Shown piece by piece: positions 1 through 64,000 of a stretch of DNA of 64,000 nucleotides. Numbering within the stretch: the stretch's first letter is position 1; the number at the start of each line of letters is the position of its first letter. The notes under the pieces were generated by a model that worked only from the letters and a program-made list of their open reading frames with translations, was not told where the DNA came from and made no database searches. Position numbers and translations under genes: made by a program. The DNA is taken from assembly GCA_018654255.1 (NCBI GenBank), contig JABILX010000009.1, positions 62,001-126,000 of the forward strand, in the 5' to 3' direction. Origin of the DNA: Candidatus Peregrinibacteria bacterium (GTDB lineage: Bacteria; Patescibacteriota; Gracilibacteria; UBA1369; LOWO2-01-FULL-3).

Positions 1-1586
1 TCAAATTTATTCAAGAGGTGGAGGGGATTGAGTTTCCTGACGCTGTGAAGATGTTGGCGGACAAAGCTGGTGTAAAAGCTGATGTGAAGAAATTCAAATC
101 CAAAGGAAAGGGAGGTAAGAGTGTGAAAGAAGAATTGATTGAGATGCATGAAGAGGCTTGCAAGTTTTTTGAAAGCAATCTTTTTGATAAAACCAATGAA
201 GCTAAGGATGTTTTGTCTTATTTGGAAAGAAGGGAAATTAAGAAAGATACTATTAAAAATTTCAGAGTTGGTTTGGCAAAGAAGGAATTTGATCAACTCT
301 ATAAGCATTTAATTAAAAAAGGTTATAACCATGATTCACTTATTAAATCTGGTTTATTTACTTTGAAGGATGTTTCTGGGAAGGGAATTTATGACAAATT
401 TAGATTGAGATTAATGTTTCCAATTTTTGACCATATTGGGCGAGTTATTGGTTTTGGTGGGCGTGCCTTGAAGAAAGATCAAATGCCGAAGTATCTGAAC
501 TCACCAGAGACCCAGATCTATTCGAAGGGACAAGTTTTGTATGGTTTGTCTCATGCCAAACAATCTATCAAGGATGCAGATAAGATTGTTGTTGTTGAGG
601 GGTATTTTGATGTTATATCTTTGCACCAGGAGGAAATAAAAAATGTAGTTGCCAGTAGTGGGACGGCTCTGACACCTGAGCAGGCGAAACTTATTAGTAG
701 ATTTACCAAGAATGTTGTTTCTTGTTTTGATACTGATTCTGCTGGAATTAATGCTACGAAGAGAGCTTATGAGGTTTTGCAATATAATAATATGAATATT
801 CGCACAATTAGGATGCCTGACAAGATGAAAGATCCTGCTGATTTTATGGTTGAATATGGTAAAAAATCTAAGGATATGTTCTCAACTATGATAGAGGATG
901 CTCCGTATTTCTTGGAGTATTACGTTGATATTTTGAATGCTAAGTTTGATGTGAAGACTCTTGAGGGAAGGAGAAAATTCTTGGATGAGGTTATTCCTCT
1001 GGTAAAGGTATTGTCGAGTAGCATAAAGGTTGATCATTATGTCAGGATTTTGGCGAAATACTTGGATACGAAAGAGAGGTTTTTATATGATGAGATTGAT
1101 AACTTTAAATTGATGAGAGATCACAGGCAGAGTTCCGATTCTGTTCTTCCTAAATCTTCAAAATTGGATGCGAGAGAGATCTTGATAGCTATTATTTTGA
1201 ATCATCCAGATCTTTTTGAACATGTTGATAAAGAGCTAAATAATGATGATTTTCAAGCGGAATTAAAAGACGTTTACATCGAGATTGGCCGTCAGTATAA
1301 TGACGTTCGTACCAAAAAGGAGGGCTTTGATTTCGGAGACGATAATACCGCTAGTCTAAGCGAAAAAGTGATGGTTTTGTCTTTGTATGGAGAGGAGAGA
1401 TACGATGGGTTTGGAGAAGAATCTATACTAAAAGAAGTTGAAAAGTTGATTGACAGCGTGAAGAAAACACGACGAATGCACAAAAGGATAGAGATCGAAA
1501 GAGCTCTAAAAGAAGCCGAAAAAGCTGGGGATAAAGACAAGAAAAACGAGCTTTTGAAACAATTTCAGGAATTATTAACTCAATAA
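1..1586 (+). CDS. dnaG: DNA primase, 5'-truncated by the window edge
   Basis: Synthesises RNA primers for DNA replication together with the replicative helicase. The reading frame is open from base 3, so the GTG at 18 is not the real start; the first codons read KFIQEVEG, matching the stretch just after the zinc domain in DnaG. The N-terminal CHC2 zinc-binding domain (about 70 residues) therefore lies outside the window. The TOPRIM domain is clear: VVVEGYFDV near bases 588-615 gives the catalytic Glu, and CFDTDSAG near 723-746 gives the metal-binding Asp pair. The catalytic N-part motif FPIFDHIGRVIGFGGR is also present. The C-terminal helicase-binding part is weakly conserved and ends in a charged helix. 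The gene is followed by rpoD after 6 bp, the order of the classic macromolecular-synthesis operon. Identity is secure. Confidence 0.96.
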   Translation, partial: KFIQEVEGIEFPDAVKMLADKAGVKADVKKFKSKGKGGKSVKEELIEMHEEACKFFESNLFDKTNEAKDVLSYLERREIKKDTIKNFRVGLAKKEFDQLYKHLIKKGYNHDSLIKSGLFTLKDVSGKGIYDKFRLRLMFPIFDHIGRVIGFGGRALKKDQMPKYLNSPETQIYSKGQVLYGLSHAKQSIKDADKIVVVEGYFDVISLHQEEIKNVVASSGTALTPEQAKLISRFTKNVVSCFDTDSAGINATKRAYEVLQYNNMNIRTIRMPDKMKDPADFMVEYGKKSKDMFSTMIEDAPYFLEYYVDILNAKFDVKTLEGRRKFLDEVIPLVKVLSSSIKVDHYVRILAKYLDTKERFLYDEIDNFKLMRDHRQSSDSVLPKSSKLDAREILIAIILNHPDLFEHVDKELNNDDFQAELKDVYIEIGRQYNDVRTKKEGFDFGDDNTASLSEKVMVLSLYGEERYDGFGEESILKEVEKLIDSVKKTRRMHKRIEIERALKEAEKAGDKDKKNELLKQFQELLTQ

Positions 1587-1592
1587 TAATAT

Positions 1593-2840
1593 ATGGCTAG
1601 AACAAAAAAATTCATTCAAAATCCGTCTGAGGAACTGCTAGCTGAATTCCCTAAAGAAGTTCAGGGTCTTGTTAAGAAAGGAAGAGAACATGGCTTTGTT
1701 ACTCAACAAGAACTTCTCAAGGCTATGCCGAATATCGAAAATGACCTTATTCTTCTTGATGAAATCTATACTTTGTTTATGGATTTGGGGATAGAGGTTC
1801 TTGATATGAAGGAGAGTCTGATTTGGGGAGATGATGCTGGTTTGGCAGAGGCGGGGGAAGGTGCTGATGATGAGGTGGAGAAAGAAGATCCAAAGGCGAA
1901 GAAAGGTGTTAAAGCTGAAAAAGTAGATGTTAGAAAGATTGAAAAAGAGGTCAATAAAGAAGCGAAAAAGGAAAGGAAAAAGAAAGATGAACCTAAGTAT
2001 TCGGTTGAATTGAAAGAGATTGCAAATGATTCGATCAGGCTTTATTTGTGTGAGATTGGAAAAGTTAATCTACTTACAGCAAAAGAGGAGGTTGAATTGG
2101 CTAGGAGGATTAGAAAAGGTGATCAGTCAGCAAAGCAAAGGCTTGCTGAGGCGAATTTGAGATTGGTGGTATCTATTGCGAAGAAATACATTGGTAGAGG
2201 ACTTTCTTTCTTGGATTTGATTCAGGAAGGGAATATAGGTCTTTTCCGTGCTGTAGAGAAGTTTGATCCCGATAGGGGGTTCAAGTTCTCTACCTATGCT
2301 ACTTGGTGGATTAGACAGGCTATTACGCGTGCTATCGCGGATCAGGCTCGTACTATTCGTATTCCGGTTCACATGGTTGAGACAATCAATAAGCTCACAC
2401 ATGCTCAAAGACGTTTGGTGCAGGAGCTTGGTCGTGAGCCACTTGTTGAAGAACTTGCAGCTGAAATGGATATGGATATCAAGAAAGTGCGTCATATTAT
2501 GAAAATTTCACAAGATATTGTATCTCTAGAGGCTCCGGTTGGAACTGAGGAGGATAGTAAACTTGGGGATTTTATTGAAGATGATGAGGCGCTAAGTCCT
2601 TCAGACTCAACTAACAGACAACTTCTCAAAGAGAATATAAAAGAAATGCTTCAGTATCTGTCGCCTCGTGAGAGAAAGATCATCGAAATGAGATTTGGTC
2701 TTCTTGATGGGGTTGGACATACTCTCGAAGAGGTTGGTCAGGAATTCCATGTAACTCGTGAGCGTATTAGGCAGATTGAAGCAAAAGTATTACAAAAACT
2801 AAAAGAACATCCGACGAGTGTAAAAATTCGTCCTGAATAA
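1593..2840 (+). CDS. rpoD: Primary sigma factor RpoD (sigma-70)
   Basis: Housekeeping sigma factor that directs RNA polymerase to -35/-10 promoters. It has 415 residues. Residues 20-70 form a short helical region 1.1-like domain. Residues 80-135 are a Glu/Lys-rich low-complexity linker. Region 1.2 starts near 145 ([11 protein letters not shown]), region 2 spans about 185-255 and includes the -10 recognition and melting motif [13 protein letters not shown], region 3 spans about 260-335, and region 4 about 350-408, with [15 protein letters not shown] and the helix-turn-helix [12 protein letters not shown]. It starts at ATG 6 bp after dnaG with no Shine-Dalgarno motif, so it is probably co-transcribed with dnaG. 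The promoters in this window (TTGxxx-17-TATAAT) agree with a standard region 2/4. Confidence 0.98.
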
Positions 2841-2842
2841 CA

Positions 2843-2873
2843 GCGCAATTGTGACGTGAGTCACGTATTGCGC
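2843..2873. repeat. Inverted repeat between rpoD and greA
   Basis: GCGCAAT at the left end pairs with ATTGCGC at the right end, and an inner GTGAC pairs with GTCAC, giving a near-perfect 31-bp palindrome-like hairpin directly after the rpoD stop. No T-run follows on either strand, so it is not a standard intrinsic terminator. It could be an operator, a processing site or a weak attenuator ahead of greA. Confidence 0.6.
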
Positions 2874-2898
2874 AAAATACATATAACTAAAATTCATT

Positions 2899-3462
2899 AT
2901 GGCTAAAAAAGTAACTAAAAAAGCTACCAAGAAAACTACAAAAACTGTCAAAAAAGTCGATGACGTATTAAAAGATTTTGATGATGGAGAAAAGAAAACT
3001 TTGCTTACCCAAGCTGGTTTGGACAAACTGATTGAAGAACTTGCATATTTGAAATCAACAAAGAGGAAGGAAGTTGCAGCTCGAATTAAAGAGGCTATTT
3101 CATACGGAGATCTTTCTGAGAATTCAGAATACGAGGAGGCGAAGAATGAGCAGGCGTTTGTTGAGGGGCGAATTTTGGAGCTTGATAAGAAAGTTAAGAG
3201 TGCGAAAATTATCGAAGAGAGACAGAAAGGGAAGAAAACTTGTGAGGTTGGTACGACGATCCATTTGAAGAATCTTTCAAAAACAACAGATGAACCTGAG
3301 GTTTACACTATTGTTGGTTCTACTGAAGCAGATCCTTTGGTCGGGAAGATATCTAATGAGTCTCCTGTTGGTTCTGCACTTTTGGGATGTTCGACTGGTG
3401 ATGAAATCAAAGTCAAAGTCCCTGCAGGCTCAGTTGAGTACAAGGTGTTGAGAATAGAGTAG
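2899..3462 (+). CDS. greA: Transcription elongation factor GreA with Lys-rich N-terminal extension
   Basis: Rescues backtracked RNA polymerase by stimulating transcript cleavage through the secondary channel. The protein has 187 residues against about 158 usually; the excess is a 30-residue Lys/Thr-rich head (residues 1-20 almost all K, T, V, A) before the canonical start at LLTQAGLDKLIEEL. The coiled-coil tip GDLSENSEYEEAK (residues 70-82) keeps the acidic pair D71/E74 that positions catalytic Mg. The C-terminal FKBP-like domain contains STEADPLVGKISNESPVG. The gene follows rpoD by 58 bp across an inverted repeat and is probably the last gene of the dnaG-rpoD-greA unit. The basic head resembles nucleic-acid-binding tails; its role is unknown. 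Confidence 0.96.
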   Translation: MAKKVTKKATKKTTKTVKKVDDVLKDFDDGEKKTLLTQAGLDKLIEELAYLKSTKRKEVAARIKEAISYGDLSENSEYEEAKNEQAFVEGRILELDKKVKSAKIIEERQKGKKTCEVGTTIHLKNLSKTTDEPEVYTIVGSTEADPLVGKISNESPVGSALLGCSTGDEIKVKVPAGSVEYKVLRIE

Positions 3463-3484
3463 GTTATATCGCGCGCTTGTTTTC

Positions 3485-3503
3485 AGCGAGCGCTGTGCTC
3501 GCT
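3485..3503. terminator. Hairpin at the convergent greA / membrane-protein boundary
   Basis: AGCGAGC (3485-3491) pairs with GCTCGCT (3497-3503) around a 5-nt loop, exactly at the junction of two convergent genes. There is no clear T-run, so terminator function is inferred from position only. Confidence 0.4.
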
Positions 3504-3912
3504 ACTTGTTAGGCAAGTATCTGTTCTTTGAATTGTCTTCACTTTTTACTGTTTTTCTTGCCTCGTAGTTATCTCTCTCTTTTGGATAAACCTTGAAGTA
3601 TTTGTAGGTTTGGAATCCTAAATAGGTGAGTAGTCCGATACTTGTTAGGTACATCCATATTCTCATCGAGAAATATGGGATTTCCTCGTACCTGAGGACT
3701 AGTAGGAAAATGAATCCTATTGCAAAATACAGAAGTCTATTTGGAGTTTTTTTGTAAAGTTTTTTGAATACGAAATCTTTGTTTCGAACCTTATTTTTGT
3801 AAATGTTTTTTAGTACGATTGAACCTAATACTAGTAAAACTATCAAAGCCATCATTTCATAATAATAACTGAATGCGTCACCTGGTACTGTGCCAAATAA
3901 ATACGATAACAT
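3502..3912 (-). CDS. Small hypothetical membrane protein (136 aa)
   Basis: No family recognised. Three hydrophobic segments are visible: about residues 20-38 (MMALIVLLVLGSIVL), 60-77 (LLYFAIGFIFLLVL) and 85-104 (MRIWMYLTSIGLLTYLGF). A basic, hydrophilic C-terminal tail follows. The loop between segments 1 and 2 is rich in Lys and Arg, suggesting it is cytoplasmic. It lies 15 bp downstream of the Lgt-like gene on the same strand and is probably the last gene of the pyrG-led set. Function unknown. Confidence 0.7.
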   Translation of the reverse strand: MLSYLFGTVPGDAFSYYYEMMALIVLLVLGSIVLKNIYKNKVRNKDFVFKKLYKKTPNRLLYFAIGFIFLLVLRYEEIPYFSMRIWMYLTSIGLLTYLGFQTYKYFKVYPKERDNYEARKTVKSEDNSKNRYLPNK

Positions 3913-3927
3913 TTTGAATAAGGTTAA

Positions 3928-4710
3928 TTATTTTTTTCGCGGTTCTTTTTTATAGTAAATAAAATAAAATGTCAAAGATAACAGGAAGACAACTGCAGAA
4001 ATAATCTGTGGTAGTCTAATTAATCCCAAAATCATCGTTACATCATCTCCTCTAGTGAATTCTTGTAGGAAGGAGAAGAAAGAGAAGGCTGCTATGGATA
4101 GAGTTGCTGTTTTACCGTTTTTTTCTAGAAAGGGGGTGTCTTTGAATGCTATTGCTGATGCTGTTATCAAGCTTGTGTAGAGCAAGATATAAATCTGACT
4201 TGGATGAATTGGGACTGTGTATTTTATTGAAGGACTTTCGAAATTAACACCCCATGGTAATTCGGTTTCAACCCCGTACCATTTGCCATCTAGAAATGCT
4301 CCAATTGCAGAAATTGCAAATCCTACCATGAAGGCTGGTATGAGTGAATCGAGCCATTTCAAGTAGTCTTGGTCGTTCTTTTTGCATAAGTAGTAAAGCA
4401 TTGCTAGTCCTGCTGCGACAGCTCCCCAGATTGAGAGTCCTTTGTCCCAAATTTTGAATATTTGTAGGAAGGTGTCTAGCGAGTATTCGTAGAAGAACAT
4501 TCTCCAATTAAATATGATTGCGAATATTCTTGCTCCGATTAACGATGTGACAAGTAGCCAGAGGGCATTTTCTGTTAAGAATTGTAGCTTGAGGCCGTTT
4601 TTTAATCCTAATTTGATGAATGTGTAGGTTCCAACGATCAAACCTATTGTTATGAAGAACCAGAGGGAATGTATTGTGAAATATTTTGTTTGTAGGATTA
4701 TTGGGAACAT
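3928..4710 (-). CDS. Lgt-like (prolipoprotein diacylglyceryl transferase family) protein with degenerate active site
   Basis: 260-residue polytopic membrane protein with the Lgt fold pattern: an N-terminal IHSLWFFI segment, GARIF at 59-63, KGLSIWGA at 90-97, IGAFLDGKWYG at 136-146, HPSQIY at 169-174 and QEFTR at 216-220. In true Lgt these positions read FHGG, RxGNFxNGE, HPTQLYE and EFFR. Here the essential His is Trp95, the signature Arg is Ala135, the Asn is Ala138 and the Glu is Lys143; only the Arg corresponding to the C-terminal essential one (R220) remains. The family is clear from length, topology and the HPSQIY motif, but activity is doubtful. It starts 3 bp after the GspF-N-like gene. 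A lipoprotein with a good lipobox occurs at 18555-19949, so a working Lgt is expected somewhere in the genome. Confidence 0.75.
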   Translation of the reverse strand: MFPIILQTKYFTIHSLWFFITIGLIVGTYTFIKLGLKNGLKLQFLTENALWLLVTSLIGARIFAIIFNWRMFFYEYSLDTFLQIFKIWDKGLSIWGAVAAGLAMLYYLCKKNDQDYLKWLDSLIPAFMVGFAISAIGAFLDGKWYGVETELPWGVNFESPSIKYTVPIHPSQIYILLYTSLITASAIAFKDTPFLEKNGKTATLSIAAFSFFSFLQEFTRGDDVTMILGLIRLPQIISAVVFLLSLTFYFIYYKKEPRKK

Positions 4711-4713
4711 ATT

Positions 4714-6159
4714 TTAGAAGTTAACTAATACGAAAATTATTAAAAATGCTGTTGATGGGAAAATGACTATTGAGGCGACTTTTATTTTCCTGAAGAAATT
4801 ATATTTGATTGTGAATCCTAAGTGTAGCAAGAATACGATTACAAGGACGTATTTGAATATTTGGGTGTGATAAAAATCCAAACTTTTTGGGAAAGAGCTT
4901 GGGTCTCCAAGACCGAAGTTTTTTGATGTTACGTAGAGTGAAACAAAATAATAGACCAAGTAGAAGGCTAGTAGCCAACCTGTGAATTCGGTTATTTCCT
5001 CTGTGATGCGTTCTAGGAAGTCATGTCTTAGTTTTTCTTTATCTTTTAGGCTTAAGTTTTTTTCTTTTTCTAATTTGATTCTTTGTTTCACTTCTTTGAG
5101 TTCTTTTTTTGCGTTTTTTCTGCGTTCCCAGATTGCTTTAATTGCTGTTAGTGTCTTCTCTTTGTACTGAGGTGTTGGTTCTCTTAGGTAAAGTTTTATG
5201 TATTCTAGGATTTGTATGTTGCATGTTTTGATCTGGCCTTTTAATAATTGGACTTCAGGTGATGTCTCAAAGAATTTTCTTACCTTGAGTAGAAATGAGT
5301 TTGCTAATCTGATTTGCAAAGGTACTCTTGTTGCTTTGGATATGTTTTTTTGTTGCCAGCTTTGGATGTTTTGGACGATGTCTTCTGATATTGATTTTGG
5401 TTTGCCTGTGTCATGTAGTCGACCGAGAAGGCCTTTGACTTTCAGGATTAGTTTTGCTCTTTTTTCTAAATATCCTTTCTTTTTCAAGACAATTTCTTGT
5501 TTTTGGATTTCTTTCAATAACTCTTCTGCGGTTTGTGTTATGTATTCGAAGTTTGTTGAGTGTTTGATTCGGAGAAGTTTATCGATGCGTTTGTCGATGT
5601 TTTTGCGGGCGTCTAGAGGAATGTCGTTTCCATATTCTTGAAGTGTTTCGTTTACTTGTTTGAGGATGAATTCAATTTTTGTTTTTGTGAAAAGTTCCTT
5701 TTTTCTTTGTTCTTGAGAACTTCTTGTTTCTTTGATTTTTTTTGTTTCTGTTTCTGACTCTAGCATCTTTTGGAGTTGTGTCACTCCTCTTGCTTTGATT
5801 CTGGTTTTCTCTTCTTCAGTTGCGTCTTTGTCCCAGATTGAAGTTACTGTGAGTTCATATTCTTTGGTTAGTCTTTTGAAACCTGAAAAATCATCGTCGG
5901 CTGCGATTGTTCCGACTATTTTTTGTCCTTGAGGATTTATGGCTTCAAACTCAAATTTCTTTTTTGGTGCTTTGGCTGGATCTAGAGTTTTTTGTGATTG
6001 AGGTTTCTCTGCATCTTCTGGCCCTGCTTCTTTTAGTTCTAGAATAGAAAAACCGAGGTTGTTTAGTTCGGTTCTAGCAGCTTTTTCATCAGATGCTTCA
6101 ATCGATCCAACAAGCTTCTTGGACTCTTTGTTGGTAACTGTATATTTAAAAATTGGCAT
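4714..6159 (-). CDS. Membrane protein with two tandem GspF/PilC N-terminal-like domains
   Basis: 481 residues. Residues 2-42 (start MPIFKYTV, then VGSIEASDEKAARTEL and FSILEL) and residues 68-108 (FEFEAINPQGQKIVGTI) are two copies of the small motif that opens type II secretion/type IV pilus platform proteins (GspF/PilC): K-Y-x(n)-G-x-I-E-A-x(n)-L-x(n)-G. The usual helical-bundle T2SSF repeats are not recognisable. Instead a long charged, coiled-coil-rich middle (about 115-390) leads to three C-terminal membrane segments (about 396-415, 437-456, 462-481). A role near the pilus or secretion platform is inferred from the N-terminal copies only; a prepilin peptidase occurs at 43.9-44.8 kb. It sits between pyrG and the Lgt-like gene. 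Confidence 0.6.
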   Translation of the reverse strand: MPIFKYTVTNKESKKLVGSIEASDEKAARTELNNLGFSILELKEAGPEDAEKPQSQKTLDPAKAPKKKFEFEAINPQGQKIVGTIAADDDFSGFKRLTKEYELTVTSIWDKDATEEEKTRIKARGVTQLQKMLESETETKKIKETRSSQEQRKKELFTKTKIEFILKQVNETLQEYGNDIPLDARKNIDKRIDKLLRIKHSTNFEYITQTAEELLKEIQKQEIVLKKKGYLEKRAKLILKVKGLLGRLHDTGKPKSISEDIVQNIQSWQQKNISKATRVPLQIRLANSFLLKVRKFFETSPEVQLLKGQIKTCNIQILEYIKLYLREPTPQYKEKTLTAIKAIWERRKNAKKELKEVKQRIKLEKEKNLSLKDKEKLRHDFLERITEEITEFTGWLLAFYLVYYFVSLYVTSKNFGLGDPSSFPKSLDFYHTQIFKYVLVIVFLLHLGFTIKYNFFRKIKVASIVIFPSTAFLIIFVLVNF

Positions 6160-6194
6160 AAGAAGAGGGAAAGGTCTTGCGCAAAGTATACAAT

Positions 6195-7811
6195 TTATTT
6201 GTTTTTGATGGAAGCTTCAATAAAGCCTTTGAAAAGTGGGTGTGGTCTGTGAGGTCTAGATAGGAATTCAGGGTGAAATTGTGAGCCAATCATGAATGGG
6301 TGATTTTCGTTTTCTGCTATCTCTACTAACTTTGATTGTGGGTTTATTCCTGAGAAAACCATGCCTTCTTTCTCGAGAGCTGCTTTGAAATCGTTATTGA
6401 ATTCAAATCTGTGTCTGTGACGTTCGTGTATCAGATCTTTTTTGTATAGTTTGTGAGTTTTTGTGTTGCGTTTAAGTTTGCAGTCGTACAAGCCGAGTCT
6501 GAGAGTTCCTCCTTTGTCTCTTTTTTCAGATTGTCCAGGAAGGAAGTGGATTATGTATTTGCTTGGATCTATGTTGTGTTTTTCGTCGAATTCTTCTGAA
6601 GTGATTTTATTGTCTTTTAACATTGAGCGAGCGAATTCGATTGTCATTATTTGCATTCCGAGACATAGGCCTAAGTATGGAACTTTGTTTTCTCGTGCGT
6701 ATTTTGCTGCTGCTATTTTTCCTTCTATTCCTCTTGATCCAAATCCTCCTGGAATTAAGATTCCGTGTGCTGATTTGAGTTCTTTCCAGGTCTTCTCATT
6801 CTTTTTTTCTAGTTTTTCTGTGTTGATCCAAATTAGATCAAGTTCACGGTTTTGGTGATAACACGCGATTTTCAGTGATTCAATGACAGATAGGTATGCA
6901 TCGTCTAGTCCAGTATATTTTCCTGCTAGTGCTATGCGTAGTTTTGGCTTTTTGGCTTTGATTTTTTTGTTTAAGGCTTCCCAGTCTTTGAGGTCTGGTT
7001 TTATTTTTCCTAAGTTTAATTTGTCTGCGACTAATTCTGCTACGTTGTATTTTTGATATTCTAGAGGGACTTCATATATTGAGCTAACTGTTTCTGCTGG
7101 GATTACGTGTGATTCTGGGACATCACAAAAGAGAGCAATCTTTTGAAGATGCTCTTTCTTGATTGGATAATCTGCTCTTGGAAGGATAAAGTCTGGTAGG
7201 ATTCCGACTGATCTGAGTTCTCTTACTGATGCTTGGGTTGGTTTTGTTTTCAATTCTTTTGATCCTGCTAGATATGGGAGGAGAGTGAGATGTATGTATA
7301 GGGTATTTTCTTCTCCGAGATCATTTCTCAATTGGCGAATTGCTTCGAGGAAGGGAAGTCCTTCTATATCTCCGACTGTTCCTCCAATTTCGCACATCAT
7401 GATGTCGCAACCTGATTTTTCTGCTGCTTTGGTAACAGTGTCTTTGATTGCGTTTGTTATGTGTGGAATAATTTGGATTGTTTTTCCGAGGAATTTTCCT
7501 TTGCGTTCTTTTTCGAGGACTTCGCTGTAGATTTTTCCTGTTGAAACTGAAGAAAGTTTTGATAGGTGAGTGTCTATGAATCTTTCGTAGTGTCCTAAGT
7601 CCAAGTCTGTCTCCCCGCCATCATCTGTGACAAAAACCTCTCCATGTTGAAAGGGGCTCATTGTTCCGGGGTCGACGTTTAGGTAGGGATCAAGCTTTTG
7701 AGTGAAGACCTTAAATCCTGATGATTTCAGGAGAGCTCCTATTGAAGCTGAGGCTATTCCCTTACCAAGTGAACTACAAACTCCTCCGGTAACAAAGATG
7801 TATTTACACAA
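6195..7811 (-). CDS. pyrG: CTP synthase
   Basis: Converts UTP to CTP with ATP and glutamine, the last step of pyrimidine nucleotide synthesis. The 538-residue length is normal. The N-terminal synthetase domain shows the P-loop-like FVTGGVCSSLGKG and VDPGTMSPFQHGEVFV with the Mg/ATP region TDDGGETDLDLGHYERF. The C-terminal class I glutamine amidotransferase domain has the nucleophile in GLCLGMQ and the HPEF His/Glu pair near the end. The start is TTG at 7811 (an in-frame TAA lies two codons upstream and no ATG fits), preceded by its own promoter at 7839-7867. Three membrane-protein genes follow on the same strand. Confidence 0.97.
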   Translation of the reverse strand: MCKYIFVTGGVCSSLGKGIASASIGALLKSSGFKVFTQKLDPYLNVDPGTMSPFQHGEVFVTDDGGETDLDLGHYERFIDTHLSKLSSVSTGKIYSEVLEKERKGKFLGKTIQIIPHITNAIKDTVTKAAEKSGCDIMMCEIGGTVGDIEGLPFLEAIRQLRNDLGEENTLYIHLTLLPYLAGSKELKTKPTQASVRELRSVGILPDFILPRADYPIKKEHLQKIALFCDVPESHVIPAETVSSIYEVPLEYQKYNVAELVADKLNLGKIKPDLKDWEALNKKIKAKKPKLRIALAGKYTGLDDAYLSVIESLKIACYHQNRELDLIWINTEKLEKKNEKTWKELKSAHGILIPGGFGSRGIEGKIAAAKYARENKVPYLGLCLGMQIMTIEFARSMLKDNKITSEEFDEKHNIDPSKYIIHFLPGQSEKRDKGGTLRLGLYDCKLKRNTKTHKLYKKDLIHERHRHRFEFNNDFKAALEKEGMVFSGINPQSKLVEIAENENHPFMIGSQFHPEFLSRPHRPHPLFKGFIEASIKNK

Positions 7812-7838
7812 AATTTAAAATTTAAAAACTTAATTAGG

Positions 7839-7867
7839 ATTCTAGTCGAAAGTTTGGTGGAATGCAA
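7839..7867 (-). promoter_or_regulatory. Promoter for pyrG
   Basis: On the minus strand TTGCAT (7862-7867), a 17-bp spacer and TAGAAT (7839-7844). Predicted transcript start is about 20 nt before the TTG start codon. The sequence TTTCGACTAGAAT over the -10 box is repeated in the glmS promoter. Confidence 0.7.
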
Positions 7868-7868
7868 C

Positions 7869-9011
7869 TTAATGTAAAAAGCCGCTTCCTCCTTTTTCTT
7901 CTGGATCTTCGGGTTCGTCTTGGTTTTCTGTAAATTTTTCATCTTCGTCTTCTTCTGTTGAAAATGCGGGAAGTATTAAGATTTTTTCAGTTTCACGCCT
8001 CATTTTTGCTTTAAATAAATCAATTTCTCCCAAAGGAGTCCCTGCTAATTTATCTCTTATACTTAGAAGATACTCTGCTACGTCTGGATTTTCTGGATTT
8101 TCGGCTATTTCTTTGATTGTTTCTGCGGTGTAGTCGTCTAGAAGATTGTTGGCTAGTTTGTAGCTTAGTAGGATTGTAATTTCTTCGGTATTTAGCTCTA
8201 GTGCGTGGATCAAAGCCCATGTCATTGGGAGATGTCCTATGAAAGTTGGGATATATCCTTGAGTTGCTTTAATTTTTTTAATTGCTCTTTTGAAGTCTTG
8301 TCTATTGATGACCAGTTCGTAAAGTTCTACTTTGTCTTGATCTGTGAATAGATTGTTTGCGATTTCGTAGTTTGCGAGAGTGATTATGCTTTCTGGGGCT
8401 ATCTTTCTTCTTCCCTCTATCATCTCTTGATAGGATTGATGTGTTGGACGTGTTGGCAGTCCGATTATCATTCCGTTGAATTGGTGGAGTTCTTGAAAGG
8501 GATGAACTGCGTGTGGGGCTCTTGATTCTTTTAGTGATTTTTGGATTAATTTAACCCAGATTCTGTGGCCAAACTCTCTGTGGTGTCTGTTGAATTCGGT
8601 TTTTGTAAATCCTATTATTTCTTGGGCCTCTCTTGTGTTTATTACGTCTGGTTTTAAGTAGTATGTTGATGGTTGTTTTGGTTTTTCGTTTGGTCGCGAT
8701 AGAGTTGCTAGTTGTTCTTGGGTTAGGTCTTGAAGATCCATGTCATCGAGTATATCTTCAGGGTAATCTTCGTTTATTGGGCTGTGCGAAAAAACCATTT
8801 GGGTCAAAAATTCTGGTAGATGGGATAGGATTTGTTCTTGAATTTCTGGTGAGACTGGGTCGCTTCCTGCTTCTTGGATTTTGAATGTGCCGGGTGTGAA
8901 TTTTCCTTCTATAAATTTTATCACTTCTGTTTCTCCTACGAAAAGACTTGCTCTTTGTGAAGCATTTGGGAAATCGTAACTCCTTGTTCCAGCCTCTACT
9001 CTTGCTGCCAT
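7869..9011 (-). CDS. Hypothetical protein (380 aa), trpS-linked
   Basis: Not recognised. A soluble, mostly helical protein without signal peptide or membrane segment. Residues 120-150 (TREAQEIIGFTKTEFNRHHREFG) look like a helix-turn-helix or recognition segment but match no family I can name. The last 30 residues are an acidic low-complexity tail ending GGSGFLH. It begins 4 bp after the trpS stop, so it is almost certainly co-transcribed with trpS, and it ends just where the pyrG promoter starts. Function unknown. Confidence 0.75.
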   Translation of the reverse strand: MAARVEAGTRSYDFPNASQRASLFVGETEVIKFIEGKFTPGTFKIQEAGSDPVSPEIQEQILSHLPEFLTQMVFSHSPINEDYPEDILDDMDLQDLTQEQLATLSRPNEKPKQPSTYYLKPDVINTREAQEIIGFTKTEFNRHHREFGHRIWVKLIQKSLKESRAPHAVHPFQELHQFNGMIIGLPTRPTHQSYQEMIEGRRKIAPESIITLANYEIANNLFTDQDKVELYELVINRQDFKRAIKKIKATQGYIPTFIGHLPMTWALIHALELNTEEITILLSYKLANNLLDDYTAETIKEIAENPENPDVAEYLLSIRDKLAGTPLGEIDLFKAKMRRETEKILILPAFSTEEDEDEKFTENQDEPEDPEEKGGSGFLH

Positions 9012-9015
9012 ATTT

Positions 9016-9984
9016 CTAGATTAATCCTGCTTTTTTCTTTACCTCTTCAAGTGTTTTTTCAGCAAGTGCTTTTGCCTTCTTATTACCTTGAAGGAGAGTA
9101 TTTTGAACGATTTTCGGGTTTTTGTCAAGGTTGAAGAAGGTTTTTCTTGCTTCACCGAAGTGATCGAGGATTTTCTCGAGAAGGAGTTTTTTTGCGTCGC
9201 CATAACCGAATCCGCCTTTCTTGTATTTTTTGGCAAGGGAAGTGGTTTCTGTAGGAGTGGCAAGGAGGCTATATAGGTTGAAAACGATGCATTTTTTTGT
9301 ATCTTTTGGTTTCTCGAGAGGTGTTGAGTTGGTTTGGATTCCCATTACCTGTTTTTTGAGGGTTCTGTCGTCTGCAAAAATGTCGATTGTGTTTCCGTAT
9401 GATTTACTCATCTTTTGGCCGTCTGTACCTGGAATTACAGCAACATCTTCTCCTATTAGTGGTTCTGGAAGGTGGAAGGTTTCTCCGTATGTTTGATTGA
9501 ATTTGATTGCGATATCACGAGTCATTTCGATGTGTTGTTTCTGATCTTGACCTACTGGGACTAGATCTGGTTTGTATAGCAAAATGTCGGCTGCTTGAAG
9601 GACAGGGTAGTTGAAAAGTCCGACTGTTGCTTCTTTTTTTCCTTTTGCTTTTGCGTCTTTCCATGCGTGTGCGCGTTCTAGGAGTCCCATCGGTGTCAGT
9701 GAATCAAGGATCCAGCAAAGTTCTGAATGTTCTGCGATGGCTGATTGTTGGAAGAAGACTGTTTTCTTGGTGTCGAGACCTAATGCGATGTATGCTTTTG
9801 CGAGGTTCAGGACGTTTTCGCGCATTTGATCTGGGTCGCGGACGGTTGTGAGTGCGTGAAGATCAGCTATGAAGAGGTAGCATTCGTGATTTTTCTGCAT
9901 TTCTATGTGTTTGCGAATTGCTCCTAAGTAGTTTCCTAAGTGGATTTGTCCTGAAGGTTGTACGCCTGAAAGAATACGTTTCAT
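9016..9984 (-). CDS. trpS: Tryptophanyl-tRNA synthetase
   Basis: Charges tRNA-Trp with tryptophan. 322 residues, normal for the bacterial class Ic enzyme. The Rossmann signature 1 is SGVQPSGQIHLGNYLGAI, with HLGN as the HIGH motif, and the second signature is KMSKSYGN near residue 195, for ATP binding. VGQDQKQHIEMTRDIA, typical of TrpS, lies between them. It has its own promoter at 10029-10057. A 14-bp palindrome (10014-10027, containing GCGATCGC) lies in the putative leader; no T-box-like structure is visible. The 380-aa orphan gene follows 4 bp downstream. Confidence 0.97.
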   Translation of the reverse strand: MKRILSGVQPSGQIHLGNYLGAIRKHIEMQKNHECYLFIADLHALTTVRDPDQMRENVLNLAKAYIALGLDTKKTVFFQQSAIAEHSELCWILDSLTPMGLLERAHAWKDAKAKGKKEATVGLFNYPVLQAADILLYKPDLVPVGQDQKQHIEMTRDIAIKFNQTYGETFHLPEPLIGEDVAVIPGTDGQKMSKSYGNTIDIFADDRTLKKQVMGIQTNSTPLEKPKDTKKCIVFNLYSLLATPTETTSLAKKYKKGGFGYGDAKKLLLEKILDHFGEARKTFFNLDKNPKIVQNTLLQGNKKAKALAEKTLEEVKKKAGLI

Positions 9985-10028
9985 AGTTGTAGGTTATGGT
10001 CACGCTGCGTAAAAAAGCGATCGCTTTG

Positions 10029-10057
10029 ATTTTAGGCGAAAGGGAAGGGAAATGCAA
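10029..10057 (-). promoter_or_regulatory. Promoter for trpS
   Basis: On the minus strand TTGCAT (10052-10057), 17 bp and TAAAAT (10029-10034), in the gap between the upstream orphan gene and trpS. Predicted leader is about 38 nt and includes the palindrome AAAGCGATCGCTTT (10014-10027). Confidence 0.6.
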
Positions 10058-10063
10058 TTTAGT

Positions 10064-10486
10064 TTACTCTTTCCAGAACTCCTTGTTATTCAAGATCTCG
10101 TCTTTTTTTTTGTCCATCCATTCTTGAACTAACGCTTTAACATCTTTTCGAGGTTTTCCTCCATACATTTCTCCGAACCATTTTGAGTTTTGTTTGGCAC
10201 GTAAGATTGTGAGTCCTACGGATGGAGCGTCTAAACCTTTGTAATAGAATTCTTCTACTAGTTGGTTGTTGAGTTGTTCGTAGGCTTCTTCTAGCATTTT
10301 GGCTGCTTCGAATGGTCCTGGAGCTTCCTCTGGGTCATACAGTTCTTCGAGTAATTTGTCGGTAGCTTCTTCTTCTTGTTTTCGATCTTCTGCTTCTTTT
10401 TCTTTTTGGATTAAGGGTTTTGGGGCTCTTCTTCTCTTTTTAGGTGCTTTTTTTGGTTGATCTTTATGTTCAAATTTTTCTAGCAT
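10064..10486 (-). CDS. Hypothetical Lys/Glu-rich protein (140 aa)
   Basis: No family recognised. Residues 1-50 are highly charged (Lys/Arg-rich, then Glu-rich), probably disordered or coiled coil. The C-terminal half (about 60-140) looks folded and helical, with TILRAKQNSKWFGEMYGG and a final KEFWKE. No signal peptide or membrane segment. It is the last gene of a four-gene orphan set transcribed from the promoter at 11981-12010. Confidence 0.65.
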   Translation of the reverse strand: MLEKFEHKDQPKKAPKKRRRAPKPLIQKEKEAEDRKQEEEATDKLLEELYDPEEAPGPFEAAKMLEEAYEQLNNQLVEEFYYKGLDAPSVGLTILRAKQNSKWFGEMYGGKPRKDVKALVQEWMDKKKDEILNNKEFWKE

Positions 10487-10521
10487 TTTAAATTTTGTTA
10501 ACTGGTTTGTGTTGTTTTTGT

Positions 10522-11235
10522 TTAGATATCTGTGTTGTCAGGTCGTTTTCGTGGTGCAGGTGGGGGAGTATCTTCTTCTATTAGTTCTGGTTTATTTCTT
10601 CTTGGGTTTGAGTTTACAGGGAATTTGATTTCTGGTTCTGATGGTGGTCTATTAGTTGTGTTTCTAGTAGTTTCAACTGGTTTGTCAGGTGCTCCTTGAG
10701 GTCCTTCTGGTTTTTTTCTTGGGTTTGAGTTTACAGGGAATTTGATTTCTGGTTCTGATGGTGGTCTATTTGTTGTGTTTCTAGTGGTTTCAACTGGTTT
10801 GTCAGGTGCTCCTTGAGGTCCTTCTGGTTTTTTTCTTGGGTTTGAGTTTACAGGGAATTTGATTTCTGGTTCTGATGGTGGTCTATTTGTTGTGTTTCTA
10901 GTAGTTTCAACTGGTTTGTCAGGGAATCCTTCAGGGAGGAGAGGTCCTTCTTTTCCTTTTAGGTTTTCAATGGCCGTAGTTGCTCCTGCAACGTATTGGT
11001 TTTTTTGATTTATTTGTTCGTACAATTCGTTTGTTTTTTCCATTTTGTCTGCTTCTGGTTGGGCTATTTTCTTCAAGGAATCTCCTGTTTCTTCTGAAGA
11101 CTTATTTCTGTCACTCTTTAATTCTTTTACTGCTTCAGGTGGGAGTTTAACAATTTCTCCTGATTGTTCTTTTGCAGTTTTAACTGTTTTACCAATGATA
11201 TTGGTAGTGTTTTTTGGTTGTTCTTGTTTGGCCAT
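10522..11235 (-). CDS. Repeat-containing Pro-rich hypothetical protein (237 aa)
   Basis: Not recognised. Residues 1-100 are charged and helical (PPEAVKELKSDRNKSSEE and so on). Residues about 101-220 are three almost identical 39-residue repeats with PDKPVETTRNTTNRPPSEPE followed by IKFPVNSNPRKKPEGPQ. Each is encoded by a 117-bp unit differing at only a few bases, which indicates recent duplication. The repeats are Pro/Asn/Thr-rich and likely disordered. No signal peptide. It starts one base after the stop of the 140-aa gene upstream. Function unknown; it could be a spacer-like or binding-repeat protein. Confidence 0.65.
   Translation of the reverse strand: MAKQEQPKNTTNIIGKTVKTAKEQSGEIVKLPPEAVKELKSDRNKSSEETGDSLKKIAQPEADKMEKTNELYEQINQKNQYVAGATTAIENLKGKEGPLLPEGFPDKPVETTRNTTNRPPSEPEIKFPVNSNPRKKPEGPQGAPDKPVETTRNTTNRPPSEPEIKFPVNSNPRKKPEGPQGAPDKPVETTRNTTNRPPSEPEIKFPVNSNPRRNKPELIEEDTPPPAPRKRPDNTDI
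10597..10930. repeat. Three tandem 117-bp direct repeats inside a coding region
   Basis: The phrase GTCAGG(T/G) recurs at 10684, 10801 and 10918, exactly 117 bp apart, with nearly identical sequence between (TTTGAGTTTACAGGGAA, GGTTCTGATGGTGGTCTA). The unit is a multiple of 3 and keeps the reading frame, so copy number can change without breaking the gene. Outer limits are approximate. Confidence 0.9.
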
Positions 11236-11236
11236 T

Positions 11237-11659
11237 TTAATTTTTGTTATTTAAGTAAAAGTTTTTCCAAAGAGAATTTTGTTGTTCGATTTGTCTGATT
11301 TGTTCGGCTCTTGATTTGCTTGAATTTAAAATTCTCAAGGTGTCGATTTTTGATTGATCTGAATTGTAGTATTGTTGGACGATAGGCATCGCTTCGCTTT
11401 CAGTCATGACTCTTGCTTCTACCAAATCTCCATAAAACAGGTCTGCGTGTCTAGTTTCGAGTTCTTGTCTGATTTCGTCTTGATCAAGGAGTGTTTCTTT
11501 TTTTTCTAGTGTTTTATTTGATTCTGTTTGTAATCCTTCTACAACTACTTTTGATAGTTGTGTTGTGTTTTTTGGTTCTTTTTCTTTTGCTTTTGCTAGG
11601 AATTCTCTTGCTTTGACGAATAGACTGTTTGGTCTTTTATTTGGTTGGCTATTTGGCAT
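11237..11659 (-). CDS. Hypothetical helical protein (140 aa)
   Basis: No family recognised. A hydrophilic, largely helical protein; the N-terminus (MPNSQPNKRPNSLF) is probably disordered and the rest contains amphipathic helices such as KAREFLAKAKEKE and RAEQIRQIEQQNSLWKNF. No signal peptide or membrane segment. It is the second gene of the orphan set, 6 bp downstream of the 89-aa gene and abutting the repeat protein. Confidence 0.65.
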   Translation of the reverse strand: MPNSQPNKRPNSLFVKAREFLAKAKEKEPKNTTQLSKVVVEGLQTESNKTLEKKETLLDQDEIRQELETRHADLFYGDLVEARVMTESEAMPIVQQYYNSDQSKIDTLRILNSSKSRAEQIRQIEQQNSLWKNFYLNNKN

Positions 11660-11665
11660 ATTTTT

Positions 11666-11935
11666 TTATATTGATTCAAATGGAATTTCTTCTACAGGTG
11701 GTTCTTCTTTTTTTGTAGTTGTGTCTTCAACTTCTAGTTCTTCGATTTCTGTTGATCCTGGTTCTTGATTACCAACTTTTTCTGCGATAAAATTGTAATC
11801 TTCTTCTGTTAAAAGTGTTTTTAGAAGATCTTTGTGTTTTGCAAAAGTGTCTGGAGCTTCTGTTAAAGTCTTTCTTTGTTCTGGAGTAAGATTTGATTTT
11901 TCAGGGTTTGCATTAGGGGATTCTGTAGTTGGCAT
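11666..11935 (-). CDS. Hypothetical acidic protein (89 aa) sharing a domain with the 343-aa neighbour
   Basis: Residues 16-53 (LTPEQRKTLTEAPDTFAKH, then DLL) match residues 19-54 of the 343-aa protein encoded just upstream at 12007-13038 (LSPEDLKLLMQTPKTVEKH, then EFL), so the two share a small helical module. The remainder is an acidic tail (STEIEELEVEDTTTKKEE). First gene of a four-gene orphan set, with a strong promoter at 11981-12010. Function unknown. Confidence 0.65.
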   Translation of the reverse strand: MPTTESPNANPEKSNLTPEQRKTLTEAPDTFAKHKDLLKTLLTEEDYNFIAEKVGNQEPGSTEIEELEVEDTTTKKEEPPVEEIPFESI

Positions 11936-11980
11936 ATTTGTTTTTGTTTTTGATATTTTTGGATCTTGTGTGATTGGATT

Positions 11981-12010
11981 ATTATATCACAAAAACAGGT
12001 CTTTTATCAA
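11981..12010 (-). promoter_or_regulatory. Promoter for the 89-aa-led orphan set
   Basis: On the minus strand TTGATA (12005-12010), 18 bp and TATAAT (11981-11986) with an extended TGA before the -10. The -35 box overlaps the stop of the 343-aa gene. Sequence and spacing nearly copy the promoter at 13070-13099. Confidence 0.75.
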
Positions 12011-13038
12011 GAGGTGGCGTCTATTCCACCTTGTTTGTATTTCATTTTTTCTAGATGTCTTATGTCTATTCCATCTTCAATTATTTGTATTCTTCCATCC
12101 TCTATTAATTTGTTTAACCATTCGTATATTGAATCTTCTGGTGTGGGTGGTGTGAGTGGTGGGGTGTTAATATTTCTTTTGATGTATTTTGTTGGTCCAT
12201 CTTTGTTTGGAGCTTTTTCTTGTCCAATAAATATTTTTGTTATACCCATCTCTATAAGCTGGTCGGCTGAGGGCAGAGAATCTATGATGTTTTGTGGGAT
12301 TGGCTTGGTTTGATGTATGTCAACGTCTATGAATGTGCTGCTTCCTTTGCGACTTTTTTTAAGTTCCTCATTTGTTGCTTTTGCGAAGCTTTGCATTTGG
12401 TCTAGTTTTACTTTGAGCATGTTTTCGTCGCTTGTTTCCTCTGGATATCTGCAATAGATGTCTGAGTGAAAATGTTGTGCCATTGCGTGGGCTACCGTGG
12501 GGCCATGCCCACTTATTGCTACTACTAAGGTGTTTTCGTCTATATCTTTGTTAATAATTCTTCTATGAATTTCTTTCAACCATTGTTCTTCATTGTGTGT
12601 ATATAGCTCCGTTGACCGTCTTCCTTCTGGAATTTTTTCTCCTTCACTTCTTATTCCACTCAGGTCTTGATATTGTCCAAATGGTGAGTCTTCTGGGGTT
12701 CTTGGTGTATATAGATCTGCTAGTTCTGCTGCGCTGAGTTTTGTGTCTTCTTTTGGTCCTTCTATCTTTGCTTTGTCGTAATTTTTGAGTTTTTTGATTT
12801 CAGATCCTGGGGCTTGTGATTTTCTTGATGATGATTCAATTAATGGTTTTTCTTTTTCTCCGCCTTCAGCTTTTTTCAAAAGTTTTTCTATAGCTTTTTT
12901 GCCGAACTTTTTTTCTAGAAATTCCCTGTGTTTTTCTACTGTTTTTGGTGTTTGCATTAGTAATTTTAGATCTTCAGGCGAAAGATCGTTGGTTTCATCT
13001 TTGTCTTGTGTTTGTTTCAGTTTTTTACTAAGCGGCAT
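12007..13038 (-). CDS. Hypothetical protein (343 aa)
   Basis: Not recognised. Residues 19-54 are the small helical module shared with the 89-aa protein downstream. Residues about 60-125 are low-complexity and charged. Residues 145-275 look like a folded alpha/beta domain: ENTLVVAISGHGPTVAHAMA (a strand-turn-helix with a glycine-rich turn), FIDVDIHQTKPIPQNIID, and EMGITKIFIGQE. The C-terminal part (PTPEDSIYEWLNKLIEDG) is helical. No signal peptide. The glycine-rich turn might bind a phosphate or nucleotide, but this is speculation. It is transcribed from its own promoter at 13070-13099. Confidence 0.7.
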   Translation of the reverse strand: MPLSKKLKQTQDKDETNDLSPEDLKLLMQTPKTVEKHREFLEKKFGKKAIEKLLKKAEGGEKEKPLIESSSRKSQAPGSEIKKLKNYDKAKIEGPKEDTKLSAAELADLYTPRTPEDSPFGQYQDLSGIRSEGEKIPEGRRSTELYTHNEEQWLKEIHRRIINKDIDENTLVVAISGHGPTVAHAMAQHFHSDIYCRYPEETSDENMLKVKLDQMQSFAKATNEELKKSRKGSSTFIDVDIHQTKPIPQNIIDSLPSADQLIEMGITKIFIGQEKAPNKDGPTKYIKRNINTPPLTPPTPEDSIYEWLNKLIEDGRIQIIEDGIDIRHLEKMKYKQGGIDATS

Positions 13039-13069
13039 TTTGTTTTTGATATTTTGTTTTGATCAGGTG

Positions 13070-13099
13070 ATTATATCACGAAAAAGGGGTTTTTATCAA
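13070..13099 (-). promoter_or_regulatory. Promoter for the 343-aa orphan gene
   Basis: On the minus strand TTGATA (13094-13099), 18 bp and TATAAT (13070-13075) with TGA before the -10, in the short gap after priA. Close copy of the promoter at 11981-12010. Confidence 0.75.
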
Positions 13100-13128
13100 G
13101 GGAGGGCTTTGGGAAGGTGTTTTAAGAC

Positions 13129-15153
13129 CTAATTCGTAGAAATTGGATCGATATCTATTTTTATATCGGAGATGCTTTTTTGATCCAAGGATTTTATCAG
13201 AGCTTGTGGCTCTGATCCTTTGATGAGGATTCTGTACCTGTATTTGTTGTGAAGACGTGGAATGAAGGCTGGATAGGTGTTGATTTCGTCGACCTTTGTT
13301 TTTAGGTCTGGGTTTTTGTTTAAAGTTTGTTTTAGAATTTCTTCCAATTCTTCTGCTCTGTTTTTTGCGTCCAGGAATTTTGGGGTTTCGATTGATAGTT
13401 TTGCCAGACTCGAGAATGGTGGGTATTTGAGAAGTTGTCTTTGTTGGCGTTCAATGTTGTAGAAGGCCGTGTAGTCGTGTGTCTCTGTGGCCTGGAGGGC
13501 GAAATGGTCTGGTGAGTAGGTTTGGATAACGACTTGTCCTAGGTCGTCTTTTTCTTGTGAGCGGCCTGCTCGGCCTGCGACTTGTGTTAAGAGTTGGAAA
13601 CTTCTTTCTGAACTCCTGAAATCTGGGATGTTGAGGCCGATGTCGGCGAGGATTACTCCTACTAGATTTACGTTTGGCAAATGGAGTCCTTTTCCTATCA
13701 TTTGGGTTCCGATCAGTATATCTGCTTCGTGCGCCTTGAATGAACTATAAATTTGTTCAAAGCTATCTTTGCGAGAGGTAGTATCCTTGTCTGCTCGCAG
13801 TACCCTGGCGTTTTTGAACAATTTTTTTGTTTCTTCTTCAATGCGTTCTGTTCCTATTCCTAAGTATCTGATGTGTGGGCTTTTGCAGTTTGGGCAATTG
13901 ATTGGGATTGAGCCAATTTGTCCGCAGTGATGGCAGATTGTGACTGGTTTTCCGAGGGTGCGTGCGTGGTACGTCATTGGGATGTCGCAGTTTTTGCATG
14001 TGAGTTTGTCTCCGCAGTCGCGACAGACTATTGATGATGCAGATCCTCTGCGATTTAAGAATAGAATTGCTTGTTTGTTTTCTTTGAGTGTTTTGTTTAT
14101 TGCGTTGAAGAGTTTGTCTGAGAAGATTGATTTGTTTCCTTTTTTAAATTCTTCGCGCATGTCTACGATGTGTACTTTTGGTAGTTTGGCGATTCCTATT
14201 CTTTGGTGGAGGTGGACGGTTGCGTCTGTGTATTTGAAGGTAGTCTCTATTGATGGTGTTGCTGAGCCGAGTACTAATTTGAGGGGTTGTAGTTCTGCCA
14301 TGTATTCTGCGACAGCATGTGTTAGATATCTAGGGGATTGGTCTTGTTTGTATGAGAATTCGTGTTCTTCATCGATTATTATTAAGCCTAAGTTTTTGAA
14401 TGGTGAAAAGATTGCAGACCTAGATCCTATTACAAGTGATTTTTTATTTGCTTGAATGTCTTGCCATGTTTTGTATTTTTCTCCTTCAGAAAGGCGGCTG
14501 TGTATTACTGCTGCTTTGATTTGAAGTCTTGATTCGAAGTATTCTACTGTCTGTGGGGTGAGGGATATCTCTGGTATTAGGATCAGAACTTGTTTGTTGT
14601 TATCTATGTGTTTTTTTGCGAGATGAAGGTAGATTTCGGTTTTTCCTGATCCCGTGATTCCGTGTATAAGAAATTTGTTCGCTTGTTCTGTGGTGGTATC
14701 TGTTTTTGTGCTATTTTTTTGTTCATCCTTGTTTTCGATTGTGTCGAATGCTTCTTGTTGTGATTTGGTCAGTATTTTAAGAGCGATATGTTTTGGGAGG
14801 GTTTCTACTTTTTCGCGGAGACGCATTGGTTTTGCTTTGAATATTCGAGCTGGAATGAATAGTTTTAGTACTTTGAATAATGGAGCGAAGTAATGCTCAG
14901 AGATGAATTTTACAAGTTGGATTTGGGTTTTTGTTAGTAGTGGGTCTGGGTTGCTTAGTCCTTCAATTTCTTGGGTTTTGAAATCGGGTTTGTTGTTGTG
15001 GGTGTGCCAAACGAGACCGGTTGTGAGACGGTTTCTTAGGTTTAGGACGACAAGATGCCCTGGCTTGATTGTTTGTTCAAGCGAAGAGGGGACTTCGTAG
15101 GTCAGAGTTTCTTGGTCGCCAATTTTCTGCTGGAATGCGATGTCAGCGTACAT
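13129..15153 (-). CDS. priA: Primosomal protein N' (replication restart helicase PriA)
   Basis: 3'-to-5' superfamily 2 helicase that reloads the replisome at stalled forks. 674 residues. The N-terminal fork-binding domain (about 1-110) includes LNLRNRLTTGLVW. Walker A is HGITGSGKTE (about 163-172), Walker B is IIIDEEHE, and the motif LVLGSATPS follows. Two zinc-binding Cys clusters are complete (VCRDCGDKLTCKNC, and ICHHCG followed by NCPNCK). The C-terminal helicase motifs include LIGTQMIGKG and QVAGRAGR. The gene has a promoter about 240 bp upstream at 15395-15422, and the leader would cross a GGTT/AACC microsatellite. Confidence 0.97.
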   Translation of the reverse strand: MYADIAFQQKIGDQETLTYEVPSSLEQTIKPGHLVVLNLRNRLTTGLVWHTHNNKPDFKTQEIEGLSNPDPLLTKTQIQLVKFISEHYFAPLFKVLKLFIPARIFKAKPMRLREKVETLPKHIALKILTKSQQEAFDTIENKDEQKNSTKTDTTTEQANKFLIHGITGSGKTEIYLHLAKKHIDNNKQVLILIPEISLTPQTVEYFESRLQIKAAVIHSRLSEGEKYKTWQDIQANKKSLVIGSRSAIFSPFKNLGLIIIDEEHEFSYKQDQSPRYLTHAVAEYMAELQPLKLVLGSATPSIETTFKYTDATVHLHQRIGIAKLPKVHIVDMREEFKKGNKSIFSDKLFNAINKTLKENKQAILFLNRRGSASSIVCRDCGDKLTCKNCDIPMTYHARTLGKPVTICHHCGQIGSIPINCPNCKSPHIRYLGIGTERIEEETKKLFKNARVLRADKDTTSRKDSFEQIYSSFKAHEADILIGTQMIGKGLHLPNVNLVGVILADIGLNIPDFRSSERSFQLLTQVAGRAGRSQEKDDLGQVVIQTYSPDHFALQATETHDYTAFYNIERQQRQLLKYPPFSSLAKLSIETPKFLDAKNRAEELEEILKQTLNKNPDLKTKVDEINTYPAFIPRLHNKYRYRILIKGSEPQALIKSLDQKSISDIKIDIDPISTN

Positions 15154-15245
15154 TCTAAAGGGTCATTAGATTTACTTGTAGAAAAGCATGTGGATTTTAG
15201 CACAGAAGATTGGATTCTTGAAAGGGGAGTGGAGGATGGGTTTTT

Positions 15246-15321
15246 GGGTTGGTTGGTTGGTTGGGTTAGGTTGGGTTGGGTTGGTTGGTTGGTTGGTTGG
15301 TTGGTTGGTTGGTTGGGTTGG
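15246..15321. repeat. GGTT/GGTTG microsatellite
   Basis: About 76 bp made almost only of GGTT, GGGTT and one TTAGG unit, with an uninterrupted run of seven or more GGTT units near 15281-15314. The G-rich strand is the plus strand and could fold into two-tetrad G-quadruplexes; the priA transcript would carry the C-rich AACC strand. Copy number is likely to vary by replication slippage. Confidence 0.95.
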
Positions 15322-15394
15322 ACAAGTTTTGTGTCTATGTTGCTTATTCCCGAAATCAAGAATTTTCAACCTGCAAGTTTTTTGATACTGGGAA

Positions 15395-15422
15395 AGTATA
15401 AAATAAGTTTGTTGTATTGCAA
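15395..15422 (-). promoter_or_regulatory. Promoter for priA
   Basis: On the minus strand TTGCAA (15417-15422), 16 bp and TATACT (15395-15400). It points towards priA, leaving an unusually long leader of about 235 nt that spans the microsatellite. Confidence 0.6.
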
Positions 15423-15456
15423 GTTGACTGACTAGTTATGCAACTGGTTGCTGCAA

Positions 15457-18400
15457 CTATTGATTGATGGTGGTGGTTTCTTTCATTGCCTTCTTTCTTT
15501 CCAACGTATAGTACATTACTGGAATCACGAGTAGGGTCAGAACGGTAGCGGCTAAGAGCCCGAAGATAATTGAATATCCAACTCCTCCCCACTGATCGTC
15601 TATAAGCGCTACAGGAAGGATTCCGAAGATGGTTGTGATTGTTGTTAGTAGAACTGGTTGAAAACGATGATAGGCTGCGTCAATGATACTGTCTTCAAAG
15701 CTTAGTTCTCCTTTTGAACGATTTCTATTGATTTGTGAAATTAATACTATGGCGTCATTTACTACTATTCCTACTAGTGCTACAACTCCGATAAATGCTG
15801 AGAAGCTTAAGTTCATTCCGATTAACATCAATCCTGGAAATACTCCTATCAATGCTAATGGTAGTGTGAATAGAATGATGAAACATTGTTTGAAGGAATT
15901 GAATTGTAAAACTAAAGTGAGTGCTATAAGTAAGATTCCTACTATCATTGCCATGAATAGTTCGTTGAATGACTGTTGAACTTGTTGGTAGTCACCACCG
16001 AAGCTGACTGTGTATCCGCTTGGTACTTCTATGTCTTCTATTTTTTCTGTGATTTCTTGAGTTATTACTACGGCGTTGAATCCTGGTTTTACCTCTCCGA
16101 GTACTTTTACCATTCTTTCTTGGTCTTCACGTACGATGTTGGATAAACTTTCGCCCAGAGAATATGTTCCTAATTGATTGAGGCTTACCATGTGTCCTCT
16201 TGGGGATGGAATTTGAATACTTTGTAGCTCTGTGAGGTCGAGGTTGTTGTCGTCGTATTTAACTACTATATCTACGTCTTCTTCATTTATTGCTAGTTCT
16301 CCTGCGTCTTCACCTTGGATTGCTCCTCTTATCACCATAACTACTTGTGCTTCTGCTAATCCGTGGAATGCTAATTTGTTTTGGTCTAGATTGAATACGA
16401 ATTCATTAAGACCTTTCTCCAAACTGTTTTTAACTTCTGTTGTTCCTTCGGTGTTGTTTACTAAAGTTTCAACTTTTGTTGCTAGTTCTTTCAGGATTTC
16501 CATGTCAGCACCTGAAATTTTCACCGCTATTGCTGCGTCTGTGGGTGGTCCGTCTTTCAATTCACGCACTGATATTTCTGGTTCTGGAATTAGTACTTTC
16601 AATTCTTCTCTGATGGGGTCTGCAATTTCATAACTTGCTATTTCTCTTTGATCGGCTGGTGATAGATTTACTGTTATATTTGCGATATTGCTACTCATGT
16701 TTACGGAATTCATTTCTCCCATATCTGTGAGTGCTTGTGTTTGTGCTGATCCTACTATTGATACGAAATTTATTACTTCATCTTGTTCACGAAGGTAATC
16801 TTCGACTTGTTTCACATATTTATCCGTTTCTTCTAATATCGTCCCTGGCTGAAGTTCTATATCTATAATGAAGTAATCGGCGTCAAACTCAGTGAACATC
16901 TCTGTAGAGAGTGCTCCTGTCATAGGTAATGCCATGCTGGCTACGAATGCTATTAAGATTGTGAACATCAAGACGAATCTTTTAGCTCGTGAATAAAGTA
17001 GTTTTGTTAGATAGTTTTTCTGTATATTTTTCATAAAATTTACTATTGGTGCGATTAGTGCCTTTTTTTGTCCTGCATTGTTTTTTCTCAAAAATTTAGT
17101 AGCTATTGCTGGTATCAAAAATAGTGATACAAATAATGAGCCTATCAAGGTTCCTGAGATTGTTATTGGCATTGTTTTCAAATATTCACCCATGATTCCA
17201 CCTACAAGAAGCATTGGGAAGAATGCGAATACAGTGGTTGCTGTACCTGCTATTAGTGGCCATCTAAATGTTTCTATTGATTTGATTGCTGCGTCTTTTC
17301 TGTTCAAACCTTCGTTGATTCCTTCATAAATTCCTTCCATAACTACTATTGCTGTGTCTACGAGTAGACCCAAGGAAATTACTAATGAGAACAGGGTTAA
17401 GCCGTTCAAGGTTTCTCCTTTAAAGTAAAGGATTGAGAATGAAATCAAGAATGTTAGTGGGATTGCCATTCCTGCAATAATCCCTTCACGCAGTCCAATT
17501 GCTAGGAATAGAATTCCAATAATAATAAAGATTGTGGTGATTCCGTTTTGGGTGAGTGTTCCCAGATCTCTTTTGATGAATTGCGCGTTGTCGTTTGTGA
17601 CTAGAACTTGAGTTCCTTCAGGAATTGTTCTGTTTGCTTTTAATTCTTCTAATTTTGCATCGAGGGCTTCTACTATCTTGATCGTGTTGCCTCCTTTCTT
17701 TTTGACTACTGTTAAAGAGACTGCATTTTTTGGTTCATCTCCTTGGTTTGAGAGTCTAGATAGTGTTTGTTTGCTTGTTGTTCCGGTTTCGATTCTGGCT
17801 AGGTCTTTTAGTTGGAGGTTTGATCCTATGATTATTTCTCCTAGTTCTTGTGGGTTTGTTATTTCGTTTTCGAATCGGAGTGAATATGCTGATTTGTCGA
17901 TTTCTATTGCTCCTGCAGGTAGGTTTAAATTTCCGAATTTAATAGCATTGCTGATGTCGGTTATTGTTAAGCCTGCGTTTTCAAGTTTTGATTGGTTTAC
18001 TATTACATGGACTTCTTTTTTTAGGTCCCCTGAGATTGAAACTCTTGAAATTCCAGAGACTTGTTCGAGCTCTGCTTGAACTTCTTCTGCTATTTCACTT
18101 AAATCTATTACTGCTGTATCTGAAATGAGTGAGTAGGTGATAACTGAAATTTCACTCAGGTCGAATTTTATGATTTGGGGGTCTGTCGCTTCATCTGGTA
18201 GTTTGGTTTTTGCTCGGTCTACGGCTTCCTTTACTTTATCGATTGCTTCGTCTACGTCTTGATCTGCTTCGAATTCTACGAATACTGTTGAAAAAGAGAA
18301 GCTAGATGTTGATTGAAGTACTGAAATGCCCGAGATTGGGGCTATTTCTTTCTCTAATGGTTTGGTGAGAAGGTCTTCTGTATCTGATGGGGTTGCACCT

Positions 18401-18558
18401 GGCAGAACTGATGAAACCATTACCATTGGAAATTCTACTTCAGGAAAAGATTCTTTTGGGATTGAGATTGCAGAAAATACTCCTGTTATGATTATTCCTG
18501 CGATAATTACCCAGGCTACTACTCTTCTTTTTATAAAGAACGTCCAAGCGTTATTCAT
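15457..18558 (-). CDS. RND-family efflux transporter, AcrB/MexB-like inner-membrane pump
   Basis: Proton-driven efflux pump of the HAE/AcrB-AcrD-AcrF family, 1033 residues with the usual two halves: TM1 (RRVVAWVIIAGIIITGVFSA), a large periplasmic loop, TM2-6, TM7, a second loop and TM8-12. Typical motifs are FPEVEFPMVMV, PGATPSDTEDLLTKPLE and a TM4 motif GLLVDTAIVVMEG near residue 400. In AcrB this reads VDDAIVV, so the second proton-relay Asp is Thr here. It overlaps the adaptor gene by 4 bp (ATGA), so they are translationally coupled. No outer-membrane channel gene is nearby. Substrate unknown; drugs, lipids or surface components are all possible. Confidence 0.93.
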   Translation of the reverse strand: MNNAWTFFIKRRVVAWVIIAGIIITGVFSAISIPKESFPEVEFPMVMVSSVLPGATPSDTEDLLTKPLEKEIAPISGISVLQSTSSFSFSTVFVEFEADQDVDEAIDKVKEAVDRAKTKLPDEATDPQIIKFDLSEISVITYSLISDTAVIDLSEIAEEVQAELEQVSGISRVSISGDLKKEVHVIVNQSKLENAGLTITDISNAIKFGNLNLPAGAIEIDKSAYSLRFENEITNPQELGEIIIGSNLQLKDLARIETGTTSKQTLSRLSNQGDEPKNAVSLTVVKKKGGNTIKIVEALDAKLEELKANRTIPEGTQVLVTNDNAQFIKRDLGTLTQNGITTIFIIIGILFLAIGLREGIIAGMAIPLTFLISFSILYFKGETLNGLTLFSLVISLGLLVDTAIVVMEGIYEGINEGLNRKDAAIKSIETFRWPLIAGTATTVFAFFPMLLVGGIMGEYLKTMPITISGTLIGSLFVSLFLIPAIATKFLRKNNAGQKKALIAPIVNFMKNIQKNYLTKLLYSRAKRFVLMFTILIAFVASMALPMTGALSTEMFTEFDADYFIIDIELQPGTILEETDKYVKQVEDYLREQDEVINFVSIVGSAQTQALTDMGEMNSVNMSSNIANITVNLSPADQREIASYEIADPIREELKVLIPEPEISVRELKDGPPTDAAIAVKISGADMEILKELATKVETLVNNTEGTTEVKNSLEKGLNEFVFNLDQNKLAFHGLAEAQVVMVIRGAIQGEDAGELAINEEDVDIVVKYDDNNLDLTELQSIQIPSPRGHMVSLNQLGTYSLGESLSNIVREDQERMVKVLGEVKPGFNAVVITQEITEKIEDIEVPSGYTVSFGGDYQQVQQSFNELFMAMIVGILLIALTLVLQFNSFKQCFIILFTLPLALIGVFPGLMLIGMNLSFSAFIGVVALVGIVVNDAIVLISQINRNRSKGELSFEDSIIDAAYHRFQPVLLTTITTIFGILPVALIDDQWGGVGYSIIFGLLAATVLTLLVIPVMYYTLERKKAMKETTTINQ

Positions 18559-19949
18559 GATCTAGGTGATTTAGCTGATCTTTTTACTTTGTAGATTACA
18601 GCGTCTCCTTCTCGGAGAAAGACTGTTGATAATGCTACTTTTGTTCCAAAATTCACTCCTTCTAATATTTCTACATATTGTCCAATTATTTGTCCGATTT
18701 GTACTTCTATTCTTTCAATTGTTTTATCAGATGAAACTGTGTTTATGAAGTATTGTTCATCTTCTATGATTATGCTGTTTAGTGGGATCAGTGTCGCTAA
18801 GTTTTGTAAATTTGGGGTGAATGTAATTTCTACTATTTCACCTGAATAAAGGTTCTTTTTGTCGCTTAGACTAATCTCTACTTCGGCCTTTCCGTTTTGG
18901 GATAGGGTAGGGCTGATGTAGTTGATTAGACCTGTTGTTGAGCTTGTTGAAGTTGTGATTGATACGAGTGATCCTTCGTTTACCATGGCTGTTTCTTCTG
19001 GTGCAAGATATGTTGTTACTTTTAATTCTTGAATATTTTCGATTGTGAGTAGGATTTGTCCTGGGCTTGCGAATGATCCTACTTCTGTTTGAATGTTTGT
19101 TACTGTTCCTGAGATTGGAGCTTTAACGTTTCTAGCTTGTTGTTGAAGACGAGCTAGATCTGCTCCTGTTTCTGCTTGTAGGATTGTAGAATCTATTTGT
19201 ATGAATTGTAGGGAATACTGTGTTTGAACAGTCTCTACACTGTTTATACTTGCTTCTAGTTGAGCTTTTGCCATCGAGATTCCGTATATCATTTGATCCA
19301 TCTGTGCTTCGTGGCCGATTTCTAGTTGTTCAAGTTGAGATTCTGCTTGTTCTAGGGCTGTTTCTACTTCTATGTATGATGGATTGTCGTCGTTGAGGTC
19401 GTCTAGTGTATCCTCTAGGTCGTCAATAGCGTCTTCCAACAGGTCTGTTTGTTCGTCTGCAATGTCTTCTGCGTGTTCTTTTGAAGTGATTGCGTTTTGG
19501 ACTCCTTCTAGTGCTGTATAGTAGCCAATTAGCGCTTGGTCGATGCTTTTTTGAGCCGCGTAATCTGTTTTGAAACGCGTGTCTTCAAGTTTTTCAAGTC
19601 CTTCTAATGCAGATTTGTAATTTAGAGCTGCTGAATCTGTTGATAGGCTTTTCCCAAGAGTTATCAGGGTTTGGTTTTCGCTTACCTTGTCTCCTACTTC
19701 TACTTTTATATCAGTGACTGTTCCTGATGTTTGTGGAATTACAAAGCTTGTTGAACCTGATTGAAGTTGTCCGTTTTTGGTGAAAGATAGAGTGGTTGAG
19801 TTCTGTCCAACCGTGAAAATCTCAATTCTTTTTGCTTGTGGTTCTTGGTTTTCTTCTATTGTTTCAGGCTCTGCTCCGCATGCTGTTAATAGGAGTAGGG
19901 TCGTCAGGGAAAGGCATGCAAAGTGCGTGAATTGTTTGCGAATATTCAT
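18555..19949 (-). CDS. RND periplasmic adaptor (HlyD/membrane-fusion family) lipoprotein
   Basis: Partner of the RND pump. 464 residues. A lipoprotein signal peptide ends in LLTAC with the lipidation Cys at 24. The biotinyl-lipoyl-like half-motifs VTDIKVEVGDKVSENQTLITLG and VKAPISGTVTNIQTEVGSF flank a long coiled-coil hairpin (about 140-260). Beta-barrel and membrane-proximal parts follow (LKVTTYLAPEETAMV and so on). It ends with TGA overlapping the pump start, direct evidence that UGA is a stop in this genome. It is transcribed from the promoter at 19989-20016. Lipidation implies a working Lgt elsewhere. Confidence 0.92.
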   Translation of the reverse strand: MNIRKQFTHFACLSLTTLLLLTACGAEPETIEENQEPQAKRIEIFTVGQNSTTLSFTKNGQLQSGSTSFVIPQTSGTVTDIKVEVGDKVSENQTLITLGKSLSTDSAALNYKSALEGLEKLEDTRFKTDYAAQKSIDQALIGYYTALEGVQNAITSKEHAEDIADEQTDLLEDAIDDLEDTLDDLNDDNPSYIEVETALEQAESQLEQLEIGHEAQMDQMIYGISMAKAQLEASINSVETVQTQYSLQFIQIDSTILQAETGADLARLQQQARNVKAPISGTVTNIQTEVGSFASPGQILLTIENIQELKVTTYLAPEETAMVNEGSLVSITTSTSSTTGLINYISPTLSQNGKAEVEISLSDKKNLYSGEIVEITFTPNLQNLATLIPLNSIIIEDEQYFINTVSSDKTIERIEVQIGQIIGQYVEILEGVNFGTKVALSTVFLREGDAVIYKVKRSAKSPRS

Positions 19950-19988
19950 GTTTTTATGGTTATTTATGGGTTTGTGAAAATAGGAGGT

Positions 19989-20016
19989 AGTATACCTTTT
20001 TATGGGGTTTTGTCAA
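19989..20016 (-). promoter_or_regulatory. Promoter for the RND efflux operon
   Basis: On the minus strand TTGACA (20011-20016), 16 bp and TATACT (19989-19994). Predicted leader is about 33 nt. It lies back to back with the plus-strand promoter at 20024-20052, 7 bp apart, so the two could compete or share a regulator. Confidence 0.75.
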
Positions 20017-20023
20017 TATGATG

Positions 20024-20052
20024 TTGACTAGTCGCGCGGATGGTGTTATGAT
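20024..20052 (+). promoter_or_regulatory. Promoter for the 59-aa gene
   Basis: TTGACT (20024-20029), 17 bp and TATGAT (20047-20052). Predicted start near 20059, about 23 nt before the ATG at 20082. Confidence 0.65.
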
Positions 20053-20081
20053 TCGCACCTTCTAAGGTTTGATTAATCTTT

Positions 20082-20261
20082 ATGAACATGATTACAACTG
20101 AACGCCAATTCATTTTTAAAATTCACTCTCGTGATCGAGAGCAATTGATGTATGAGGTTTTTTTGGAGAAGGGTTTGGATGTGTATATCAAAAAATCTTC
20201 AGTTGAGCGCGAACACAGGCCTCTCGTGAATCACAATTTCTTGTATGGAGGTGCTTTTTAA
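20082..20261 (+). CDS. Small hypothetical protein (59 aa)
   Basis: Open frame beginning MNMITTERQFIFKIHSRDRE and ending NHNFLYGGAF before TAA. It is basic and hydrophilic with a predicted strand-helix-strand pattern (FIFKIHS, EQLMYEVFLEKG, LDVYIKKSS), no signal peptide and no membrane segment. Support comes from the well-formed promoter 30 bp upstream and from being the only plus-strand gene in a 30-kb minus-strand stretch, divergent from the efflux operon. It resembles no family I know; a small regulator is possible but unproven. Confidence 0.6.
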   Translation: MNMITTERQFIFKIHSRDREQLMYEVFLEKGLDVYIKKSSVEREHRPLVNHNFLYGGAF

Positions 20262-20273
20262 ATTTGGGGCAAT

Positions 20274-20591
20274 TTAGTCGTTGTACTCTGGATTTGGCTT
20301 GATGATGAAGAAGTCTTCTTCTTTGTTGCCCTCGGTGTCGACGTAGAGAATCCTGTAGGCGATGTAGCCTTTTTCGAGGTATTTGTAGTAAGCGATGTCG
20401 GTTGCTTTGGTTTCTTTGCCTAATCGTTCTTCGTTGAAGTGATTATCTGAATCTTCGTGTTCAGATTGTTCGAGTTTTTCGTATTTCTTGGCTTTGATCT
20501 CTTCTAGTGACAGAGATCTTTTTTGGTAAATTTTTCGAAGCTTTTTTTTGGCTTCTTCTATTGAGTCTGCTTTGTAGAGTTCAGATGGCAT
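20274..20591 (-). CDS. Hypothetical protein (105 aa)
   Basis: No family recognised. The N-terminal half is a charged helix (ADSIEEAKKKLRKIYQKR, SLEEIKAKKYEKLEQSE); the C-terminal half looks beta-rich (AYRILYVDTEGNKEEDFFII). No signal peptide. It has its own promoter at 20598-20626, whose predicted transcript start coincides with the ATG, so the mRNA may be leaderless. It is convergent with the 59-aa gene (12 bp apart). Confidence 0.65.
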   Translation of the reverse strand: MPSELYKADSIEEAKKKLRKIYQKRSLSLEEIKAKKYEKLEQSEHEDSDNHFNEERLGKETKATDIAYYKYLEKGYIAYRILYVDTEGNKEEDFFIIKPNPEYND

Positions 20592-20597
20592 GTGTTG

Positions 20598-20626
20598 ATT
20601 CTAGCAAAAGAGCTTTTGGAAGGCAA
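20598..20626 (-). promoter_or_regulatory. Promoter for the 105-aa gene, probably leaderless
   Basis: On the minus strand TTGCCT (20621-20626), 17 bp and TAGAAT (20598-20603). The ATG begins 7 nt after the -10 box, where transcription is expected to start. Confidence 0.65.
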
Positions 20627-20648
20627 AAAGATTGTGGGGAATTAAAAG

Positions 20649-21185
20649 CTAGGCGGCTGCTTCTTCCCAGGCTTTTTTTCTTATCATTATTTCCTGAATT
20701 TCGTCTTCTGGAAGTTGTGGGAAAAGATTTTTTACTACTCCTTCAGTGATAGCTGTTATGTTTTGGATTATTCCTTCGTTTATTTCTGTTGGATCGCAAG
20801 GTGTGGTGCCTGTTAGAATTCCTTTTAGAATGGCGCTTCGTGTTGCTGACATTGAGTGTATTTGTCTGGCCATCCAATCGTCATTTAGTATTGCTCTGAA
20901 GGTGTCCCAGTCTGAATGTTCGCGAGCTATATCTGCTAATAAACTTGCAGTAGTTGTTGGTCGACCGCATGCTACTGAATGATGTTCTTCGACTGGAATT
21001 CGGAGATCTATGATTGCTTCTAACTGTCTTCTAGTTGCTGTGCGCATTGCGTTTTCTACAATGTACATTTCGTAGTGAATTCCGCCTATTTCGTAAGTGA
21101 AACCGTTCGCTATTGGTTCTGTTGAAGTTAGGTTGAATTCAGCTACTATGGCTGTTTGGTCTTCTGTTAAGGTTTCTTGTGGCAT
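20649..21185 (-). CDS. Hypothetical protein (178 aa)
   Basis: No family recognised. A soluble alpha/beta protein: residues 28-42 (FTYEIGGIHYEMYIVEN) look like paired strands and the rest is mainly helical (TRRQLEAIIDLRIP, TASLLADIAREH, INEGIIQNITAITEGVVKNL). Only two Cys. No signal peptide. It is the last gene of a four-gene orphan run (22819 to 20649) with gaps of 19-28 bp. Function unknown. Confidence 0.65.
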   Translation of the reverse strand: MPQETLTEDQTAIVAEFNLTSTEPIANGFTYEIGGIHYEMYIVENAMRTATRRQLEAIIDLRIPVEEHHSVACGRPTTTASLLADIAREHSDWDTFRAILNDDWMARQIHSMSATRSAILKGILTGTTPCDPTEINEGIIQNITAITEGVVKNLFPQLPEDEIQEIMIRKKAWEEAAA

Positions 21186-21209
21186 ATTGAATTTGTGTTA
21201 GTTTTTTAT

Positions 21210-21725
21210 TTAGAAAACTCTTCTTTCTCTTTCCAAATGCTCGAGTTTTCGTATTAATCTTAAGTGTTCTCGTCCTCGGGTGTTGTCTGCTTCGAGGTCT
21301 TGTCTTGCTTGTCCAAAAGTTATGTTGTTTGGGAGGAAAAGTTCGTCTGGATCTGCTTTGCTAAATCTTTCTGCCAAAGCTCTCACAGCTTCTTCATCTG
21401 GTAGGTGGCTGATTTGTCCATCCTGGTCCATTTCGTGACGAACTACGTCTAGGTAATATCTGGCAAACCCAATTATGTTTCCTACAGCTAGGCCATCTCT
21501 TATCTCTGCTATGATTGCTGTTGGTGTTAATTTTTCGTCTCCTGTGTCTATTGTAAGTTGTGGATTGCCTACTCGTGCTTGTGTTAGTTCTTGTATTGCT
21601 ATTTCAGCTAGGAGTGAGTCTCCGTGGAGTTCTTCGATTGGAGTTGTGTTTTGAGTTGTGGTTGTAGCTGGATCTGGAGTTTCTGTTCCTGGGAGATCCA
21701 TTTTTCTACTTTCAGTTCTTCTCAT
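21210..21725 (-). CDS. Hypothetical protein (171 aa)
   Basis: No family recognised. It begins with a Pro/Thr-rich segment (ETPDPATTTTQNTTP) that is probably disordered, then helical stretches (LLAEIAIQELTQARVG, IIGFARYYLDVVRHEM, EAVRALAERFSKA) and ends in a charged helix with RKLEHLERERRVF. No signal peptide or membrane segment. Third gene of the orphan run. Confidence 0.62.
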   Translation of the reverse strand: MRRTESRKMDLPGTETPDPATTTTQNTTPIEELHGDSLLAEIAIQELTQARVGNPQLTIDTGDEKLTPTAIIAEIRDGLAVGNIIGFARYYLDVVRHEMDQDGQISHLPDEEAVRALAERFSKADPDELFLPNNITFGQARQDLEADNTRGREHLRLIRKLEHLERERRVF

Positions 21726-21753
21726 GGGGTTGGGTGGGTTATTCTTGGGATAA

Positions 21754-22101
21754 TTATTGGCTGTTTGGTGGTAGTTGGCCTCTTGATTGCAAGTGTTCTA
21801 CCGCTGTAACGTCTTTGTCGAGATCTTCTTGTGAGGTTGGAATGTTTAGGTTGATTCCTCCTACGGAATAATGATGCCAGTATGGAAGGAATTGTATTGT
21901 CGTTCCGTCAATATCGTAGGTGTGTGGAATTTTTGCTCCGGCATAAGGACCTTCTGTGCACCAATTGGTTACTTGTCCATTGTTGCATAAAAGTTCTACC
22001 GTTGGACGACCTGTTGTTGAAGTTTCTTTTTGAGCCAATGGACCTTCTGTTGGCCATACGATTTCATCGAATTGAGATTGTGTGTTTGGTGCTTCTGACA
22101 T
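21754..22101 (-). CDS. Hypothetical protein (115 aa)
   Basis: No family recognised. A small beta-rich protein: TVELLCNNGQVTNWCTEGPYAG and TYDIDGTTIQFLPYWHHYSVGG suggest several strands, with two Cys ten residues apart and a His pair. No signal peptide. Second gene of the orphan run, 20 bp after the 232-aa gene. Confidence 0.62.
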   Translation of the reverse strand: MSEAPNTQSQFDEIVWPTEGPLAQKETSTTGRPTVELLCNNGQVTNWCTEGPYAGAKIPHTYDIDGTTIQFLPYWHHYSVGGINLNIPTSQEDLDKDVTAVEHLQSRGQLPPNSQ

Positions 22102-22120
22102 GGTTTAATTTGTTTAAATA

Positions 22121-22819
22121 TTAAATTTGTGCTGATTCTGGGATGTCGATGAATATAGTTTCCTTTGTTTCTGGATCACGAATGGCACCTGCATTTAGAC
22201 GGCTTATAAGTGTTCTGTCTGGATTTTGATATGGTCCAACGTTGTGTTTATCCATTAATTTTCCGAATCCAGGGGTTCCTACATCTGCTAAACAAACTTG
22301 TTGTGTTGGGCCTAGGTCTTGATTTATTCCCATCATTTTATCGAATTGTTGTTTGGCTTCTGGTGTTGGGGCAAACAGAGCGCCTGTGTGTTGGCTTTTT
22401 CTTACATAAAATGGTTGTCCGTCTGGAGGGGTGAATGTTAAAAACGAACCAAATCCTCCAGGGAGTGTTCCATCTCTGATTAGAACTTTCACTCCTAAAA
22501 GATCTCTTACTTCATTTGCTGTGTATCCTAATGGAGTCATGGTTTTCGAAATTGGGTCACCATCGCTTCCAACAACTTCCATGAATGTTGTGCAATCTTT
22601 GAAATTACCTCTGCATTGTTCTTGAACTGTGTCTGGTGATGGGTGAAGATTGTCTGGATCCATTGTGATTGATGGTTGGAGATGCATTCTTTCTACAGCT
22701 CTTCTGATTGATTGTGCACAAGAAAAACATTCATCTGTTTCTTCGGTTTCCTCTAATAGAGGGCATGGCTTAGGTTTTATCATAAAATCTTTCATTGTAG
22801 CCGCCATTAAGTCTTTCAT
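22121..22819 (-). CDS. Hypothetical Cys-containing protein (232 aa)
   Basis: No family recognised. The first residues hold a short duplication (MKDLMA and MKDFMI), so the start could be any of several Met codons. An N-terminal Cys set (CPLL, then ECFSCAQ) and two more Cys near 69-76 (EQCRGNFKDC) could bind metal or form disulfides. The middle looks beta-rich (KVLIRDGTLPGGFGSFLTFT). No signal peptide, so the Cys are probably cytoplasmic. First gene of the orphan run, with a weak promoter candidate at 22862-22890. Confidence 0.65.
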   Translation of the reverse strand: MKDLMAATMKDFMIKPKPCPLLEETEETDECFSCAQSIRRAVERMHLQPSITMDPDNLHPSPDTVQEQCRGNFKDCTTFMEVVGSDGDPISKTMTPLGYTANEVRDLLGVKVLIRDGTLPGGFGSFLTFTPPDGQPFYVRKSQHTGALFAPTPEAKQQFDKMMGINQDLGPTQQVCLADVGTPGFGKLMDKHNVGPYQNPDRTLISRLNAGAIRDPETKETIFIDIPESAQI

Positions 22820-22861
22820 AATAGTATCTGGTTATGTTTTTGTTTAAAAATACAGGAGATG

Positions 22862-22890
22862 ATATTATTACTCTTTTGACTTGAAGGCAA
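22862..22890 (-). promoter_or_regulatory. Weak promoter candidate for the 22.8-20.6 kb orphan run
   Basis: On the minus strand TTGCCT (22885-22890), 17 bp and TAATAT (22862-22867). Position and spacing fit, but the -10 box matches consensus poorly. Confidence 0.35.
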
Positions 22891-22999
22891 GGTGATTTCA
22901 GTAGGGAAATCCTGAAAAAGCTTTAAAAATCTTGTTCCTGGCCGTCACGATAAACATGCGAGTTTGCTTTCGCTTCGGATCAGATTTCTCGCTACTAAA

Positions 23000-23076
23000 T
23001 GGTACGCCCGACAGGATTCGAACCTGTAACCCTCGGTTCCGAAGACCGATGCTCTATCCAGTTGAGCCACGGGCGC
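23000..23076 (-). tRNA. tRNA-Arg (anticodon UCG)
   Basis: On the minus strand a full cloverleaf: acceptor GCGCCCG pairs with CGGGCGT (the first pair is G-U), D arm GCTC/GAGC, anticodon arm TCGGT/ACCGA with loop CTTCGGA giving anticodon TCG, a 5-nt variable loop, and T arm ACAGG-TTCGAAT-CCTGT. The discriminator is A and the CCA end is encoded. It reads CGN arginine codons. It lies downstream of secDF behind a terminator-like hairpin. Confidence 0.95.
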
Positions 23077-23090
23077 ATGTTTGTGAACTT

Positions 23091-23120
23091 AAAACAAAGG
23101 CCAACATTATGCTGGCCTTT
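23091..23120 (-). terminator. Intrinsic terminator after secDF
   Basis: On the minus strand AAAGGCCA and TGGCCTTT (23096-23103 and 23113-23120) form an 8-bp stem with a 9-nt loop, followed by GTTTT. It separates secDF from the tRNA gene. Confidence 0.65.
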
Positions 23121-23147
23121 ATAGTTTATATCTGATCAGGTCTGGGT

Positions 23148-26100
23148 TCAAGCCTTTCTTAACTTCTCGTCTGCTTTTTTAGCTGCCCATTTGGTCCAAA
23201 TTACCAATCCTGAACTTGCTACGAAAATAGATGAGTAAGTACCAATCGCCATACCTGCTATCAATGCGAGCAGGAAGTATCTGATTGCTTCTGCACCTCC
23301 GTAGAAACTTCCGATGAAGAGAGCTATTACGGTGATGAGAGAGGTGACACTTGTATTCAATGATCTTCCTAGTGTTTGGTTGAGAGCTCTGTCTGCAATG
23401 TCTTCTAGAGGTTCGTCTCTTCCAGCTGTTTTCAAATTTTCACGTACTCGGTCGAATACTACGATTGTATCGTTGACTGAGTAACCCAAGATTGTGAGAA
23501 GGGCGGTTATGAACAACGCGTCGATTTCTATATTTATTATCGTGCTTAGTATAATGAAGAACCCTGTTACGATGATCACGTCATGTACGAGTGCGATAAT
23601 TGCGCTGACACCAAATCTCCAAGGTGAAACTGCTTTTGGAATCTTGCGGAAGGCAAACGCTACATAAAGGATGATGATTAGGATTGTAGCGAAGATTGCA
23701 AAGATTGCTTTTTGCTTCAAAGTTGATCCGATTGTTGGGCCAACTGTTGTGAAACGTGGTTCTGTTAGAGATCCTAATTTTATTCCAAGTTTTTCAATAA
23801 TTGTATCATGAGTTTCTGATTCTAGATATTTGGTCTTGATGATGAATGAATTGTCGCCAGATGGAACTATTTGGATGTTTTTGAGATCGAGTAGCTCTGT
23901 TTCAGGTTCTAGAGTTTCTGCGGTTTCCATTATTAATGGTACGTCTGGAGAGGTGACTTCTTCTGCTGTGGTTTCAGGCAGATCTTCTACAGGCATATCC
24001 TCAGGCAAGGTTTCACCGCCTTCTACGGCAACTTCATCCTCAGCGTATGCTGTATTGAGTAGTTTTGCTTCAGGTTCAGCAGGTGCTTCAAGTTCAGCAG
24101 GTGTGCTGATTACTCCAGTATTGATTTCTTCTTGGATCTCAATGAGTGATTCTTGAAGTTGTTCTTTTGTTACTGGTTCGCTGAATTTAACTTCCATCAA
24201 TGTTCCGCCTGTGAAGTCGATTCCAGGTCTGAATCCAAATGCAAGAACTGCGACGATTGAGATTCCGATTAAGACTCCAGAGAAGCTCAAGAATTTCTTT
24301 GAGTTCTTGATGAACTTGAAGTTTGTTTTGCCAGTTTTTTCTGGGTTAACTCCTAGATATTTGAGATCTTTTGAATATTTTGTTGTGCCGAGTGCGTGGA
24401 GGAGAACTTTTGTGACTGTGATAGCTGTGAACATAGAGATCAAGATACCTGCAGCTAGGTTGAAGGCGAATCCTCGGATGATTGATGTTCCGAAGTAGAA
24501 TAGTACTCCACAAGTGATCAATGTTGAAAAGTTTGAGTCACGGATTGAGCTCCATGCTCTGTGGAAACCTTCTTCGACAGCTGAAGTGTAGGGGCGTCCA
24601 GCACGTAATTCTTCTTTGAATCTTTCGAAGATTAGGATGTTTGCGTCGACCGCCATACCGAGTGATAGAATCAAACCTGCTACACCGGCAAGAGTCATTA
24701 CAACTCCTGTTTTCAAAAGGAATGTGATGAAGAAAAAGACAACACAAGAGAGTAGGAAGGTGATGGTTTTTTCTCCTCCTGAGTCTTTTGAATTGAGTGT
24801 TTTGTATACAATTGTCAGGAATGATACTACTGCTACTGGCAATGCAATTCCTAAATGTAGTTCTGATTTGATTAAGAAGAGTAGAATTACTCCATATACT
24901 ACAAGTGCTACTGTTGCGAGGATTCCAGGGATTCTGTACCGAAGCAGCATGTATGCACATAAGATTAAGAACCCAATTAAACCTGCCCAGATTGACACTC
25001 TAAGAGCGTTTTGTCCGAGAGTGGCTCCTATTGTGTATTCTCCTGTTAGAACGATAGGAGCGGGGATTGCTCCTGTATTTAGGTCTCTTGCCAAGGTAGT
25101 TGCTTCGTCTTGTGAGAAACTTCCTGTGATTTGTGCGTGTCCACCTACTATTTTCTCATTTACTCTAGGTGCTGATATTAAATTTCCTCCTACGAAGATT
25201 GCTACAGGTTTTCCTACGTTTCGACCTGTGATTTCTTCAAATAGACGAGATCCTTCATCGTCGAATTCGATTGTTATATAAGGTTGATAGAATTGATCTA
25301 ATTGTACGTCTGCGTGGACAAAGTTTTTACCTGTTAAACTTGTGTCTTTCCATGGATCTGGAGTTGTTGAATAACGGATTGTTGTATATTTGTATTGTAC
25401 TTCTTTGACATCATTTAATGCGTTGTCTGCTTTGATGATGTGGTATCCAAATTCAGTTTTGATGATATCAGAGATGTCTCCGCTATTTTTCAATGCAAGA
25501 GCTGCTTGTTCGAAGTCGTATACGTATGTGCCGTCTCCTGTTACTGGTACTGTTAATTTACCCCCATTTTCTTTGTTGCTTGGATCGTCTGAGTGAAATA
25601 AAGCTACTCTGTCGAATGGAGTTCCTTGTTCGTTGATTTTTGCGAGAGCTACTTTTGCTTCTTCATATGCTTCTTCTTCTGTTCTTGTTACTTCTTCTGA
25701 TGCATTTGTTGCTCCTGCCCATGCTACAAGGATGTGGCTCGCTTCTACTTTTTTATCGAATTTTGTTTCTTCTGTGGTTTCATCGAGTCTAGCTATTACT
25801 AGAGCTGTGTCTTCTTGAGTTTCTCCTGTTTCTGTTATTACAAAGCTTCCGCCTACTTCTACTAATTCTGAAGTGTAAGCTTCTGGAGCAAGTAGCATTA
25901 CAGCATCAGCTAATGCTTCTGGAACAATTTCGTTTGCGAATACGAATTCTGATGTTTCATATCTTACCTTTCCTGGGTATGCGAGTTGTTCTTCTTGGCC
26001 TACTACGTCAAAGTCTGTTCCTGATTTAATCTTTTCGAGAGCTGCTTGTGCTTGTGCCTGAACCTTTTCTTTTTCTTGTGGGTCGAGTTTTTCTTTTTGT

Positions 26101-26585
26101 TCTTTGAATTCAAGTTGGATTGTTTTTCCTACTGTTGCTTTTGCTTTTTCCAAGCTGAGAGTTTTCTTTTCATCGTCTGTTAATTCTTCGAGAGTTTTGT
26201 CTAGTTTCAAGTATTGTTTGATGTCTGCATCTGTGAGGGCTGCTAGATCTGCTAACTCTACGATTACGTGGAATTCGCCAGCGAGTTCTGAAGTATAGAT
26301 GTTTGGTTCAGCTACTCCGAGGTTGTTTACACGTCGGTTAATAACTTCTGTTACACCGTCGATGATTGCGAGTCTATCTTCTTCAGGCACTTTTCGCAGG
26401 TCGATTTTGTAATCGAGCTGAGATCCTCCCTGGAGATCTAATCCAAGATGGATTTTTGTGTCTGTAATTGACTCTGGGACGAAAGGTAGAATTGTTTGTT
26501 GCACTTTGTTTGGTGCGTCAAAGAATCCTAGTACTAGAGTTGCAACTAGAATTGTGATTATTTTCCATGAAAAGAATTTTTTCAT
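23148..26585 (-). CDS. secDF: SecD-SecF fusion with an inserted parvulin-like domain
   Basis: Proton-driven accessory subunits of the Sec translocase, fused in one 1145-residue protein. SecD part: TM1 (7-23), GLDLQGG (48-54), TVGKTIQLEF (151-160), NVGKPVAIFVGG (456-467), TM2-6 and LGMAVDANILIFERF (642-656). SecF part: FRPGIDFTGGT (785-795), then LGYSVNDTIVVFDR (1033-1046) and TM segments to the end. Between about 163 and 412, where the SecD P1 head should be, lies a 250-residue insert. Residues 278-388 fit a parvulin (PPIC) prolyl isomerase: ASHILV, GTPFDRVALFHSDD, ENGGKL and FGYHIIKAD. Residues 175-255 look like a second, degenerate copy. The SecF loop has an acidic linker (828-900). It follows the cupin gene by 14 bp and ends at a terminator. 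Confidence 0.95.
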   Translation of the reverse strand: MKKFFSWKIITILVATLVLGFFDAPNKVQQTILPFVPESITDTKIHLGLDLQGGSQLDYKIDLRKVPEEDRLAIIDGVTEVINRRVNNLGVAEPNIYTSELAGEFHVIVELADLAALTDADIKQYLKLDKTLEELTDDEKKTLSLEKAKATVGKTIQLEFKEQKEKLDPQEKEKVQAQAQAALEKIKSGTDFDVVGQEEQLAYPGKVRYETSEFVFANEIVPEALADAVMLLAPEAYTSELVEVGGSFVITETGETQEDTALVIARLDETTEETKFDKKVEASHILVAWAGATNASEEVTRTEEEAYEEAKVALAKINEQGTPFDRVALFHSDDPSNKENGGKLTVPVTGDGTYVYDFEQAALALKNSGDISDIIKTEFGYHIIKADNALNDVKEVQYKYTTIRYSTTPDPWKDTSLTGKNFVHADVQLDQFYQPYITIEFDDEGSRLFEEITGRNVGKPVAIFVGGNLISAPRVNEKIVGGHAQITGSFSQDEATTLARDLNTGAIPAPIVLTGEYTIGATLGQNALRVSIWAGLIGFLILCAYMLLRYRIPGILATVALVVYGVILLFLIKSELHLGIALPVAVVSFLTIVYKTLNSKDSGGEKTITFLLSCVVFFFITFLLKTGVVMTLAGVAGLILSLGMAVDANILIFERFKEELRAGRPYTSAVEEGFHRAWSSIRDSNFSTLITCGVLFYFGTSIIRGFAFNLAAGILISMFTAITVTKVLLHALGTTKYSKDLKYLGVNPEKTGKTNFKFIKNSKKFLSFSGVLIGISIVAVLAFGFRPGIDFTGGTLMEVKFSEPVTKEQLQESLIEIQEEINTGVISTPAELEAPAEPEAKLLNTAYAEDEVAVEGGETLPEDMPVEDLPETTAEEVTSPDVPLIMETAETLEPETELLDLKNIQIVPSGDNSFIIKTKYLESETHDTIIEKLGIKLGSLTEPRFTTVGPTIGSTLKQKAIFAIFATILIIILYVAFAFRKIPKAVSPWRFGVSAIIALVHDVIIVTGFFIILSTIINIEIDALFITALLTILGYSVNDTIVVFDRVRENLKTAGRDEPLEDIADRALNQTLGRSLNTSVTSLITVIALFIGSFYGGAEAIRYFLLALIAGMAIGTYSSIFVASSGLVIWTKWAAKKADEKLRKA

Positions 26586-26599
26586 TTTGGTGGGGTTAA

Positions 26600-26998
26600 T
26601 TAGTTTTTAGCAAGTTCTTGATCTAATTCTTCGTTGTTTCCTTTGCCGCTTCTTCCGTAATCGTCGTCGATCTTCACAACGTCATCCAGTTCTGGCGAAG
26701 AAACTTCGAAGACTACTGTATCTTCAAGTGCCTCTAAGCGGTGGATAGTATATGGTTTGACATCGATTTTGTCACCAGCTTCTAAAATTTTGTCTTGCAA
26801 GTTTTCTTTATCAGTGCCGAATGTAAATTTAACTTTTCCTTCAACAACGTACTGAGTCTCTTCTTTGGTTTCGTGATATTGGAGGCTGTAGCGATGTCCT
26901 TTTTTTACTTCAAGGATTTTCCCTGCGTATTTGTCGGTGTGGGCGAACCAGATTTCGCGACCCCAGGGTTTGAGTTTTATTTGGGTTTCTTTGAGCAT
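26600..26998 (-). CDS. Cupin protein, phosphomannose-isomerase type II-like domain
   Basis: 132 residues forming a single cupin that matches the C-terminal isomerase domain of bifunctional ManC/AlgA: KPWGREIWFAHTDKYAGKIL, RYSLQYHETKEETQYVVEG with the metal-binding His and Glu set, and VKPYTIHRLEALEDTVVFEVS with the second cupin motif. It probably interconverts fructose-6-P and mannose-6-P for GDP-mannose synthesis. The matching guanylyltransferase (31892-32932) is separate, with a 1593-aa gene between. Ends with a charged tail after the PELDDVVKIDDDYGR motif typical of the family. It is followed by secDF after 14 bp. Confidence 0.85.
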   Translation of the reverse strand: MLKETQIKLKPWGREIWFAHTDKYAGKILEVKKGHRYSLQYHETKEETQYVVEGKVKFTFGTDKENLQDKILEAGDKIDVKPYTIHRLEALEDTVVFEVSSPELDDVVKIDDDYGRSGKGNNEELDQELAKN

Positions 26999-27087
26999 AG
27001 TTTAAATAAGCATGCGTAAAAATTGCCCGCATAATATAGAGCAAAAGACTTGTTTTTGGAAGGGAAAGTGGGTTGTTAGGATTCGGT

Positions 27088-30000
27088 TTAAAGTTTAGGT
27101 TCCAATGCGTTTTTTGGAATTTTTAATGGAGATCCGGTTTTTGTTCTTCTTGCTACGATGACTTCGTGGTCTTTTGGTTCCAATGATTCCAGGAATGTTT
27201 TGTGGATCGGATGTTCTGGTGGGATATACCACAGTTCTTCATCCCACAGGTTGTCAGAGAATTCTGAGCGTGCTTTTCGAGTTATTGTATATGGAATGTT
27301 TGGATTTAGTTCTAGTTTTGATTCGAGTTTTACTCTGCGTGCTCTTCTTTCTTTTTGGAATACGTGAAGTTCTTTTTCCTCTTGTGGTTTAACTGGAGGT
27401 TCCCATTTTGGTCGAGTGGGTCGAGTGGTTGGGGTTGGTTTTGGTTTTGTTTGGCGAGCTGGTTTTGCGGGTGCGGGAGGTTTTGGTTTTGCGGATTCTT
27501 CCAATTCCTCTACTAGTTCTTGGTATTCTTGTGACGACAATTTTTTCTTCATCAAGTCGAGGAGCATTCTTCCTGCGGCATCTTCTCTTTTAGAAGTGGA
27601 TTCTAGATATCTCCAGACTGGGTATGATTTTCCGTACATAAATCCTTTGTTTGTTTTGATTGGGAAAACTGCTTCTACGAGATCTTTTCTATCTCCGAGT
27701 TCTTCTCTTACTTTTGCTGAGTCTAGGTAAACGGGTAGTCCTCTTTCGTGTCTTTTCATTGCTCTTCTTGAGTTTCTGTCTATTAGCGAATCTTCTTCAT
27801 CTGTTTTGCCTGATCCTATGTATTTGTATGAGACGATGCGATCTGCGACTGGATCATAGATTATTGCGTATAAACATTCTTCGGGTTCGAAATTTAGAGG
27901 AATTCCGATGTCTTCTGCATCTTTATATCTTTGCATGCTTTGTTCTGACATTTGATCTGGTGTGGCTAGGAAAGTTTGGTCTCCGACTTGGACTTTTACG
28001 TTTGGTTTTATTCTTTTCTTCCTACGTAGTTTGCCGTCGATTTTTACTACTTCTCCTTTTTTGTTTCTGCGTTTTGCTTCTTCTAATGTGTATTCTCCTT
28101 TTTCATCTTCCATCAGATCTTCTGGCATTTTTCTCCAAGTAATTCCGAGGTTCATTCTGCGTCCGCCGAGTGTTTGGATTCTTACTTCTTCTTGGAGGAG
28201 TGATTGGATATCTTCTGGTAGTTCTACGACTGGCATAGTTTTTTCTCCTTCGAATCTGTTGATTGATATGTTGAAAAGTTCGCATAATTTTTCTAAATCG
28301 ACGAAATTTGTACCTGCCTCTTTATTAAAAAAGAAGAGGTCTTTGATTCTTTTGTATTCGCCGTCTCTTTTTATTATTAATCTCCAGTCCTCAATGTTTC
28401 TGTCTGCAAGCTCGATTGTTCCGAAAATTATTGTGAGATCGTCTAGGATTCGTAATTTGTCATGGGTTGTTTTTTCTTCTTCTTTGTCATGGGCTCGTAA
28501 AATTTTGGAGCAGCATAAACGTTTTGTGTCTGTTATGCCTGTGATTCCGTATTGTTTTGATACTGGTAGTTGTTTGCCTCCCTTCCTGGCTTTTCTTTCT
28601 CTGAAGAAGTGTGTGTATGGGCCGAGTTCAGGGACTACTTTTGTTGCTAGTGATTCCAAGGTAAGCATCCAGAGTTGTTTGTAGTATGGATGATCTTTGT
28701 CTATGCCTGGAATATGAGCGATTCCATCTTCGTCTAGGAAGACAGAAATAACTCCTTCTCTTTCTCCTGGGAATAAGCACGCGAGTTCGTAGTAACCTGT
28801 GAAGCAACACTTTTCTTTTTTTGGGATTCCTAATCTTTCTAAATCTTCTGTTTCTATTCCGTATTCTTCGGTGAGATATCTATGTGCTAGTTCTGGATTG
28901 AATATTTCTAGAAATTTGATGACTTTTGAGATTTGAGCTTTATTATCGGTAGGGGATTTGTATGTTCTGATTGGGTCGTCTAGATCTCGGCAATTTTTGA
29001 TTAGATCTAGGTATCTTGTTATCAATGAAATACATTCTTCATCAGAAATTAATTCTAGAGATTCTTCGTCGACGATTCGATCGATTCTTGCTATCCATTC
29101 GGTGTTTCTTTCTTGGAGTCCTTCTAGTCCTTTGTATTCCTTCAAGCTAGGGGTTTTGCCTAACAATTCTGCTATTTGTTTTCTGTATGAGGCGATTATC
29201 GATGAGATTTCTGTGATTGTTGTGTTTGTTTCTGTCCATATTTCTTGCTCGAGGGTGTTGTATAGTTCTTCGAGAAGGAGAGACTCTAGGGCTGTTATAA
29301 TGATTTGTCTTTTAATTAAGTCTTCTGGGTTTATTTCTAATGCGGACAAGTCTGGCATTATAATTCGGAAGTTCTTATCAAGTGTAAAAGTGACTTGGTC
29401 TAGGCTTGCGTTTTTTGCGTTTTCTGGGTTGTCGAGAATTACAACAATTTCTGTTTGGCCGTCTTTTCTTTGAAATCTTATTGATTTGATCCCGAATTTT
29501 CCTACAACTATGTCGTTTACAGGATTTGTACTTTCCAGGAATCCTTCTTCGGGGAAGCAGTTTTCTGATCTGACTTTTTCTTCAAGGAATCCTGCGTTTC
29601 CTTCAATTAATTCTTTGAATTTTTCTAGCATGAAGGCAGCTCTGACGTTGTCGTCGTCGCATAGTGTGTTTTCCGCGATTTCTTGTTCTATGAGGTTTGC
29701 CAAGAATGTTTGTGGAGATATTTGGTTCACACTCTCTATTCCGAGAGCTTGTCTTGCTCTGTCTAGCTTTGAGGCTAAGCTTTCTCTCAAATCTGGAAAT
29801 GGTTCGAGAGCTTCTAATGCTGTTTCGTAGTGTTCTTGAGTTAGATTCGATGGGTGAATGAGAGCTAACACTTGTTCTCTTACGAGAGTTGGATTTTCGT
29901 AATAGTTTGGTATTACTCCTATTGCGAGGAGCATCTCTTGGTATTGTCCTTGGTTTTTGAAATGTTGGATGAGGTCCATTCCGATTTCGTCAAGTTCTCT

Positions 30001-31869
30001 TGATAGTGGATTGCTGGCATCTAGTCCTGCTAATAATGTTTGAGATTGTGCTATTGATAGTGCGGTTAGAACTCTGTCGTTGTATTTTCTTTGTATTTGG
30101 GAAATTTTTAGGAAAATCAGAGCGTCTTCCAAGTCGAGAGGGGAGTTTGCGTCTGCGAAAGCGAGTGCTTCTGCTATTTTGTATGCTGGTCCTGCACTTG
30201 ATCCAAATGCTTCTGGGTTTTCAATGAATGGTTGTAGGAGGTGGTTTTGCCAAAGGTCTTTTTCCCACTCTGTGCCTTTTAATTTTGGGAGGACTTTGAT
30301 TGCTGCTTGGACTCCTGTTTCTCTGAATCCTTTTGCGTTTTCTCCTCCTTCTTCTGCGAGGGCGAAGCAAGATTTTGCTAGGTAGTAGGTTGATCCTCTG
30401 TGGGCTTCTGTTACTGGGGCTGCTTGTGCCATTTTACAGGCTTTTACGTATTCTCCGGTCAGGTAGTATGCTTCTGTTAATTTGGCTGCGAAGATTACAA
30501 ATACTTCTTCAGGTAGGCCCATTCCTTTTTCGAAAATCGCTAGTATGTTTTTTATTAATGTTTCTGGATCTTCTACCTCATCTACGAACTCTTTGGCTAT
30601 TAAGTTTAGGGATGTGATGTAGTATTCTACGGGGAGCTCGAGTTCGTGAATTTCTTTGACTGCTTGTAGTTTTTTTTCTAATCCTTCTGCTGTTCCAAGT
30701 ATCGTCATCGTTGCGGCCATTTTGAATTCTAGTTGTTGCCTACCTAAATCTCTGGCTCTCATCGGGCCTGTTAGTGGGCCTATCTCTCTATCTGATTCGT
30801 CCATTTCTTCATTTTCTCTTTCTGTGTAATGATCTTTTCCTTCTACTACCGATTTACCTATTGCTATGTTTGGTATTAATCTTTTTAGCTCTTCTTGTAC
30901 TGCTTCTCTGAAGTATGGATTCTCAATTTTTTTCATTACTCTTCTGGCTTCTGCATAGTCGCTTTTGTACATTATCAAGTATCTAATTGCATATGCATAT
31001 GCTCTTATGTCGCTTGGTTTCCCTTGGTATTTTAGTCTTAATTTCTCGAGTCTGAACGGTACTCCATTTTGGCCGAGGTGATCTCTCATTAATTCTTCAA
31101 ATGCATCGGAATAGTCTTCTGCAATTGTTCCTGCTAGATGAGGGTTTTTTTCTAAAAACTCCATTACTTGGTCGAGTTGGCCTCTTTCTTTTTGAAATTT
31201 GTATAGAGTGTCGAAAAATTCAAATCTATATGGGTGTGCAAGAAGTGTTAATTGTAGAAGTTTTACGGTTTCTTCAGGGAATCTTTCTAGCGCTCCTACT
31301 CTGTTCATTTCATTTAACATTTCAGTCATCACCATGTCCATTTTCTTTTTTTGGGATCGGCATTTGATCATGCATAGTCCGAATGCTTCGAAACATGCTT
31401 TGAAGGTTTGTTCTGTTATTTCGTGAGATTGTTGGAGGGGATTTAAAACTTGTTCTTCTGCCCAGAGGGCCGTTCTGTGCAATCTTTTTCCCCAGCTGAA
31501 TGCTGTTTGTATGCTTAGAGATTTTTTTTCTTTCTCGAATTTTGCGAGAATCCTTGGGGGATTCAGGTCATATTTGGGATGGAGTTTTTCCATTTCTGAT
31601 TCTGTATTTCCAAAAAGTTTCCCCAAGTTGTGTCCGACCGTCTGTCTGTAATAGTCTGCGACTAGGGGATCAATTTGATCCAGAAAATCTTTTGCGCTGC
31701 TTACTGCTCCTTTTGGTAAGTTTTCTGCAAGTTTTTGCATGTTCATCGCCATCACGTGCCTATCGGTGCGTATGAAACTTTTGTCTGCAAAGCTTGGTGC
31801 AGTATTGGGGCGGCCGTAGCCTAAACGACTAAAGATGTCTGGTGTATCTTCTTTCATAAAGGAGAGCAT
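27088..31869 (-). CDS. Giant hypothetical protein (1593 aa) between manC and the cupin gene
   Basis: Not recognised. No signal peptide or membrane segment, so it is probably cytoplasmic. Residues 1 to about 700 are mainly helical, with TPR-like helix pairs (LTEAYYLTGEYVKACKMAQ, YYLAKSCFALAEEGG, and similar). Residues about 750-1200 are mixed, with a Cys-rich spot (KKEKCCFTGYYELACLF) near 1024. Residues about 1200-1420 look folded and beta-containing (RIQTLGGRRMNLGITWRKMP, ECLYAIIYDPVADRIVSYKY). Residues 1430-1510 form a Pro/Lys-rich linker, followed by a basic C-terminal segment. The annotated ATG overlaps a putative -10 box, so Met5 (31857) is an alternative start. Context suggests a link to mannose or surface metabolism, but this is only positional. 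Confidence 0.8.
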   Translation of the reverse strand: MLSFMKEDTPDIFSRLGYGRPNTAPSFADKSFIRTDRHVMAMNMQKLAENLPKGAVSSAKDFLDQIDPLVADYYRQTVGHNLGKLFGNTESEMEKLHPKYDLNPPRILAKFEKEKKSLSIQTAFSWGKRLHRTALWAEEQVLNPLQQSHEITEQTFKACFEAFGLCMIKCRSQKKKMDMVMTEMLNEMNRVGALERFPEETVKLLQLTLLAHPYRFEFFDTLYKFQKERGQLDQVMEFLEKNPHLAGTIAEDYSDAFEELMRDHLGQNGVPFRLEKLRLKYQGKPSDIRAYAYAIRYLIMYKSDYAEARRVMKKIENPYFREAVQEELKRLIPNIAIGKSVVEGKDHYTERENEEMDESDREIGPLTGPMRARDLGRQQLEFKMAATMTILGTAEGLEKKLQAVKEIHELELPVEYYITSLNLIAKEFVDEVEDPETLIKNILAIFEKGMGLPEEVFVIFAAKLTEAYYLTGEYVKACKMAQAAPVTEAHRGSTYYLAKSCFALAEEGGENAKGFRETGVQAAIKVLPKLKGTEWEKDLWQNHLLQPFIENPEAFGSSAGPAYKIAEALAFADANSPLDLEDALIFLKISQIQRKYNDRVLTALSIAQSQTLLAGLDASNPLSRELDEIGMDLIQHFKNQGQYQEMLLAIGVIPNYYENPTLVREQVLALIHPSNLTQEHYETALEALEPFPDLRESLASKLDRARQALGIESVNQISPQTFLANLIEQEIAENTLCDDDNVRAAFMLEKFKELIEGNAGFLEEKVRSENCFPEEGFLESTNPVNDIVVGKFGIKSIRFQRKDGQTEIVVILDNPENAKNASLDQVTFTLDKNFRIIMPDLSALEINPEDLIKRQIIITALESLLLEELYNTLEQEIWTETNTTITEISSIIASYRKQIAELLGKTPSLKEYKGLEGLQERNTEWIARIDRIVDEESLELISDEECISLITRYLDLIKNCRDLDDPIRTYKSPTDNKAQISKVIKFLEIFNPELAHRYLTEEYGIETEDLERLGIPKKEKCCFTGYYELACLFPGEREGVISVFLDEDGIAHIPGIDKDHPYYKQLWMLTLESLATKVVPELGPYTHFFRERKARKGGKQLPVSKQYGITGITDTKRLCCSKILRAHDKEEEKTTHDKLRILDDLTIIFGTIELADRNIEDWRLIIKRDGEYKRIKDLFFFNKEAGTNFVDLEKLCELFNISINRFEGEKTMPVVELPEDIQSLLQEEVRIQTLGGRRMNLGITWRKMPEDLMEDEKGEYTLEEAKRRNKKGEVVKIDGKLRRKKRIKPNVKVQVGDQTFLATPDQMSEQSMQRYKDAEDIGIPLNFEPEECLYAIIYDPVADRIVSYKYIGSGKTDEEDSLIDRNSRRAMKRHERGLPVYLDSAKVREELGDRKDLVEAVFPIKTNKGFMYGKSYPVWRYLESTSKREDAAGRMLLDLMKKKLSSQEYQELVEELEESAKPKPPAPAKPARQTKPKPTPTTRPTRPKWEPPVKPQEEKELHVFQKERRARRVKLESKLELNPNIPYTITRKARSEFSDNLWDEELWYIPPEHPIHKTFLESLEPKDHEVIVARRTKTGSPLKIPKNALEPKL

Positions 31870-31895
31870 TCTAGATTATTCTGTCCAAAAGTCAA
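31868..31895 (-). promoter_or_regulatory. Promoter candidate for the 1593-aa gene
   Basis: On the minus strand TTGACT (31890-31895), 16 bp and TAGAAT (31868-31873). The -10 box overlaps the first ATG (31867-31869), so if used the protein would start at Met5 (31857) on a nearly leaderless mRNA. It overlaps the manC stop. Confidence 0.4.
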
Positions 31896-32932
31896 ATCTG
31901 TTTGATTTTATGGCTTTCTCCTTTTTTGCAGACGAATAAACCTTCTTCAGAGTCGATGATGATCAGGTCTTTGATGCCGATCACTTTAACAGGTTTGTTT
32001 TCGTGATTTTGGAAGATTATTGAGTTTTCTGTTTCGAGGAGTTTTATTTGGCCGCCTTGGCTTTGTATTAGGTTTTTATTTGCGTCTAGGTTTGAGCTGA
32101 GTTCCTCATATATAGCTTCAAAAGATCCGATATCGCTCCAATCGAGATCTGCTTGGATGATGCGGATTTCTTCTGGATCGATTTTTTCCATGATTGCGTA
32201 GTCGATTGAGATTTTTTCTAGGGTTGGGTAGATGGTTTCGAGTGTTTCTGGCAATGCTTGGATTTGGGTGAGGCGGTTGTGGGTCTCAGGTGCGTGTTTG
32301 GCGAATTTTTTCATCAATGTTCCGGCTTTCCATACATATATACCTGTATTCCAGAGATATTCTCCTGAAGCGACGAATTCTTCTGCAGTTTTGAGATCTG
32401 GTTTTTCTGTGAAGTTTTGGACTTTGAATGCTTTGATTCCGTCGATTTCTGAGTGTTTTTCTCCGAGGTGAACGTAGCCGTAGTTTGTGTTTGGGGTGTT
32501 TGCGGGAACTTCTACTATATTAAGAGTGTTTTCTTGGAGTGCGATTTTTTCTGCTATTTGGAGAGCTTTTTGGAATTCTATTTTGTTTTTGATCAAGTGG
32601 TCAGCGTAGATGACCGCCATTACCTCGTCAGGACCGTGATTTTTCTCGATTATAGCAGCTGCAAGTCCGATGCAAGAAGCGGTGTCGCGGAGAGCGGGTT
32701 CTAGGATTATATTTTCTTTTGGAATAGAAGGGGATTGGTCTTTTATATAGTGGAGGTATTTCTCGTTTGTGGCGATGTAGATATCTTTTGGATCCAAGAA
32801 ATCCAAGCGATCTATGGCCTCTTGATAGAGGGTTTTTTCGCTTGTGAATTTGTGGAATTGTTTTGGTTTTTCAGGAGTGGAGAGGGGCCAAAGCCTGGTT
32901 CCACCACCACCTGCTAGTATTACTGCTTTCAT
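31892..32932 (-). CDS. manC: Mannose-1-phosphate guanylyltransferase
   Basis: Makes GDP-mannose from mannose-1-P and GTP, the donor for mannose-containing glycans. 346 residues, the nucleotidyltransferase domain only. The signature LAGGGGTRLWPLSTPEKPKQ opens the protein, followed by ILEPALRDTASCIGLAA, VIYADHLIKN (D-H metal site), NYGYVHLGEK, FTEKPDLKTAEEF, GEYLWNTGIYVW and KISIDYAIMEK. The isomerase half found fused in ManC/AlgA is encoded separately at 26600-26998. A TATAAT lies 9 nt upstream. Identity is secure at family level. Confidence 0.94.
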   Translation of the reverse strand: MKAVILAGGGGTRLWPLSTPEKPKQFHKFTSEKTLYQEAIDRLDFLDPKDIYIATNEKYLHYIKDQSPSIPKENIILEPALRDTASCIGLAAAIIEKNHGPDEVMAVIYADHLIKNKIEFQKALQIAEKIALQENTLNIVEVPANTPNTNYGYVHLGEKHSEIDGIKAFKVQNFTEKPDLKTAEEFVASGEYLWNTGIYVWKAGTLMKKFAKHAPETHNRLTQIQALPETLETIYPTLEKISIDYAIMEKIDPEEIRIIQADLDWSDIGSFEAIYEELSSNLDANKNLIQSQGGQIKLLETENSIIFQNHENKPVKVIGIKDLIIIDSEEGLFVCKKGESHKIKQI

Positions 32933-32940
32933 TGTCTGGG

Positions 32941-32946
32941 ATTATA
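32941..32946 (-). promoter_or_regulatory. -10 box candidate for manC, nearly leaderless
   Basis: Perfect TATAAT on the minus strand starting 9 nt before the manC ATG; transcription would start about 2 nt before the start codon. No good -35 box at the proper distance (TAGCAA at 17 bp). Confidence 0.4.
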
Positions 32947-32990
32947 GCTTTAGAGGGAGGGTTTTGCTATCTTTTTGGCCCTTCAGTGGG

Positions 32991-33019
32991 TTGCCAGAAG
33001 CGTAAAAAAGTGGTATAAT
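32991..33019 (+). promoter_or_regulatory. Promoter for the 1883-aa surface protein
   Basis: TTGCCA (32991-32996), 17 bp and TATAAT (33014-33019). Predicted leader is about 44 nt, very A-rich. Confidence 0.75.
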
Positions 33020-33069
33020 TTAGTATTGAGAAATCAATAAAAACAAATAAAAAAATAACAATTTTTCAC

Positions 33070-36000
33070 ATGGAAACAAAACCAAAAGTGAGCCTTAAGA
33101 AGATTTTAGGGTTCTTGCTTTCGACAGTTATTGTCGTTGGCGCTCTTTATTACTACGGGCTTTACAGGCCAGCTTATGAGGAGTCTAGACCTCCTCAGAT
33201 CATGAGTGACTCTGCTTTTCAAGGACTTTTGATCGACAAGACGACGAAATTTTTCAAGTTTGAGTACAGCGATGTAGCGAACTGGGAAGCTACCACTGAT
33301 CACTACGTGGATGTTCCTGGAGGAGAAATTAGTTTCTACTATTCGGTGGAGCCAATTTCGGCGGAAGAAGTGCTGAGGTCTACTTATCCGGTTCCAGGGA
33401 TGAAAGTTGCATATGCTGACTATATGCCTGATCTGGAAAAGATGTTTCATGTTTATCCGGATGTGAGTGCTCATAGTAATTCTAGGCCAATCACGATTCA
33501 GGAAGGTGATGATTATATGATTCCTGCTTTTCGTGGGTTTGCCTTGATAGCATTTGAGGACACTAGGATTTACAATCCGTATGTAAGGGGTTTCGAAGAT
33601 GTTCCGACTCAGGAGGAGATTGATGCTGCTTATGAAGCTGTTCTTGAGGAGATGGCTGCTGCCGCTTTGGAGTCTGCTGCTAATTCTTCTGAAGGTGAAA
33701 ATGGAACGGCTAGTGTAAGATTTGGTGATTTGAATACAGCTGGTAATAGGACGGTTGCAGCGGGAGCTGATTTCTGTCCAGAATTTCCAATTCCTTTCGA
33801 GGAAGAAGATTGGATTTTATTGCCTGTAAATGAAAAGAATGTTTTTAAGAAAGTTATGAATTGTATTAATTCGAAGGTTAGTTATGAGGCTGATGGAAGC
33901 GGAGAGGGTTATGAAGCGAAATATATTTGGTTACAAACTGGTGTGAATGAGTTTTTTACCAGGTTAGATGAAGATGGAATTGATCTAGCTGATGAAGATA
34001 CGTTCGCTGAGGTAGGGGAGAGTGGCTATAGTATGGTTTGGTTCAAGATTGATACTTATAGTATTGCTGCTCCGGACCCGGATCCAATCATGTGTTCATA
34101 TGATCAAGTCTTGTATGAAGTTGGTGAAACATTTGATTCGGCAGATGAATGTAATACGTGTTCTTGCGGTGTTGATGGGGTTATAACATGTACTGATGAA
34201 ATATGTGACCCTGACCCAGATCCAATTACATGTACATATAATGAAGTTTCATATGAAGTTGGTGATATATTCGATGCAGTAGATGAATGTAATACGTGTG
34301 CTTGTGGTGATGACGGTGGGGTAATATGTGGTACTGAAACATGTGAACAAGACCCAGATCCGGTTGCGCCTCAAGTTTCGTTTGCGGAGTATGTTGAGGA
34401 TGATTTGACCAAGGTTATTGTTACTTTTGATAAAGAAGTCGAATGTTCTTTGGATGATAAGGCTGGTTGTTTCACAGTTTATTTAAATGAAGATTCTCAG
34501 GACGTGATTTATATAGTCGTTGATGCTGTACCTCTTGTTACTGAGGTAGGTTTGACTGCGAGTATTGAATGGGAATTGACTGTGGATGCGGAATTTGTTC
34601 TTGGTAGGGATTATGTGGCTGAAGCTTCTGTAGATAATGTTATGTTGGCTGGTACTGATGTTGGGGTAGATCCAGATCATAATACTGCTGAGTTTGAGCT
34701 TCCTGATCCTGAAGTGTTTGTTAATCCTACGGTTGATGAGGCTACTGCTCTTAATAAAACTACAATATTAGTTGCTTTTGATATGCCGGTTGATTGTGTT
34801 GGAGACGCTTCTGCGTGTTTCATGGTTGAGCCAGCGGATCCTGCCAATACTCCTGTAAATGTTGTTGATGCTGTTGCTGGAGAGGATTTTCCAGGAGGGC
34901 AATTTCCTGGAGATCATCATTTGAATTGGACTGTTACGGTTGATCCTCCGGGTATAGATTATAGTATTGAGGGAGAAGATGATGTTCTTTATATAGTTAC
35001 AGCTATGGCTGGAATTGTTAGTGAAGATGGAGCTGGAGTGGATCCTGATCATAATTCAGCTTTTGTTAATATTGATGAGCCGGCTCCTTTTGATACTCCT
35101 TACTTGGTGAGTGCTATTTTCGATGAGGATGATAAGACAGTTATAAATATTGCGTTTGATTTGGCTGTTAAGTGTGGGGATGGAGTTGCGGTTGTTGATT
35201 GTGTGCATGTTTTATCAAAGGATTTTGCAAATCCTAATTTGGTTGTTCAAAATATTGAGTCTTCTGATGTTTGTGACTCTGATTATTGTGAGAATTGGGT
35301 TATTACTGTTAATGAGGAGGGTGTTCCAATTTTCCCTTATAATGTTTTTGCTCCTGGGATGGAGAGTGAAGATGGAATTTTAGCCGAGGGATATGTTCAA
35401 ATTTCTTGGCCTGCGCCTATTCAGATTCCGCCTGTTATTGATAATGTTCAAGCCATGGGCACTCTGATTGCGGTTGATTTTAATATTGATATGAAAGGCA
35501 AAGAGCTGGTTCCTTTCCAGGATTGGTTTACATTGGTTGGAGAGGATGGATCTACGTTGGAAATTGCAGAGTCTCCCTATCCTTACTGTGGGAATGGAGC
35601 TGTGTATTGTCTTTACTGGGGTTTCTCAGTTGTAGAGATTGGAAATCCTGGAATTTTTTATGATGTTATGGCTCCAGGCATGGAGAGTGTGGATAAGCTT
35701 TCAACGAATAATTTTAAGAAGATATCTTGGCCAGTGCCCGATCCTGAACCTTCTATGACTCAAGCTCTTTTAGATGAGGTTGAAGTTGATGTGAATTTTG
35801 ATGATCCTGTTAAGTGTTTGGATGATATTGGAGGTGACTGTTTTAAGGTTTATCTTCAAGATGATGAACAGGTTGAGATTGAAATTGAATCTTTTGTGCG
35901 AGACGGGTGTGATGTGGATCAAAATGATGGTTATTGTGAAGATTGGATTGTTACCTTGGAGGAAGAAGGGACCCAAGGGGAGATCTATTCTATTTCTGCA

Positions 36001-38721
36001 CCAGATATGGCTAATCAGTATGGAGAGACTGTTCAAAATTCTAAGCCAATATATTGGGATGTTGAACCTGAGATTTTGAATGCTGAGATCCAGGGTAATG
36101 GCACTAATATACTTGTAGAGTTTAACGTTGGTATGAAGGGACAAGATGGGATTTCTACAGATCAGTGGTTTGAAGTTTCTCAGGAGAATGGTGCTACCTT
36201 GACTGTTGTTCCTGATTCGCCAAATTCAAATGATTATTGTATTAATGGTGCTGAATATTGTCCGCTTTGGTTGTTTGAGGTTAGTGATACTGGAGATCCT
36301 GGAGAAGATTATAATGTTTCTGCTCCTGGTATGATTAGTGAAGATGGATTGGATGCTGAGAATTCATTTGCGATTCTTTGGGAAGATGAGCTGCTGGTTT
36401 TGATTGGAGCAGTGATGAATGATAGTGATAAAAATCACATAGGTATTTATTTTAGTGAACCAGTATCTCAAGTTGGTAATTCAACAGAAGTTTATAGCAT
36501 ATCTGAAGTTGATGATCCCGAGCAGACTTTAGGAGTTGTTAGTTGGGGATTATCTGATGAGTGGGATGGTAATTGTCCGAATGAATATCCTGGTTGTGAT
36601 GTTTATGTTTTAGAGTTGGACGAAAATTTGCAGTCTGATGTTGGATATTTAGTTGTCGCGAAGTCGAGTACTGACGATTCTGATAATTATGTAACAACTT
36701 ATGATGGAGTTTCTATAGATAAAGATAATAATTCTGATGTTGTTTCTATAAGTTATGAGTATCCGATTTTGAATGTTTTATCTACTGGTCAGCCTTTGAG
36801 TAAAGTTGTGGAAAAAGGTATGACTGAGGATTATTTTGCCTTTGATTTATTGGCTGAAAACCATGATATTACTATTGATGGATTTGCCTTTGGGTTAGAG
36901 GATGGAGGTGGAAGTGCGGTTAATTTTGATGATTTTGATCAGATAGAAGTTTGGATTGATGAAGGTGAAGGAATGGCTCCGTTTGGTATTCCTGTTTCTT
37001 TGGATGATGATGAATATCTTGTGGATTTCATGACTGGTTCGGATGGTGGATTTGGTTTGACTGAGGATATTTCAAAAGAAGTGGTTGTTAAGTTGAAGAT
37101 TTCAGAAGATGCCGTTACTGGGAATGAACATAAGGTTGTATTGTCTGGTATTGATTTGTTAACACCTGATGTCTCTGTTAATAGTTTGCCTATATCTGGT
37201 AATTTGATGGAGATTGATAAGGATTTGGTGACTTTAACTGTTTCATTGTCGTCCGATACTCCTCCAGCAGAGGATGTTTATTCTGACCAGACAAATTATG
37301 AGTTCGCAAGGTTTGATCTAACAGCAGAAGGTGGTTCTGTGGTTGTTGATGGGATTGATTTGATGCTTGAGAATGACCTTGGTTATTATGGTTTTGATGG
37401 TATTGAACCTGCTTTTGAATATATTAGTGATACAAGACTTTATTTGGATACTCCAAGTGGGGAAGTATTGTTGGCTTCAGTAAAATATGATAATGAGTAT
37501 ACTATTGAATCTTTATATTTTGATTTTTCTGAAGATATATTTGTTAGTGATGGGGATACTGAAACTATCATTGTTAGAGCTGATATTCCTTATTATGCTT
37601 TAGCCTATGTGGAAGCGAGTTTTGGTATTGAGAGTGCGGCAAGTGTTGTTTATATTGAGGAAGATCTCTATGATTATGAAGTTGTTGGTGATTTTGAAAT
37701 TTGGAGTAACGTAATGACAATTAAATTTACTGGTGGTGATTTTGTTTTTAATGTTATTGAGCCTGAAGATAATAAGGTTGGGCTTTTCGGTCAAATTGGC
37801 TATGGGTTAGACCTAGCTGCAAATGTTAGTGATTATGTTTTTAATGGGTTTACTATTAGTTGTCTAAGTAACTCTGATTGTAGTAATGTTTTTGGTGTTG
37901 AGGTTTTTAATGGTGATGATTTAATAGGACAGGGCCTTGTGCTTGGAAATTATTTTCCTATTCAGCTTGTCTTTGATCAGCCTTTGTCGATTGATGCTGG
38001 CACCATAGAGTACTTGTCGTTTGAATTTACTATATTTCCGAGTCCTGGTACTGATGATATTTTGGATGATTTTATGTTTTATATCTCTGGTGTTGATGCT
38101 TCCAGTGATGGTGGCGGTCCTGTATACATTGTTGGTGGTGCTGGAAATAAGAATTCACACAAGGTGGATATGGTTGATAGGAATGTTCAGGTTTCCTTGA
38201 GTCCGAATCAGCCTTATCCTTTCAACCCAAGATCTGCCGGGAATTTATTCGCCTATATGAATGTTGATCTGACTGCTGAGTATGGGCCCGTTGAGGTTGA
38301 AGGATTAAAGCTTACTTGGAAGTATGGTCATAATGGTACTGTTAATGATTTTGAAGAAATTGTTTTAGGTTATAATGGAATGGATTCGGGGCTTCCTATT
38401 GAAGAGCACTTCACGATTCCAAATAATCCTTACTCATACCAATCTAAATCGATCGATGATGCTGAATTTACGATAGATCTTAATTTTAAGCAGGATAGTC
38501 TTAAGATTACAGGTGGTGAAACAGAGATGGTTCAGGTGTTACTCAAGACTGAGAATCCGTTTATGCTTGGGAACATGTCGGAGTCGGTGTTTGGTATATA
38601 TGCTCCTACAAGTATAATTGTTAATCCTTATTTGGGGTATTACGACAAAGATTTTCCAATCACAGTTGAGTTGGTGGAGGATGATGGTTTGATCGAAGGA
38701 GGCGTGATTCAGGTCGACTAA
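33070..38721 (+). CDS. Giant membrane-anchored surface protein with Cys-rich and Ig-like repeats (1883 aa)
   Basis: One N-terminal hydrophobic segment (residues 9-30, KKILGFLLSTVIVVGALYYY) with no clear cleavage site acts as anchor; everything after it is probably extracellular. Residues 35-333 form a module shared with the 1013-aa protein (PAFRGFALIAFEDT, DWILLPVNEKNV, YSMVWFKIDTY). Residues 342-425 hold two 42-residue Cys-rich repeats with the pattern DECNTC-x-C-x(n)-DG-x(n)-C-x(n)-C, like pacifastin/VWC domains. Residues 430-1235 contain about seven Ig-like repeats with strands such as KVIVTFDKEVEC, many carrying a paired Cys. Residues 1240-1883 contain about four repeats of a second beta type (FDLTAEGGSVVVDGIDLML, and so on). 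The protein is very acidic and low in Lys. It is transcribed alone and ends in a terminator. S-layer or adhesin is inferred. Confidence 0.9.
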   Translation: METKPKVSLKKILGFLLSTVIVVGALYYYGLYRPAYEESRPPQIMSDSAFQGLLIDKTTKFFKFEYSDVANWEATTDHYVDVPGGEISFYYSVEPISAEEVLRSTYPVPGMKVAYADYMPDLEKMFHVYPDVSAHSNSRPITIQEGDDYMIPAFRGFALIAFEDTRIYNPYVRGFEDVPTQEEIDAAYEAVLEEMAAAALESAANSSEGENGTASVRFGDLNTAGNRTVAAGADFCPEFPIPFEEEDWILLPVNEKNVFKKVMNCINSKVSYEADGSGEGYEAKYIWLQTGVNEFFTRLDEDGIDLADEDTFAEVGESGYSMVWFKIDTYSIAAPDPDPIMCSYDQVLYEVGETFDSADECNTCSCGVDGVITCTDEICDPDPDPITCTYNEVSYEVGDIFDAVDECNTCACGDDGGVICGTETCEQDPDPVAPQVSFAEYVEDDLTKVIVTFDKEVECSLDDKAGCFTVYLNEDSQDVIYIVVDAVPLVTEVGLTASIEWELTVDAEFVLGRDYVAEASVDNVMLAGTDVGVDPDHNTAEFELPDPEVFVNPTVDEATALNKTTILVAFDMPVDCVGDASACFMVEPADPANTPVNVVDAVAGEDFPGGQFPGDHHLNWTVTVDPPGIDYSIEGEDDVLYIVTAMAGIVSEDGAGVDPDHNSAFVNIDEPAPFDTPYLVSAIFDEDDKTVINIAFDLAVKCGDGVAVVDCVHVLSKDFANPNLVVQNIESSDVCDSDYCENWVITVNEEGVPIFPYNVFAPGMESEDGILAEGYVQISWPAPIQIPPVIDNVQAMGTLIAVDFNIDMKGKELVPFQDWFTLVGEDGSTLEIAESPYPYCGNGAVYCLYWGFSVVEIGNPGIFYDVMAPGMESVDKLSTNNFKKISWPVPDPEPSMTQALLDEVEVDVNFDDPVKCLDDIGGDCFKVYLQDDEQVEIEIESFVRDGCDVDQNDGYCEDWIVTLEEEGTQGEIYSISAPDMANQYGETVQNSKPIYWDVEPEILNAEIQGNGTNILVEFNVGMKGQDGISTDQWFEVSQENGATLTVVPDSPNSNDYCINGAEYCPLWLFEVSDTGDPGEDYNVSAPGMISEDGLDAENSFAILWEDELLVLIGAVMNDSDKNHIGIYFSEPVSQVGNSTEVYSISEVDDPEQTLGVVSWGLSDEWDGNCPNEYPGCDVYVLELDENLQSDVGYLVVAKSSTDDSDNYVTTYDGVSIDKDNNSDVVSISYEYPILNVLSTGQPLSKVVEKGMTEDYFAFDLLAENHDITIDGFAFGLEDGGGSAVNFDDFDQIEVWIDEGEGMAPFGIPVSLDDDEYLVDFMTGSDGGFGLTEDISKEVVVKLKISEDAVTGNEHKVVLSGIDLLTPDVSVNSLPISGNLMEIDKDLVTLTVSLSSDTPPAEDVYSDQTNYEFARFDLTAEGGSVVVDGIDLMLENDLGYYGFDGIEPAFEYISDTRLYLDTPSGEVLLASVKYDNEYTIESLYFDFSEDIFVSDGDTETIIVRADIPYYALAYVEASFGIESAASVVYIEEDLYDYEVVGDFEIWSNVMTIKFTGGDFVFNVIEPEDNKVGLFGQIGYGLDLAANVSDYVFNGFTISCLSNSDCSNVFGVEVFNGDDLIGQGLVLGNYFPIQLVFDQPLSIDAGTIEYLSFEFTIFPSPGTDDILDDFMFYISGVDASSDGGGPVYIVGGAGNKNSHKVDMVDRNVQVSLSPNQPYPFNPRSAGNLFAYMNVDLTAEYGPVEVEGLKLTWKYGHNGTVNDFEEIVLGYNGMDSGLPIEEHFTIPNNPYSYQSKSIDDAEFTIDLNFKQDSLKITGGETEMVQVLLKTENPFMLGNMSESVFGIYAPTSIIVNPYLGYYDKDFPITVELVEDDGLIEGGVIQVD

Positions 38722-38764
38722 CCACACATTTGCTAAAACATAAAATTAGGGTTTTGTTAAGAAG

Positions 38765-38804
38765 ATTTGGTGAGGATATGTAGAATGTCCTTGCCAAATT
38801 TTTC
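38765..38804 (+). terminator. Intrinsic terminator after the 1883-aa gene
   Basis: A 15-bp stem with three G-U pairs: 38765-38779 pairs with 38785-38799 around the loop GTAGA, followed by TTTTT (38799-38803) and a further T-rich stretch. The best-formed terminator in the window. Confidence 0.85.
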
Positions 38805-38830
38805 GTTCTTTGTTTTAATTTAGTGGAGTT

Positions 38831-38859
38831 TTGAAAAAAGCTCTCTATATATATATAAA
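38831..38859 (+). promoter_or_regulatory. Promoter for the 1013-aa surface protein
   Basis: TTGAAA (38831-38836), 17 bp and TATAAA (38854-38859). The TTG that could be read as an earlier start codon is this -35 box, which places the true start at ATG 38876, only about 10 nt after the predicted transcript start. Confidence 0.7.
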
Positions 38860-38875
38860 TTTAACCCTAATTCCT

Positions 38876-41872
38876 ATGGCTGATGAAGCTATGACTCCGA
38901 AATCTGGTGGTTTCACTAAGATTTTGGGTCTCTTGGTTGTATTGGCATTGATTGTCGGTGCAGCTCTTTATTACGGAGGTTTCCTAGGTGGATCTGATGA
39001 TGACATGCCACCTTCACTAGACCTCACAGGTGAGACTGGACAAGGTATGCTAGCGCTTGATGGCGATGCTTACGCTACGGTTGTTAAGGATGATCCGGAT
39101 TACGACTGTGATGCTACTACTCCGATAGATGTCGATGTTCCTACAGGTTCTGGAACTGCTGTCTTTGTTTATCCAACAGAGGATGTCACTTTTGAAGATT
39201 TGACGACTTATGTTCAGGCTGAAGACGAAGATGCGAAAGTAATGTTTGTGTATTGGAATGAAGCTGGAGACGGAACTCCTTACGAGGAGCGTTATACGTT
39301 AGAAGGTGAGAGAAGTAAAAACTGGTATGCTTATCCAGGTGTAACATCTTTGACTAAGATTCCTGTAGCTGATTTAGATGATTATGAAATTGAAGCTTAC
39401 CATGGCTTCTATATGGTTGTATTTGATGCTGATGTTGAGGTTTGTCCAGACAAGCTTGCTTTGCAAGATGAAGGTCTGGATATTGACTCTGTTGCTGATG
39501 GTGTTGATTTCTATGAAGATTACGTTGAGGATAAGATTCCTGATGAAGGATGGGTTCTTTTGGCTGCTAATGATGAAGATGTTTTAAAAACTATATTGGA
39601 AGAATCTACAGCTACTGATTCTACTTTTACAGTAGATTCGGCTTGGATTCAGATGGATGATGATCCAGATGATATGTTCACTGGTGGAAAGGTTGATCTT
39701 GAAGCATTCTATAATGATGAGGAAACTCTTTCAACAGATTATGACATGATGTGGTTGAAGGTTACTGAATATGATGAGGATAAGGTTTATTTGACCGATT
39801 ATTTGGATGTTGTTAGTGTGTTTGCTGAGGTAAGCACTCCGACACAAGTTACAGTTACATTTAATGAGGATGTAAAGACTATTAATTCTATAGGTACTGA
39901 TTTTGGTGTAGTTAAAGAGGGTGCTGTTGCTGAAACTCTAACTGTTACGAATGCGAAGTTTGGACCTGATGTGTTATATCCTACTGATCCTACTAAATTT
40001 AATTACAAAGAAGTAGTCTTGACCCTTGCAGAGACTTTAACTGTACTTACAGAGGGGAATTATAAATTGACTAGTTCTTCTAGTTTGGAATCGAAGGATG
40101 ATGGATATCCTCTTGATCCGAATGATGTGACACAGCCTTTCAATTTGTCAGATTACTTGAATCTAGTTGAAGCTCCTGCTTTTACAGCTACCTCTGTTAT
40201 TTTGACTTTCGATCAGGATCTTGTGGCTGTAGATGAAGATAATTTTGAATTTAACAAGGTTGAGACTGATGCGGATGGTGTTGTTACATTGGTGGATTTG
40301 GCTGATGACATTATTGCTGATGCTAAATTTGTGACGGATGCTGATCTAACGGTTAATAAGAAAGTTGTTGAACTTACGTTATCTATTCCGGTTGATCCAC
40401 CAGCGGGGATGACTTATAGGCTTACAATGATTGGGCTTGCGACTGCTGATGGGACTACCTTTGTTGTAGGTGGGAATCACGTTGACTTTGTGAGTGGTGG
40501 GGATCCTGTGGTAGAAGATGATTACCTAGACCTTATGACTGCTACTTCAGCTGATGGAGTTACTATTACTTTGACTTTTGATGAGGATCTAAAGCCTGAG
40601 GAGGCTGCAGATAGCGCTAAATATGTTGTAACTGATGCTGCTGCTGTTGAGTATACTGTTGGTTTGGCTGCAATGGTTGCTACTGACCCAAAGCAAGTAA
40701 CGCTTACAATGGATCCTGTTTTATTAGAATCGGGTACTTATACTGTTACAGTTTCAAATTTACTTGGTCTTGATGGAAGCACATTGGATCCTGTGGATCC
40801 TACGAAGAGCGTAGCTACATTTGAATTTGCTGCACCTGTCGCAGCTACGTTGGAGCTTGTTTCAGCGGCTGCTGTAGATGATGGGGCTGGGTTTCAGTTG
40901 ACATTTAATGAGGGTGTGAATCCTGCTGGTTTAACATTAGCTACTATCGAAGATAATATACTCGTTGAGCCGTCGGTTACTATGACAAGTATCATCTCAA
41001 ATGGTGCTGGACTTGTGAGTGTGGGTGCTCTTCTTACTGCTGATGTTCCTTATACAGTGACTGTGTCAAACATGACTGCAGCTGCTGGTGGTGGCGGATT
41101 GGTAACAGATAAGAATATTCAAACATTTACTTATACAGAGCAGGTTGTTGCTACTTTAGAACTAGTTACTGCAGCTGCGTTGGTTGATGGTATGGGATTC
41201 ACTTTGACTTTTAACGAAGCCTTAGATCCTTTAACCGCAACAGCTGCTAATATTTCTGTGAATGTTCTTGTTATTGATGAGCCTACTTTGAGTGATAATA
41301 ATAAAATTCTGACTGTGCCTGTTGCCGCGGAGATGCTAGATGGTGAGTATACAGTTGACGTGACAGGTATGACTAATGCTGCTGGTGTTGGATTTGCAGA
41401 GGATATGAATACTAAAACATTTACTTATACAGCAGAGCCTCTGGTTACTTTCGCAATTGGGGAAGTTCAGCCTGATGGGTTTTCTCCGCAAGTCTTGACT
41501 ATGGCTCTTGATGTGTTGTTTTTGGGAGTAGAATCTGTTGCCACTGGTGGTACTGTTGAATTATCTGCTGTCAGACTTAACCTTGTAAGTGGTGATGTGG
41601 CAGACTTGAGTAATATACGTGTTGTTACGAGTGGTGAGCCTGTTGGTTCAGCAGCAGCTTCGTTTAATGCAGATAAAACTGTTGTTTTTACTTTTGATCC
41701 AGTGATTACCATTTTAGAGGATACATCTCTTGTGTTTTTTGTTAAGGCAGATCTAACAGCCGATGCAGTAACTGGGGATTCTTTGGAGATTAATCTTACT
41801 AATGCTTCGGTTCCTGAAGGTGTTCAAAAGACTATAGGTATGGATATACCTCTTGTTGTCACTGTTCAGTAA
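38876..41872 (+). CDS. Membrane-anchored surface protein with SbsA-type Ig-like repeats (998 aa)
   Basis: The start is set at ATG 38876 (MADEAMTPKSGG) because the longer frame from TTG 38831 begins inside the promoter. A single hydrophobic segment (about residues 15-35, LGLLVVLALIVGAALYYGG) anchors the protein. Residues 40-305 match the N-terminal module of the 1883-aa neighbour (EAYHGFYMVVFDAD, EGWVLLAANDEDV, YDMMWLKVTEY). About five Ig-like repeats follow, each with an S-layer-like strand such as VILTFDQDLVA, ITLTFDEDLKP, FQLTFNEGVNP or FTLTFNEALDP. The last 130 residues resemble the second repeat type of the neighbour (VTFAIGEVQPDG, SLVFFVKADLTADAV). It is Asp-rich with few Lys. Likely a paralogous surface or S-layer component; it ends 2 bp from a convergent sorting-signal protein. 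Confidence 0.9.
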   Translation: MADEAMTPKSGGFTKILGLLVVLALIVGAALYYGGFLGGSDDDMPPSLDLTGETGQGMLALDGDAYATVVKDDPDYDCDATTPIDVDVPTGSGTAVFVYPTEDVTFEDLTTYVQAEDEDAKVMFVYWNEAGDGTPYEERYTLEGERSKNWYAYPGVTSLTKIPVADLDDYEIEAYHGFYMVVFDADVEVCPDKLALQDEGLDIDSVADGVDFYEDYVEDKIPDEGWVLLAANDEDVLKTILEESTATDSTFTVDSAWIQMDDDPDDMFTGGKVDLEAFYNDEETLSTDYDMMWLKVTEYDEDKVYLTDYLDVVSVFAEVSTPTQVTVTFNEDVKTINSIGTDFGVVKEGAVAETLTVTNAKFGPDVLYPTDPTKFNYKEVVLTLAETLTVLTEGNYKLTSSSSLESKDDGYPLDPNDVTQPFNLSDYLNLVEAPAFTATSVILTFDQDLVAVDEDNFEFNKVETDADGVVTLVDLADDIIADAKFVTDADLTVNKKVVELTLSIPVDPPAGMTYRLTMIGLATADGTTFVVGGNHVDFVSGGDPVVEDDYLDLMTATSADGVTITLTFDEDLKPEEAADSAKYVVTDAAAVEYTVGLAAMVATDPKQVTLTMDPVLLESGTYTVTVSNLLGLDGSTLDPVDPTKSVATFEFAAPVAATLELVSAAAVDDGAGFQLTFNEGVNPAGLTLATIEDNILVEPSVTMTSIISNGAGLVSVGALLTADVPYTVTVSNMTAAAGGGGLVTDKNIQTFTYTEQVVATLELVTAAALVDGMGFTLTFNEALDPLTATAANISVNVLVIDEPTLSDNNKILTVPVAAEMLDGEYTVDVTGMTNAAGVGFAEDMNTKTFTYTAEPLVTFAIGEVQPDGFSPQVLTMALDVLFLGVESVATGGTVELSAVRLNLVSGDVADLSNIRVVTSGEPVGSAAASFNADKTVVFTFDPVITILEDTSLVFFVKADLTADAVTGDSLEINLTNASVPEGVQKTIGMDIPLVVTVQ

Positions 41873-41874
41873 CT

Positions 41875-42348
41875 TTAGTCCCTTTCTTTACCCAATTTTC
41901 GGTTAACACCGACACTTAATAGCAGGCCTAGGAGCAAGAATACATATGCTTCTGGGCCTGTTTCAGAAAGGGCGTCAGAAGTTGTATTAGTTGATCCACC
42001 AGGTGGAGGAGGAGGTGGAGGAGTTCCACTAGGAGTTGCAGGTGCAGGCGCTGGATCCGGTTCTGGGTCTGGGTCGTCTGCAGGATCGTCCGCAGGATCG
42101 TCCGCTGGATCATCTGCTCCTGGTTCATCTAGATTTAGACCTGGAGGAAGATCATCTCCGCCGTCGTCAGCAGGTACTCCTAGATCGAGACCTGGAGGAG
42201 CGTCATCTTCTTCTTCTTCGTCTGGGAAATTGAAATTTAGACCTGGGGGAAGAGCATCGTCTTCAGCGAATGCTACTAATACATTAGTAGAAAGTGCTGT
42301 AAGTAGGAGCGTTGCAAATATTGCAACTGAAGCTTTGAATGTTTTCAT
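41875..42348 (-). CDS. Small secreted acidic protein with a sortase-type LSETG sorting signal
   Basis: 157 residues. The signal peptide MKTFKASVAIFATLLLTALS runs to a likely cut after AFA (about 28). Then three PPGL-containing acidic units (LPPGLNFNFPDEEEE, APPGLDLGVP, LPPGLNLDEPG), a run of ADDP repeats, and a Pro-rich stalk (PPPPPPPGGS). The C-terminus is LSETG, a hydrophobic stretch (AYVFLLLGLLLSVGV) and a basic tail (NRKLGKERD), the layout of a sortase substrate with LPxTG changed to LSETG. It has its own promoter at 42387-42415. Probably a surface protein attached by a sortase; the sortase gene is not in this window. Confidence 0.8.
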   Translation of the reverse strand: MKTFKASVAIFATLLLTALSTNVLVAFAEDDALPPGLNFNFPDEEEEDDAPPGLDLGVPADDGGDDLPPGLNLDEPGADDPADDPADDPADDPDPEPDPAPAPATPSGTPPPPPPPGGSTNTTSDALSETGPEAYVFLLLGLLLSVGVNRKLGKERD

Positions 42349-42386
42349 TTTTATTTTTGTTTAAATATTTATTTATTTATTACTAA

Positions 42387-42415
42387 ATTATACCAAAAAA
42401 CGGCCCAAATAGCAA
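42387..42415 (-). promoter_or_regulatory. Promoter for the LSETG protein
   Basis: On the minus strand TTGCTA (42410-42415), 17 bp and TATAAT (42387-42392), with TTTAGTA after the -10 as at the 1883-aa promoter (TATAATTTAGTA). The shared start region hints at common control of surface proteins. Confidence 0.75.
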
Positions 42416-42428
42416 CCCCCAGCAAGCC

Positions 42429-43940
42429 TTAAATAAGACTTTTCCCTTTCATTACTAAAGGCTTCTTTACACCTAGGATTTTCAGGACTGTTGGAGCGAT
42501 GTTTTTGAGTCCTTTTTCCTTTATTCCTTTGCTGCGAAGGGATTTGAAACGGTCTGAAATACAGATGAAAATTACCGGATTCAAGGTGTGCGCTGGGCAT
42601 ATCTCACCATTTTTGTATTTCATTTGCTCGGCGTTTCCGTGATCTGCTGTCAAAAGGACTGTATATCCTTTCTCTAGAGCCCTTGGTACTACTTGCTTCA
42701 AACATTTGTCCAAGGTACCAACAGCCGTCTTAACTGCCTTGAGTGATCCAGAATGGCCGACCAAGTCGCAGTTTGCATAGTTCAAAGCGATGAAGTCGTG
42801 CTGGGCTTTGCCATCCAATTCTTTTATGAGTTTTTCTGTGATCTTGTATGCACTCATTTCAGGTTGATCTGCGTAGCTTGGGACTTTTGGAGAGGGGACC
42901 ATTATGCGGGATTCGCCTTTGAATGGTTTTTTGATTTGTGAATTGAAGAAAAATGTGACGTGTGCGTATTTCTCGGTTTCTGCTATTCGTAATTGCTTTT
43001 TTCCGTGTTTTGCCAGGACTGTGGCTAGATTGTTTTTTACAGTTGGCGCTGGGAATAGAACGGGACTTTTTTTACTGTATGGCCCGAAGCAAACTGGGTT
43101 TAGCTTGAGTTCTTTTTCGAACATTTGTGTCAGTTGGGCTGCTCGGTCTGTTCTGTAGTTGAAAAAGACGACAGAGTCTTCTTTGCGGATTATACCTTCT
43201 TTGTTCAGGATTATAGGTTCGATGTAGTAATCTGTTTTGGTTCCTCTTTTGTATTCGTTTTGGATTGCTTTCAGGGCAGAGGGTTCTTTGCGGCCTTTTC
43301 CTTTTGTATAAAGATTGTAGGCTTTTTTGGTTCGATTCCAGTTTGTGTCTCGGTCCATTGCATAGTATCGGCCGATGATTGTGGCGATTTGGGCTTTTTC
43401 TTGCAAGCCTAGTTTTTTGATCTCGTTTTGGAGTTGTCTTAAATATTTGGAAGCTGATCTTTCTGGGGCGTCTCTGCCATCTGTTATTGCGTGGATGTAG
43501 ACTTTTTTTAGACGTTTCTTTTTTGCGAATTTAAGGAGAGCTTCTAAGTGGGCGATGTCGCTATGGACGCCTTTATCTGAGATTAATCCCATTATATGGA
43601 AAGCGCTCCCGTTCTTTTTGCATTTTTTTGCAGCTTCTTTCAAGGCTTTTAGTCGGAAAAATCGGCCGTTTTTGATTGATCTGTTGATTTCTTCTAGCGA
43701 TTGCAAAACTACTCGTCCAGCTCCCATCGTGAAATGTCCGACTTCTGATCCGCCCATTGTTTTTGGTGGGAGACCTACTGCTTCTGAATCTGTTTTGAGC
43801 AGGCAGTGAGGGTATGATTTGCGTAGTGAATCAATGTATGGAGTTTTTGCTCGTGTGACAGCGTTGTTTGGGGAATCTTTCCCTTCGCCGTATCCGTCGA
43901 GAACAACTAGTAAAACCTTGTTTTTAGATCTTTTTACCAT
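42429..43940 (-). CDS. gpmI: 2,3-bisphosphoglycerate-independent phosphoglycerate mutase
   Basis: Interconverts 3- and 2-phosphoglycerate in glycolysis with two Mn ions. 503 residues, close to the usual 510. Metal ligand and entry motif LVVLDGYGEG (D15), nucleophile Ser65 in GGSEVGHF (usually GNSEVGH; the Asn is Gly here), AITDGRDAPERSA, IGRYYAMDRDTNW, NYANCDLVGHSG and LLTADHGNAEQM complete the alkaline-phosphatase-type active site. The start overlaps the prepilin peptidase stop by 7 bp. It is the last gene of the glmS-led run. Confidence 0.97.
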   Translation of the reverse strand: MVKRSKNKVLLVVLDGYGEGKDSPNNAVTRAKTPYIDSLRKSYPHCLLKTDSEAVGLPPKTMGGSEVGHFTMGAGRVVLQSLEEINRSIKNGRFFRLKALKEAAKKCKKNGSAFHIMGLISDKGVHSDIAHLEALLKFAKKKRLKKVYIHAITDGRDAPERSASKYLRQLQNEIKKLGLQEKAQIATIIGRYYAMDRDTNWNRTKKAYNLYTKGKGRKEPSALKAIQNEYKRGTKTDYYIEPIILNKEGIIRKEDSVVFFNYRTDRAAQLTQMFEKELKLNPVCFGPYSKKSPVLFPAPTVKNNLATVLAKHGKKQLRIAETEKYAHVTFFFNSQIKKPFKGESRIMVPSPKVPSYADQPEMSAYKITEKLIKELDGKAQHDFIALNYANCDLVGHSGSLKAVKTAVGTLDKCLKQVVPRALEKGYTVLLTADHGNAEQMKYKNGEICPAHTLNPVIFICISDRFKSLRSKGIKEKGLKNIAPTVLKILGVKKPLVMKGKSLI

Positions 43941-44761
43941 CCGATTGTGCTTAGATAAAAGGTTAGAATTTCTTCACCGATAAACAGTGCGATCAAGCCT
44001 CCAGTAATCAAAAATGGGCCAAAAGGGATTGCTGTTTTGCGGTCTGCTTTTTTGCTGAGAAGTAATATGATGCTGACCAAAGCGCCAAAGACATATGACA
44101 TTATCAATGCTAGGACCATCAGTTCCCAACCGAGTAATACTGCCAAAATTGCTCCGAGTCGAAGATCTCCACCGCCGAGCCAGGCGCCTCTTGATATCAA
44201 GATTTGTCCGCCAAAGAAGAATGCGATTATCAAAATTCCGATTCCCATACTTATCAAACTAGGCGTGCCAAATAATACTGCTACCAATATTCCGAGCAGG
44301 ATTGCTGGCAGAGAAAATCGGTCTGGAATTTCTTTATAAAGTAGGTCGTAGAAGAAGATTGCCATCAACAAAACCATTTCGATTGCATAGAAGGTGAATT
44401 TCTCGAAAATATTCCAATCGATTCCATAAAGTATGAAATTTGGATCTATTAAGCTTGGTGTCAATGTCACGAAATTCCAATGCAAGAAAGTAAGAACGAA
44501 TATCGCTGCCGTGAGGATTTCCATTGCAAAGTAATGTTTGCTGATCTTTTTTCCACAAAGTCCACAGCGACCCCTTAAAAATAAGAAACTGAAAACTGGG
44601 ATAAGATGTCTCCATTTAAGTGGTTTTTTGCAGTGTGGACAGACTGAATTGCCAAAGAAGATTCCTTTCTTTTTTTTCTTTACTCGGAAGGTAACTACGC
44701 TCAAGAAACTGCCGATGGCAGCTCCGAGTACTCCGAGAAATATAGCTGCTAAAAGTGTCAT
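43934..44761 (-). CDS. pilD: Prepilin peptidase (leader peptidase / N-methyltransferase)
   Basis: Aspartic protease that cuts, and often methylates, type IV pilin-like signal peptides. 275 residues with about 7-8 membrane segments. The N-terminal cytoplasmic domain keeps the zinc-binding Cys set C41, C44, C66 and C69 (CPHCKKPLKW and CGLCGKKIS). The two catalytic Asp are D139 in FYDLLYKEIPD and D199 in GGGDLRLG. It shows that the cell makes type IV pili or a related system. It lies 11 bp after the TPR gene and overlaps gpmI by 7 bp. Confidence 0.94.
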   Translation of the reverse strand: MTLLAAIFLGVLGAAIGSFLSVVTFRVKKKKKGIFFGNSVCPHCKKPLKWRHLIPVFSFLFLRGRCGLCGKKISKHYFAMEILTAAIFVLTFLHWNFVTLTPSLIDPNFILYGIDWNIFEKFTFYAIEMVLLMAIFFYDLLYKEIPDRFSLPAILLGILVAVLFGTPSLISMGIGILIIAFFFGGQILISRGAWLGGGDLRLGAILAVLLGWELMVLALIMSYVFGALVSIILLLSKKADRKTAIPFGPFLITGGLIALFIGEEILTFYLSTIGW

Positions 44762-44772
44762 AGGATGGAGGG

Positions 44773-46242
44773 TTAAGGTGAGTATGGCGAAGTTATGTCC
44801 GCCTTCAATATGTTATTAAATCTTATTGCTGCCAAGTTTGCAATCGAGTTTCCGTTTCCGAGCATGTATGCTTTTTTGTAGTATTCTTTTGCCAAAGTGC
44901 TTAGTTCTTGTTTTTCGTATAACAATCCTAGGCTCAGGTATGCGTGTTCGAGTTTTGGGTCTAATTCGAGAGCTGCTACCAGGTCATTTTTCCCTTTTTC
45001 ATAGTCTCCATTTGATATGAAGCCCCATCCTCGCAAGCTGTAACTGATTGCTTCTTCTGGATGCTGGGCAACAGCTTTTTCTCCTAATTGGATTGCTTTG
45101 TGAGGTTTGTCGAGTTTTTCTATGCTTATCCAGATAGCTTTTGTGTAGAGATTTAGATCTGCTTCTTCTGCGTTTATTATGTTCTCGTATGAGACGAGTG
45201 CTTGGTCATAGTTTTGTTTGATCAGGTTTAGATCTGCAAGTTTCTGTTCGACTAGGCTTATTGGTTCGAAGCCTGAATCTCTTGCGTCTTCCAAGTAGGT
45301 GATTGCTTCGTCGTACATTTCCTGAACAGCGTATGTTATGCCTATAAAGAACAAGGTTTCTGCTTTGCCTGGATCGAGAACTTTTGCTTGGAAAAGTGCG
45401 TTTATGGCGTCTTCGTATTGGCCTGTGTTCAGATACGAGTATCCGAGCATTACCCATGCGTCTCTGTAGTTGTTTTGCAATTTAATTACATCAAAAAGCA
45501 ATGGAATAGCTGCTTGGAATTCATTGATTTCTATCAAGGCTTTTGATAGGAGGGCTTCTTTGTGTTGTTCTTTTGAATCTTTGTTTATAGAGATTGCGTT
45601 GTATGTGTCCAGGAGAGTTTTTACCTTTTTTTCAAGTTCTTCGTTTGGTACTTCGTTTGGCCCCGTGCTATTCAAGATTTCGAGCAATGAAGTTAATTCT
45701 TTTTGAGCGCCTTCGTTGTTTTTTTGGAGAATCTGGAAGATAGCTTTGTAGTATTTTACTTCTGGGTTGTTTGGGTCGAGTTGATTGAAATGAGAGATTG
45801 CCTGGGGCATTTCTTGTTTGTTGATGTATGTTCGTCCAATTAGTATGTCGATTTGTGAGCTTTCGTAATTTTCCTTTAATTTGTTGAAATATTGTCTGGC
45901 TTCTAAGTTTTGATTGTTTGCAAAATAGGTGATACCGAGTTTGTATAATGTTTGTATTGAATCAGGATTTTCTACGAGTGCTAGGTGGTATGCTTTGATT
46001 GCTTCGTCTAAATATCCTTGATTGTGATAATTGTCTCCTTCAGCAATATAATCTGAAGGGTTTTTTTCTTCAGCTGCTTCATCAAAAGATTCTTTTTGTA
46101 GGTCTGTTTTCTCTGATGTTACTGCGTCTTCAGGAGTTATATCTGTATCAGTCGTGCTTGATGGTGGTTTCATGTAAATATAACCTAGGAAGATTGCTCC
46201 TGCGATTATTACGAACCAAAGTGTTTTTAGAATTTTATTCAT
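44773..46242 (-). CDS. Membrane-anchored TPR-repeat protein
   Basis: 489 residues. One N-terminal hydrophobic segment (about 5-25, ILKTLWFVIIAGAIFLGYIY), then an acidic linker and about ten tetratricopeptide units from residue 65 to the end, for example AEGDNYHNQGYLDEAIKAY, LYKLGITYFANNQNLEARQ, AWVMLGYSYLNTGQYEDAI and YLSLGLLYEKQELSTLAKEY. TPR arrays bind proteins; its place next to the prepilin peptidase suggests a pilus or envelope assembly role, but this is inference. It begins 6 bp after ruvC. Confidence 0.85.
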   Translation of the reverse strand: MNKILKTLWFVIIAGAIFLGYIYMKPPSSTTDTDITPEDAVTSEKTDLQKESFDEAAEEKNPSDYIAEGDNYHNQGYLDEAIKAYHLALVENPDSIQTLYKLGITYFANNQNLEARQYFNKLKENYESSQIDILIGRTYINKQEMPQAISHFNQLDPNNPEVKYYKAIFQILQKNNEGAQKELTSLLEILNSTGPNEVPNEELEKKVKTLLDTYNAISINKDSKEQHKEALLSKALIEINEFQAAIPLLFDVIKLQNNYRDAWVMLGYSYLNTGQYEDAINALFQAKVLDPGKAETLFFIGITYAVQEMYDEAITYLEDARDSGFEPISLVEQKLADLNLIKQNYDQALVSYENIINAEEADLNLYTKAIWISIEKLDKPHKAIQLGEKAVAQHPEEAISYSLRGWGFISNGDYEKGKNDLVAALELDPKLEHAYLSLGLLYEKQELSTLAKEYYKKAYMLGNGNSIANLAAIRFNNILKADITSPYSP

Positions 46243-46248
46243 TTGTGT

Positions 46249-46731
46249 TTACTGGATTTGAATCGAATTTGAGTTTGCACTACATATTGCGACAGCGATC
46301 GCGTCTGCTACATCATCTGGTTTTGGTATTTCTTGTAGATTCATTATCATTTTCACCATTTTCTGGACTGCCTTCTTGTCAGCTCTTCCATTTCCACAGA
46401 CAGAGCTTTTTATTTCTGAAGGTCCGTATTCTTCTATCTCAAGTCCTTTTGATGCACATTTTTGTGTCAAAACGCCCCTAGCCTCAGCTACGTCTATGGC
46501 TGTTGTTATGTTTTTGTTGAAGAACAGTTTTTCGACTGCTGCTTTGTCTGGTGACCATTTTTTCAGGAGCTCCTCCATGTCTTCTGCTATATGGTTCAGG
46601 CGTTCTGCTTTTTTAAGTCCTTTGTGTGTTTGAATGTGTCCAAAATCAAGCAATGTTAGTTTTTTGTTTTTGACTTCAAGTATTGAGAAGCCTGTGATTG
46701 CTGTTCCTGGATCTATTCCTATTATTCTCAT
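46249..46731 (-). CDS. ruvC: Holliday junction resolvase RuvC
   Basis: Cuts four-way DNA junctions at the end of homologous recombination. 160 residues. All four catalytic acids are present: D7 in IGIDPGTAITG, E67 in AAVEKLFF, and D140 and D143 in PDDVADAIAVAI, close to E. coli positions 7, 66, 138 and 141. It is 13 bp after pyk, apart from ruvA at 52.3 kb, so the ruv genes are split. Confidence 0.97.
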   Translation of the reverse strand: MRIIGIDPGTAITGFSILEVKNKKLTLLDFGHIQTHKGLKKAERLNHIAEDMEELLKKWSPDKAAVEKLFFNKNITTAIDVAEARGVLTQKCASKGLEIEEYGPSEIKSSVCGNGRADKKAVQKMVKMIMNLQEIPKPDDVADAIAVAICSANSNSIQIQ

Positions 46732-46744
46732 GTTTGTGCTGGAT

Positions 46745-48160
46745 TTACAGAGTGTAAGTTGCTATTGAGCCTATTCCTTTTGCGTTGTATATGATTACGA
46801 CTTTGTCATTTTTCTTTGCGAGTTTTGATGTTTTTACAAATTTCTTTAGTTCGTTTGCGAAGTTTTTGTTTTCTTGTTTTTTGGTGAATTTTTTGTATAT
46901 TGATCGGTTTATTCCCCAGTAGAGAGAAGATTCTTGGATTAAGTTTTTGTTTGGCGTGATAAGGATTGTGTGGATGAAGACTCGATGTTTTACCATTTGA
47001 GACATTGTGTATCCATCTTTTGAATATACGATGATGCGGTTCGCACCAGAATCAACTGCGAGTTCGCATGCTGATAAACAAGCTGCGTTTACGTCTGGGA
47101 TGTCTTTGTTTTTTATTTCATTTTCAACGATCTCTCTTTGCTTCTTTAATTCGTTTTCTACGGACGAAATAGTCTTGGCTAGCATTCTGACCGACTCTAG
47201 TGGGTAAGAGCCCGTAGCGGTCTCGTTTGATAGCATTATTGCGTCTGTGTGATCGTAGATCGCGTTTGCTGCGTCAGAAATTTCGGCTCTAGTTGGGCGT
47301 GGGTTGTTGACCATTGATGCTAGGACTTGAGTTGCTGTGATTACAGGTTTTCCGTATTTGTTGGAAAGTTCGATGATTCGTTTTTGGATTATTGGGACTT
47401 TTTCAGGTTTGATTTCGATTCCCAGGTCTCCTCTGGCTACCATTATTCCGTCTGATTCTTGTACGATCTCTTCCAGGTTGTCTATTGCTTCATGGCGTTC
47501 GATTTTTGAGATTATTTTCACTTGGCTGTGGCCTTTTTTCGTGAGGATTGAGCGAAGTTCTTTTATGTCTTTTGCATCTTTTACGAATGAAAGAGCTACG
47601 AAATCAATCCCAAGTTTTAGTCCGAAGTTGAGGTCTTTTATATCTTTTGGTGTGAGTGTTTTTGCTTTGATGGTTGAATTTGGTGTGTTTATTCCTTTGT
47701 TTGAAAAAAGAGTGCCTTTTGTCTTGGCTGTGCAGTGGATTTCATTTCCTTTGATTCTATCTATTTTTGTACTGATGAGACCGTCGTCGACGAAGATTAG
47801 ATGATTTTTGCGAACGTCTTTGTGAAGATTTCGGTATTTGATGGGGATGTGGTCTTTTTTTGGTTTAGCCAGAGTTGAGAATATTATTTTTTGACCACGT
47901 TTGATTGAAATTCCTTCTTTTGGGAGTAATCCCAACCTGATCTTTGGGCCTTGGAGGTCCTGCATTATTCCGACAGTGCGGTTGTGTTTTCTCGAGGCTT
48001 TTCTTACGTTGTTTGCAATTTGTTTGAAGTTTGGATAGGTCCCATGTGAAAAATTCATTCTGGCTACATCCAGGCCTGCTTGGACTAAATTTTCGATAAT
48101 AGAAGATGAGTCAGAACTAGGTCCAAGAGTAGCAATAATCTTTGTATAGTTAACTCGCAT
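46745..48160 (-). CDS. pyk: Pyruvate kinase
   Basis: Makes pyruvate and ATP from phosphoenolpyruvate. 471 residues. Motifs: KIIATLGPSSD at the start, DVARMNFSHG, MQDLQGPKIRLG, KIISKIERHEAIDNLEEI containing the catalytic Lys region, MVARGDLGIEI, ITATQVLASM and DAIMLSNETATGSYP. The shortened C-terminal domain (from about 345) keeps the fold's DSGANRIIVYSKDGYT motif. It is followed by ruvC and preceded by glmS, 29 bp upstream. Confidence 0.97.
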   Translation of the reverse strand: MRVNYTKIIATLGPSSDSSSIIENLVQAGLDVARMNFSHGTYPNFKQIANNVRKASRKHNRTVGIMQDLQGPKIRLGLLPKEGISIKRGQKIIFSTLAKPKKDHIPIKYRNLHKDVRKNHLIFVDDGLISTKIDRIKGNEIHCTAKTKGTLFSNKGINTPNSTIKAKTLTPKDIKDLNFGLKLGIDFVALSFVKDAKDIKELRSILTKKGHSQVKIISKIERHEAIDNLEEIVQESDGIMVARGDLGIEIKPEKVPIIQKRIIELSNKYGKPVITATQVLASMVNNPRPTRAEISDAANAIYDHTDAIMLSNETATGSYPLESVRMLAKTISSVENELKKQREIVENEIKNKDIPDVNAACLSACELAVDSGANRIIVYSKDGYTMSQMVKHRVFIHTILITPNKNLIQESSLYWGINRSIYKKFTKKQENKNFANELKKFVKTSKLAKKNDKVVIIYNAKGIGSIATYTL

Positions 48161-48189
48161 ATGAAATGAGGGTTATTTCAAGGAAGATT

Positions 48190-49992
48190 TTACTTTACTG
48201 TGACGCTTTTGGCTAGGTTTCTTGGTTTGTCTGGATCGTTTTTTCTCAGAACTGCGAGTTTGTAGGCCAAAATTTGGATTGGAATAATGTTTACAATAGG
48301 TGACGCATGAGATACATCAGGGACTTTTATCCAGTAATCGAACACTTCATTATTTTCTGGGGCGACTCCTATGATGTAAGCTCCTCTGGCTTTTAATTCT
48401 ATTGCGTTTGAGATGGTTTCGTTTTTTGATTCGTCATTTGCGACTAATGCAACGCAGGGAGTTCCTTCGGATATTAGTGCAATTGGGCCGTGTTTAAGTT
48501 CTCCTCCTGCGAAACCTTCTGCGTGAATGTATGAAACTTCTTGTATTTTGATAGCGCCTTCTAGAGCGATTGGATAGTTTTTTCCACGACCGATCAGATA
48601 CATTGATTCAACTTCTTTTAATTTTTCTGCCAATTTTTCTATATGTTCTTCATAACGAGGATTTAACATATCGTTGATTTGGCTGACTGTGTCTATCAGT
48701 AGTTTTTTGCCTTTCTCGACCCCTCCATCACAAGCGTATGCGAGCAAAGTTAGAATCGCTATTTGTGCTGTTGTTGCCTTGGTTGAAACCACTGCTTTTT
48801 CTACTCCGGCTTTGATTGGGATTACGATGTCTGAGATTCTTGCCATTGTTGAAGATTCGACGTTCACGATGGACATGATCTTTGCTTTTTTCTTCTGTGC
48901 CATTTCGATTGCTTCCAATGTGTCTGCGGTTTCTCCACTTTGAGAGATTGCAATCAGTAGAGATTTGTCTCTTATGAAATGTTTGTAATTTGAGAATTCT
49001 GATCCAAATGTTGTGTTTACGTGTCTGTGCGCTATTTCGGCGAATAAGTATTCGCCTACCATTGCTACTTTTCCGGTTGTTCCGCATCCGATGAAATATG
49101 TTCCGAATGCTCCTTTGATAGCTTTGGCAGCTTTTTCTATTAGTTTGTTGTCTTGATTGATGGCTCTTTGAATGGATTCTTTTTGGTCCATTATTTCCTT
49201 GATCAGGAAATGTGGGAATTCTCCTTTCTCCGTACTTTCTTCTGTAAGATCGATTTCAACAATACGTTTTTCTACCTTTTCGCCTGATGAAATGTTGAAG
49301 AAGTTGATGTCTTTTTTCTTGATCTCGACGAGTTCGTTGTCGTCGATGTATAAGACTTTGTTTGTGTATTTTAGAAATGGGGGAATGTCTGATGCAACGA
49401 AAAACTCATCATCGCCTTTTCCTACGATTAGTGGGGAACCGCGTCTTGCGCCAATGACTATGTCTTCCGTCTTATTTATTACTACAAAGGCGTATCTTCC
49501 TTCTAGTTCTTCTATAGTTTTTGTTACCGCTTCTCTTAGGGTTTTTCCATCTTCGAGATAGGTTTCAATTAGATGTGCTATTACTTCTGTGTCTGTTTCA
49601 GATTTGAATTTGTGTCCGTCTTTTTTAAGTTTCTTTTTTAATTGATCAAAGTTTTCTAAAACGCCATTGTGAACGATCACGATTTCTCCACTTGCAGAGG
49701 TATGTGGATGTGCGTTTTTTTCGTGGATTCCTCCATGTGTTGCCCATCTTGTGTGGGAAATTGCGACAAACAAATCTTCTTCTGTTTCGCCGATTCCAAT
49801 GGAAGACATATCTAAGTTCTTTGAGTCGAAGTCACCGATCTTGCCGATTTCTTTGTGAACAACCAAGTTTGGTCCTTTTTTGTATGCGATGCCCCAGCTG
49901 TCGTAGCCTCTGTATTCGAGTTTTTTCAGCCCTTCTATTAGGAGTTCTGGGGCGTTATTTCTCTCACCGATATAAGCGAATATTCCACACAT
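48190..49992 (-). CDS. glmS: Glutamine-fructose-6-phosphate aminotransferase (isomerizing)
   Basis: Makes glucosamine-6-P from fructose-6-P and glutamine, first step towards UDP-GlcNAc and peptidoglycan. 600 residues. Cys2 nucleophile after Met removal (MCGIFAYIG), GYDSWGIAY, RWATHGG and the N-terminal amidotransferase domain to about 235. Two SIS domains follow (IGCGTTGKVAMVGEYL, ISQSGETADTLEAI and LIGRGKNYPIALEGA), ending PDKPRNLAKSVTV, the usual C-terminal motif. There is no room upstream for a glmS ribozyme: the promoter overlaps the end of the previous gene and the leader is about 18 nt. Confidence 0.97.
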   Translation of the reverse strand: MCGIFAYIGERNNAPELLIEGLKKLEYRGYDSWGIAYKKGPNLVVHKEIGKIGDFDSKNLDMSSIGIGETEEDLFVAISHTRWATHGGIHEKNAHPHTSASGEIVIVHNGVLENFDQLKKKLKKDGHKFKSETDTEVIAHLIETYLEDGKTLREAVTKTIEELEGRYAFVVINKTEDIVIGARRGSPLIVGKGDDEFFVASDIPPFLKYTNKVLYIDDNELVEIKKKDINFFNISSGEKVEKRIVEIDLTEESTEKGEFPHFLIKEIMDQKESIQRAINQDNKLIEKAAKAIKGAFGTYFIGCGTTGKVAMVGEYLFAEIAHRHVNTTFGSEFSNYKHFIRDKSLLIAISQSGETADTLEAIEMAQKKKAKIMSIVNVESSTMARISDIVIPIKAGVEKAVVSTKATTAQIAILTLLAYACDGGVEKGKKLLIDTVSQINDMLNPRYEEHIEKLAEKLKEVESMYLIGRGKNYPIALEGAIKIQEVSYIHAEGFAGGELKHGPIALISEGTPCVALVANDESKNETISNAIELKARGAYIIGVAPENNEVFDYWIKVPDVSHASPIVNIIPIQILAYKLAVLRKNDPDKPRNLAKSVTVK

Positions 49993-50016
49993 ATTTTTGA
50001 TTTAGTTACGAGCGGT

Positions 50017-50045
50017 ATTCTAGTCGAAAATTTGGCTTTTGTGAA
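50017..50045 (-). promoter_or_regulatory. Promoter for glmS and the downstream run
   Basis: On the minus strand TTCACA (50040-50045), 17 bp and TAGAAT (50017-50022). It overlaps the 3' end of the peptidase gene. The -10 region TTTTCGACTAGAAT matches the pyrG promoter. Confidence 0.7.
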
Positions 50046-51084
50046 GGCCTATAAGGATTATGTCTTCGATTCGTACTCCGAATTTTCCTGGCAAATAAAT
50101 GCCTGGTTCTATCGTTACAACCATGTTTGGCTGGATGCGTGTTTTGTTTTCTTTTGATTCTTTCAGACTAGGGGATTCGTGTATCTCAAGTCCGACTCCA
50201 TGCCCTGTTCCGTGTATGAAATTTTCACCATATCCTGCTTCTTCTATTATCTCTCTCGCTAGTGAATCAATTTTTTGTTCAACCATCTTGTTTTTGGCTT
50301 TGTCTAGGGCGTTACGCTGTGCTTGTTCAACTATTTTGTACACTTCTTTTTGGAGTTTGGTTGGGTTTTTTGGAAGGATTGTGCGTGTCATGTCCGAGCA
50401 GTATCCTTTGTATTTCATACCCATGTCTATCAGGATGATGTCGTTCTTTTTCAGGTTTGTGTTTCCGCTGTCGTGATGGGGGATTGATGTGTTTTTCCCG
50501 AATGCTACGATTGGATCAAAAGATACGTCTTCTGCTCCCAGGTCAAACCCGACCTTTTTTATCTCCCAGACGACGTCGATTTCCCTCAGTTTCTTACCTG
50601 TTGATTGGTGTTTTTGAATAACTTTTTTGATCAACCCGAAAGTTTTCAAATTTATCTCTTGGCTTCTCTTTAAAAGTTTGATTTCGTGTGGATCTTTTAT
50701 TGCTCTTAACTTCTCGATTTCACCTGAGAAGTCTTTGAATTTAATCTTTGAACTTAGCTTTTTGAGTTTCTTGAGATTGTTTACGGTGACTGAATTTCCT
50801 TCAAATCCAAGGTTTTTTATCCGAAGTGATTTTAATGTTTTTTGGAATTCTTCTTTTGGGTCTTTGACTTGGATGAACTTTGGGATGGTGTATTTTGCGC
50901 GTTCTATGTATCTCGGATCTGTGAATAGAATTGTTTTTGTACGTGTGATGAGGAGAGATCCACTTGATCCATTGAATCCTGTTAAGTAAAAGATATTTGT
51001 TCTATTGGTTACTAAAAAACCTGTGACTTTAATTTTCGTCAAAGATTTCTTCAAATTATTAATGCGATTCAAAAATCTTTTCAT
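50020..51084 (-). CDS. Xaa-Pro aminopeptidase / M24 family metallopeptidase
   Basis: Removes N-terminal residues next to proline. 354 residues: an N-terminal creatinase-like domain (TGFLVTNRTNIFYLTGFNGS) and a pita-bread catalytic domain from about 130. The five metal ligands are visible: Asp in IDMGMKYKGYCSDMTRT (two), His in FIHGTGHGVGLEIHESP, Glu in TIEPGIYLPG and Glu in RIEDIILIG. It begins directly after pgi (start one base after the pgi stop region) and ends inside the glmS promoter. Whether it is PepP- or PepQ-like cannot be told. Confidence 0.92.
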   Translation of the reverse strand: MKRFLNRINNLKKSLTKIKVTGFLVTNRTNIFYLTGFNGSSGSLLITRTKTILFTDPRYIERAKYTIPKFIQVKDPKEEFQKTLKSLRIKNLGFEGNSVTVNNLKKLKKLSSKIKFKDFSGEIEKLRAIKDPHEIKLLKRSQEINLKTFGLIKKVIQKHQSTGKKLREIDVVWEIKKVGFDLGAEDVSFDPIVAFGKNTSIPHHDSGNTNLKKNDIILIDMGMKYKGYCSDMTRTILPKNPTKLQKEVYKIVEQAQRNALDKAKNKMVEQKIDSLAREIIEEAGYGENFIHGTGHGVGLEIHESPSLKESKENKTRIQPNMVVTIEPGIYLPGKFGVRIEDIILIGLHKSQIFD

Positions 51085-52260
51085 TTAAATATTTAACAGT
51101 TTTTTTGTGACTTTTTTTCCGAGTTCTACGGAAGGTTGATTGAAAGCGTTTACTTTGAAAAGTTCTCCTGCTAATGCTACTGCTATCTCGAATGTCATAA
51201 TTAATTCTCCTAGATTTTCTTCGTCGATTTTTTCAAGATTCAAGGTTGCGGATGGTACATTTTTTTGTTTGAGGGCGTGTTCGGTACCTTTTTTTTGTGC
51301 TTCTAGAATCTGTGAAAATTTAATTTTGTTGGCTACATAATCCTTTTGCCTGGTTGCGGTTTCTGTGAATAGAACCCATTTGTCTTTTGGTCCGTCGAGT
51401 AAGAGTTGTAGCATCGAGTGTTGATCTTTTGCGCCAATAAGTCCGATTGGAAGTGGTCCTTTTTTTGAAGTTTTCCCTAGGCTTTCTGCTATTAGTTGGA
51501 CTGCCCATTTGTTGAAATATTCGAATCGATCGATATATGGGAATAATGCTAGGGTAGGTTTGTGTTTTTTTGTGTACATATGGTAGAGCAAGATTGCTAA
51601 GTTGTCTGCGGTCTTAGACCCGCTTGCTTTCGCTGCTCCTAGTAGAAGCTTGTTGATGTTGGTATCCATCAAGATCGCTGGTATTAGTCCTGCTGTTGAT
51701 AGAATTGAGAATCTGCCTGCTACATATTTTGGCATTTTGAATATCTCGAGTTTGTTTTTTGTTGCTTGTTTAAATAGGGTTCCATCTTCGTTTTCAGTGA
51801 TTACTTTGAGATGTGATTGCCAGTTTTTTCCAAACCATTTTTGAGCTCCTTTTTGTATTAATGAGAAAAGAGTCACCGTTTCTAGTGTGTCTCCTGACTT
51901 TGAGATGAATAAGAATAGCGTTTTCTTCTTTGTTAGAGGTTTCTCAAAAGATGAGATGAGATTAGGGTCGATATTGTCAATGAAGTGAATGTAAGGGGGT
52001 TTTGAGTTGTTTTTGCCTAGTGAGTGAAAAAGCATCTGGCTTCCTAGAACAGATCCTCCCATTCCGATTATTACTATGTCTGAAAAGCGTTTTTTTAGTG
52101 GAGCTATTTGGTTTGCGAGTTGAGTTGTGTTTTGAGTTGGAAGTAGTAGGAATTCTGCGTATTTCTTTTTCAGAAGAGATTCTTTTGCTTTTTCAATCTT
52201 TGATTTATAGGTTTGAAAAGTTTTTTTGTTGATTGTGTTTTTTGTATCTAGTTTGAGCAT
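51085..52260 (-). CDS. pgi: Glucose-6-phosphate isomerase
   Basis: Interconverts glucose-6-P and fructose-6-P, feeding glycolysis and glmS. 391 residues, shorter than the usual 430-550; the N-terminal part is reduced. SIS-domain motifs: VIIGMGGSVLGSQMLFHSL (usually GIGGSxLG), LFLFISKSGDTLETVTLF, KYVAGRFSILSTAGLIPA and QLIAESLGKTSKKG, with the C-terminal NAFNQPSVELGK motif that supplies the catalytic Lys. Directly between ruvA (2 bp) and the peptidase gene. It could also act on mannose-6-P, as some short isomerases do. Confidence 0.93.
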   Translation of the reverse strand: MLKLDTKNTINKKTFQTYKSKIEKAKESLLKKKYAEFLLLPTQNTTQLANQIAPLKKRFSDIVIIGMGGSVLGSQMLFHSLGKNNSKPPYIHFIDNIDPNLISSFEKPLTKKKTLFLFISKSGDTLETVTLFSLIQKGAQKWFGKNWQSHLKVITENEDGTLFKQATKNKLEIFKMPKYVAGRFSILSTAGLIPAILMDTNINKLLLGAAKASGSKTADNLAILLYHMYTKKHKPTLALFPYIDRFEYFNKWAVQLIAESLGKTSKKGPLPIGLIGAKDQHSMLQLLLDGPKDKWVLFTETATRQKDYVANKIKFSQILEAQKKGTEHALKQKNVPSATLNLEKIDEENLGELIMTFEIAVALAGELFKVNAFNQPSVELGKKVTKKLLNI

Positions 52261-52262
52261 TT

Positions 52263-52828
52263 TTAAGCGTTTTGAAGGAAGTATTTAATCATTTCTTCTG
52301 ATGAAGTTACATCTGCAGGTAGGTTTGTTAATCCTTGTGTGATTTGTTTTCTGTTATATCCAAGTTTTTCTAGTGCGAAGATTGCGTTTTCATTTTTGTC
52401 TGATGATAAGTTTCCGTGCATTCGGTCTGCGTCATCTATAGATATCTTGTTTTTCAATTCGAGAATTATTCTGTCTGCAATTTTCTTTCCGATTTTTGGA
52501 ACTTGGCATATGAAAGCTGATTCTTCGTTTAGAATTGCGTTTTTTAGTTTATCGATTGGGAGGGACAATATGTCTTGAGCTGTTTTTGGCCCGACTCCAG
52601 ATATTGAAATGAATTTTTTAAATAGGCCTAGTTCTTCTTCTTTTTCAAATCCAAAAATATCCAATGCGTCTTCTCTTACATGTGTGTATGCAAAAAGTTC
52701 TAATTCAGTTTCTTTCTCTGTGACTTCGAGTAGGGAAGGGGTTACAAAAACTTCATAACCTATGTTTCCAGTATCAAGGATGATTGATTTTTCTTGTTTT
52801 TTTAGGACGATTCCTTTGAGGTATGCGA

Positions 52829-52832
<4 letters not shown>
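52263..52832 (-). CDS. ruvA: Holliday junction DNA helicase subunit RuvA
   Basis: Binds four-way DNA junctions and loads the RuvB motor. 189 residues. OB-fold domain I (MIAYLKGIVLKKQEKSIIL, then YTHVREDALDIFGF), two helix-hairpin-helix motifs in domain II (SISGVGPKTAQDILS and PKIGKKIADRIILEL), and domain III at the C-terminus (ENAIFALEKLGYNRKQITQG). Its ATG overlaps the TGA of the 49-aa gene upstream (ATGA), so the two are coupled. RuvC lies 5.5 kb away; no ruvB is seen. Confidence 0.96.
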
Positions 52833-54168
<1,336 letters not shown>

Positions 54169-54171
54169 TTA

Positions 54172-54861
54172 TTAAGCTGCACGTCTCATTTCTTCTTCTC
54201 CTGCTTGAGCTTGTTGGTTGCGTTGTGGGAATTGGGAAACATTGTCGGGTACTGATTCGCTATTTCCTGCTGATCCTGTAGTTAGGTTTCTAACTTTATC
54301 TCGTGACCATCCGAGAATTCCTGCTACTGCATCTTTTGTAGATTTCATAATTTTGGTTGGTGCATACATCATAAAGTTCATTGCATGAATTCCGTATTTT
54401 GGAATGAATCCAATTATTGGCATCTTACCTGTGAAATTTGCTGCATCGACCATTCTGCGTCCGACAGAGTATTTCAATCCATCGTATAGCAGATCAACTC
54501 CTTTACTGAGCGGTTGTCCGACGATGTTCAACGCTTCTGTTGGCGCGAGAGCTAATGTGCCAGGGATATGTCTTAGTACACCTTTTGTGTTTCTTGAGAA
54601 GATTTTACCTACTTGTCCTCCAACGTTTACTAATGAGTCTCTGGTCTCTGTGCTTACATCGACTACTTTTTCTTTAACGTTTTTTATAACTCCGTCATAA
54701 ATTGGTTCGACAAATGTATTTTTAGTACCGTCAAGGAAGCCTTTTGATCCGTCCCACCAATCGTCTGCGGTGAGGCGTTGGCCAGCACCAATTGCGGTAC
54801 TTTTAACTTTACCAACTGCTTTGCTTCCCCATTGATTTAACGTATCTCCAAATTTACTCAT
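54172..54861 (-). CDS. Hypothetical protein (229 aa) with amphipathic segments
   Basis: Not recognised. No signal peptide. Amphipathic or weakly hydrophobic stretches are visible at about 95-125 (HIPGTLALAPTEALNIVGQP) and 140-165 (FTGKMPIIGFIPKYGIHAMN, then FMMYAPTK), which could associate with a membrane without a full crossing. The N-terminus has repeated Gly/Lys helices and DDWWDGSKG; the C-terminus is Gln/Glu-rich and disordered. It has a good promoter at 54887-54915. The truncated gene at 63598 has a similar Lys-rich helical style, but a shared family is not demonstrable here. Confidence 0.68.
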   Translation of the reverse strand: MSKFGDTLNQWGSKAVGKVKSTAIGAGQRLTADDWWDGSKGFLDGTKNTFVEPIYDGVIKNVKEKVVDVSTETRDSLVNVGGQVGKIFSRNTKGVLRHIPGTLALAPTEALNIVGQPLSKGVDLLYDGLKYSVGRRMVDAANFTGKMPIIGFIPKYGIHAMNFMMYAPTKIMKSTKDAVAGILGWSRDKVRNLTTGSAGNSESVPDNVSQFPQRNQQAQAGEEEMRRAA

Positions 54862-54886
54862 AATTCTTGATTATAGTGAGTATCTA

Positions 54887-54915
54887 ATTATATCAGCAAA
54901 CCTGTTTTTCGTCAA
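54887..54915 (-). promoter_or_regulatory. Promoter for the 229-aa orphan gene
   Basis: On the minus strand TTGACG (54910-54915), 17 bp and TATAAT (54887-54892), with an extended TGA before the -10. It overlaps the aroC stop. Confidence 0.75.
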
Positions 54916-55979
54916 GTGGTGCGGAGCAGGTGGTCTAGGAGGATTATTTTTGCCATGTTTTCTGCTACTGGAATTACTCTAGGAGCTAGGCAGGCGTCGT
55001 GACGACCTAGTATTTCAATCTCTGTGTTTTCTCCTGTTGAGGTGATTGTTTTTTGTTTTTTTGCTATTGATGGGGGTGGTTTGATGGCGAGACTTGCTAT
55101 CACTATGTTTCCATCTGTTATTCCTCCTGAAATTCCACCCGAATTGTTTGACAGGAAGGTGATTTCGTCGTCTGTTATTTCCATTTCATCGTTATTTTCA
55201 GATCCTTTCATGAATGATGCGTCGAATCCACTTCCAATTTCTACTCCTTTTACAGCTCCTATTGAGAAAAATGCTTTGGCTAAATCTGCGTCAAATTTAT
55301 CAAAAACAGGTTCACCTAGTCCTGTTGGAGGGTTTTCGATTACAATTTCTATCATTGATCCTATTGAATCTTTTTCTTTGCGAACTTTTTCTACTAAAGA
55401 AAGCATTTCTTTTGCCGCTTTTTTATCTGCACATTTGAGTGGGTTTTTTTCTATTTCTGATTTGATGAAATCTTCCGCGAAAACATCTCCGACTTGGACT
55501 GTGTGTCCATATATTTTGGTTTTTTTGGTTGCTGAGAATTCTTTTAATACTAGCGATGCAACTGCACCTGCCATTACTCGACAAACTGTCTCTCTTCCTG
55601 AACTTCTGCCTCCGCCTCTGTGATCTCGATGTCCGTATTTCATTTCGTATGCAAAATCTGCGTGTCCTGGCCTGAAAACATCTTTGATTTTTTCGTAGTC
55701 TTGAGATCGGGATTCCTTGTTTTTTACTATTAATGAAATTGGAGTTCCCGTTGTTTTGCCTTCAAAAACTCCAGATAAGACTTCTACTTTGTCTTCTTCT
55801 TTCCTTGTAGTTGAAACTTTTGGATCTTGAGGTTTTCTTTTGTCTACTTCTTCTTGAATAAATTCAAGATCAAACTCGATGCCTGCTGGGCAGCCATCAA
55901 TGATTACGCCAAGAGCAGGGCCGTGTGATTCGCCCCATGTAGTAACTTTAAAGAGAGTCCCAAAAGTATTTCCTGACAT
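54912..55979 (-). CDS. aroC: Chorismate synthase
   Basis: Last step of the shikimate pathway, making chorismate from EPSP with reduced FMN. 355 residues. Motifs: the entry FKVTTWGESHGPALGVIIDG, the DFAYEMKYGHRDHRGGGRSS block with His and Arg for FMN and substrate, SGGISGGITDGN, and GRHDACLAPRVIPVAENM near the C-terminus. It lies 14 bp after rpmE and shares its promoter. No other shikimate genes are in the window. Confidence 0.97.
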   Translation of the reverse strand: MSGNTFGTLFKVTTWGESHGPALGVIIDGCPAGIEFDLEFIQEEVDKRKPQDPKVSTTRKEEDKVEVLSGVFEGKTTGTPISLIVKNKESRSQDYEKIKDVFRPGHADFAYEMKYGHRDHRGGGRSSGRETVCRVMAGAVASLVLKEFSATKKTKIYGHTVQVGDVFAEDFIKSEIEKNPLKCADKKAAKEMLSLVEKVRKEKDSIGSMIEIVIENPPTGLGEPVFDKFDADLAKAFFSIGAVKGVEIGSGFDASFMKGSENNDEMEITDDEITFLSNNSGGISGGITDGNIVIASLAIKPPPSIAKKQKTITSTGENTEIEILGRHDACLAPRVIPVAENMAKIILLDHLLRTT

Positions 55980-55993
55980 ATATTTGAATTAAT

Positions 55994-56395
55994 TTATGCA
56001 GCTTTTTCTTCAACAGGAGCTTCTTCCTCGGCTGGAGCTTCTTCTTCAGCAGGAGCTTCTTCCTCGGCTGGAGCTTCTTCTTCAGCAGGAGCTTCTTCCT
56101 TGGCTGGAGCTTCTTCCTTAGCAGGAGCTTCAGCTACTTCTTCTTCCATTTCTTCTTCTGAATCATTTTCTTTATTTTTGGCAGTTTCTTTTTTAGCTTT
56201 CTCTTGTGCAGCACGGAATTTCTCTACACGTCCAGCTGTATCAACAAGCTTCGTCTTCCCTGTGTAGAATGGGTGACAGTTTGAACATATTTCTGTAGTG
56301 ATTCCATCTTTGGTTGATCCAACCAAGAATTTCGCACCACATTCACATGTTGCTTTTACCTGTCCGTTGTATTTTGGGTGTATGTCTTTTCTCAT
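55994..56395 (-). CDS. rpmE: 50S ribosomal protein L31 with acidic repeat tail
   Basis: Zinc-type L31: residues 1-60 hold [13 protein letters not shown], Cys ligands C17, C19, C37 and C40 (CECG and [11 protein letters not shown]), and [10 protein letters not shown]. The usual length is 65-75; here 133. The extra C-terminal part is a Lys/Glu helix followed by about seven EAPAEEE-type repeats ending VEEKAA. The tail is highly acidic, likely disordered and outside the ribosome core. Its promoter predicts transcription only about 4 nt before the ATG. aroC follows on the same transcript. Confidence 0.95.
56014..56133. repeat. 15-bp tandem repeats in the rpmE 3' region
   Basis: About eight units of the type GCAGGAGCTTCTTCC or GCTGGAGCTTCTTCC encode the EAPAE repeats of L31. 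In frame, so copy number can vary. Limits approximate. Confidence 0.85.
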
Positions 56396-56405
56396 AGCGA
56401 GGCGT

Positions 56406-56434
56406 AATATACTTGATTGTTTATCCTATTGCAA
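56406..56434 (-). promoter_or_regulatory. Promoter for rpmE-aroC, nearly leaderless
   Basis: On the minus strand TTGCAA (56429-56434), 17 bp and TATATT (56406-56411). The ATG begins 11 nt after the -10 box. It overlaps the end of the glycosyltransferase gene. Confidence 0.65.
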
Positions 56435-57493
56435 GGTTAATTTGTAGTTTTTTATGGTGTTTTCGTATGTGAGAAATTTCTTTGCGAACTGTGTTGCGTT
56501 TTTTGAATAGTTATCTAGATTCCTGTGGTTTGATAGCAGGTCGAGTAGGGAATAAGCGTCTCTTTTTTCGTTGTATTGTGTGCTTATAAATCCTGCTTGA
56601 GATTTTCTAATGATATCTTGCGTTGCTTTTCCTCCTGTCCCAAATACTGGGAGGCCTAGAGTTAGAGAATGGAGAAGTTTTGTTGGGATTGCGTAATTTA
56701 GGTTCATTTCCAGGTTCAGAGAAACTAGTCCAAGTGAGTATTTTTTTGATAATTTTGGGATTTCTGTTGCTGGGATTGGATCGTGGAAAATGATGTTTTC
56801 GTCTGATTTGAGTTCCTTTACGAGATTTTCTAATTTTTCTCTTTCTCCGGTTCCGTAGATGTCTAGATGTAGATCTGAATCTTGTTTGATTGCTCTTGAG
56901 AATACTCTTATTAAGTATTCAAGATTTTGGAGGGGGCCATAGTTGCCGAGGTATAGGCATTTTTTGTTGTTTGCTGGTTGTTTTGGTTGGATGTTGTCTG
57001 TATCTGTTAATCCTGTGAGAATTGTTGTGTATGGAACTTGTTTTGGGATGTATTGTTCTATTTCTGGGGAGGTGAGGATTATGTGGCGTGCGTTTTTGAA
57101 TAAAGTCTGATCAATGCGTTTTAGAATTTTGAATTTTAAACTTTTTTGTGAAAAATTTGAGATTGCTGCTATGTTCTCAGCACATGGATCTCCGACGTCT
57201 ACTATGTATGGTATTTTGAGGGCTTTTTTTATGAATAAAGCTATGAGTCCTGGGTAAGAAGGGGGAGTCACTACGTGGATTCTGTCTATTTTTTTTCTGT
57301 TTTTTATGATGTCGAAGAGGATTTTTTTTGTGAGATCTATTGTTTTGAGTTTGGTGTGTTTTTTTGGTTCCGGAAAGGTTGGAAGGATGAAATTTATATT
57401 GTTGGGTTCTGCTTCTTTCAAAAAGCTTTCCAGCCTTTGTTGTGGGCCAAATGAGATGCCAGGATTATGGATTGTTATGACGTAAATATTCAT
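56426..57493 (-). CDS. Glycosyltransferase, GT4-like (GT-B fold)
   Basis: 355 residues. The GT-B pattern is visible: an N-terminal Rossmann half (PGISFGPQQRLESFLKEA, HVVTPPSYPGLIALFIKK), then a C-terminal half with CLYLGNYGPLQNLEYLIRVF, LHLDIYGTGEREKLE, IIFHDPIPATEIP and SLGLVSLNLEMNLNYAIPTK, where the last region corresponds to the E-x7-E donor-binding motif. Donor and acceptor are unknown. It lies 3 bp after wecB, so it probably uses or extends a ManNAc/GlcNAc-derived glycan. Confidence 0.85.
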   Translation of the reverse strand: MNIYVITIHNPGISFGPQQRLESFLKEAEPNNINFILPTFPEPKKHTKLKTIDLTKKILFDIIKNRKKIDRIHVVTPPSYPGLIALFIKKALKIPYIVDVGDPCAENIAAISNFSQKSLKFKILKRIDQTLFKNARHIILTSPEIEQYIPKQVPYTTILTGLTDTDNIQPKQPANNKKCLYLGNYGPLQNLEYLIRVFSRAIKQDSDLHLDIYGTGEREKLENLVKELKSDENIIFHDPIPATEIPKLSKKYSLGLVSLNLEMNLNYAIPTKLLHSLTLGLPVFGTGGKATQDIIRKSQAGFISTQYNEKRDAYSLLDLLSNHRNLDNYSKNATQFAKKFLTYENTIKNYKLTLQ

Positions 57494-57496
57494 TAT

Positions 57497-58570
57497 TCAG
57501 TTTTGTACTAAAATATCAACAATTTTCTCTGCAGAGGTGCCGTCTCCAAATGGATTGTACCAGGTTATTTTTTTGTTTAGCATTTTCTCTGCTTCTTCTA
57601 TGATTTTGTCATAATCGGTTCCAACGATTGTGTTTCCACCTACTTTTATACTTTCTGGTCTTTCGGTTGCTTCACGCATTGTTAGGCATGGTGTTTCTAA
57701 TATGCAGGCTTCCTCTTGTATGCCTCCTGAATCTGTCAGGATTAGTTTTGCGTTTTTCATTAAGATTAGCATATCCAGATATCCCAGAGGTGGTGTGAAG
57801 ATTATGTTTTCTGGAAGCTTAAGTTCAAAGTTTTCAAATTGTTTTTTTGTTCTTGGGTGTGTTGGGAAGATTATTTTTACATCATGTTTTTTCTGTATGT
57901 CTGAAATTGCTTTCAAAATGTCTTCTGCTTTTGTTTGGTTGTCTACATTTTCTTCCCTATGAGCTGTTACCAAGAAATATTTGTTTGGTTCTAGGTCAAA
58001 TTTTTCTAGAGTTTTCACTTTGTTTTCTGCGATTTTTAGGTTTTCTATGACCGCGTCTACTATCGTGTTTCCTACTACGAATATGTTTTCTGAATCTATG
58101 CCTTCGCCGGTTAGGATCTCTTTTTGTAATTCTGTTGGGGTGAAGCAAAAGTCAGAAATTCTATCTGTTAAAACTCTGTTTGTTTCTTCTGGAATTTTTG
58201 TGTAAGAGCGAAGACCTGCTTCGATGTGAGCTACTTTTATGTGGAGTTTGCTTGCAGCCAAAGAGACTGAAAGTACTGTGTTTGTGTCGCCTTGTACTAT
58301 TAACAAATCTGGTTTTTCGCTTAGCAATATCTTTTCTACTTCTATGAGCATTCGGCCTGTCATGTTTGCGTGAGTGCCTGAGCCTATGTTCAGATTATAT
58401 TTTGCTTTTGGTAACTCTAATTCTTCCAGAAAAATCTCATCCATATTCTTATCGTAGTGTTGATTTGTATGGATTACGAAAAAGTCCTGACCTTTTTTAT
58501 TAAGTGCTCTGACAATTGGGGATAGCTTAATTATTTCAGGCCTTGTACCGAATACTACTGCAATTTTCAT
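57497..58570 (-). CDS. wecB: UDP-N-acetylglucosamine 2-epimerase (non-hydrolysing)
   Basis: Interconverts UDP-GlcNAc and UDP-ManNAc for surface polysaccharides. 357 residues. Motifs: VVFGTRPEIIKLSPIVRAL, VQGDTNTVLSVSLAA, VAHIEAGLRSY, PEETNRVLTD, TAHREENVDN, FPTHPRTKKQF, LTDSGGIQEEA and TMREATERPES, covering the catalytic Asp, Glu and His residues. Its start overlaps the stop of the TSP3 gene by 4 bp (ATGA), coupling sugar and surface-protein genes. Confidence 0.95.
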   Translation of the reverse strand: MKIAVVFGTRPEIIKLSPIVRALNKKGQDFFVIHTNQHYDKNMDEIFLEELELPKAKYNLNIGSGTHANMTGRMLIEVEKILLSEKPDLLIVQGDTNTVLSVSLAASKLHIKVAHIEAGLRSYTKIPEETNRVLTDRISDFCFTPTELQKEILTGEGIDSENIFVVGNTIVDAVIENLKIAENKVKTLEKFDLEPNKYFLVTAHREENVDNQTKAEDILKAISDIQKKHDVKIIFPTHPRTKKQFENFELKLPENIIFTPPLGYLDMLILMKNAKLILTDSGGIQEEACILETPCLTMREATERPESIKVGGNTIVGTDYDKIIEEAEKMLNKKITWYNPFGDGTSAEKIVDILVQN

Positions 58571-59829
58571 TTCTTTTTTGATTTACGCGTTGCTAGTTGC
58601 CTTAGATTCAACAGGTTTCCTTCGGCGAGGTATTTGTATGCAATTATTCCAGCCAAAATGAGGGTGATTAATATGGTGAATACTTGGCTGTATAACCTTA
58701 TATTTAGCACGCTTACTTGGAATTCTGAGGTTCTTGTTTCTCCTGCGTCATCTTGTATTGTCAATTTTACTTTGTGATCGCCTAGGGTGTCGAATTCGTG
58801 GAGAACTTTTTCACCTTCTTTGATTATGTTTCCGTCTATCTCCCAAACAAAACTTACTATTTCTCCGTCTTCATCGTATGAATCTGAAGAGTCGAAAACA
58901 GCTTTTTGTCCGAGTGCTGCCGTGAAAGCGTCTTTGTTTATTTCTACAACAGGACCTTTATTAAGTGGATATGGATCTTCTGTGTCTAGGAATCCGTCAT
59001 TGTCATCGTCTAAGTCTTTGTTGTCTCCAATATTGTCTGAGTCATTGTCTGACCATTCAGCTTCATCTAGAGGGAAAGGATCGCTTCCATCTACAGTTCC
59101 ATCAGCGTCTGTGTCTGGGTTTAGGGCGTCAGTTCCTTGATTTACTTCGTCGTTATCATCTATGCCGTCTCCATCGTCGTCTGTGTCCGCAATATCTCCA
59201 ATTCCGTCGCTGTCTGTGTCTGTTGTTTCAGTTGGATCTAATGGCATTTGATCGTTTACGTCTGGAACACCGTCGTTGTCAGCATCCTCATCTTCATTGT
59301 CTCCTATGCCATCGCCATCTGTATCTACCCACTCTTTGTTGTTTAAAGGGAATTCATCTTCTGTGTCTATAACTCCATCGCCATCGTCATCTTCGTCTTC
59401 TTCGTTTGTTATTCCGTCGAAATCTGTGTCCTGGAGGACGTATATGTTTCTACTTATTATATTATTTGTTGGGTCGTCACCTTCTTCTTCCCATGGAAAA
59501 ATAGTAACTTTAACTGTATGAGAGCCCCATCCAGGAACCCAGTCTACAAATACATCATCCGCTCTGTTTCCGAATAGAGAGATTGCTTGGTCTCCACCTA
59601 TTTGTCCTCCGTTGTCAAAAAATCTTACTGTTCCGAGGAGGTCTGTGGTTGAATTGTTTGTTACTGTCCCGTAGATTCTTATTGTTCTTCCTTCTAGGAA
59701 TGAAGACGTCGAAAATTGTACGTTGCTACTTGTGATACTTAGATCACCTCCTGCTGCTGAAGCGCTAGGTAATGAAGAAAAGAGTAATAATCCTAATGCT
59801 AAAAATGAAATTTTGATTATTTTTTTCAT
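58567..59829 (-). CDS. Surface protein with thrombospondin type 3 repeats and a PKD domain
   Basis: 420 residues. Signal peptide (IKISFLALGLLLFSSLPSAS, cut near 25), a CARDB-like beta domain (about 26-130, SSFLEGRTIRIYGTVTNNS), then Asp-rich calcium-binding thrombospondin type 3 repeats (about 135-290, units such as DTDGDGIGDNEDEDADNDG). A PKD domain follows (about 297-375, FDSSDSYDEDGEIVSFVWEI and GDHKVKLTIQDDAGE). The C-terminus has a membrane helix (FTILITLILAGIIAYKYL) and a basic tail. A single-pass exported protein, probably Ca-dependent. It lies between gyrA and wecB; a surface glycan link is inferred from context. Confidence 0.9.
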   Translation of the reverse strand: MKKIIKISFLALGLLLFSSLPSASAAGGDLSITSSNVQFSTSSFLEGRTIRIYGTVTNNSTTDLLGTVRFFDNGGQIGGDQAISLFGNRADDVFVDWVPGWGSHTVKVTIFPWEEEGDDPTNNIISRNIYVLQDTDFDGITNEEDEDDDGDGVIDTEDEFPLNNKEWVDTDGDGIGDNEDEDADNDGVPDVNDQMPLDPTETTDTDSDGIGDIADTDDDGDGIDDNDEVNQGTDALNPDTDADGTVDGSDPFPLDEAEWSDNDSDNIGDNKDLDDDNDGFLDTEDPYPLNKGPVVEINKDAFTAALGQKAVFDSSDSYDEDGEIVSFVWEIDGNIIKEGEKVLHEFDTLGDHKVKLTIQDDAGETRTSEFQVSVLNIRLYSQVFTILITLILAGIIAYKYLAEGNLLNLRQLATRKSKKK

Positions 59830-59847
59830 ATATTGATTATTATGAGC

Positions 59848-62589
59848 TTACTTTTTTGTTGCAGCAACCTTTTCTTCTTTCTTTTCTTCTTTTTTTGGTT
59901 TTGCTTTAGCTGGATCTAAACCTTCTAGTTTTTGTTGTTCTTCAAGTATTTCTTCTTCTGATTTAAGTTCTACTATTGAGAGAGAGGCTACTTTGTCATT
60001 TGGTCTCAATCTCATCAAGTAAACTCCTTGAGTTGCTCTTCCTCTTGATGGGATTGCACTTGTGTGAAGTCTTATTGCTTGTCCTGATTTAGACATTAAT
60101 ATCAAATCTGCGTCTGTTACTCTGTCTATAGTCTTTGCTCCGACAACTCTACCGGTTTTATCTGTTATGTTCGCTGTCTTTACTCCAGATCCTCCTCTGT
60201 TTTGGTGTCTGTAGTCCGTTAATTTTGTCATTTTTCCTAGACCATTTTCCATAACGACAAGTAGTTCTGTGTTGTCAGGGTCTGGAATTACGTCCATTTC
60301 AACGACTTTGTCTCCTTCTTTCAATCGGATTCCTCTAACTCCAATAGAAGGTCGTCCCATTGGACGAGCATCTTTCTCATGGAATCTGATGCATTTACCC
60401 ATTTTTGTTATCAAAACAACTTCATCATCTCCTGAAGTTTGTCTGACCCATTCGAGAGAGTCTTCTTTTCTTAATCTGATAGCGATAAGTCCGCTTTTTC
60501 TTACGTTTTTGAAGTCTTCAATAGGAGTCTTTTTTACTGTACCTTTCTTTGTTGCCATGAATAGGAATTTACCAGAATATTTCTCTCCTGCGTTGAGGAT
60601 TGCGGTAACACTTTCTTCTTTTTCAAGCTGAACGATGTTTACGATCGCTTGTCCTTTTGATTGTCTTGAACCTTGTGGGAGTTCGTATACTGGTAATTTG
60701 AATACTCGTCCTGCGTTTGTGAAGAATAACAATTCATCATGGTTGTTTGCGTGTTTGATTTGTTTGATTTCGTCTTCTTCTTTTGTTGTTCCTCCAATGA
60801 TTCCTTTTCCTCCTCTTCTTTGTGCCTTGAATGAGTTTGGAGAAATTCTCTTGATGTAATTTCCTTTTGTTAGGATTACGATCATTGGTTCGTTTGGAAC
60901 GGTGTCTTTTAGTGAAATATCACCAACTCTGTGAGGGATGATTTCTGTTCTTCTATCGTCTGCGTATTTTTCTTTTATTTCTGCAAGCTCCTCTTTCATT
61001 ATTTGTAGAACTTTTTTTGTGTCTTTCAATATTCCTTCTAACTCTTCGATCAAAGCAATTTTTGCTTGGTACTCGTCTTCGATTTTTTGTCTTTCTAGAC
61101 CTGCTAGAGTTTGGAGTCTCATTTCTAGAATAGCTTTGCTCTGTTCGTCTGAAAGTTTGAATTTTTTCATCAAATTATCATGAGCTTCTTCTTTTGTATC
61201 GGATTTTCGGATTGTTTCTATTACTTTATCGATGTTGTCTATCGCTATTCTCAAGCCTTCCAAGATGTGAGCTCTGGCTTTTGCTATTTTTAGTTCGTAT
61301 TCTGTTCTTCTAGTGATTACAACTTTTCTGTGAAGAATGAATTGTTCTAGTACTTTTTTGAGGTCTAATAGATGTGGTTGGATCTCATCTACAAGTGCGA
61401 TCATGTTCATATTGAACGATGTTTGCATTTGTGTGAGTTTGTAGAGTTGATTTAAGATTTTCTTAGGATATGAGTCTTTTTTGAGTTCGACAACCACTCG
61501 TAGTCCCACTCTATTTGATTCATCTCTTATGTCTGAAATTCCTTTGATTTTTTTGTCACGTACTAGGTCGGCAATTTTTGATACTAAAGAAGATTTATTT
61601 ACCTGATATGGGATTTCAGTTATGATTATTTTGTGTCTTCCGCCCTTAAATTCTTCTATATTTGCTTTTGCTCGGCAAACCATTCCTCCTCTTCCAGTTT
61701 CATATGCTGTGAGGATGTCGTCGTTACTGTAGATACTTGCTCCGGTCGGGAAGTCTGGGCCTTTTATGAATTCCATTAATTCTTTTATTTCCGACTCTGG
61801 ATTATCTGCTAGGTGGATGATTCCGTCTATAAGTTCTCCTAGGTTGTGTGGGGGAATAGATGTTGCCATTCCGACCGCGATACCTGTTGTTCCATTCAGT
61901 AGAAGTTGTGGAATTTTTGTTGGTAAAACTGATGGTTCTTTGTATCTGCCGTCGTAATTTGGTCTCCAGTCAACGGTTTCTTTATCTATGTCATTCAACA
62001 TTTCATCACTGATTTTTTCCAGTTTTGCTTCTGTATAACGCATGGCCGCTGCATTATCTCCATCGATTGAACCGAAGTTACCTTGTCCTCTTACCAACGT
62101 GTATCTCATCGCGAAATCTTGAGCCATTCTTACCATTGAGTCGTAGACTGCTGAGTCTCCGTGTGGATGATATTTTGCCAAAACTTCACCGACAACTGCC
62201 GCTGATTTTCGGAAAGAACCACTAGATCTTAGACCAATCTCGTTCATTGCGTACAGGATTCTTCTGTGAACTGGTTTTAATCCGTCTCTTACGTCTGGAA
62301 GTGCACGAGAAACGATCACGCTCATTGCATATTCCAGATAACTTGTCTCCATTTCTTGGACAACACTTTTATTATCTATGTTGTCGGCAAATTCTACGAT
62401 TTGACCTTGTTCTCCCTCATCTGATGGAGCTTCTGGTTCTTTTTCCTTGTCGTCTTTATTTTCTTCGGTTTCATCTTTTTTATCGGGATTTTTTTCGTTT
62501 TCTTCGAACAATGAAGGGTTTTTATCATCCTTCTTATCTGGTTCGTTTTCAGATTCATTTTGGTCTTTTGGGTTTTTATCTTTAGCCAC
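59848..62589 (-). CDS. gyrA: DNA gyrase subunit A with charged N-terminal extension
   Basis: Cuts and passes DNA to introduce negative supercoils. 913 residues, starting at GTG 62589. Residues 1-63 are a Lys/Asp/Glu-rich extension not found in typical GyrA; the family start is at about 78 ([19 protein letters not shown]). The catalytic Tyr is Y185 in [11 protein letters not shown]. The quinolone-determining residues are Ser146 and Asp150 ([10 protein letters not shown]), the sensitive-type residues in the E. coli frame. The C-terminal beta-pinwheel contains the gyrase box QRRGGKG near residue 592, marking gyrase rather than topoisomerase IV. The C-terminal tail is Lys-rich. An extended -10 promoter lies at 62641-62646. 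Confidence 0.97.
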
Positions 62590-62640
62590 TTTTAAATTAG
62601 GTTAACTTGTATATGATCGCTCAAAGCGAAAGCGCCGGCT

Positions 62641-62646
62641 ATTCTA
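62641..62646 (-). promoter_or_regulatory. Extended -10 promoter candidate for gyrA
   Basis: On the minus strand TGTTAGAAT gives an extended -10 (TGn then TAGAAT, 62641-62646) with no good -35 box. Leader of about 45 nt includes small inverted repeats (GCTTTCGC and neighbours). Confidence 0.45.
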
Positions 62647-62713
62647 ACACAAAATCCTTCTTAAGTGCATGTTCTTTGGGTACGAAAATCCTTGACAAGT
62701 TGCGTTATATGGG

Positions 62714-62742
62714 TTGAAAAAACTCTTTATATCAGGTATAAT
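62714..62742 (+). promoter_or_regulatory. Promoter for the diguanylate cyclase gene
   Basis: TTGAAA (62714-62719), 17 bp and TATAAT (62737-62742). Predicted leader is about 24 nt, A-rich. Confidence 0.75.
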
Positions 62743-62772
62743 AGTTGGATAAAATATAAAAAATAAATATAA

Positions 62773-63585
62773 ATGGCCAACGAGTCTGACAAAAAAGATA
62801 GATTGCTCGATGAGGTGTTGACCGAGAATGGTGAGAAGCAAGATTTAAGTCTTCCTGCTTTACCAAGTAAGCCTTTTGATTATGTAAATGATGATGGTGT
62901 TAGAGATATTTTGGTTGGTCAAGAGGGGGAAATACACAGACTTTTGAGAAATACACAAGCTTTAGAGGATGGGAGAATTCAAGATAATTTGAAAGTTACT
63001 GAGCTTAAAGAAATGGCAACTGTTGATTCGCTCACTGCTCTTAGAAACAAGCGTGCCTTTAAAGAAGCTTTTCCGGCTTCTATTGAACGTGCTCAGAGAA
63101 ATGTGCCTAATTTGGCTTTTCTTATGTTTGATTTGGATAAATTTAAAAGTGTAAATGATACATATGGTCACCCAGCTGGTGATGCTGTTTTGAAGCAATT
63201 TGCAGCTCTTTTGCAGGAGACGTGTAGAAAATCTGAACAACCTTTTAGATGGGGTGGAGAAGAATTTGTAGTTATTTCTGATTCAGAAGATATTGAAGCT
63301 GCTATGGGTTTTGCGGAGAGAGTTAGGAAGGCAATCGAGAAGCATGAATTTAAATTGCCTAATGGTGAAACAATAAAAGTGACTACGAGTGTTGGATTGA
63401 CTTCTATGAGACATTTTAATGGATCTGTTACTACTGAAACTGCTGGAATGTTGATGGAAAAAGCGGATGAGGCTTTGTATGAAGCCAAGGGTATGGGAAG
63501 AAATGTTAGTGTAGTGGCCTTGAAAGATGGTAGTTATAAAAAGGCTGATGAGGTAATTGAATCGGAACAAACACAAGAACAATAA
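62773..63585 (+). CDS. Diguanylate cyclase (GGDEF domain), soluble
   Basis: Makes cyclic di-GMP from two GTP. 270 residues. Residues 1-80 are hydrophilic with a helix leading into the catalytic domain (about 83-250). The GGDEF fold starts at VDSLTALRNKRAF, then the metal-binding FDLDKFKSVNDTYGHPAGD, and the active-site signature RWGGEEF (GGEEF, an active variant). The usual RxxD inhibitory site five residues before is RKSE-like, so feedback inhibition is probably absent. No membrane segment or known sensor domain. It has its own promoter and is followed after 12 bp by a truncated orphan gene. Confidence 0.93.
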   Translation: MANESDKKDRLLDEVLTENGEKQDLSLPALPSKPFDYVNDDGVRDILVGQEGEIHRLLRNTQALEDGRIQDNLKVTELKEMATVDSLTALRNKRAFKEAFPASIERAQRNVPNLAFLMFDLDKFKSVNDTYGHPAGDAVLKQFAALLQETCRKSEQPFRWGGEEFVVISDSEDIEAAMGFAERVRKAIEKHEFKLPNGETIKVTTSVGLTSMRHFNGSVTTETAGMLMEKADEALYEAKGMGRNVSVVALKDGSYKKADEVIESEQTQEQ

Positions 63586-63597
63586 TAAATTAAAAAT

Positions 63598-64000
63598 ATG
63601 TCAGAAGATAGTACACAAAACGGAGGAGCTACAGGTTATAATGCAGGGGCAAACACTGCCAATACTGGTGATGTAGACTTGCGTGCAGAAAAGCCTGTTT
63701 TTGATGAGAAAGGTGAGTCAACATCTGTTACAAAAGATCATAAGATTGAAGTTCAAAATGGAAAGGTTATTCAAAAAGATCCTACTCCTGTTACTGAACA
63801 AAAGAACAAAGAAGGTCATGCAAATAAAGCAGAGGCGATAACAGACCCAATTCAAAGAATGAAGGAAGGTGTTTCAAAGACTATGCCAAAGGTTAAAAAG
63901 ACAGTTTTCGATAATTTGAAATCAATCTTTGTTACTAATGCGAAAAAAACTGGTAGCACTGTTGCAAAAGTTGATAAATCTGAGGCAGTTGGACAAAAAG
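63598..64000 (+). CDS. Hypothetical protein, 3'-truncated by the window edge
   Basis: Frame open from ATG 63598 (MSEDSTQNGG) to the window end, at least 134 residues. The N-terminal 80 residues are polar and probably disordered (ATGYNAGANTANTG and similar). After that come Lys-rich helices (IQRMKEGVSKTMPKVKKTV, then FDNLKSIFVTNAKK). No signal peptide. It is probably co-transcribed with the diguanylate cyclase gene 12 bp upstream. Not recognised. Confidence 0.7.
   Translation, partial: MSEDSTQNGGATGYNAGANTANTGDVDLRAEKPVFDEKGESTSVTKDHKIEVQNGKVIQKDPTPVTEQKNKEGHANKAEAITDPIQRMKEGVSKTMPKVKKTVFDNLKSIFVTNAKKTGSTVAKVDKSEAVGQK

Follow-up and report, generated by a model that had tools for sequence, protein, structure and literature searches.

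A conserved Lgt-fold paralogue without the catalytic residues of prolipoprotein diacylglyceryl transferase in one class of Patescibacteria

The gene at 3928–4710 encodes an Lgt-fold protein from which the catalytic residues are lost. The name LgtL is given here to this divergent Lgt copy and to its orthologues. The orthologues are of single origin and under purifying selection, a separate canonical Lgt is encoded in the same genome, and lgtL stands in a fixed pairing with the gene of GspFN in the host's family and order. Judged by its residues, LgtL is very probably incapable of the known reaction by the known mechanism. More probably than not it is a pseudo-Lgt that now forms a subunit together with GspFN, for lipid binding or as a scaffold. 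Descriptions of Lgt itself present it as conserved throughout the bacteria, and it is a proposed antibiotic target. The window is the whole analysed stretch of DNA, 64,000 nucleotides in length. It contains the following locus.

3928..4710, minus strand: lgtL, encoding LgtL, Lgt-fold paralogue without catalytic residues, 260 aa.
4714..6159, minus strand: GspFN, 481 aa; it comprises two modules like the N-terminus of GspF/PilC, a long coiled coil and transmembrane helices at the C-terminus.
3502..3912, minus strand: TM140, a membrane protein of 136 aa encoded immediately after lgtL, with a basic C-terminal tail of the YLPNK type; recognised by family alignment.
6195..7811, minus strand: pyrG (CTP synthase), by PyrG/CTP synthase models; upstream neighbour in 24 of 28 family loci.

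LgtL belongs to the Lgt family at the level of fold. In a Pfam search it matches PF01790 over the whole domain (profile positions 1–239 of 240) with 130.8 bits against a cut-off of 24.9. It scores under the cut-off of every NCBIfam Lgt model that it matches: 70.8 against 118.9 bits for TIGR00544, and 93 against 334 and 79.5 against 636 bits for the best-matching equivalogs. The AlphaFold2 model (pLDDT 83, pTM 0.79) aligns with E. coli Lgt 5azb over 241 residues with Z 17.2 and rmsd 3.9; TM is 0.70/0.65. Since the next chain reaches only Z 6.3, the modelled fold is that of Lgt, with no other part of the chain supplying the missing residues in register. The overall topology, HPSQIY (169–174) and R220 (E. 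coli R246), which the initial annotation listed as remaining, are all in place. That annotation would have fallen had a His, Arg or Glu reached the active site from other positions; none is seen in register in the profile and structure alignments, which compare positions and not superposed side chains. A single-sequence scan of the genome contigs for P0001 gave 42 pattern matches, of which none was confirmed.

Alignment with E. coli K-12 Lgt places W95 on H103, A135 on R143, A138 on N146 and K143 on E151. The same four replacements had been named initially, and they recur in an independent profile-profile alignment (99.8%) of 26 orthologues against 18 canonical Lgts, in which IGAFLDGKWYG stands on the signature motif LGNFINGELWG. 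The 26 orthologues are the 28 found minus two truncated ones (L053 and L058). The loss had been understated: Y26 (L16), N149 (D141), E202 (I175), Y235 (F209) and R239 (S213) are gone too. Six residues, Y26, H103, R143, N146, G154 and R239, are given in PMC13251419 as absolutely required in E. coli Lgt; of these the window protein keeps one, G154. Passages of PMC4728403 report that R143A/E/K, Y26A/F/Q, E151A/Q and H103 substitutions abolished complementation, and that the C3-O bond of the donor is activated in a pocket formed by R143 and R239. According to passages of PMC13251419, E151A Lgt still supported growth of E. coli and some Lgts carry Y, W or F at position H103. The four residues had initially been called invariant; for the His this does not hold, since genuine Lgts vary at H103, and W95 taken by itself would therefore be no proof. 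Loss of H103 was rejected as proof of inactivity for that reason.

The pattern extends to the whole clade. The counts are from a de-duplicated set of 75 distinct LgtL rows, 73 of them scorable at all six required positions. R143, H103 and E151 occur in 0 of the 73 rows, which excludes chance and also the sequencing error that the initial annotation had named as a possible refutation. One of the six required residues is kept in 39 rows, two in 31 and three in 3; Y26 is present in 5, N146 in 3 and R239 in 29 of the 73. Canonical Lgt rows have all six in 26 of 26. Kept in LgtL are R73 (72/73), D129 (72/73), HPxQxY (71/73) and R246 (71/73), and the residues of the periplasmic head are conserved. 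Pocket columns were fixed in advance as the hydrogen-bond-network residues named in the crystal-structure paper, with Y26 and H103 added; 12 of 14 columns were usable. They stand out by low variability in canonical and Cys-type Lgts but not in LgtL. Their median entropy is 0.00 against 1.50 elsewhere in canonical Lgts (p 1.1e-6), 0.66 against 2.28 in Cys-type Lgts (p 5.6e-6) and 2.31 against 2.25 in LgtL (p 0.74), all p values being descriptive because the rows are related by descent.

The pocket of LgtL is not simply decaying, since R239 (29/73) and, in order-level rows, E243 (38/55) are partly conserved, as are residues of its own. Order-level rows have W103 in 38 of 55, D/E149 in 44 of 55 and R239 in 30 of 55; another LgtL family has R26 in 11 of 13, W143 in 13 of 13 and Y202 in 13 of 13. 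Different LgtL subclades have rewritten the pocket in different ways. Such a pattern would be expected if the original chemistry is no longer selected, yet the cavity matters locally. Ka/Ks is 0.05–0.11 for close LgtL pairs with usable Ks, like that of canonical Lgt in its closest pairs. Thirty-two columns are invariant among the 26 orthologues. Decay of a duplicate would begin with loss of catalytic residues, but these values, and open frames in orthologues across the class, reduce a decaying copy, a pseudogene or a sequencing error to a negligible probability; the last two are refuted by the orthologues and Ka/Ks.

The genome of the window is 1.24 Mb in size and 96% complete. A second PF01790 protein, encoded at C8:24737-25507 and scoring 195 bits, retains the six required residues in full, and one LspA is found. 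The option of a second, canonical Lgt raised in the initial annotation is thereby borne out, and LgtL as the only Lgt of the host is rejected. The lipoprotein cited there alongside LgtL is real.

18555..19949, minus strand: predicted lipoprotein, LLTAC lipobox in the translation; upstream of an RND-type transporter ORF (judged by eye).

Its presence is no paradox, because the same genome has LspA and a canonical Lgt with the six residues. In the window segment 15457-19949 (minus strand) the lipoprotein overlaps the start of the large RND-type transporter ORF by four bases. By eye, it resembles a membrane-fusion adaptor with a lipid anchor, here in a Patescibacterium.

PF01790 proteins occur in 30 of 30 genomes searched from the host's family, most with one strong and one weak copy. 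Four genomes of one family (f5; G204, G318, G417 and G420) have three PF01790 matches each. The order was surveyed in 89 genomes, 62 of them near-complete, LgtL being called at an orthologue-profile score of at least 160 bits and the presence of PF01790 proteins counted by hand. LgtL is present in 60 of the 62 near-complete genomes, a further PF01790 protein in 58, the two together in 56 and LspA, from a tally, in 61. LgtL was not found with the orthologue profile in two near-complete genomes of the order (G004, G418). Canonical Lgt was not found in four near-complete genomes with LgtL and LspA (G015, G056, G434, G443); the canonical profile at E<=10 on these and on G414 found LgtL alone and no canonical fragment. 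The gap in G015 is attributable to its assembly, as the region syntenic to canonical lgt stops at a contig end. Recovery of catalytic residues by LgtL where canonical Lgt is missing was considered and rejected: the LgtL rows of the four genomes (L059, L188, L187, L186) are without R143.

LgtL is monophyletic. In a tree of 88 chosen rows, with the bootstrap not settled, the 50 LgtL rows, drawn from several families of the class, all fall into one clade (support 100/99), and the canonical Peregrinibacterial Lgts form a separate one (100/99). LgtL is placed beside Cys-type Lgts at a weak fork. It occurs also in other families of the class (Peregrinibacteria/Gracilibacteria-type Patescibacteria). 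Of the next-best matches of the phylum outside the class, the four examined (L211-L214) all have R143 and R239. Two contigs titled as Nitrospirota/Nitrospirae MAGs (L065, L105) carry the syntenic block of the family; the titles look misassigned.

GspFN ends 3 bases before lgtL. In the family loci it lies directly upstream of lgtL in 25 of 28, lgtL being the first gene listed in the other 3, and pyrG, greA, rpoD and dnaG surround GspFN-lgtL-TM140. GspFN adjoins lgtL in 33 of 33 order-level rows (27 distinct LgtL sequences). pyrG is the upstream neighbour in the family and order, but is absent in some LgtL-bearing clades; the adjacency of GspFN and lgtL persists in L106, L116, L119, L210 and L262 without pyrG or greA. 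By the models used, 15 of 16 class-level rows (L195-L210) have no GspFN neighbour, and in 14 of these (L196-L209) TM140 is downstream of lgtL. GspFN is found in 24 of 379 genomes of the phylum, 23 of them in the class of LgtL; in the 24th the match has 28 bits and covers the first 46 positions.

The likeness of GspFN to GspF is limited to its first ~50 residues; the NCBIfam GspF match covers residues 4–51 (E 1e-5, far below cut-off). The T2SSF membrane domains of GspF/PilC platform proteins are not found in it, and the whole protein has no Pfam match. The coiled coil and transmembrane helices were read from the sequence and from an AlphaFold2 model with pTM 0.30. A Foldseek search with this model returned nothing at E<=0.001; its top match, a weak one, is the RNA polymerase epsilon subunit YkzG (47 columns, E 0.21), on one small N-terminal module.

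TM140 follows lgtL in 28 of 28 family loci. Across the phylum, 96 of 379 genomes have a relative of it, one in each, and since 65 of these genomes are outside the class, the pairing with LgtL is not exclusive. The relatives often stand beside genes that by eye resemble rpsA, gyrA, nusA, yraN or a methyltransferase. This phylum-wide occurrence beside rpsA/gyrA/nusA-like genes weakens the case for TM140 as a partner specific to LgtL. A profile search recovered 26 records of a PLDc_N-like 2-TM protein, which in some of them carries a double zinc ribbon; among these records are 15 of the 16 class-level LgtL loci and 4 of the 4 further ones (group G). Outside the host's family, a 2-TM protein with RD-x-x-x-R and an IRPxxT-type motif directly follows lgtL (L195 4082-4600, L119 5724-6185, L197 and others). 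In some clades it is fused to the double zinc ribbon.

The preferred reading takes LgtL for an ancient paralogue of prolipoprotein diacylglyceryl transferase in which the seven-TM Lgt fold was retained with its structural and periplasmic-head residues and the donor-activating site was lost. Lipoproteins would be lipidated by the canonical copy and not by LgtL. LgtL would form a lipid-binding or purely structural membrane subunit in complex with the GspFN encoded upstream, its Lgt body and periplasmic head serving for lipid binding or scaffolding. The TM140 encoded downstream, and in related clades the 2-TM protein, sometimes with zinc ribbons, may be accessory parts. The GspF-like modules of GspFN hint at a possible contact with a cytoplasmic assembly factor. 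Among the options named initially, a repurposed lipid-binding protein is the one that best fits the conservation pattern and the gene context. Against repurposing as a subunit stand the partial retention of R239, E243, W103 and D/E149, the four genomes with LgtL and LspA in which canonical Lgt was not detected, the class-level rows without a GspFN neighbour, and the non-exclusive pairing with TM140. A wider proposal is tentative and has somewhat less than an even chance: a membrane machine so far undescribed, belonging to one Patescibacteria class, would be built around LgtL and GspFN, and in it the Lgt fold would serve as a lipid-gripping structural subunit or carry a new lipid chemistry that was rebuilt differently from subclade to subclade.

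The divergent enzyme also offered by the initial annotation is the main rival, possible but unlikely. LgtL would in that case be an active lipid transferase with a rebuilt pocket, acting on another lipid donor or protein acceptor, for example a substrate delivered via GspFN. The clade-specific conservation of pocket residues (W103, D/E149 and R239 in the order; R26, W143 and Y202 in another family), the strong purifying selection and the four genomes apparently with LgtL and LspA and without canonical Lgt speak for such activity, as does the suggestion in PMC13251419 that Lgts of other phyla without R143/R239 may use a different substrate or mechanism. However, the pocket residues vary between subclades, so that no one chemistry fits all LgtL; no catalytic base or replacement of R143 is conserved across the clade; and R143A/E/K each abolished activity of E. 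coli Lgt in the results given in PMC4728403. Less probable again, with a small chance, is that LgtL acts in the lipoprotein pathway as a pseudoenzyme with a regulatory or chaperone role, for example by binding prolipoproteins or phosphatidylglycerol and passing them on to canonical Lgt. In favour of this, canonical Lgt and LspA accompany LgtL in almost every near-complete genome of the order, and the conserved periplasmic head would suit such a function. The co-occurrence carries little information because Lgt and LspA are near-universal here, and in the family loci studied neither canonical lgt nor lspA is linked to lgtL, whose constant neighbour is GspFN.

Pfam annotation labels LgtL as Lgt; PF01790 matches in Patescibacteria should not be counted as Lgt. 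A class-wide, operon-linked clade of putative pseudo-Lgts in bacteria with tiny genomes provides a natural experiment that separates structural from catalytic residues of Lgt. The clade may also point to a membrane complex that has been retained in organisms from which most biosynthesis is gone.

Compared with E. coli Lgt (PDB 5azb/5azc), LgtL has the same whole fold by its model, the same topology, and R73, D129, G145, G154, R246 and HPxQxY; Y26, H103, R143, N146, N149, E151, Y235 and R239 are replaced in the window protein. Cys-type Lgts of Planctomycetota, Myxococcota, Bdellovibrionota and others are characterized by N146C, E151C and a PIHP motif. They are the nearest other group in the tree, at the weak fork, and have in common with LgtL the I of PIHPxQ, a position that is R in the canonical copies of E. 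coli and Peregrinibacteria. Unlike LgtL, they keep R143 (36/36), R239 (34/36) and Y26 (35/36). In extra Lgt copies from two Myxococcota genomes both arginines are present in every row that spans the site. A search of open-licence PMC papers recognised no report of an Lgt paralogue, LgtL clade or module in Peregrinibacteria/Patescibacteria, and the main text of PMC13251419 (2026) makes no mention of CPR, Candidate Phyla or Patescibacteria. Passages of the latter report Lgts without R143/R239 in other phyla, in which the donor-binding arginines are lost as in LgtL, a likeness by description only. They also report M. smegmatis MSMEG_5408, a second, altered Lgt beside a major copy, as with LgtL; for it these passages give only Y26H and N146C, presume low activity and mention no loss of R143/R239. 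Altered second Lgts and Lgts without R143/R239 are thus already in print for other phyla, and LgtL is a further variant.

Follow-up and report, generated by a model that had tools for sequence, protein, structure and literature searches.

Two large predicted surface proteins share an N-terminal design

The window analysed here, a stretch of 64,000 nucleotides from a Candidatus Peregrinibacteria bacterium, carries two large genes in tandem on the forward strand. They encode predicted surface proteins of 1883 aa (A, 33070..38721) and 998 aa (B, 38876..41872, counted from an ATG; the ORF listing opens 45 nt upstream of this codon, at a TTG). Both reading frames lie where a preliminary description of this DNA had placed them, and hydropathy finds in each the single N-terminal membrane anchor that had been claimed (residues 11-30 of A, 33100..33159; residues 15-34 of B, 38918..38977; all features of A and B are on the forward strand). 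The two N-termini run from a short basic or polar stretch through one hydrophobic segment (KILGFLLSTVIVVGALYYYG in A; KILGLLVVLALIVGAALYYG in B) into a Pro-Pro motif, which alignment and a motif table locate next to the membrane anchor as EESRPPQI in A (33178..33201) and DDDMPPSLDL in B (38996..39025).

A promoter-like site upstream of A (TTGCCA-17-TATAAT, with a TG before the second hexamer; 32991..33019) is a match to the consensus, and the candidate promoter of B is weaker. Promoter-like sites in the region number 27, against 25.2 +/- 4.9 in shuffled sequence, and are thus not above the shuffle level; the separate strong promoters once assigned to both genes could not be upheld. The terminator described between the genes was found as a terminator-like hairpin (38761..38803). 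Beside the locus, on the reverse strand, a 1593-aa protein (27088-31869) stays below the cut-off both in Pfam, where its best E is 0.004, and in NCBIfam, and has no relative among the module loci compared.

A base module common to both proteins

The Pro-Pro motif opens a base module whose limits, taken from pairwise and profile alignment and for B also from a structural model, are roughly residues 34-331 of A (33169..34062) and 38-300 of B (38987..39775). The two modules, about 22% identical in a 45-row alignment, are homologous. Their Smith-Waterman score has z = 11 and is attained by 0 of 1000 shuffles, and a search of the genome with the B module as query picks up A at E = 3.9e-7. When a profile was built from 43 relatives, with every window sequence left out, it recovered A (E 1.3e-25) and B (E 3.5e-26); 200 shuffled copies served as control, all with E >= 0.25. 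The similarity is beyond chance, so the kinship of the two modules proposed earlier did not founder on a want of significant similarity.

The membrane-proximal unit of module proteins comprises a transmembrane anchor, a near-invariant PPx[LIV] and a further 220-290 aa, and A and B follow the family pattern of an N-terminal transmembrane segment, then PPx[LIVFA], then the module. Near-invariant across 45 members are two prolines (PPx[LIVF]), the glycine of the [FL][QK]G that comes next, and two tryptophans. The motif stands at the start of the module in 61 of 64 module proteins, A and B included; one of the exceptions has FPAL instead, and the remaining two were matched only from within the module.

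In the members scanned, the module belongs to no significant Pfam or NCBIfam family: matches occur in single members at E >= 4e-4, and the best of these stray hits (E 4e-4 and 1e-3, each seen in a single member out of 45) we regard as chance. The module profile finds no PDB relative by sequence. AlphaFold2 models of a relative's module (pLDDT 81.1, pTM 0.82) and of the B module (pLDDT 77.9, pTM 0.80) are compact alpha/beta domains; fold searches with both models against the PDB, and with one of them against the predicted viral structures of BFVD, returned nothing at E <= 0.001. There was no match in the phage records searched, nor in a scan of genome contigs with the B module alone as query. 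The base domain thus stands as undescribed as far as Pfam, NCBIfam, the PDB and BFVD go, and the earlier view of it as previously undescribed agrees with its lack of a Pfam, NCBIfam or PDB counterpart by sequence or PDB fold. In both models the first ten residues, Pro-Pro motif included, have a mean pLDDT of 70-72, and the linker after them about 43-51; a motif peptide packed on the base domain would fit this pattern, which we take as a hint only. An internal duplication of the module was considered for the similar strand-helix-strand order of its halves and was rejected, the half-against-half profile comparison giving a probability of 0.2.

Distribution and copy number of the module

A search for the module in related genomes, suggested in the preliminary description, found it in 25 of the 30 genomes of the same family (24 in one profile search round, then 25) and in 31 of the 89 of the order. 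Outside its own family it is sporadic, scattered over families f14, f8 and f3, and none of the genomes sampled beyond the order has it. When 380 genomes were drawn evenly across the phylum, nine had matches, all nine from the same family. The B module alone, run against 60 genomes, reached weak relatives in nine. At the limit of profile reach, a contig of family f3 (L105, G031:C10) encodes three weak tandem module proteins, one of them of 2306 aa.

Genomes carry one to five copies, often in tandem. A tree of 42 modules places separate local duplications in five genomes (G004, G006, G009, G019 and G021), and the copies have expanded by tandem duplication; the split between A and B is weakly resolved in this tree (83/59) and not datable from it. 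The syntenic relative (L072, G018:C8) has a single module protein against two in the window. The gene order common to both loci is ManC homolog, module protein, small tail protein, gpmI, prepilin peptidase, TPR protein, RuvC and pyruvate kinase, names that were given by reading except for the ManC and TPR proteins, which were scanned. For a neighbouring protein of 1145 aa, the only match is 70% identical and comes from Candidatus Peregrinibacteria isolate SI054_bin37 (JABIJZ010000001.1). A conserved operon of T4SS_pilin and giant T4SS_pilin-PKD genes lies beside module genes at L015, L017, L019, L020, L023, L055, L064, L068, L070 and L107. Contigs often end in or near module genes (L059, L061, L062, L064, L070, L071, L073, L099, L106 and L109), as if strain variation or repeats in these genes broke the assemblies.

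Outer parts differ between A and B and across the family

In A, about seven tandem repeats (residues 429-1245, 34354..36804) are Ig-like by internal similarity, with best internal E values of 1e-7 to 2e-22, and have no Pfam match, Big_5 included. The five Ig-like repeats of B (39791..41449), delimited by Pfam and self-comparison, are of the Big_5 type (PF13205), three stretches passing the curated cut-off (35.7 bits against 23.6). The tandem Ig-like repeats formerly ascribed to both proteins hold in B; in A they amount to related repeats outside any Pfam family; between the two proteins the similarity is marginal, at best about 4e-4 to 1e-3. Big_5 domains also make up SbsA-type S-layer stalks, but here the likeness concerns the outer part of B only, the base module being unrelated and the A repeats unmatched.

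A second, beta-rich repeat type fills the remainder of A (residues 1246-1883, 36805..38718). Repeats A8, A9 and A11 match one another at E 3e-6 to 9e-3 (A9-A11 at about 4e-6), and A10 is unrelated to them by the same test. The C-terminal beta domain of B (41450..41869) is weakly like this type (A8-B6, E 0.007). The second type thus holds within A and is marginal between A and B and, with outer repeats only marginally similar, the idea that both proteins carry the same two repeat types survives in part.

Outer parts also differ among paralogs and genomes, with fn3 domains in several, Laminin_G_3 in one (L022), Big_5 in B, and Cys-rich or unrecognised sequence in others. A shared module with unrelated ectodomains agrees with the proposal of a conserved part by the membrane and a variable part outward, a topology that we predict from the anchors.

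Between module and repeats, A contains two Cys-rich domains missed in the preliminary description (residues 342-379, 34093..34206; residues 388-425, 34231..34344). Both match PF05375 (Pacifastin_I) above cut-off, at 43 bits against 27.9, and share with the pacifastin family the six-cysteine CNxCxC pattern. They differ from it in being embedded in a giant surface-type protein and in separating the first two cysteines by 18 residues, a spacing that is shorter in insect pacifastin inhibitors.

Within the 30 genomes of the family PF05375 occurs only in this one, with nine matches in four ORFs: A; an SLH protein in which five of the domains accompany LamG-like parts; a 425-aa protein whose N-terminus holds a hydrophobic segment; and a 1002-aa protein with a TGP tail. 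These proteins (window 34093-34344; L123, L124, L125) have differing anchors or tails, namely module and transmembrane segment, SLH, N-terminal hydrophobic segment and TGP. In this genome the gene of the 1002-aa protein directly follows the PKD/T4SS_pilin operon (G000:C1:48389-56637, apart from the module genes), a place where many relatives keep module genes. Bacterial pacifastin-like domains, those of CPR included, were reported in 2026 (PMC13388995), so their presence in CPR is not new; their spread over differently anchored surface proteins of one genome is absent from the passages of that paper considered here.

A small neighbouring protein repeats the module's motif

On the opposite strand, two bases past the stop codon of B, ends a gene to which the preliminary description made no link. 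It encodes a protein of 157 aa (41875..42348, reverse strand) that reads as a signal peptide, three D-x-x-PPGL motifs at 17-aa spacing (42130..42261), an Asp/Pro-rich stalk and a sortase-type tail, LSETGPE followed by a hydrophobic stretch and RKLGKERD (41878..41970; read from the sequence, with no Pfam match). The signal peptide and C-terminal tail were read by simple pattern and hydropathy in 13 such partners, the partner of the window having no match to a curated model. Of 20 tail proteins detected automatically, 18 are no more than 1.5 kb from a module gene, or 19 of 21 with L019 added by eye, counts that were made within loci chosen for holding a module. The same design recurs next to module genes across numerous relatives, one of them from another family (L100), and several loci lack it despite ample flanks (L056, L060, L065 and L068).

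The partner motif (D-x-PP-x-L) is the one with which the module of the giant proteins starts. In 13 of 13 small partners a PPx[LIVA] lies about 10 residues or less from the probable signal cleavage site, and [DESTN]xPPx[LIVF] occurs 27 times in these proteins, against 2.2 +/- 1.4 in composition-preserving shuffles, of which 0 in 5000 attain 27. The motif background was measured on the ORFs of the window and the module loci, and the motif test is independent of the adjacency counts. The genome has a single sortase (PF04203, 88.5 bits, C7:36261-36686), in which His, Cys and Arg each have the sequence context expected. With its predicted signal peptide, its putative TGP-hydrophobic-basic sorting tail and this one sortase in the genome, the partner resembles LPxTG-like sortase substrates. 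It differs from them in that the tail motif of the relatives is [TN]GP[GE], often without a leading LP, and its anchoring is predicted.

Discussion

The homology of the modules, their distribution and copy-number variation, the differences between ectodomains, the neighbouring partner and the shared motif lead us to a reading that we consider likely: A and B are paralogs of a surface-display family of Peregrinibacteria, built from a fixed base, exchangeable outer parts and a small partner that shares the motif of the base. Variable copy number and unrelated ectodomains argue for such an exchangeable chassis rather than a fixed S-layer pair. That both proteins sit in the membrane by the N-terminus and are exposed at the surface is a prediction from their sequences. 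What is new here is the frequent neighbour of the module genes, a small protein with a predicted signal peptide and sortase-type tail that repeats the Pro-Pro motif of the module just past the signal peptide.

The two proteins had been thought to form a two-component S-layer or an adhesin pair. A lattice would suit their large size, the Ig-like repeats of S-layer type (Big_5) and the upstream mannose-1-phosphate guanylyltransferase homolog, which would agree with glycosylation, but a Pfam scan finds no SLH domain in A or B, whereas 52 SLH matches occur elsewhere in this genome, spread over about 25 ORFs, some of more than 5000 aa. Moreover, relatives have one to five copies with unrelated outer parts, the syntenic relative has a single copy, and a bacterial lattice protein would not usually be held by a transmembrane segment. 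We find the two-component S-layer unsupported and see little chance that A and B are parts of such a lattice; the adhesin reading, argued from domain types, is plausible. The module could instead be an enzyme or a ligand-binding sensor domain, as befits the most conserved part of these proteins and one modelled as a compact alpha/beta domain. This is very unlikely in our opinion, as the near-invariant positions of the 45 sequences, two prolines, one glycine and two tryptophans, include no polar residues suited to catalysis and the module matches no enzyme family or fold in Pfam, NCBIfam or the PDB.

Module proteins might also be accessory outer parts of the PKD/T4SS_pilin apparatus, that is, of a secretion or pilus-like machine, since at least ten loci have module genes beside the operon for T4SS_pilin membrane proteins and the fusions of T4SS_pilin with PKD. 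In the genome of the window, however, that operon sits on another contig, the syntenic relative G018 has its module beside housekeeping genes, and nothing in sequence ties the module to secretion components, which makes this account improbable. We are slightly more open to an undescribed form of surface fixation, unlikely as it is, in which the partner would act as a multivalent adaptor. Its PPx[LIV] copies would be bound by base domains or by a common receptor, and interchangeable giant ectodomains would be grouped or fastened to the wall in this way, with no reliance on an SLH domain or sortase tail in the same protein.

In the display chassis that we favour, export would leave the N-terminal signal-anchor of A and B in the membrane. 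The PPx[LIV] motif and the base domain, at the membrane's outer face and below or in the wall, would hold the long outer part. This fast-changing part, with its Ig-like and other beta repeats and, in A, two disulfide-rich knots, would most likely touch other cells or matrix. Copies of the module would arise by tandem duplication and later gain different outer parts. The PPx[LIV] shared by the giant proteins and their sortase-type neighbour may mark a common step of envelope docking or assembly. We infer that the common motif is a shared envelope-docking element, and its recurrence points to one binding site that would receive the giant proteins and the small wall-type protein alike; Pro/Asp-rich low-complexity proteins may also converge on PPxL.

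Exchange and duplication of outer parts would fit contact with other cells or with matrix, and the same argument is made for the large variable extracellular proteins of Candidatus Peribacter riflensis (PMC4736985). These are partly Cys-rich proteins of the same phylum, likewise large, exported and strain-variable, and thought to act in attachment, in genomes that also hold S-layer genes and a sortase. For them, the passages of that paper considered here mention no common base domain, PPxL motif or partner protein, a comparison made by description.

The giant surface proteins of CPR bacteria are mostly unannotatable, and a domain profile that spans a whole family offers a handle on how these bacteria hold other cells. 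With the base-module profile, display proteins can be listed genome by genome and their outer parts compared, and one short motif and one small partner can now be tested as a common anchoring element.
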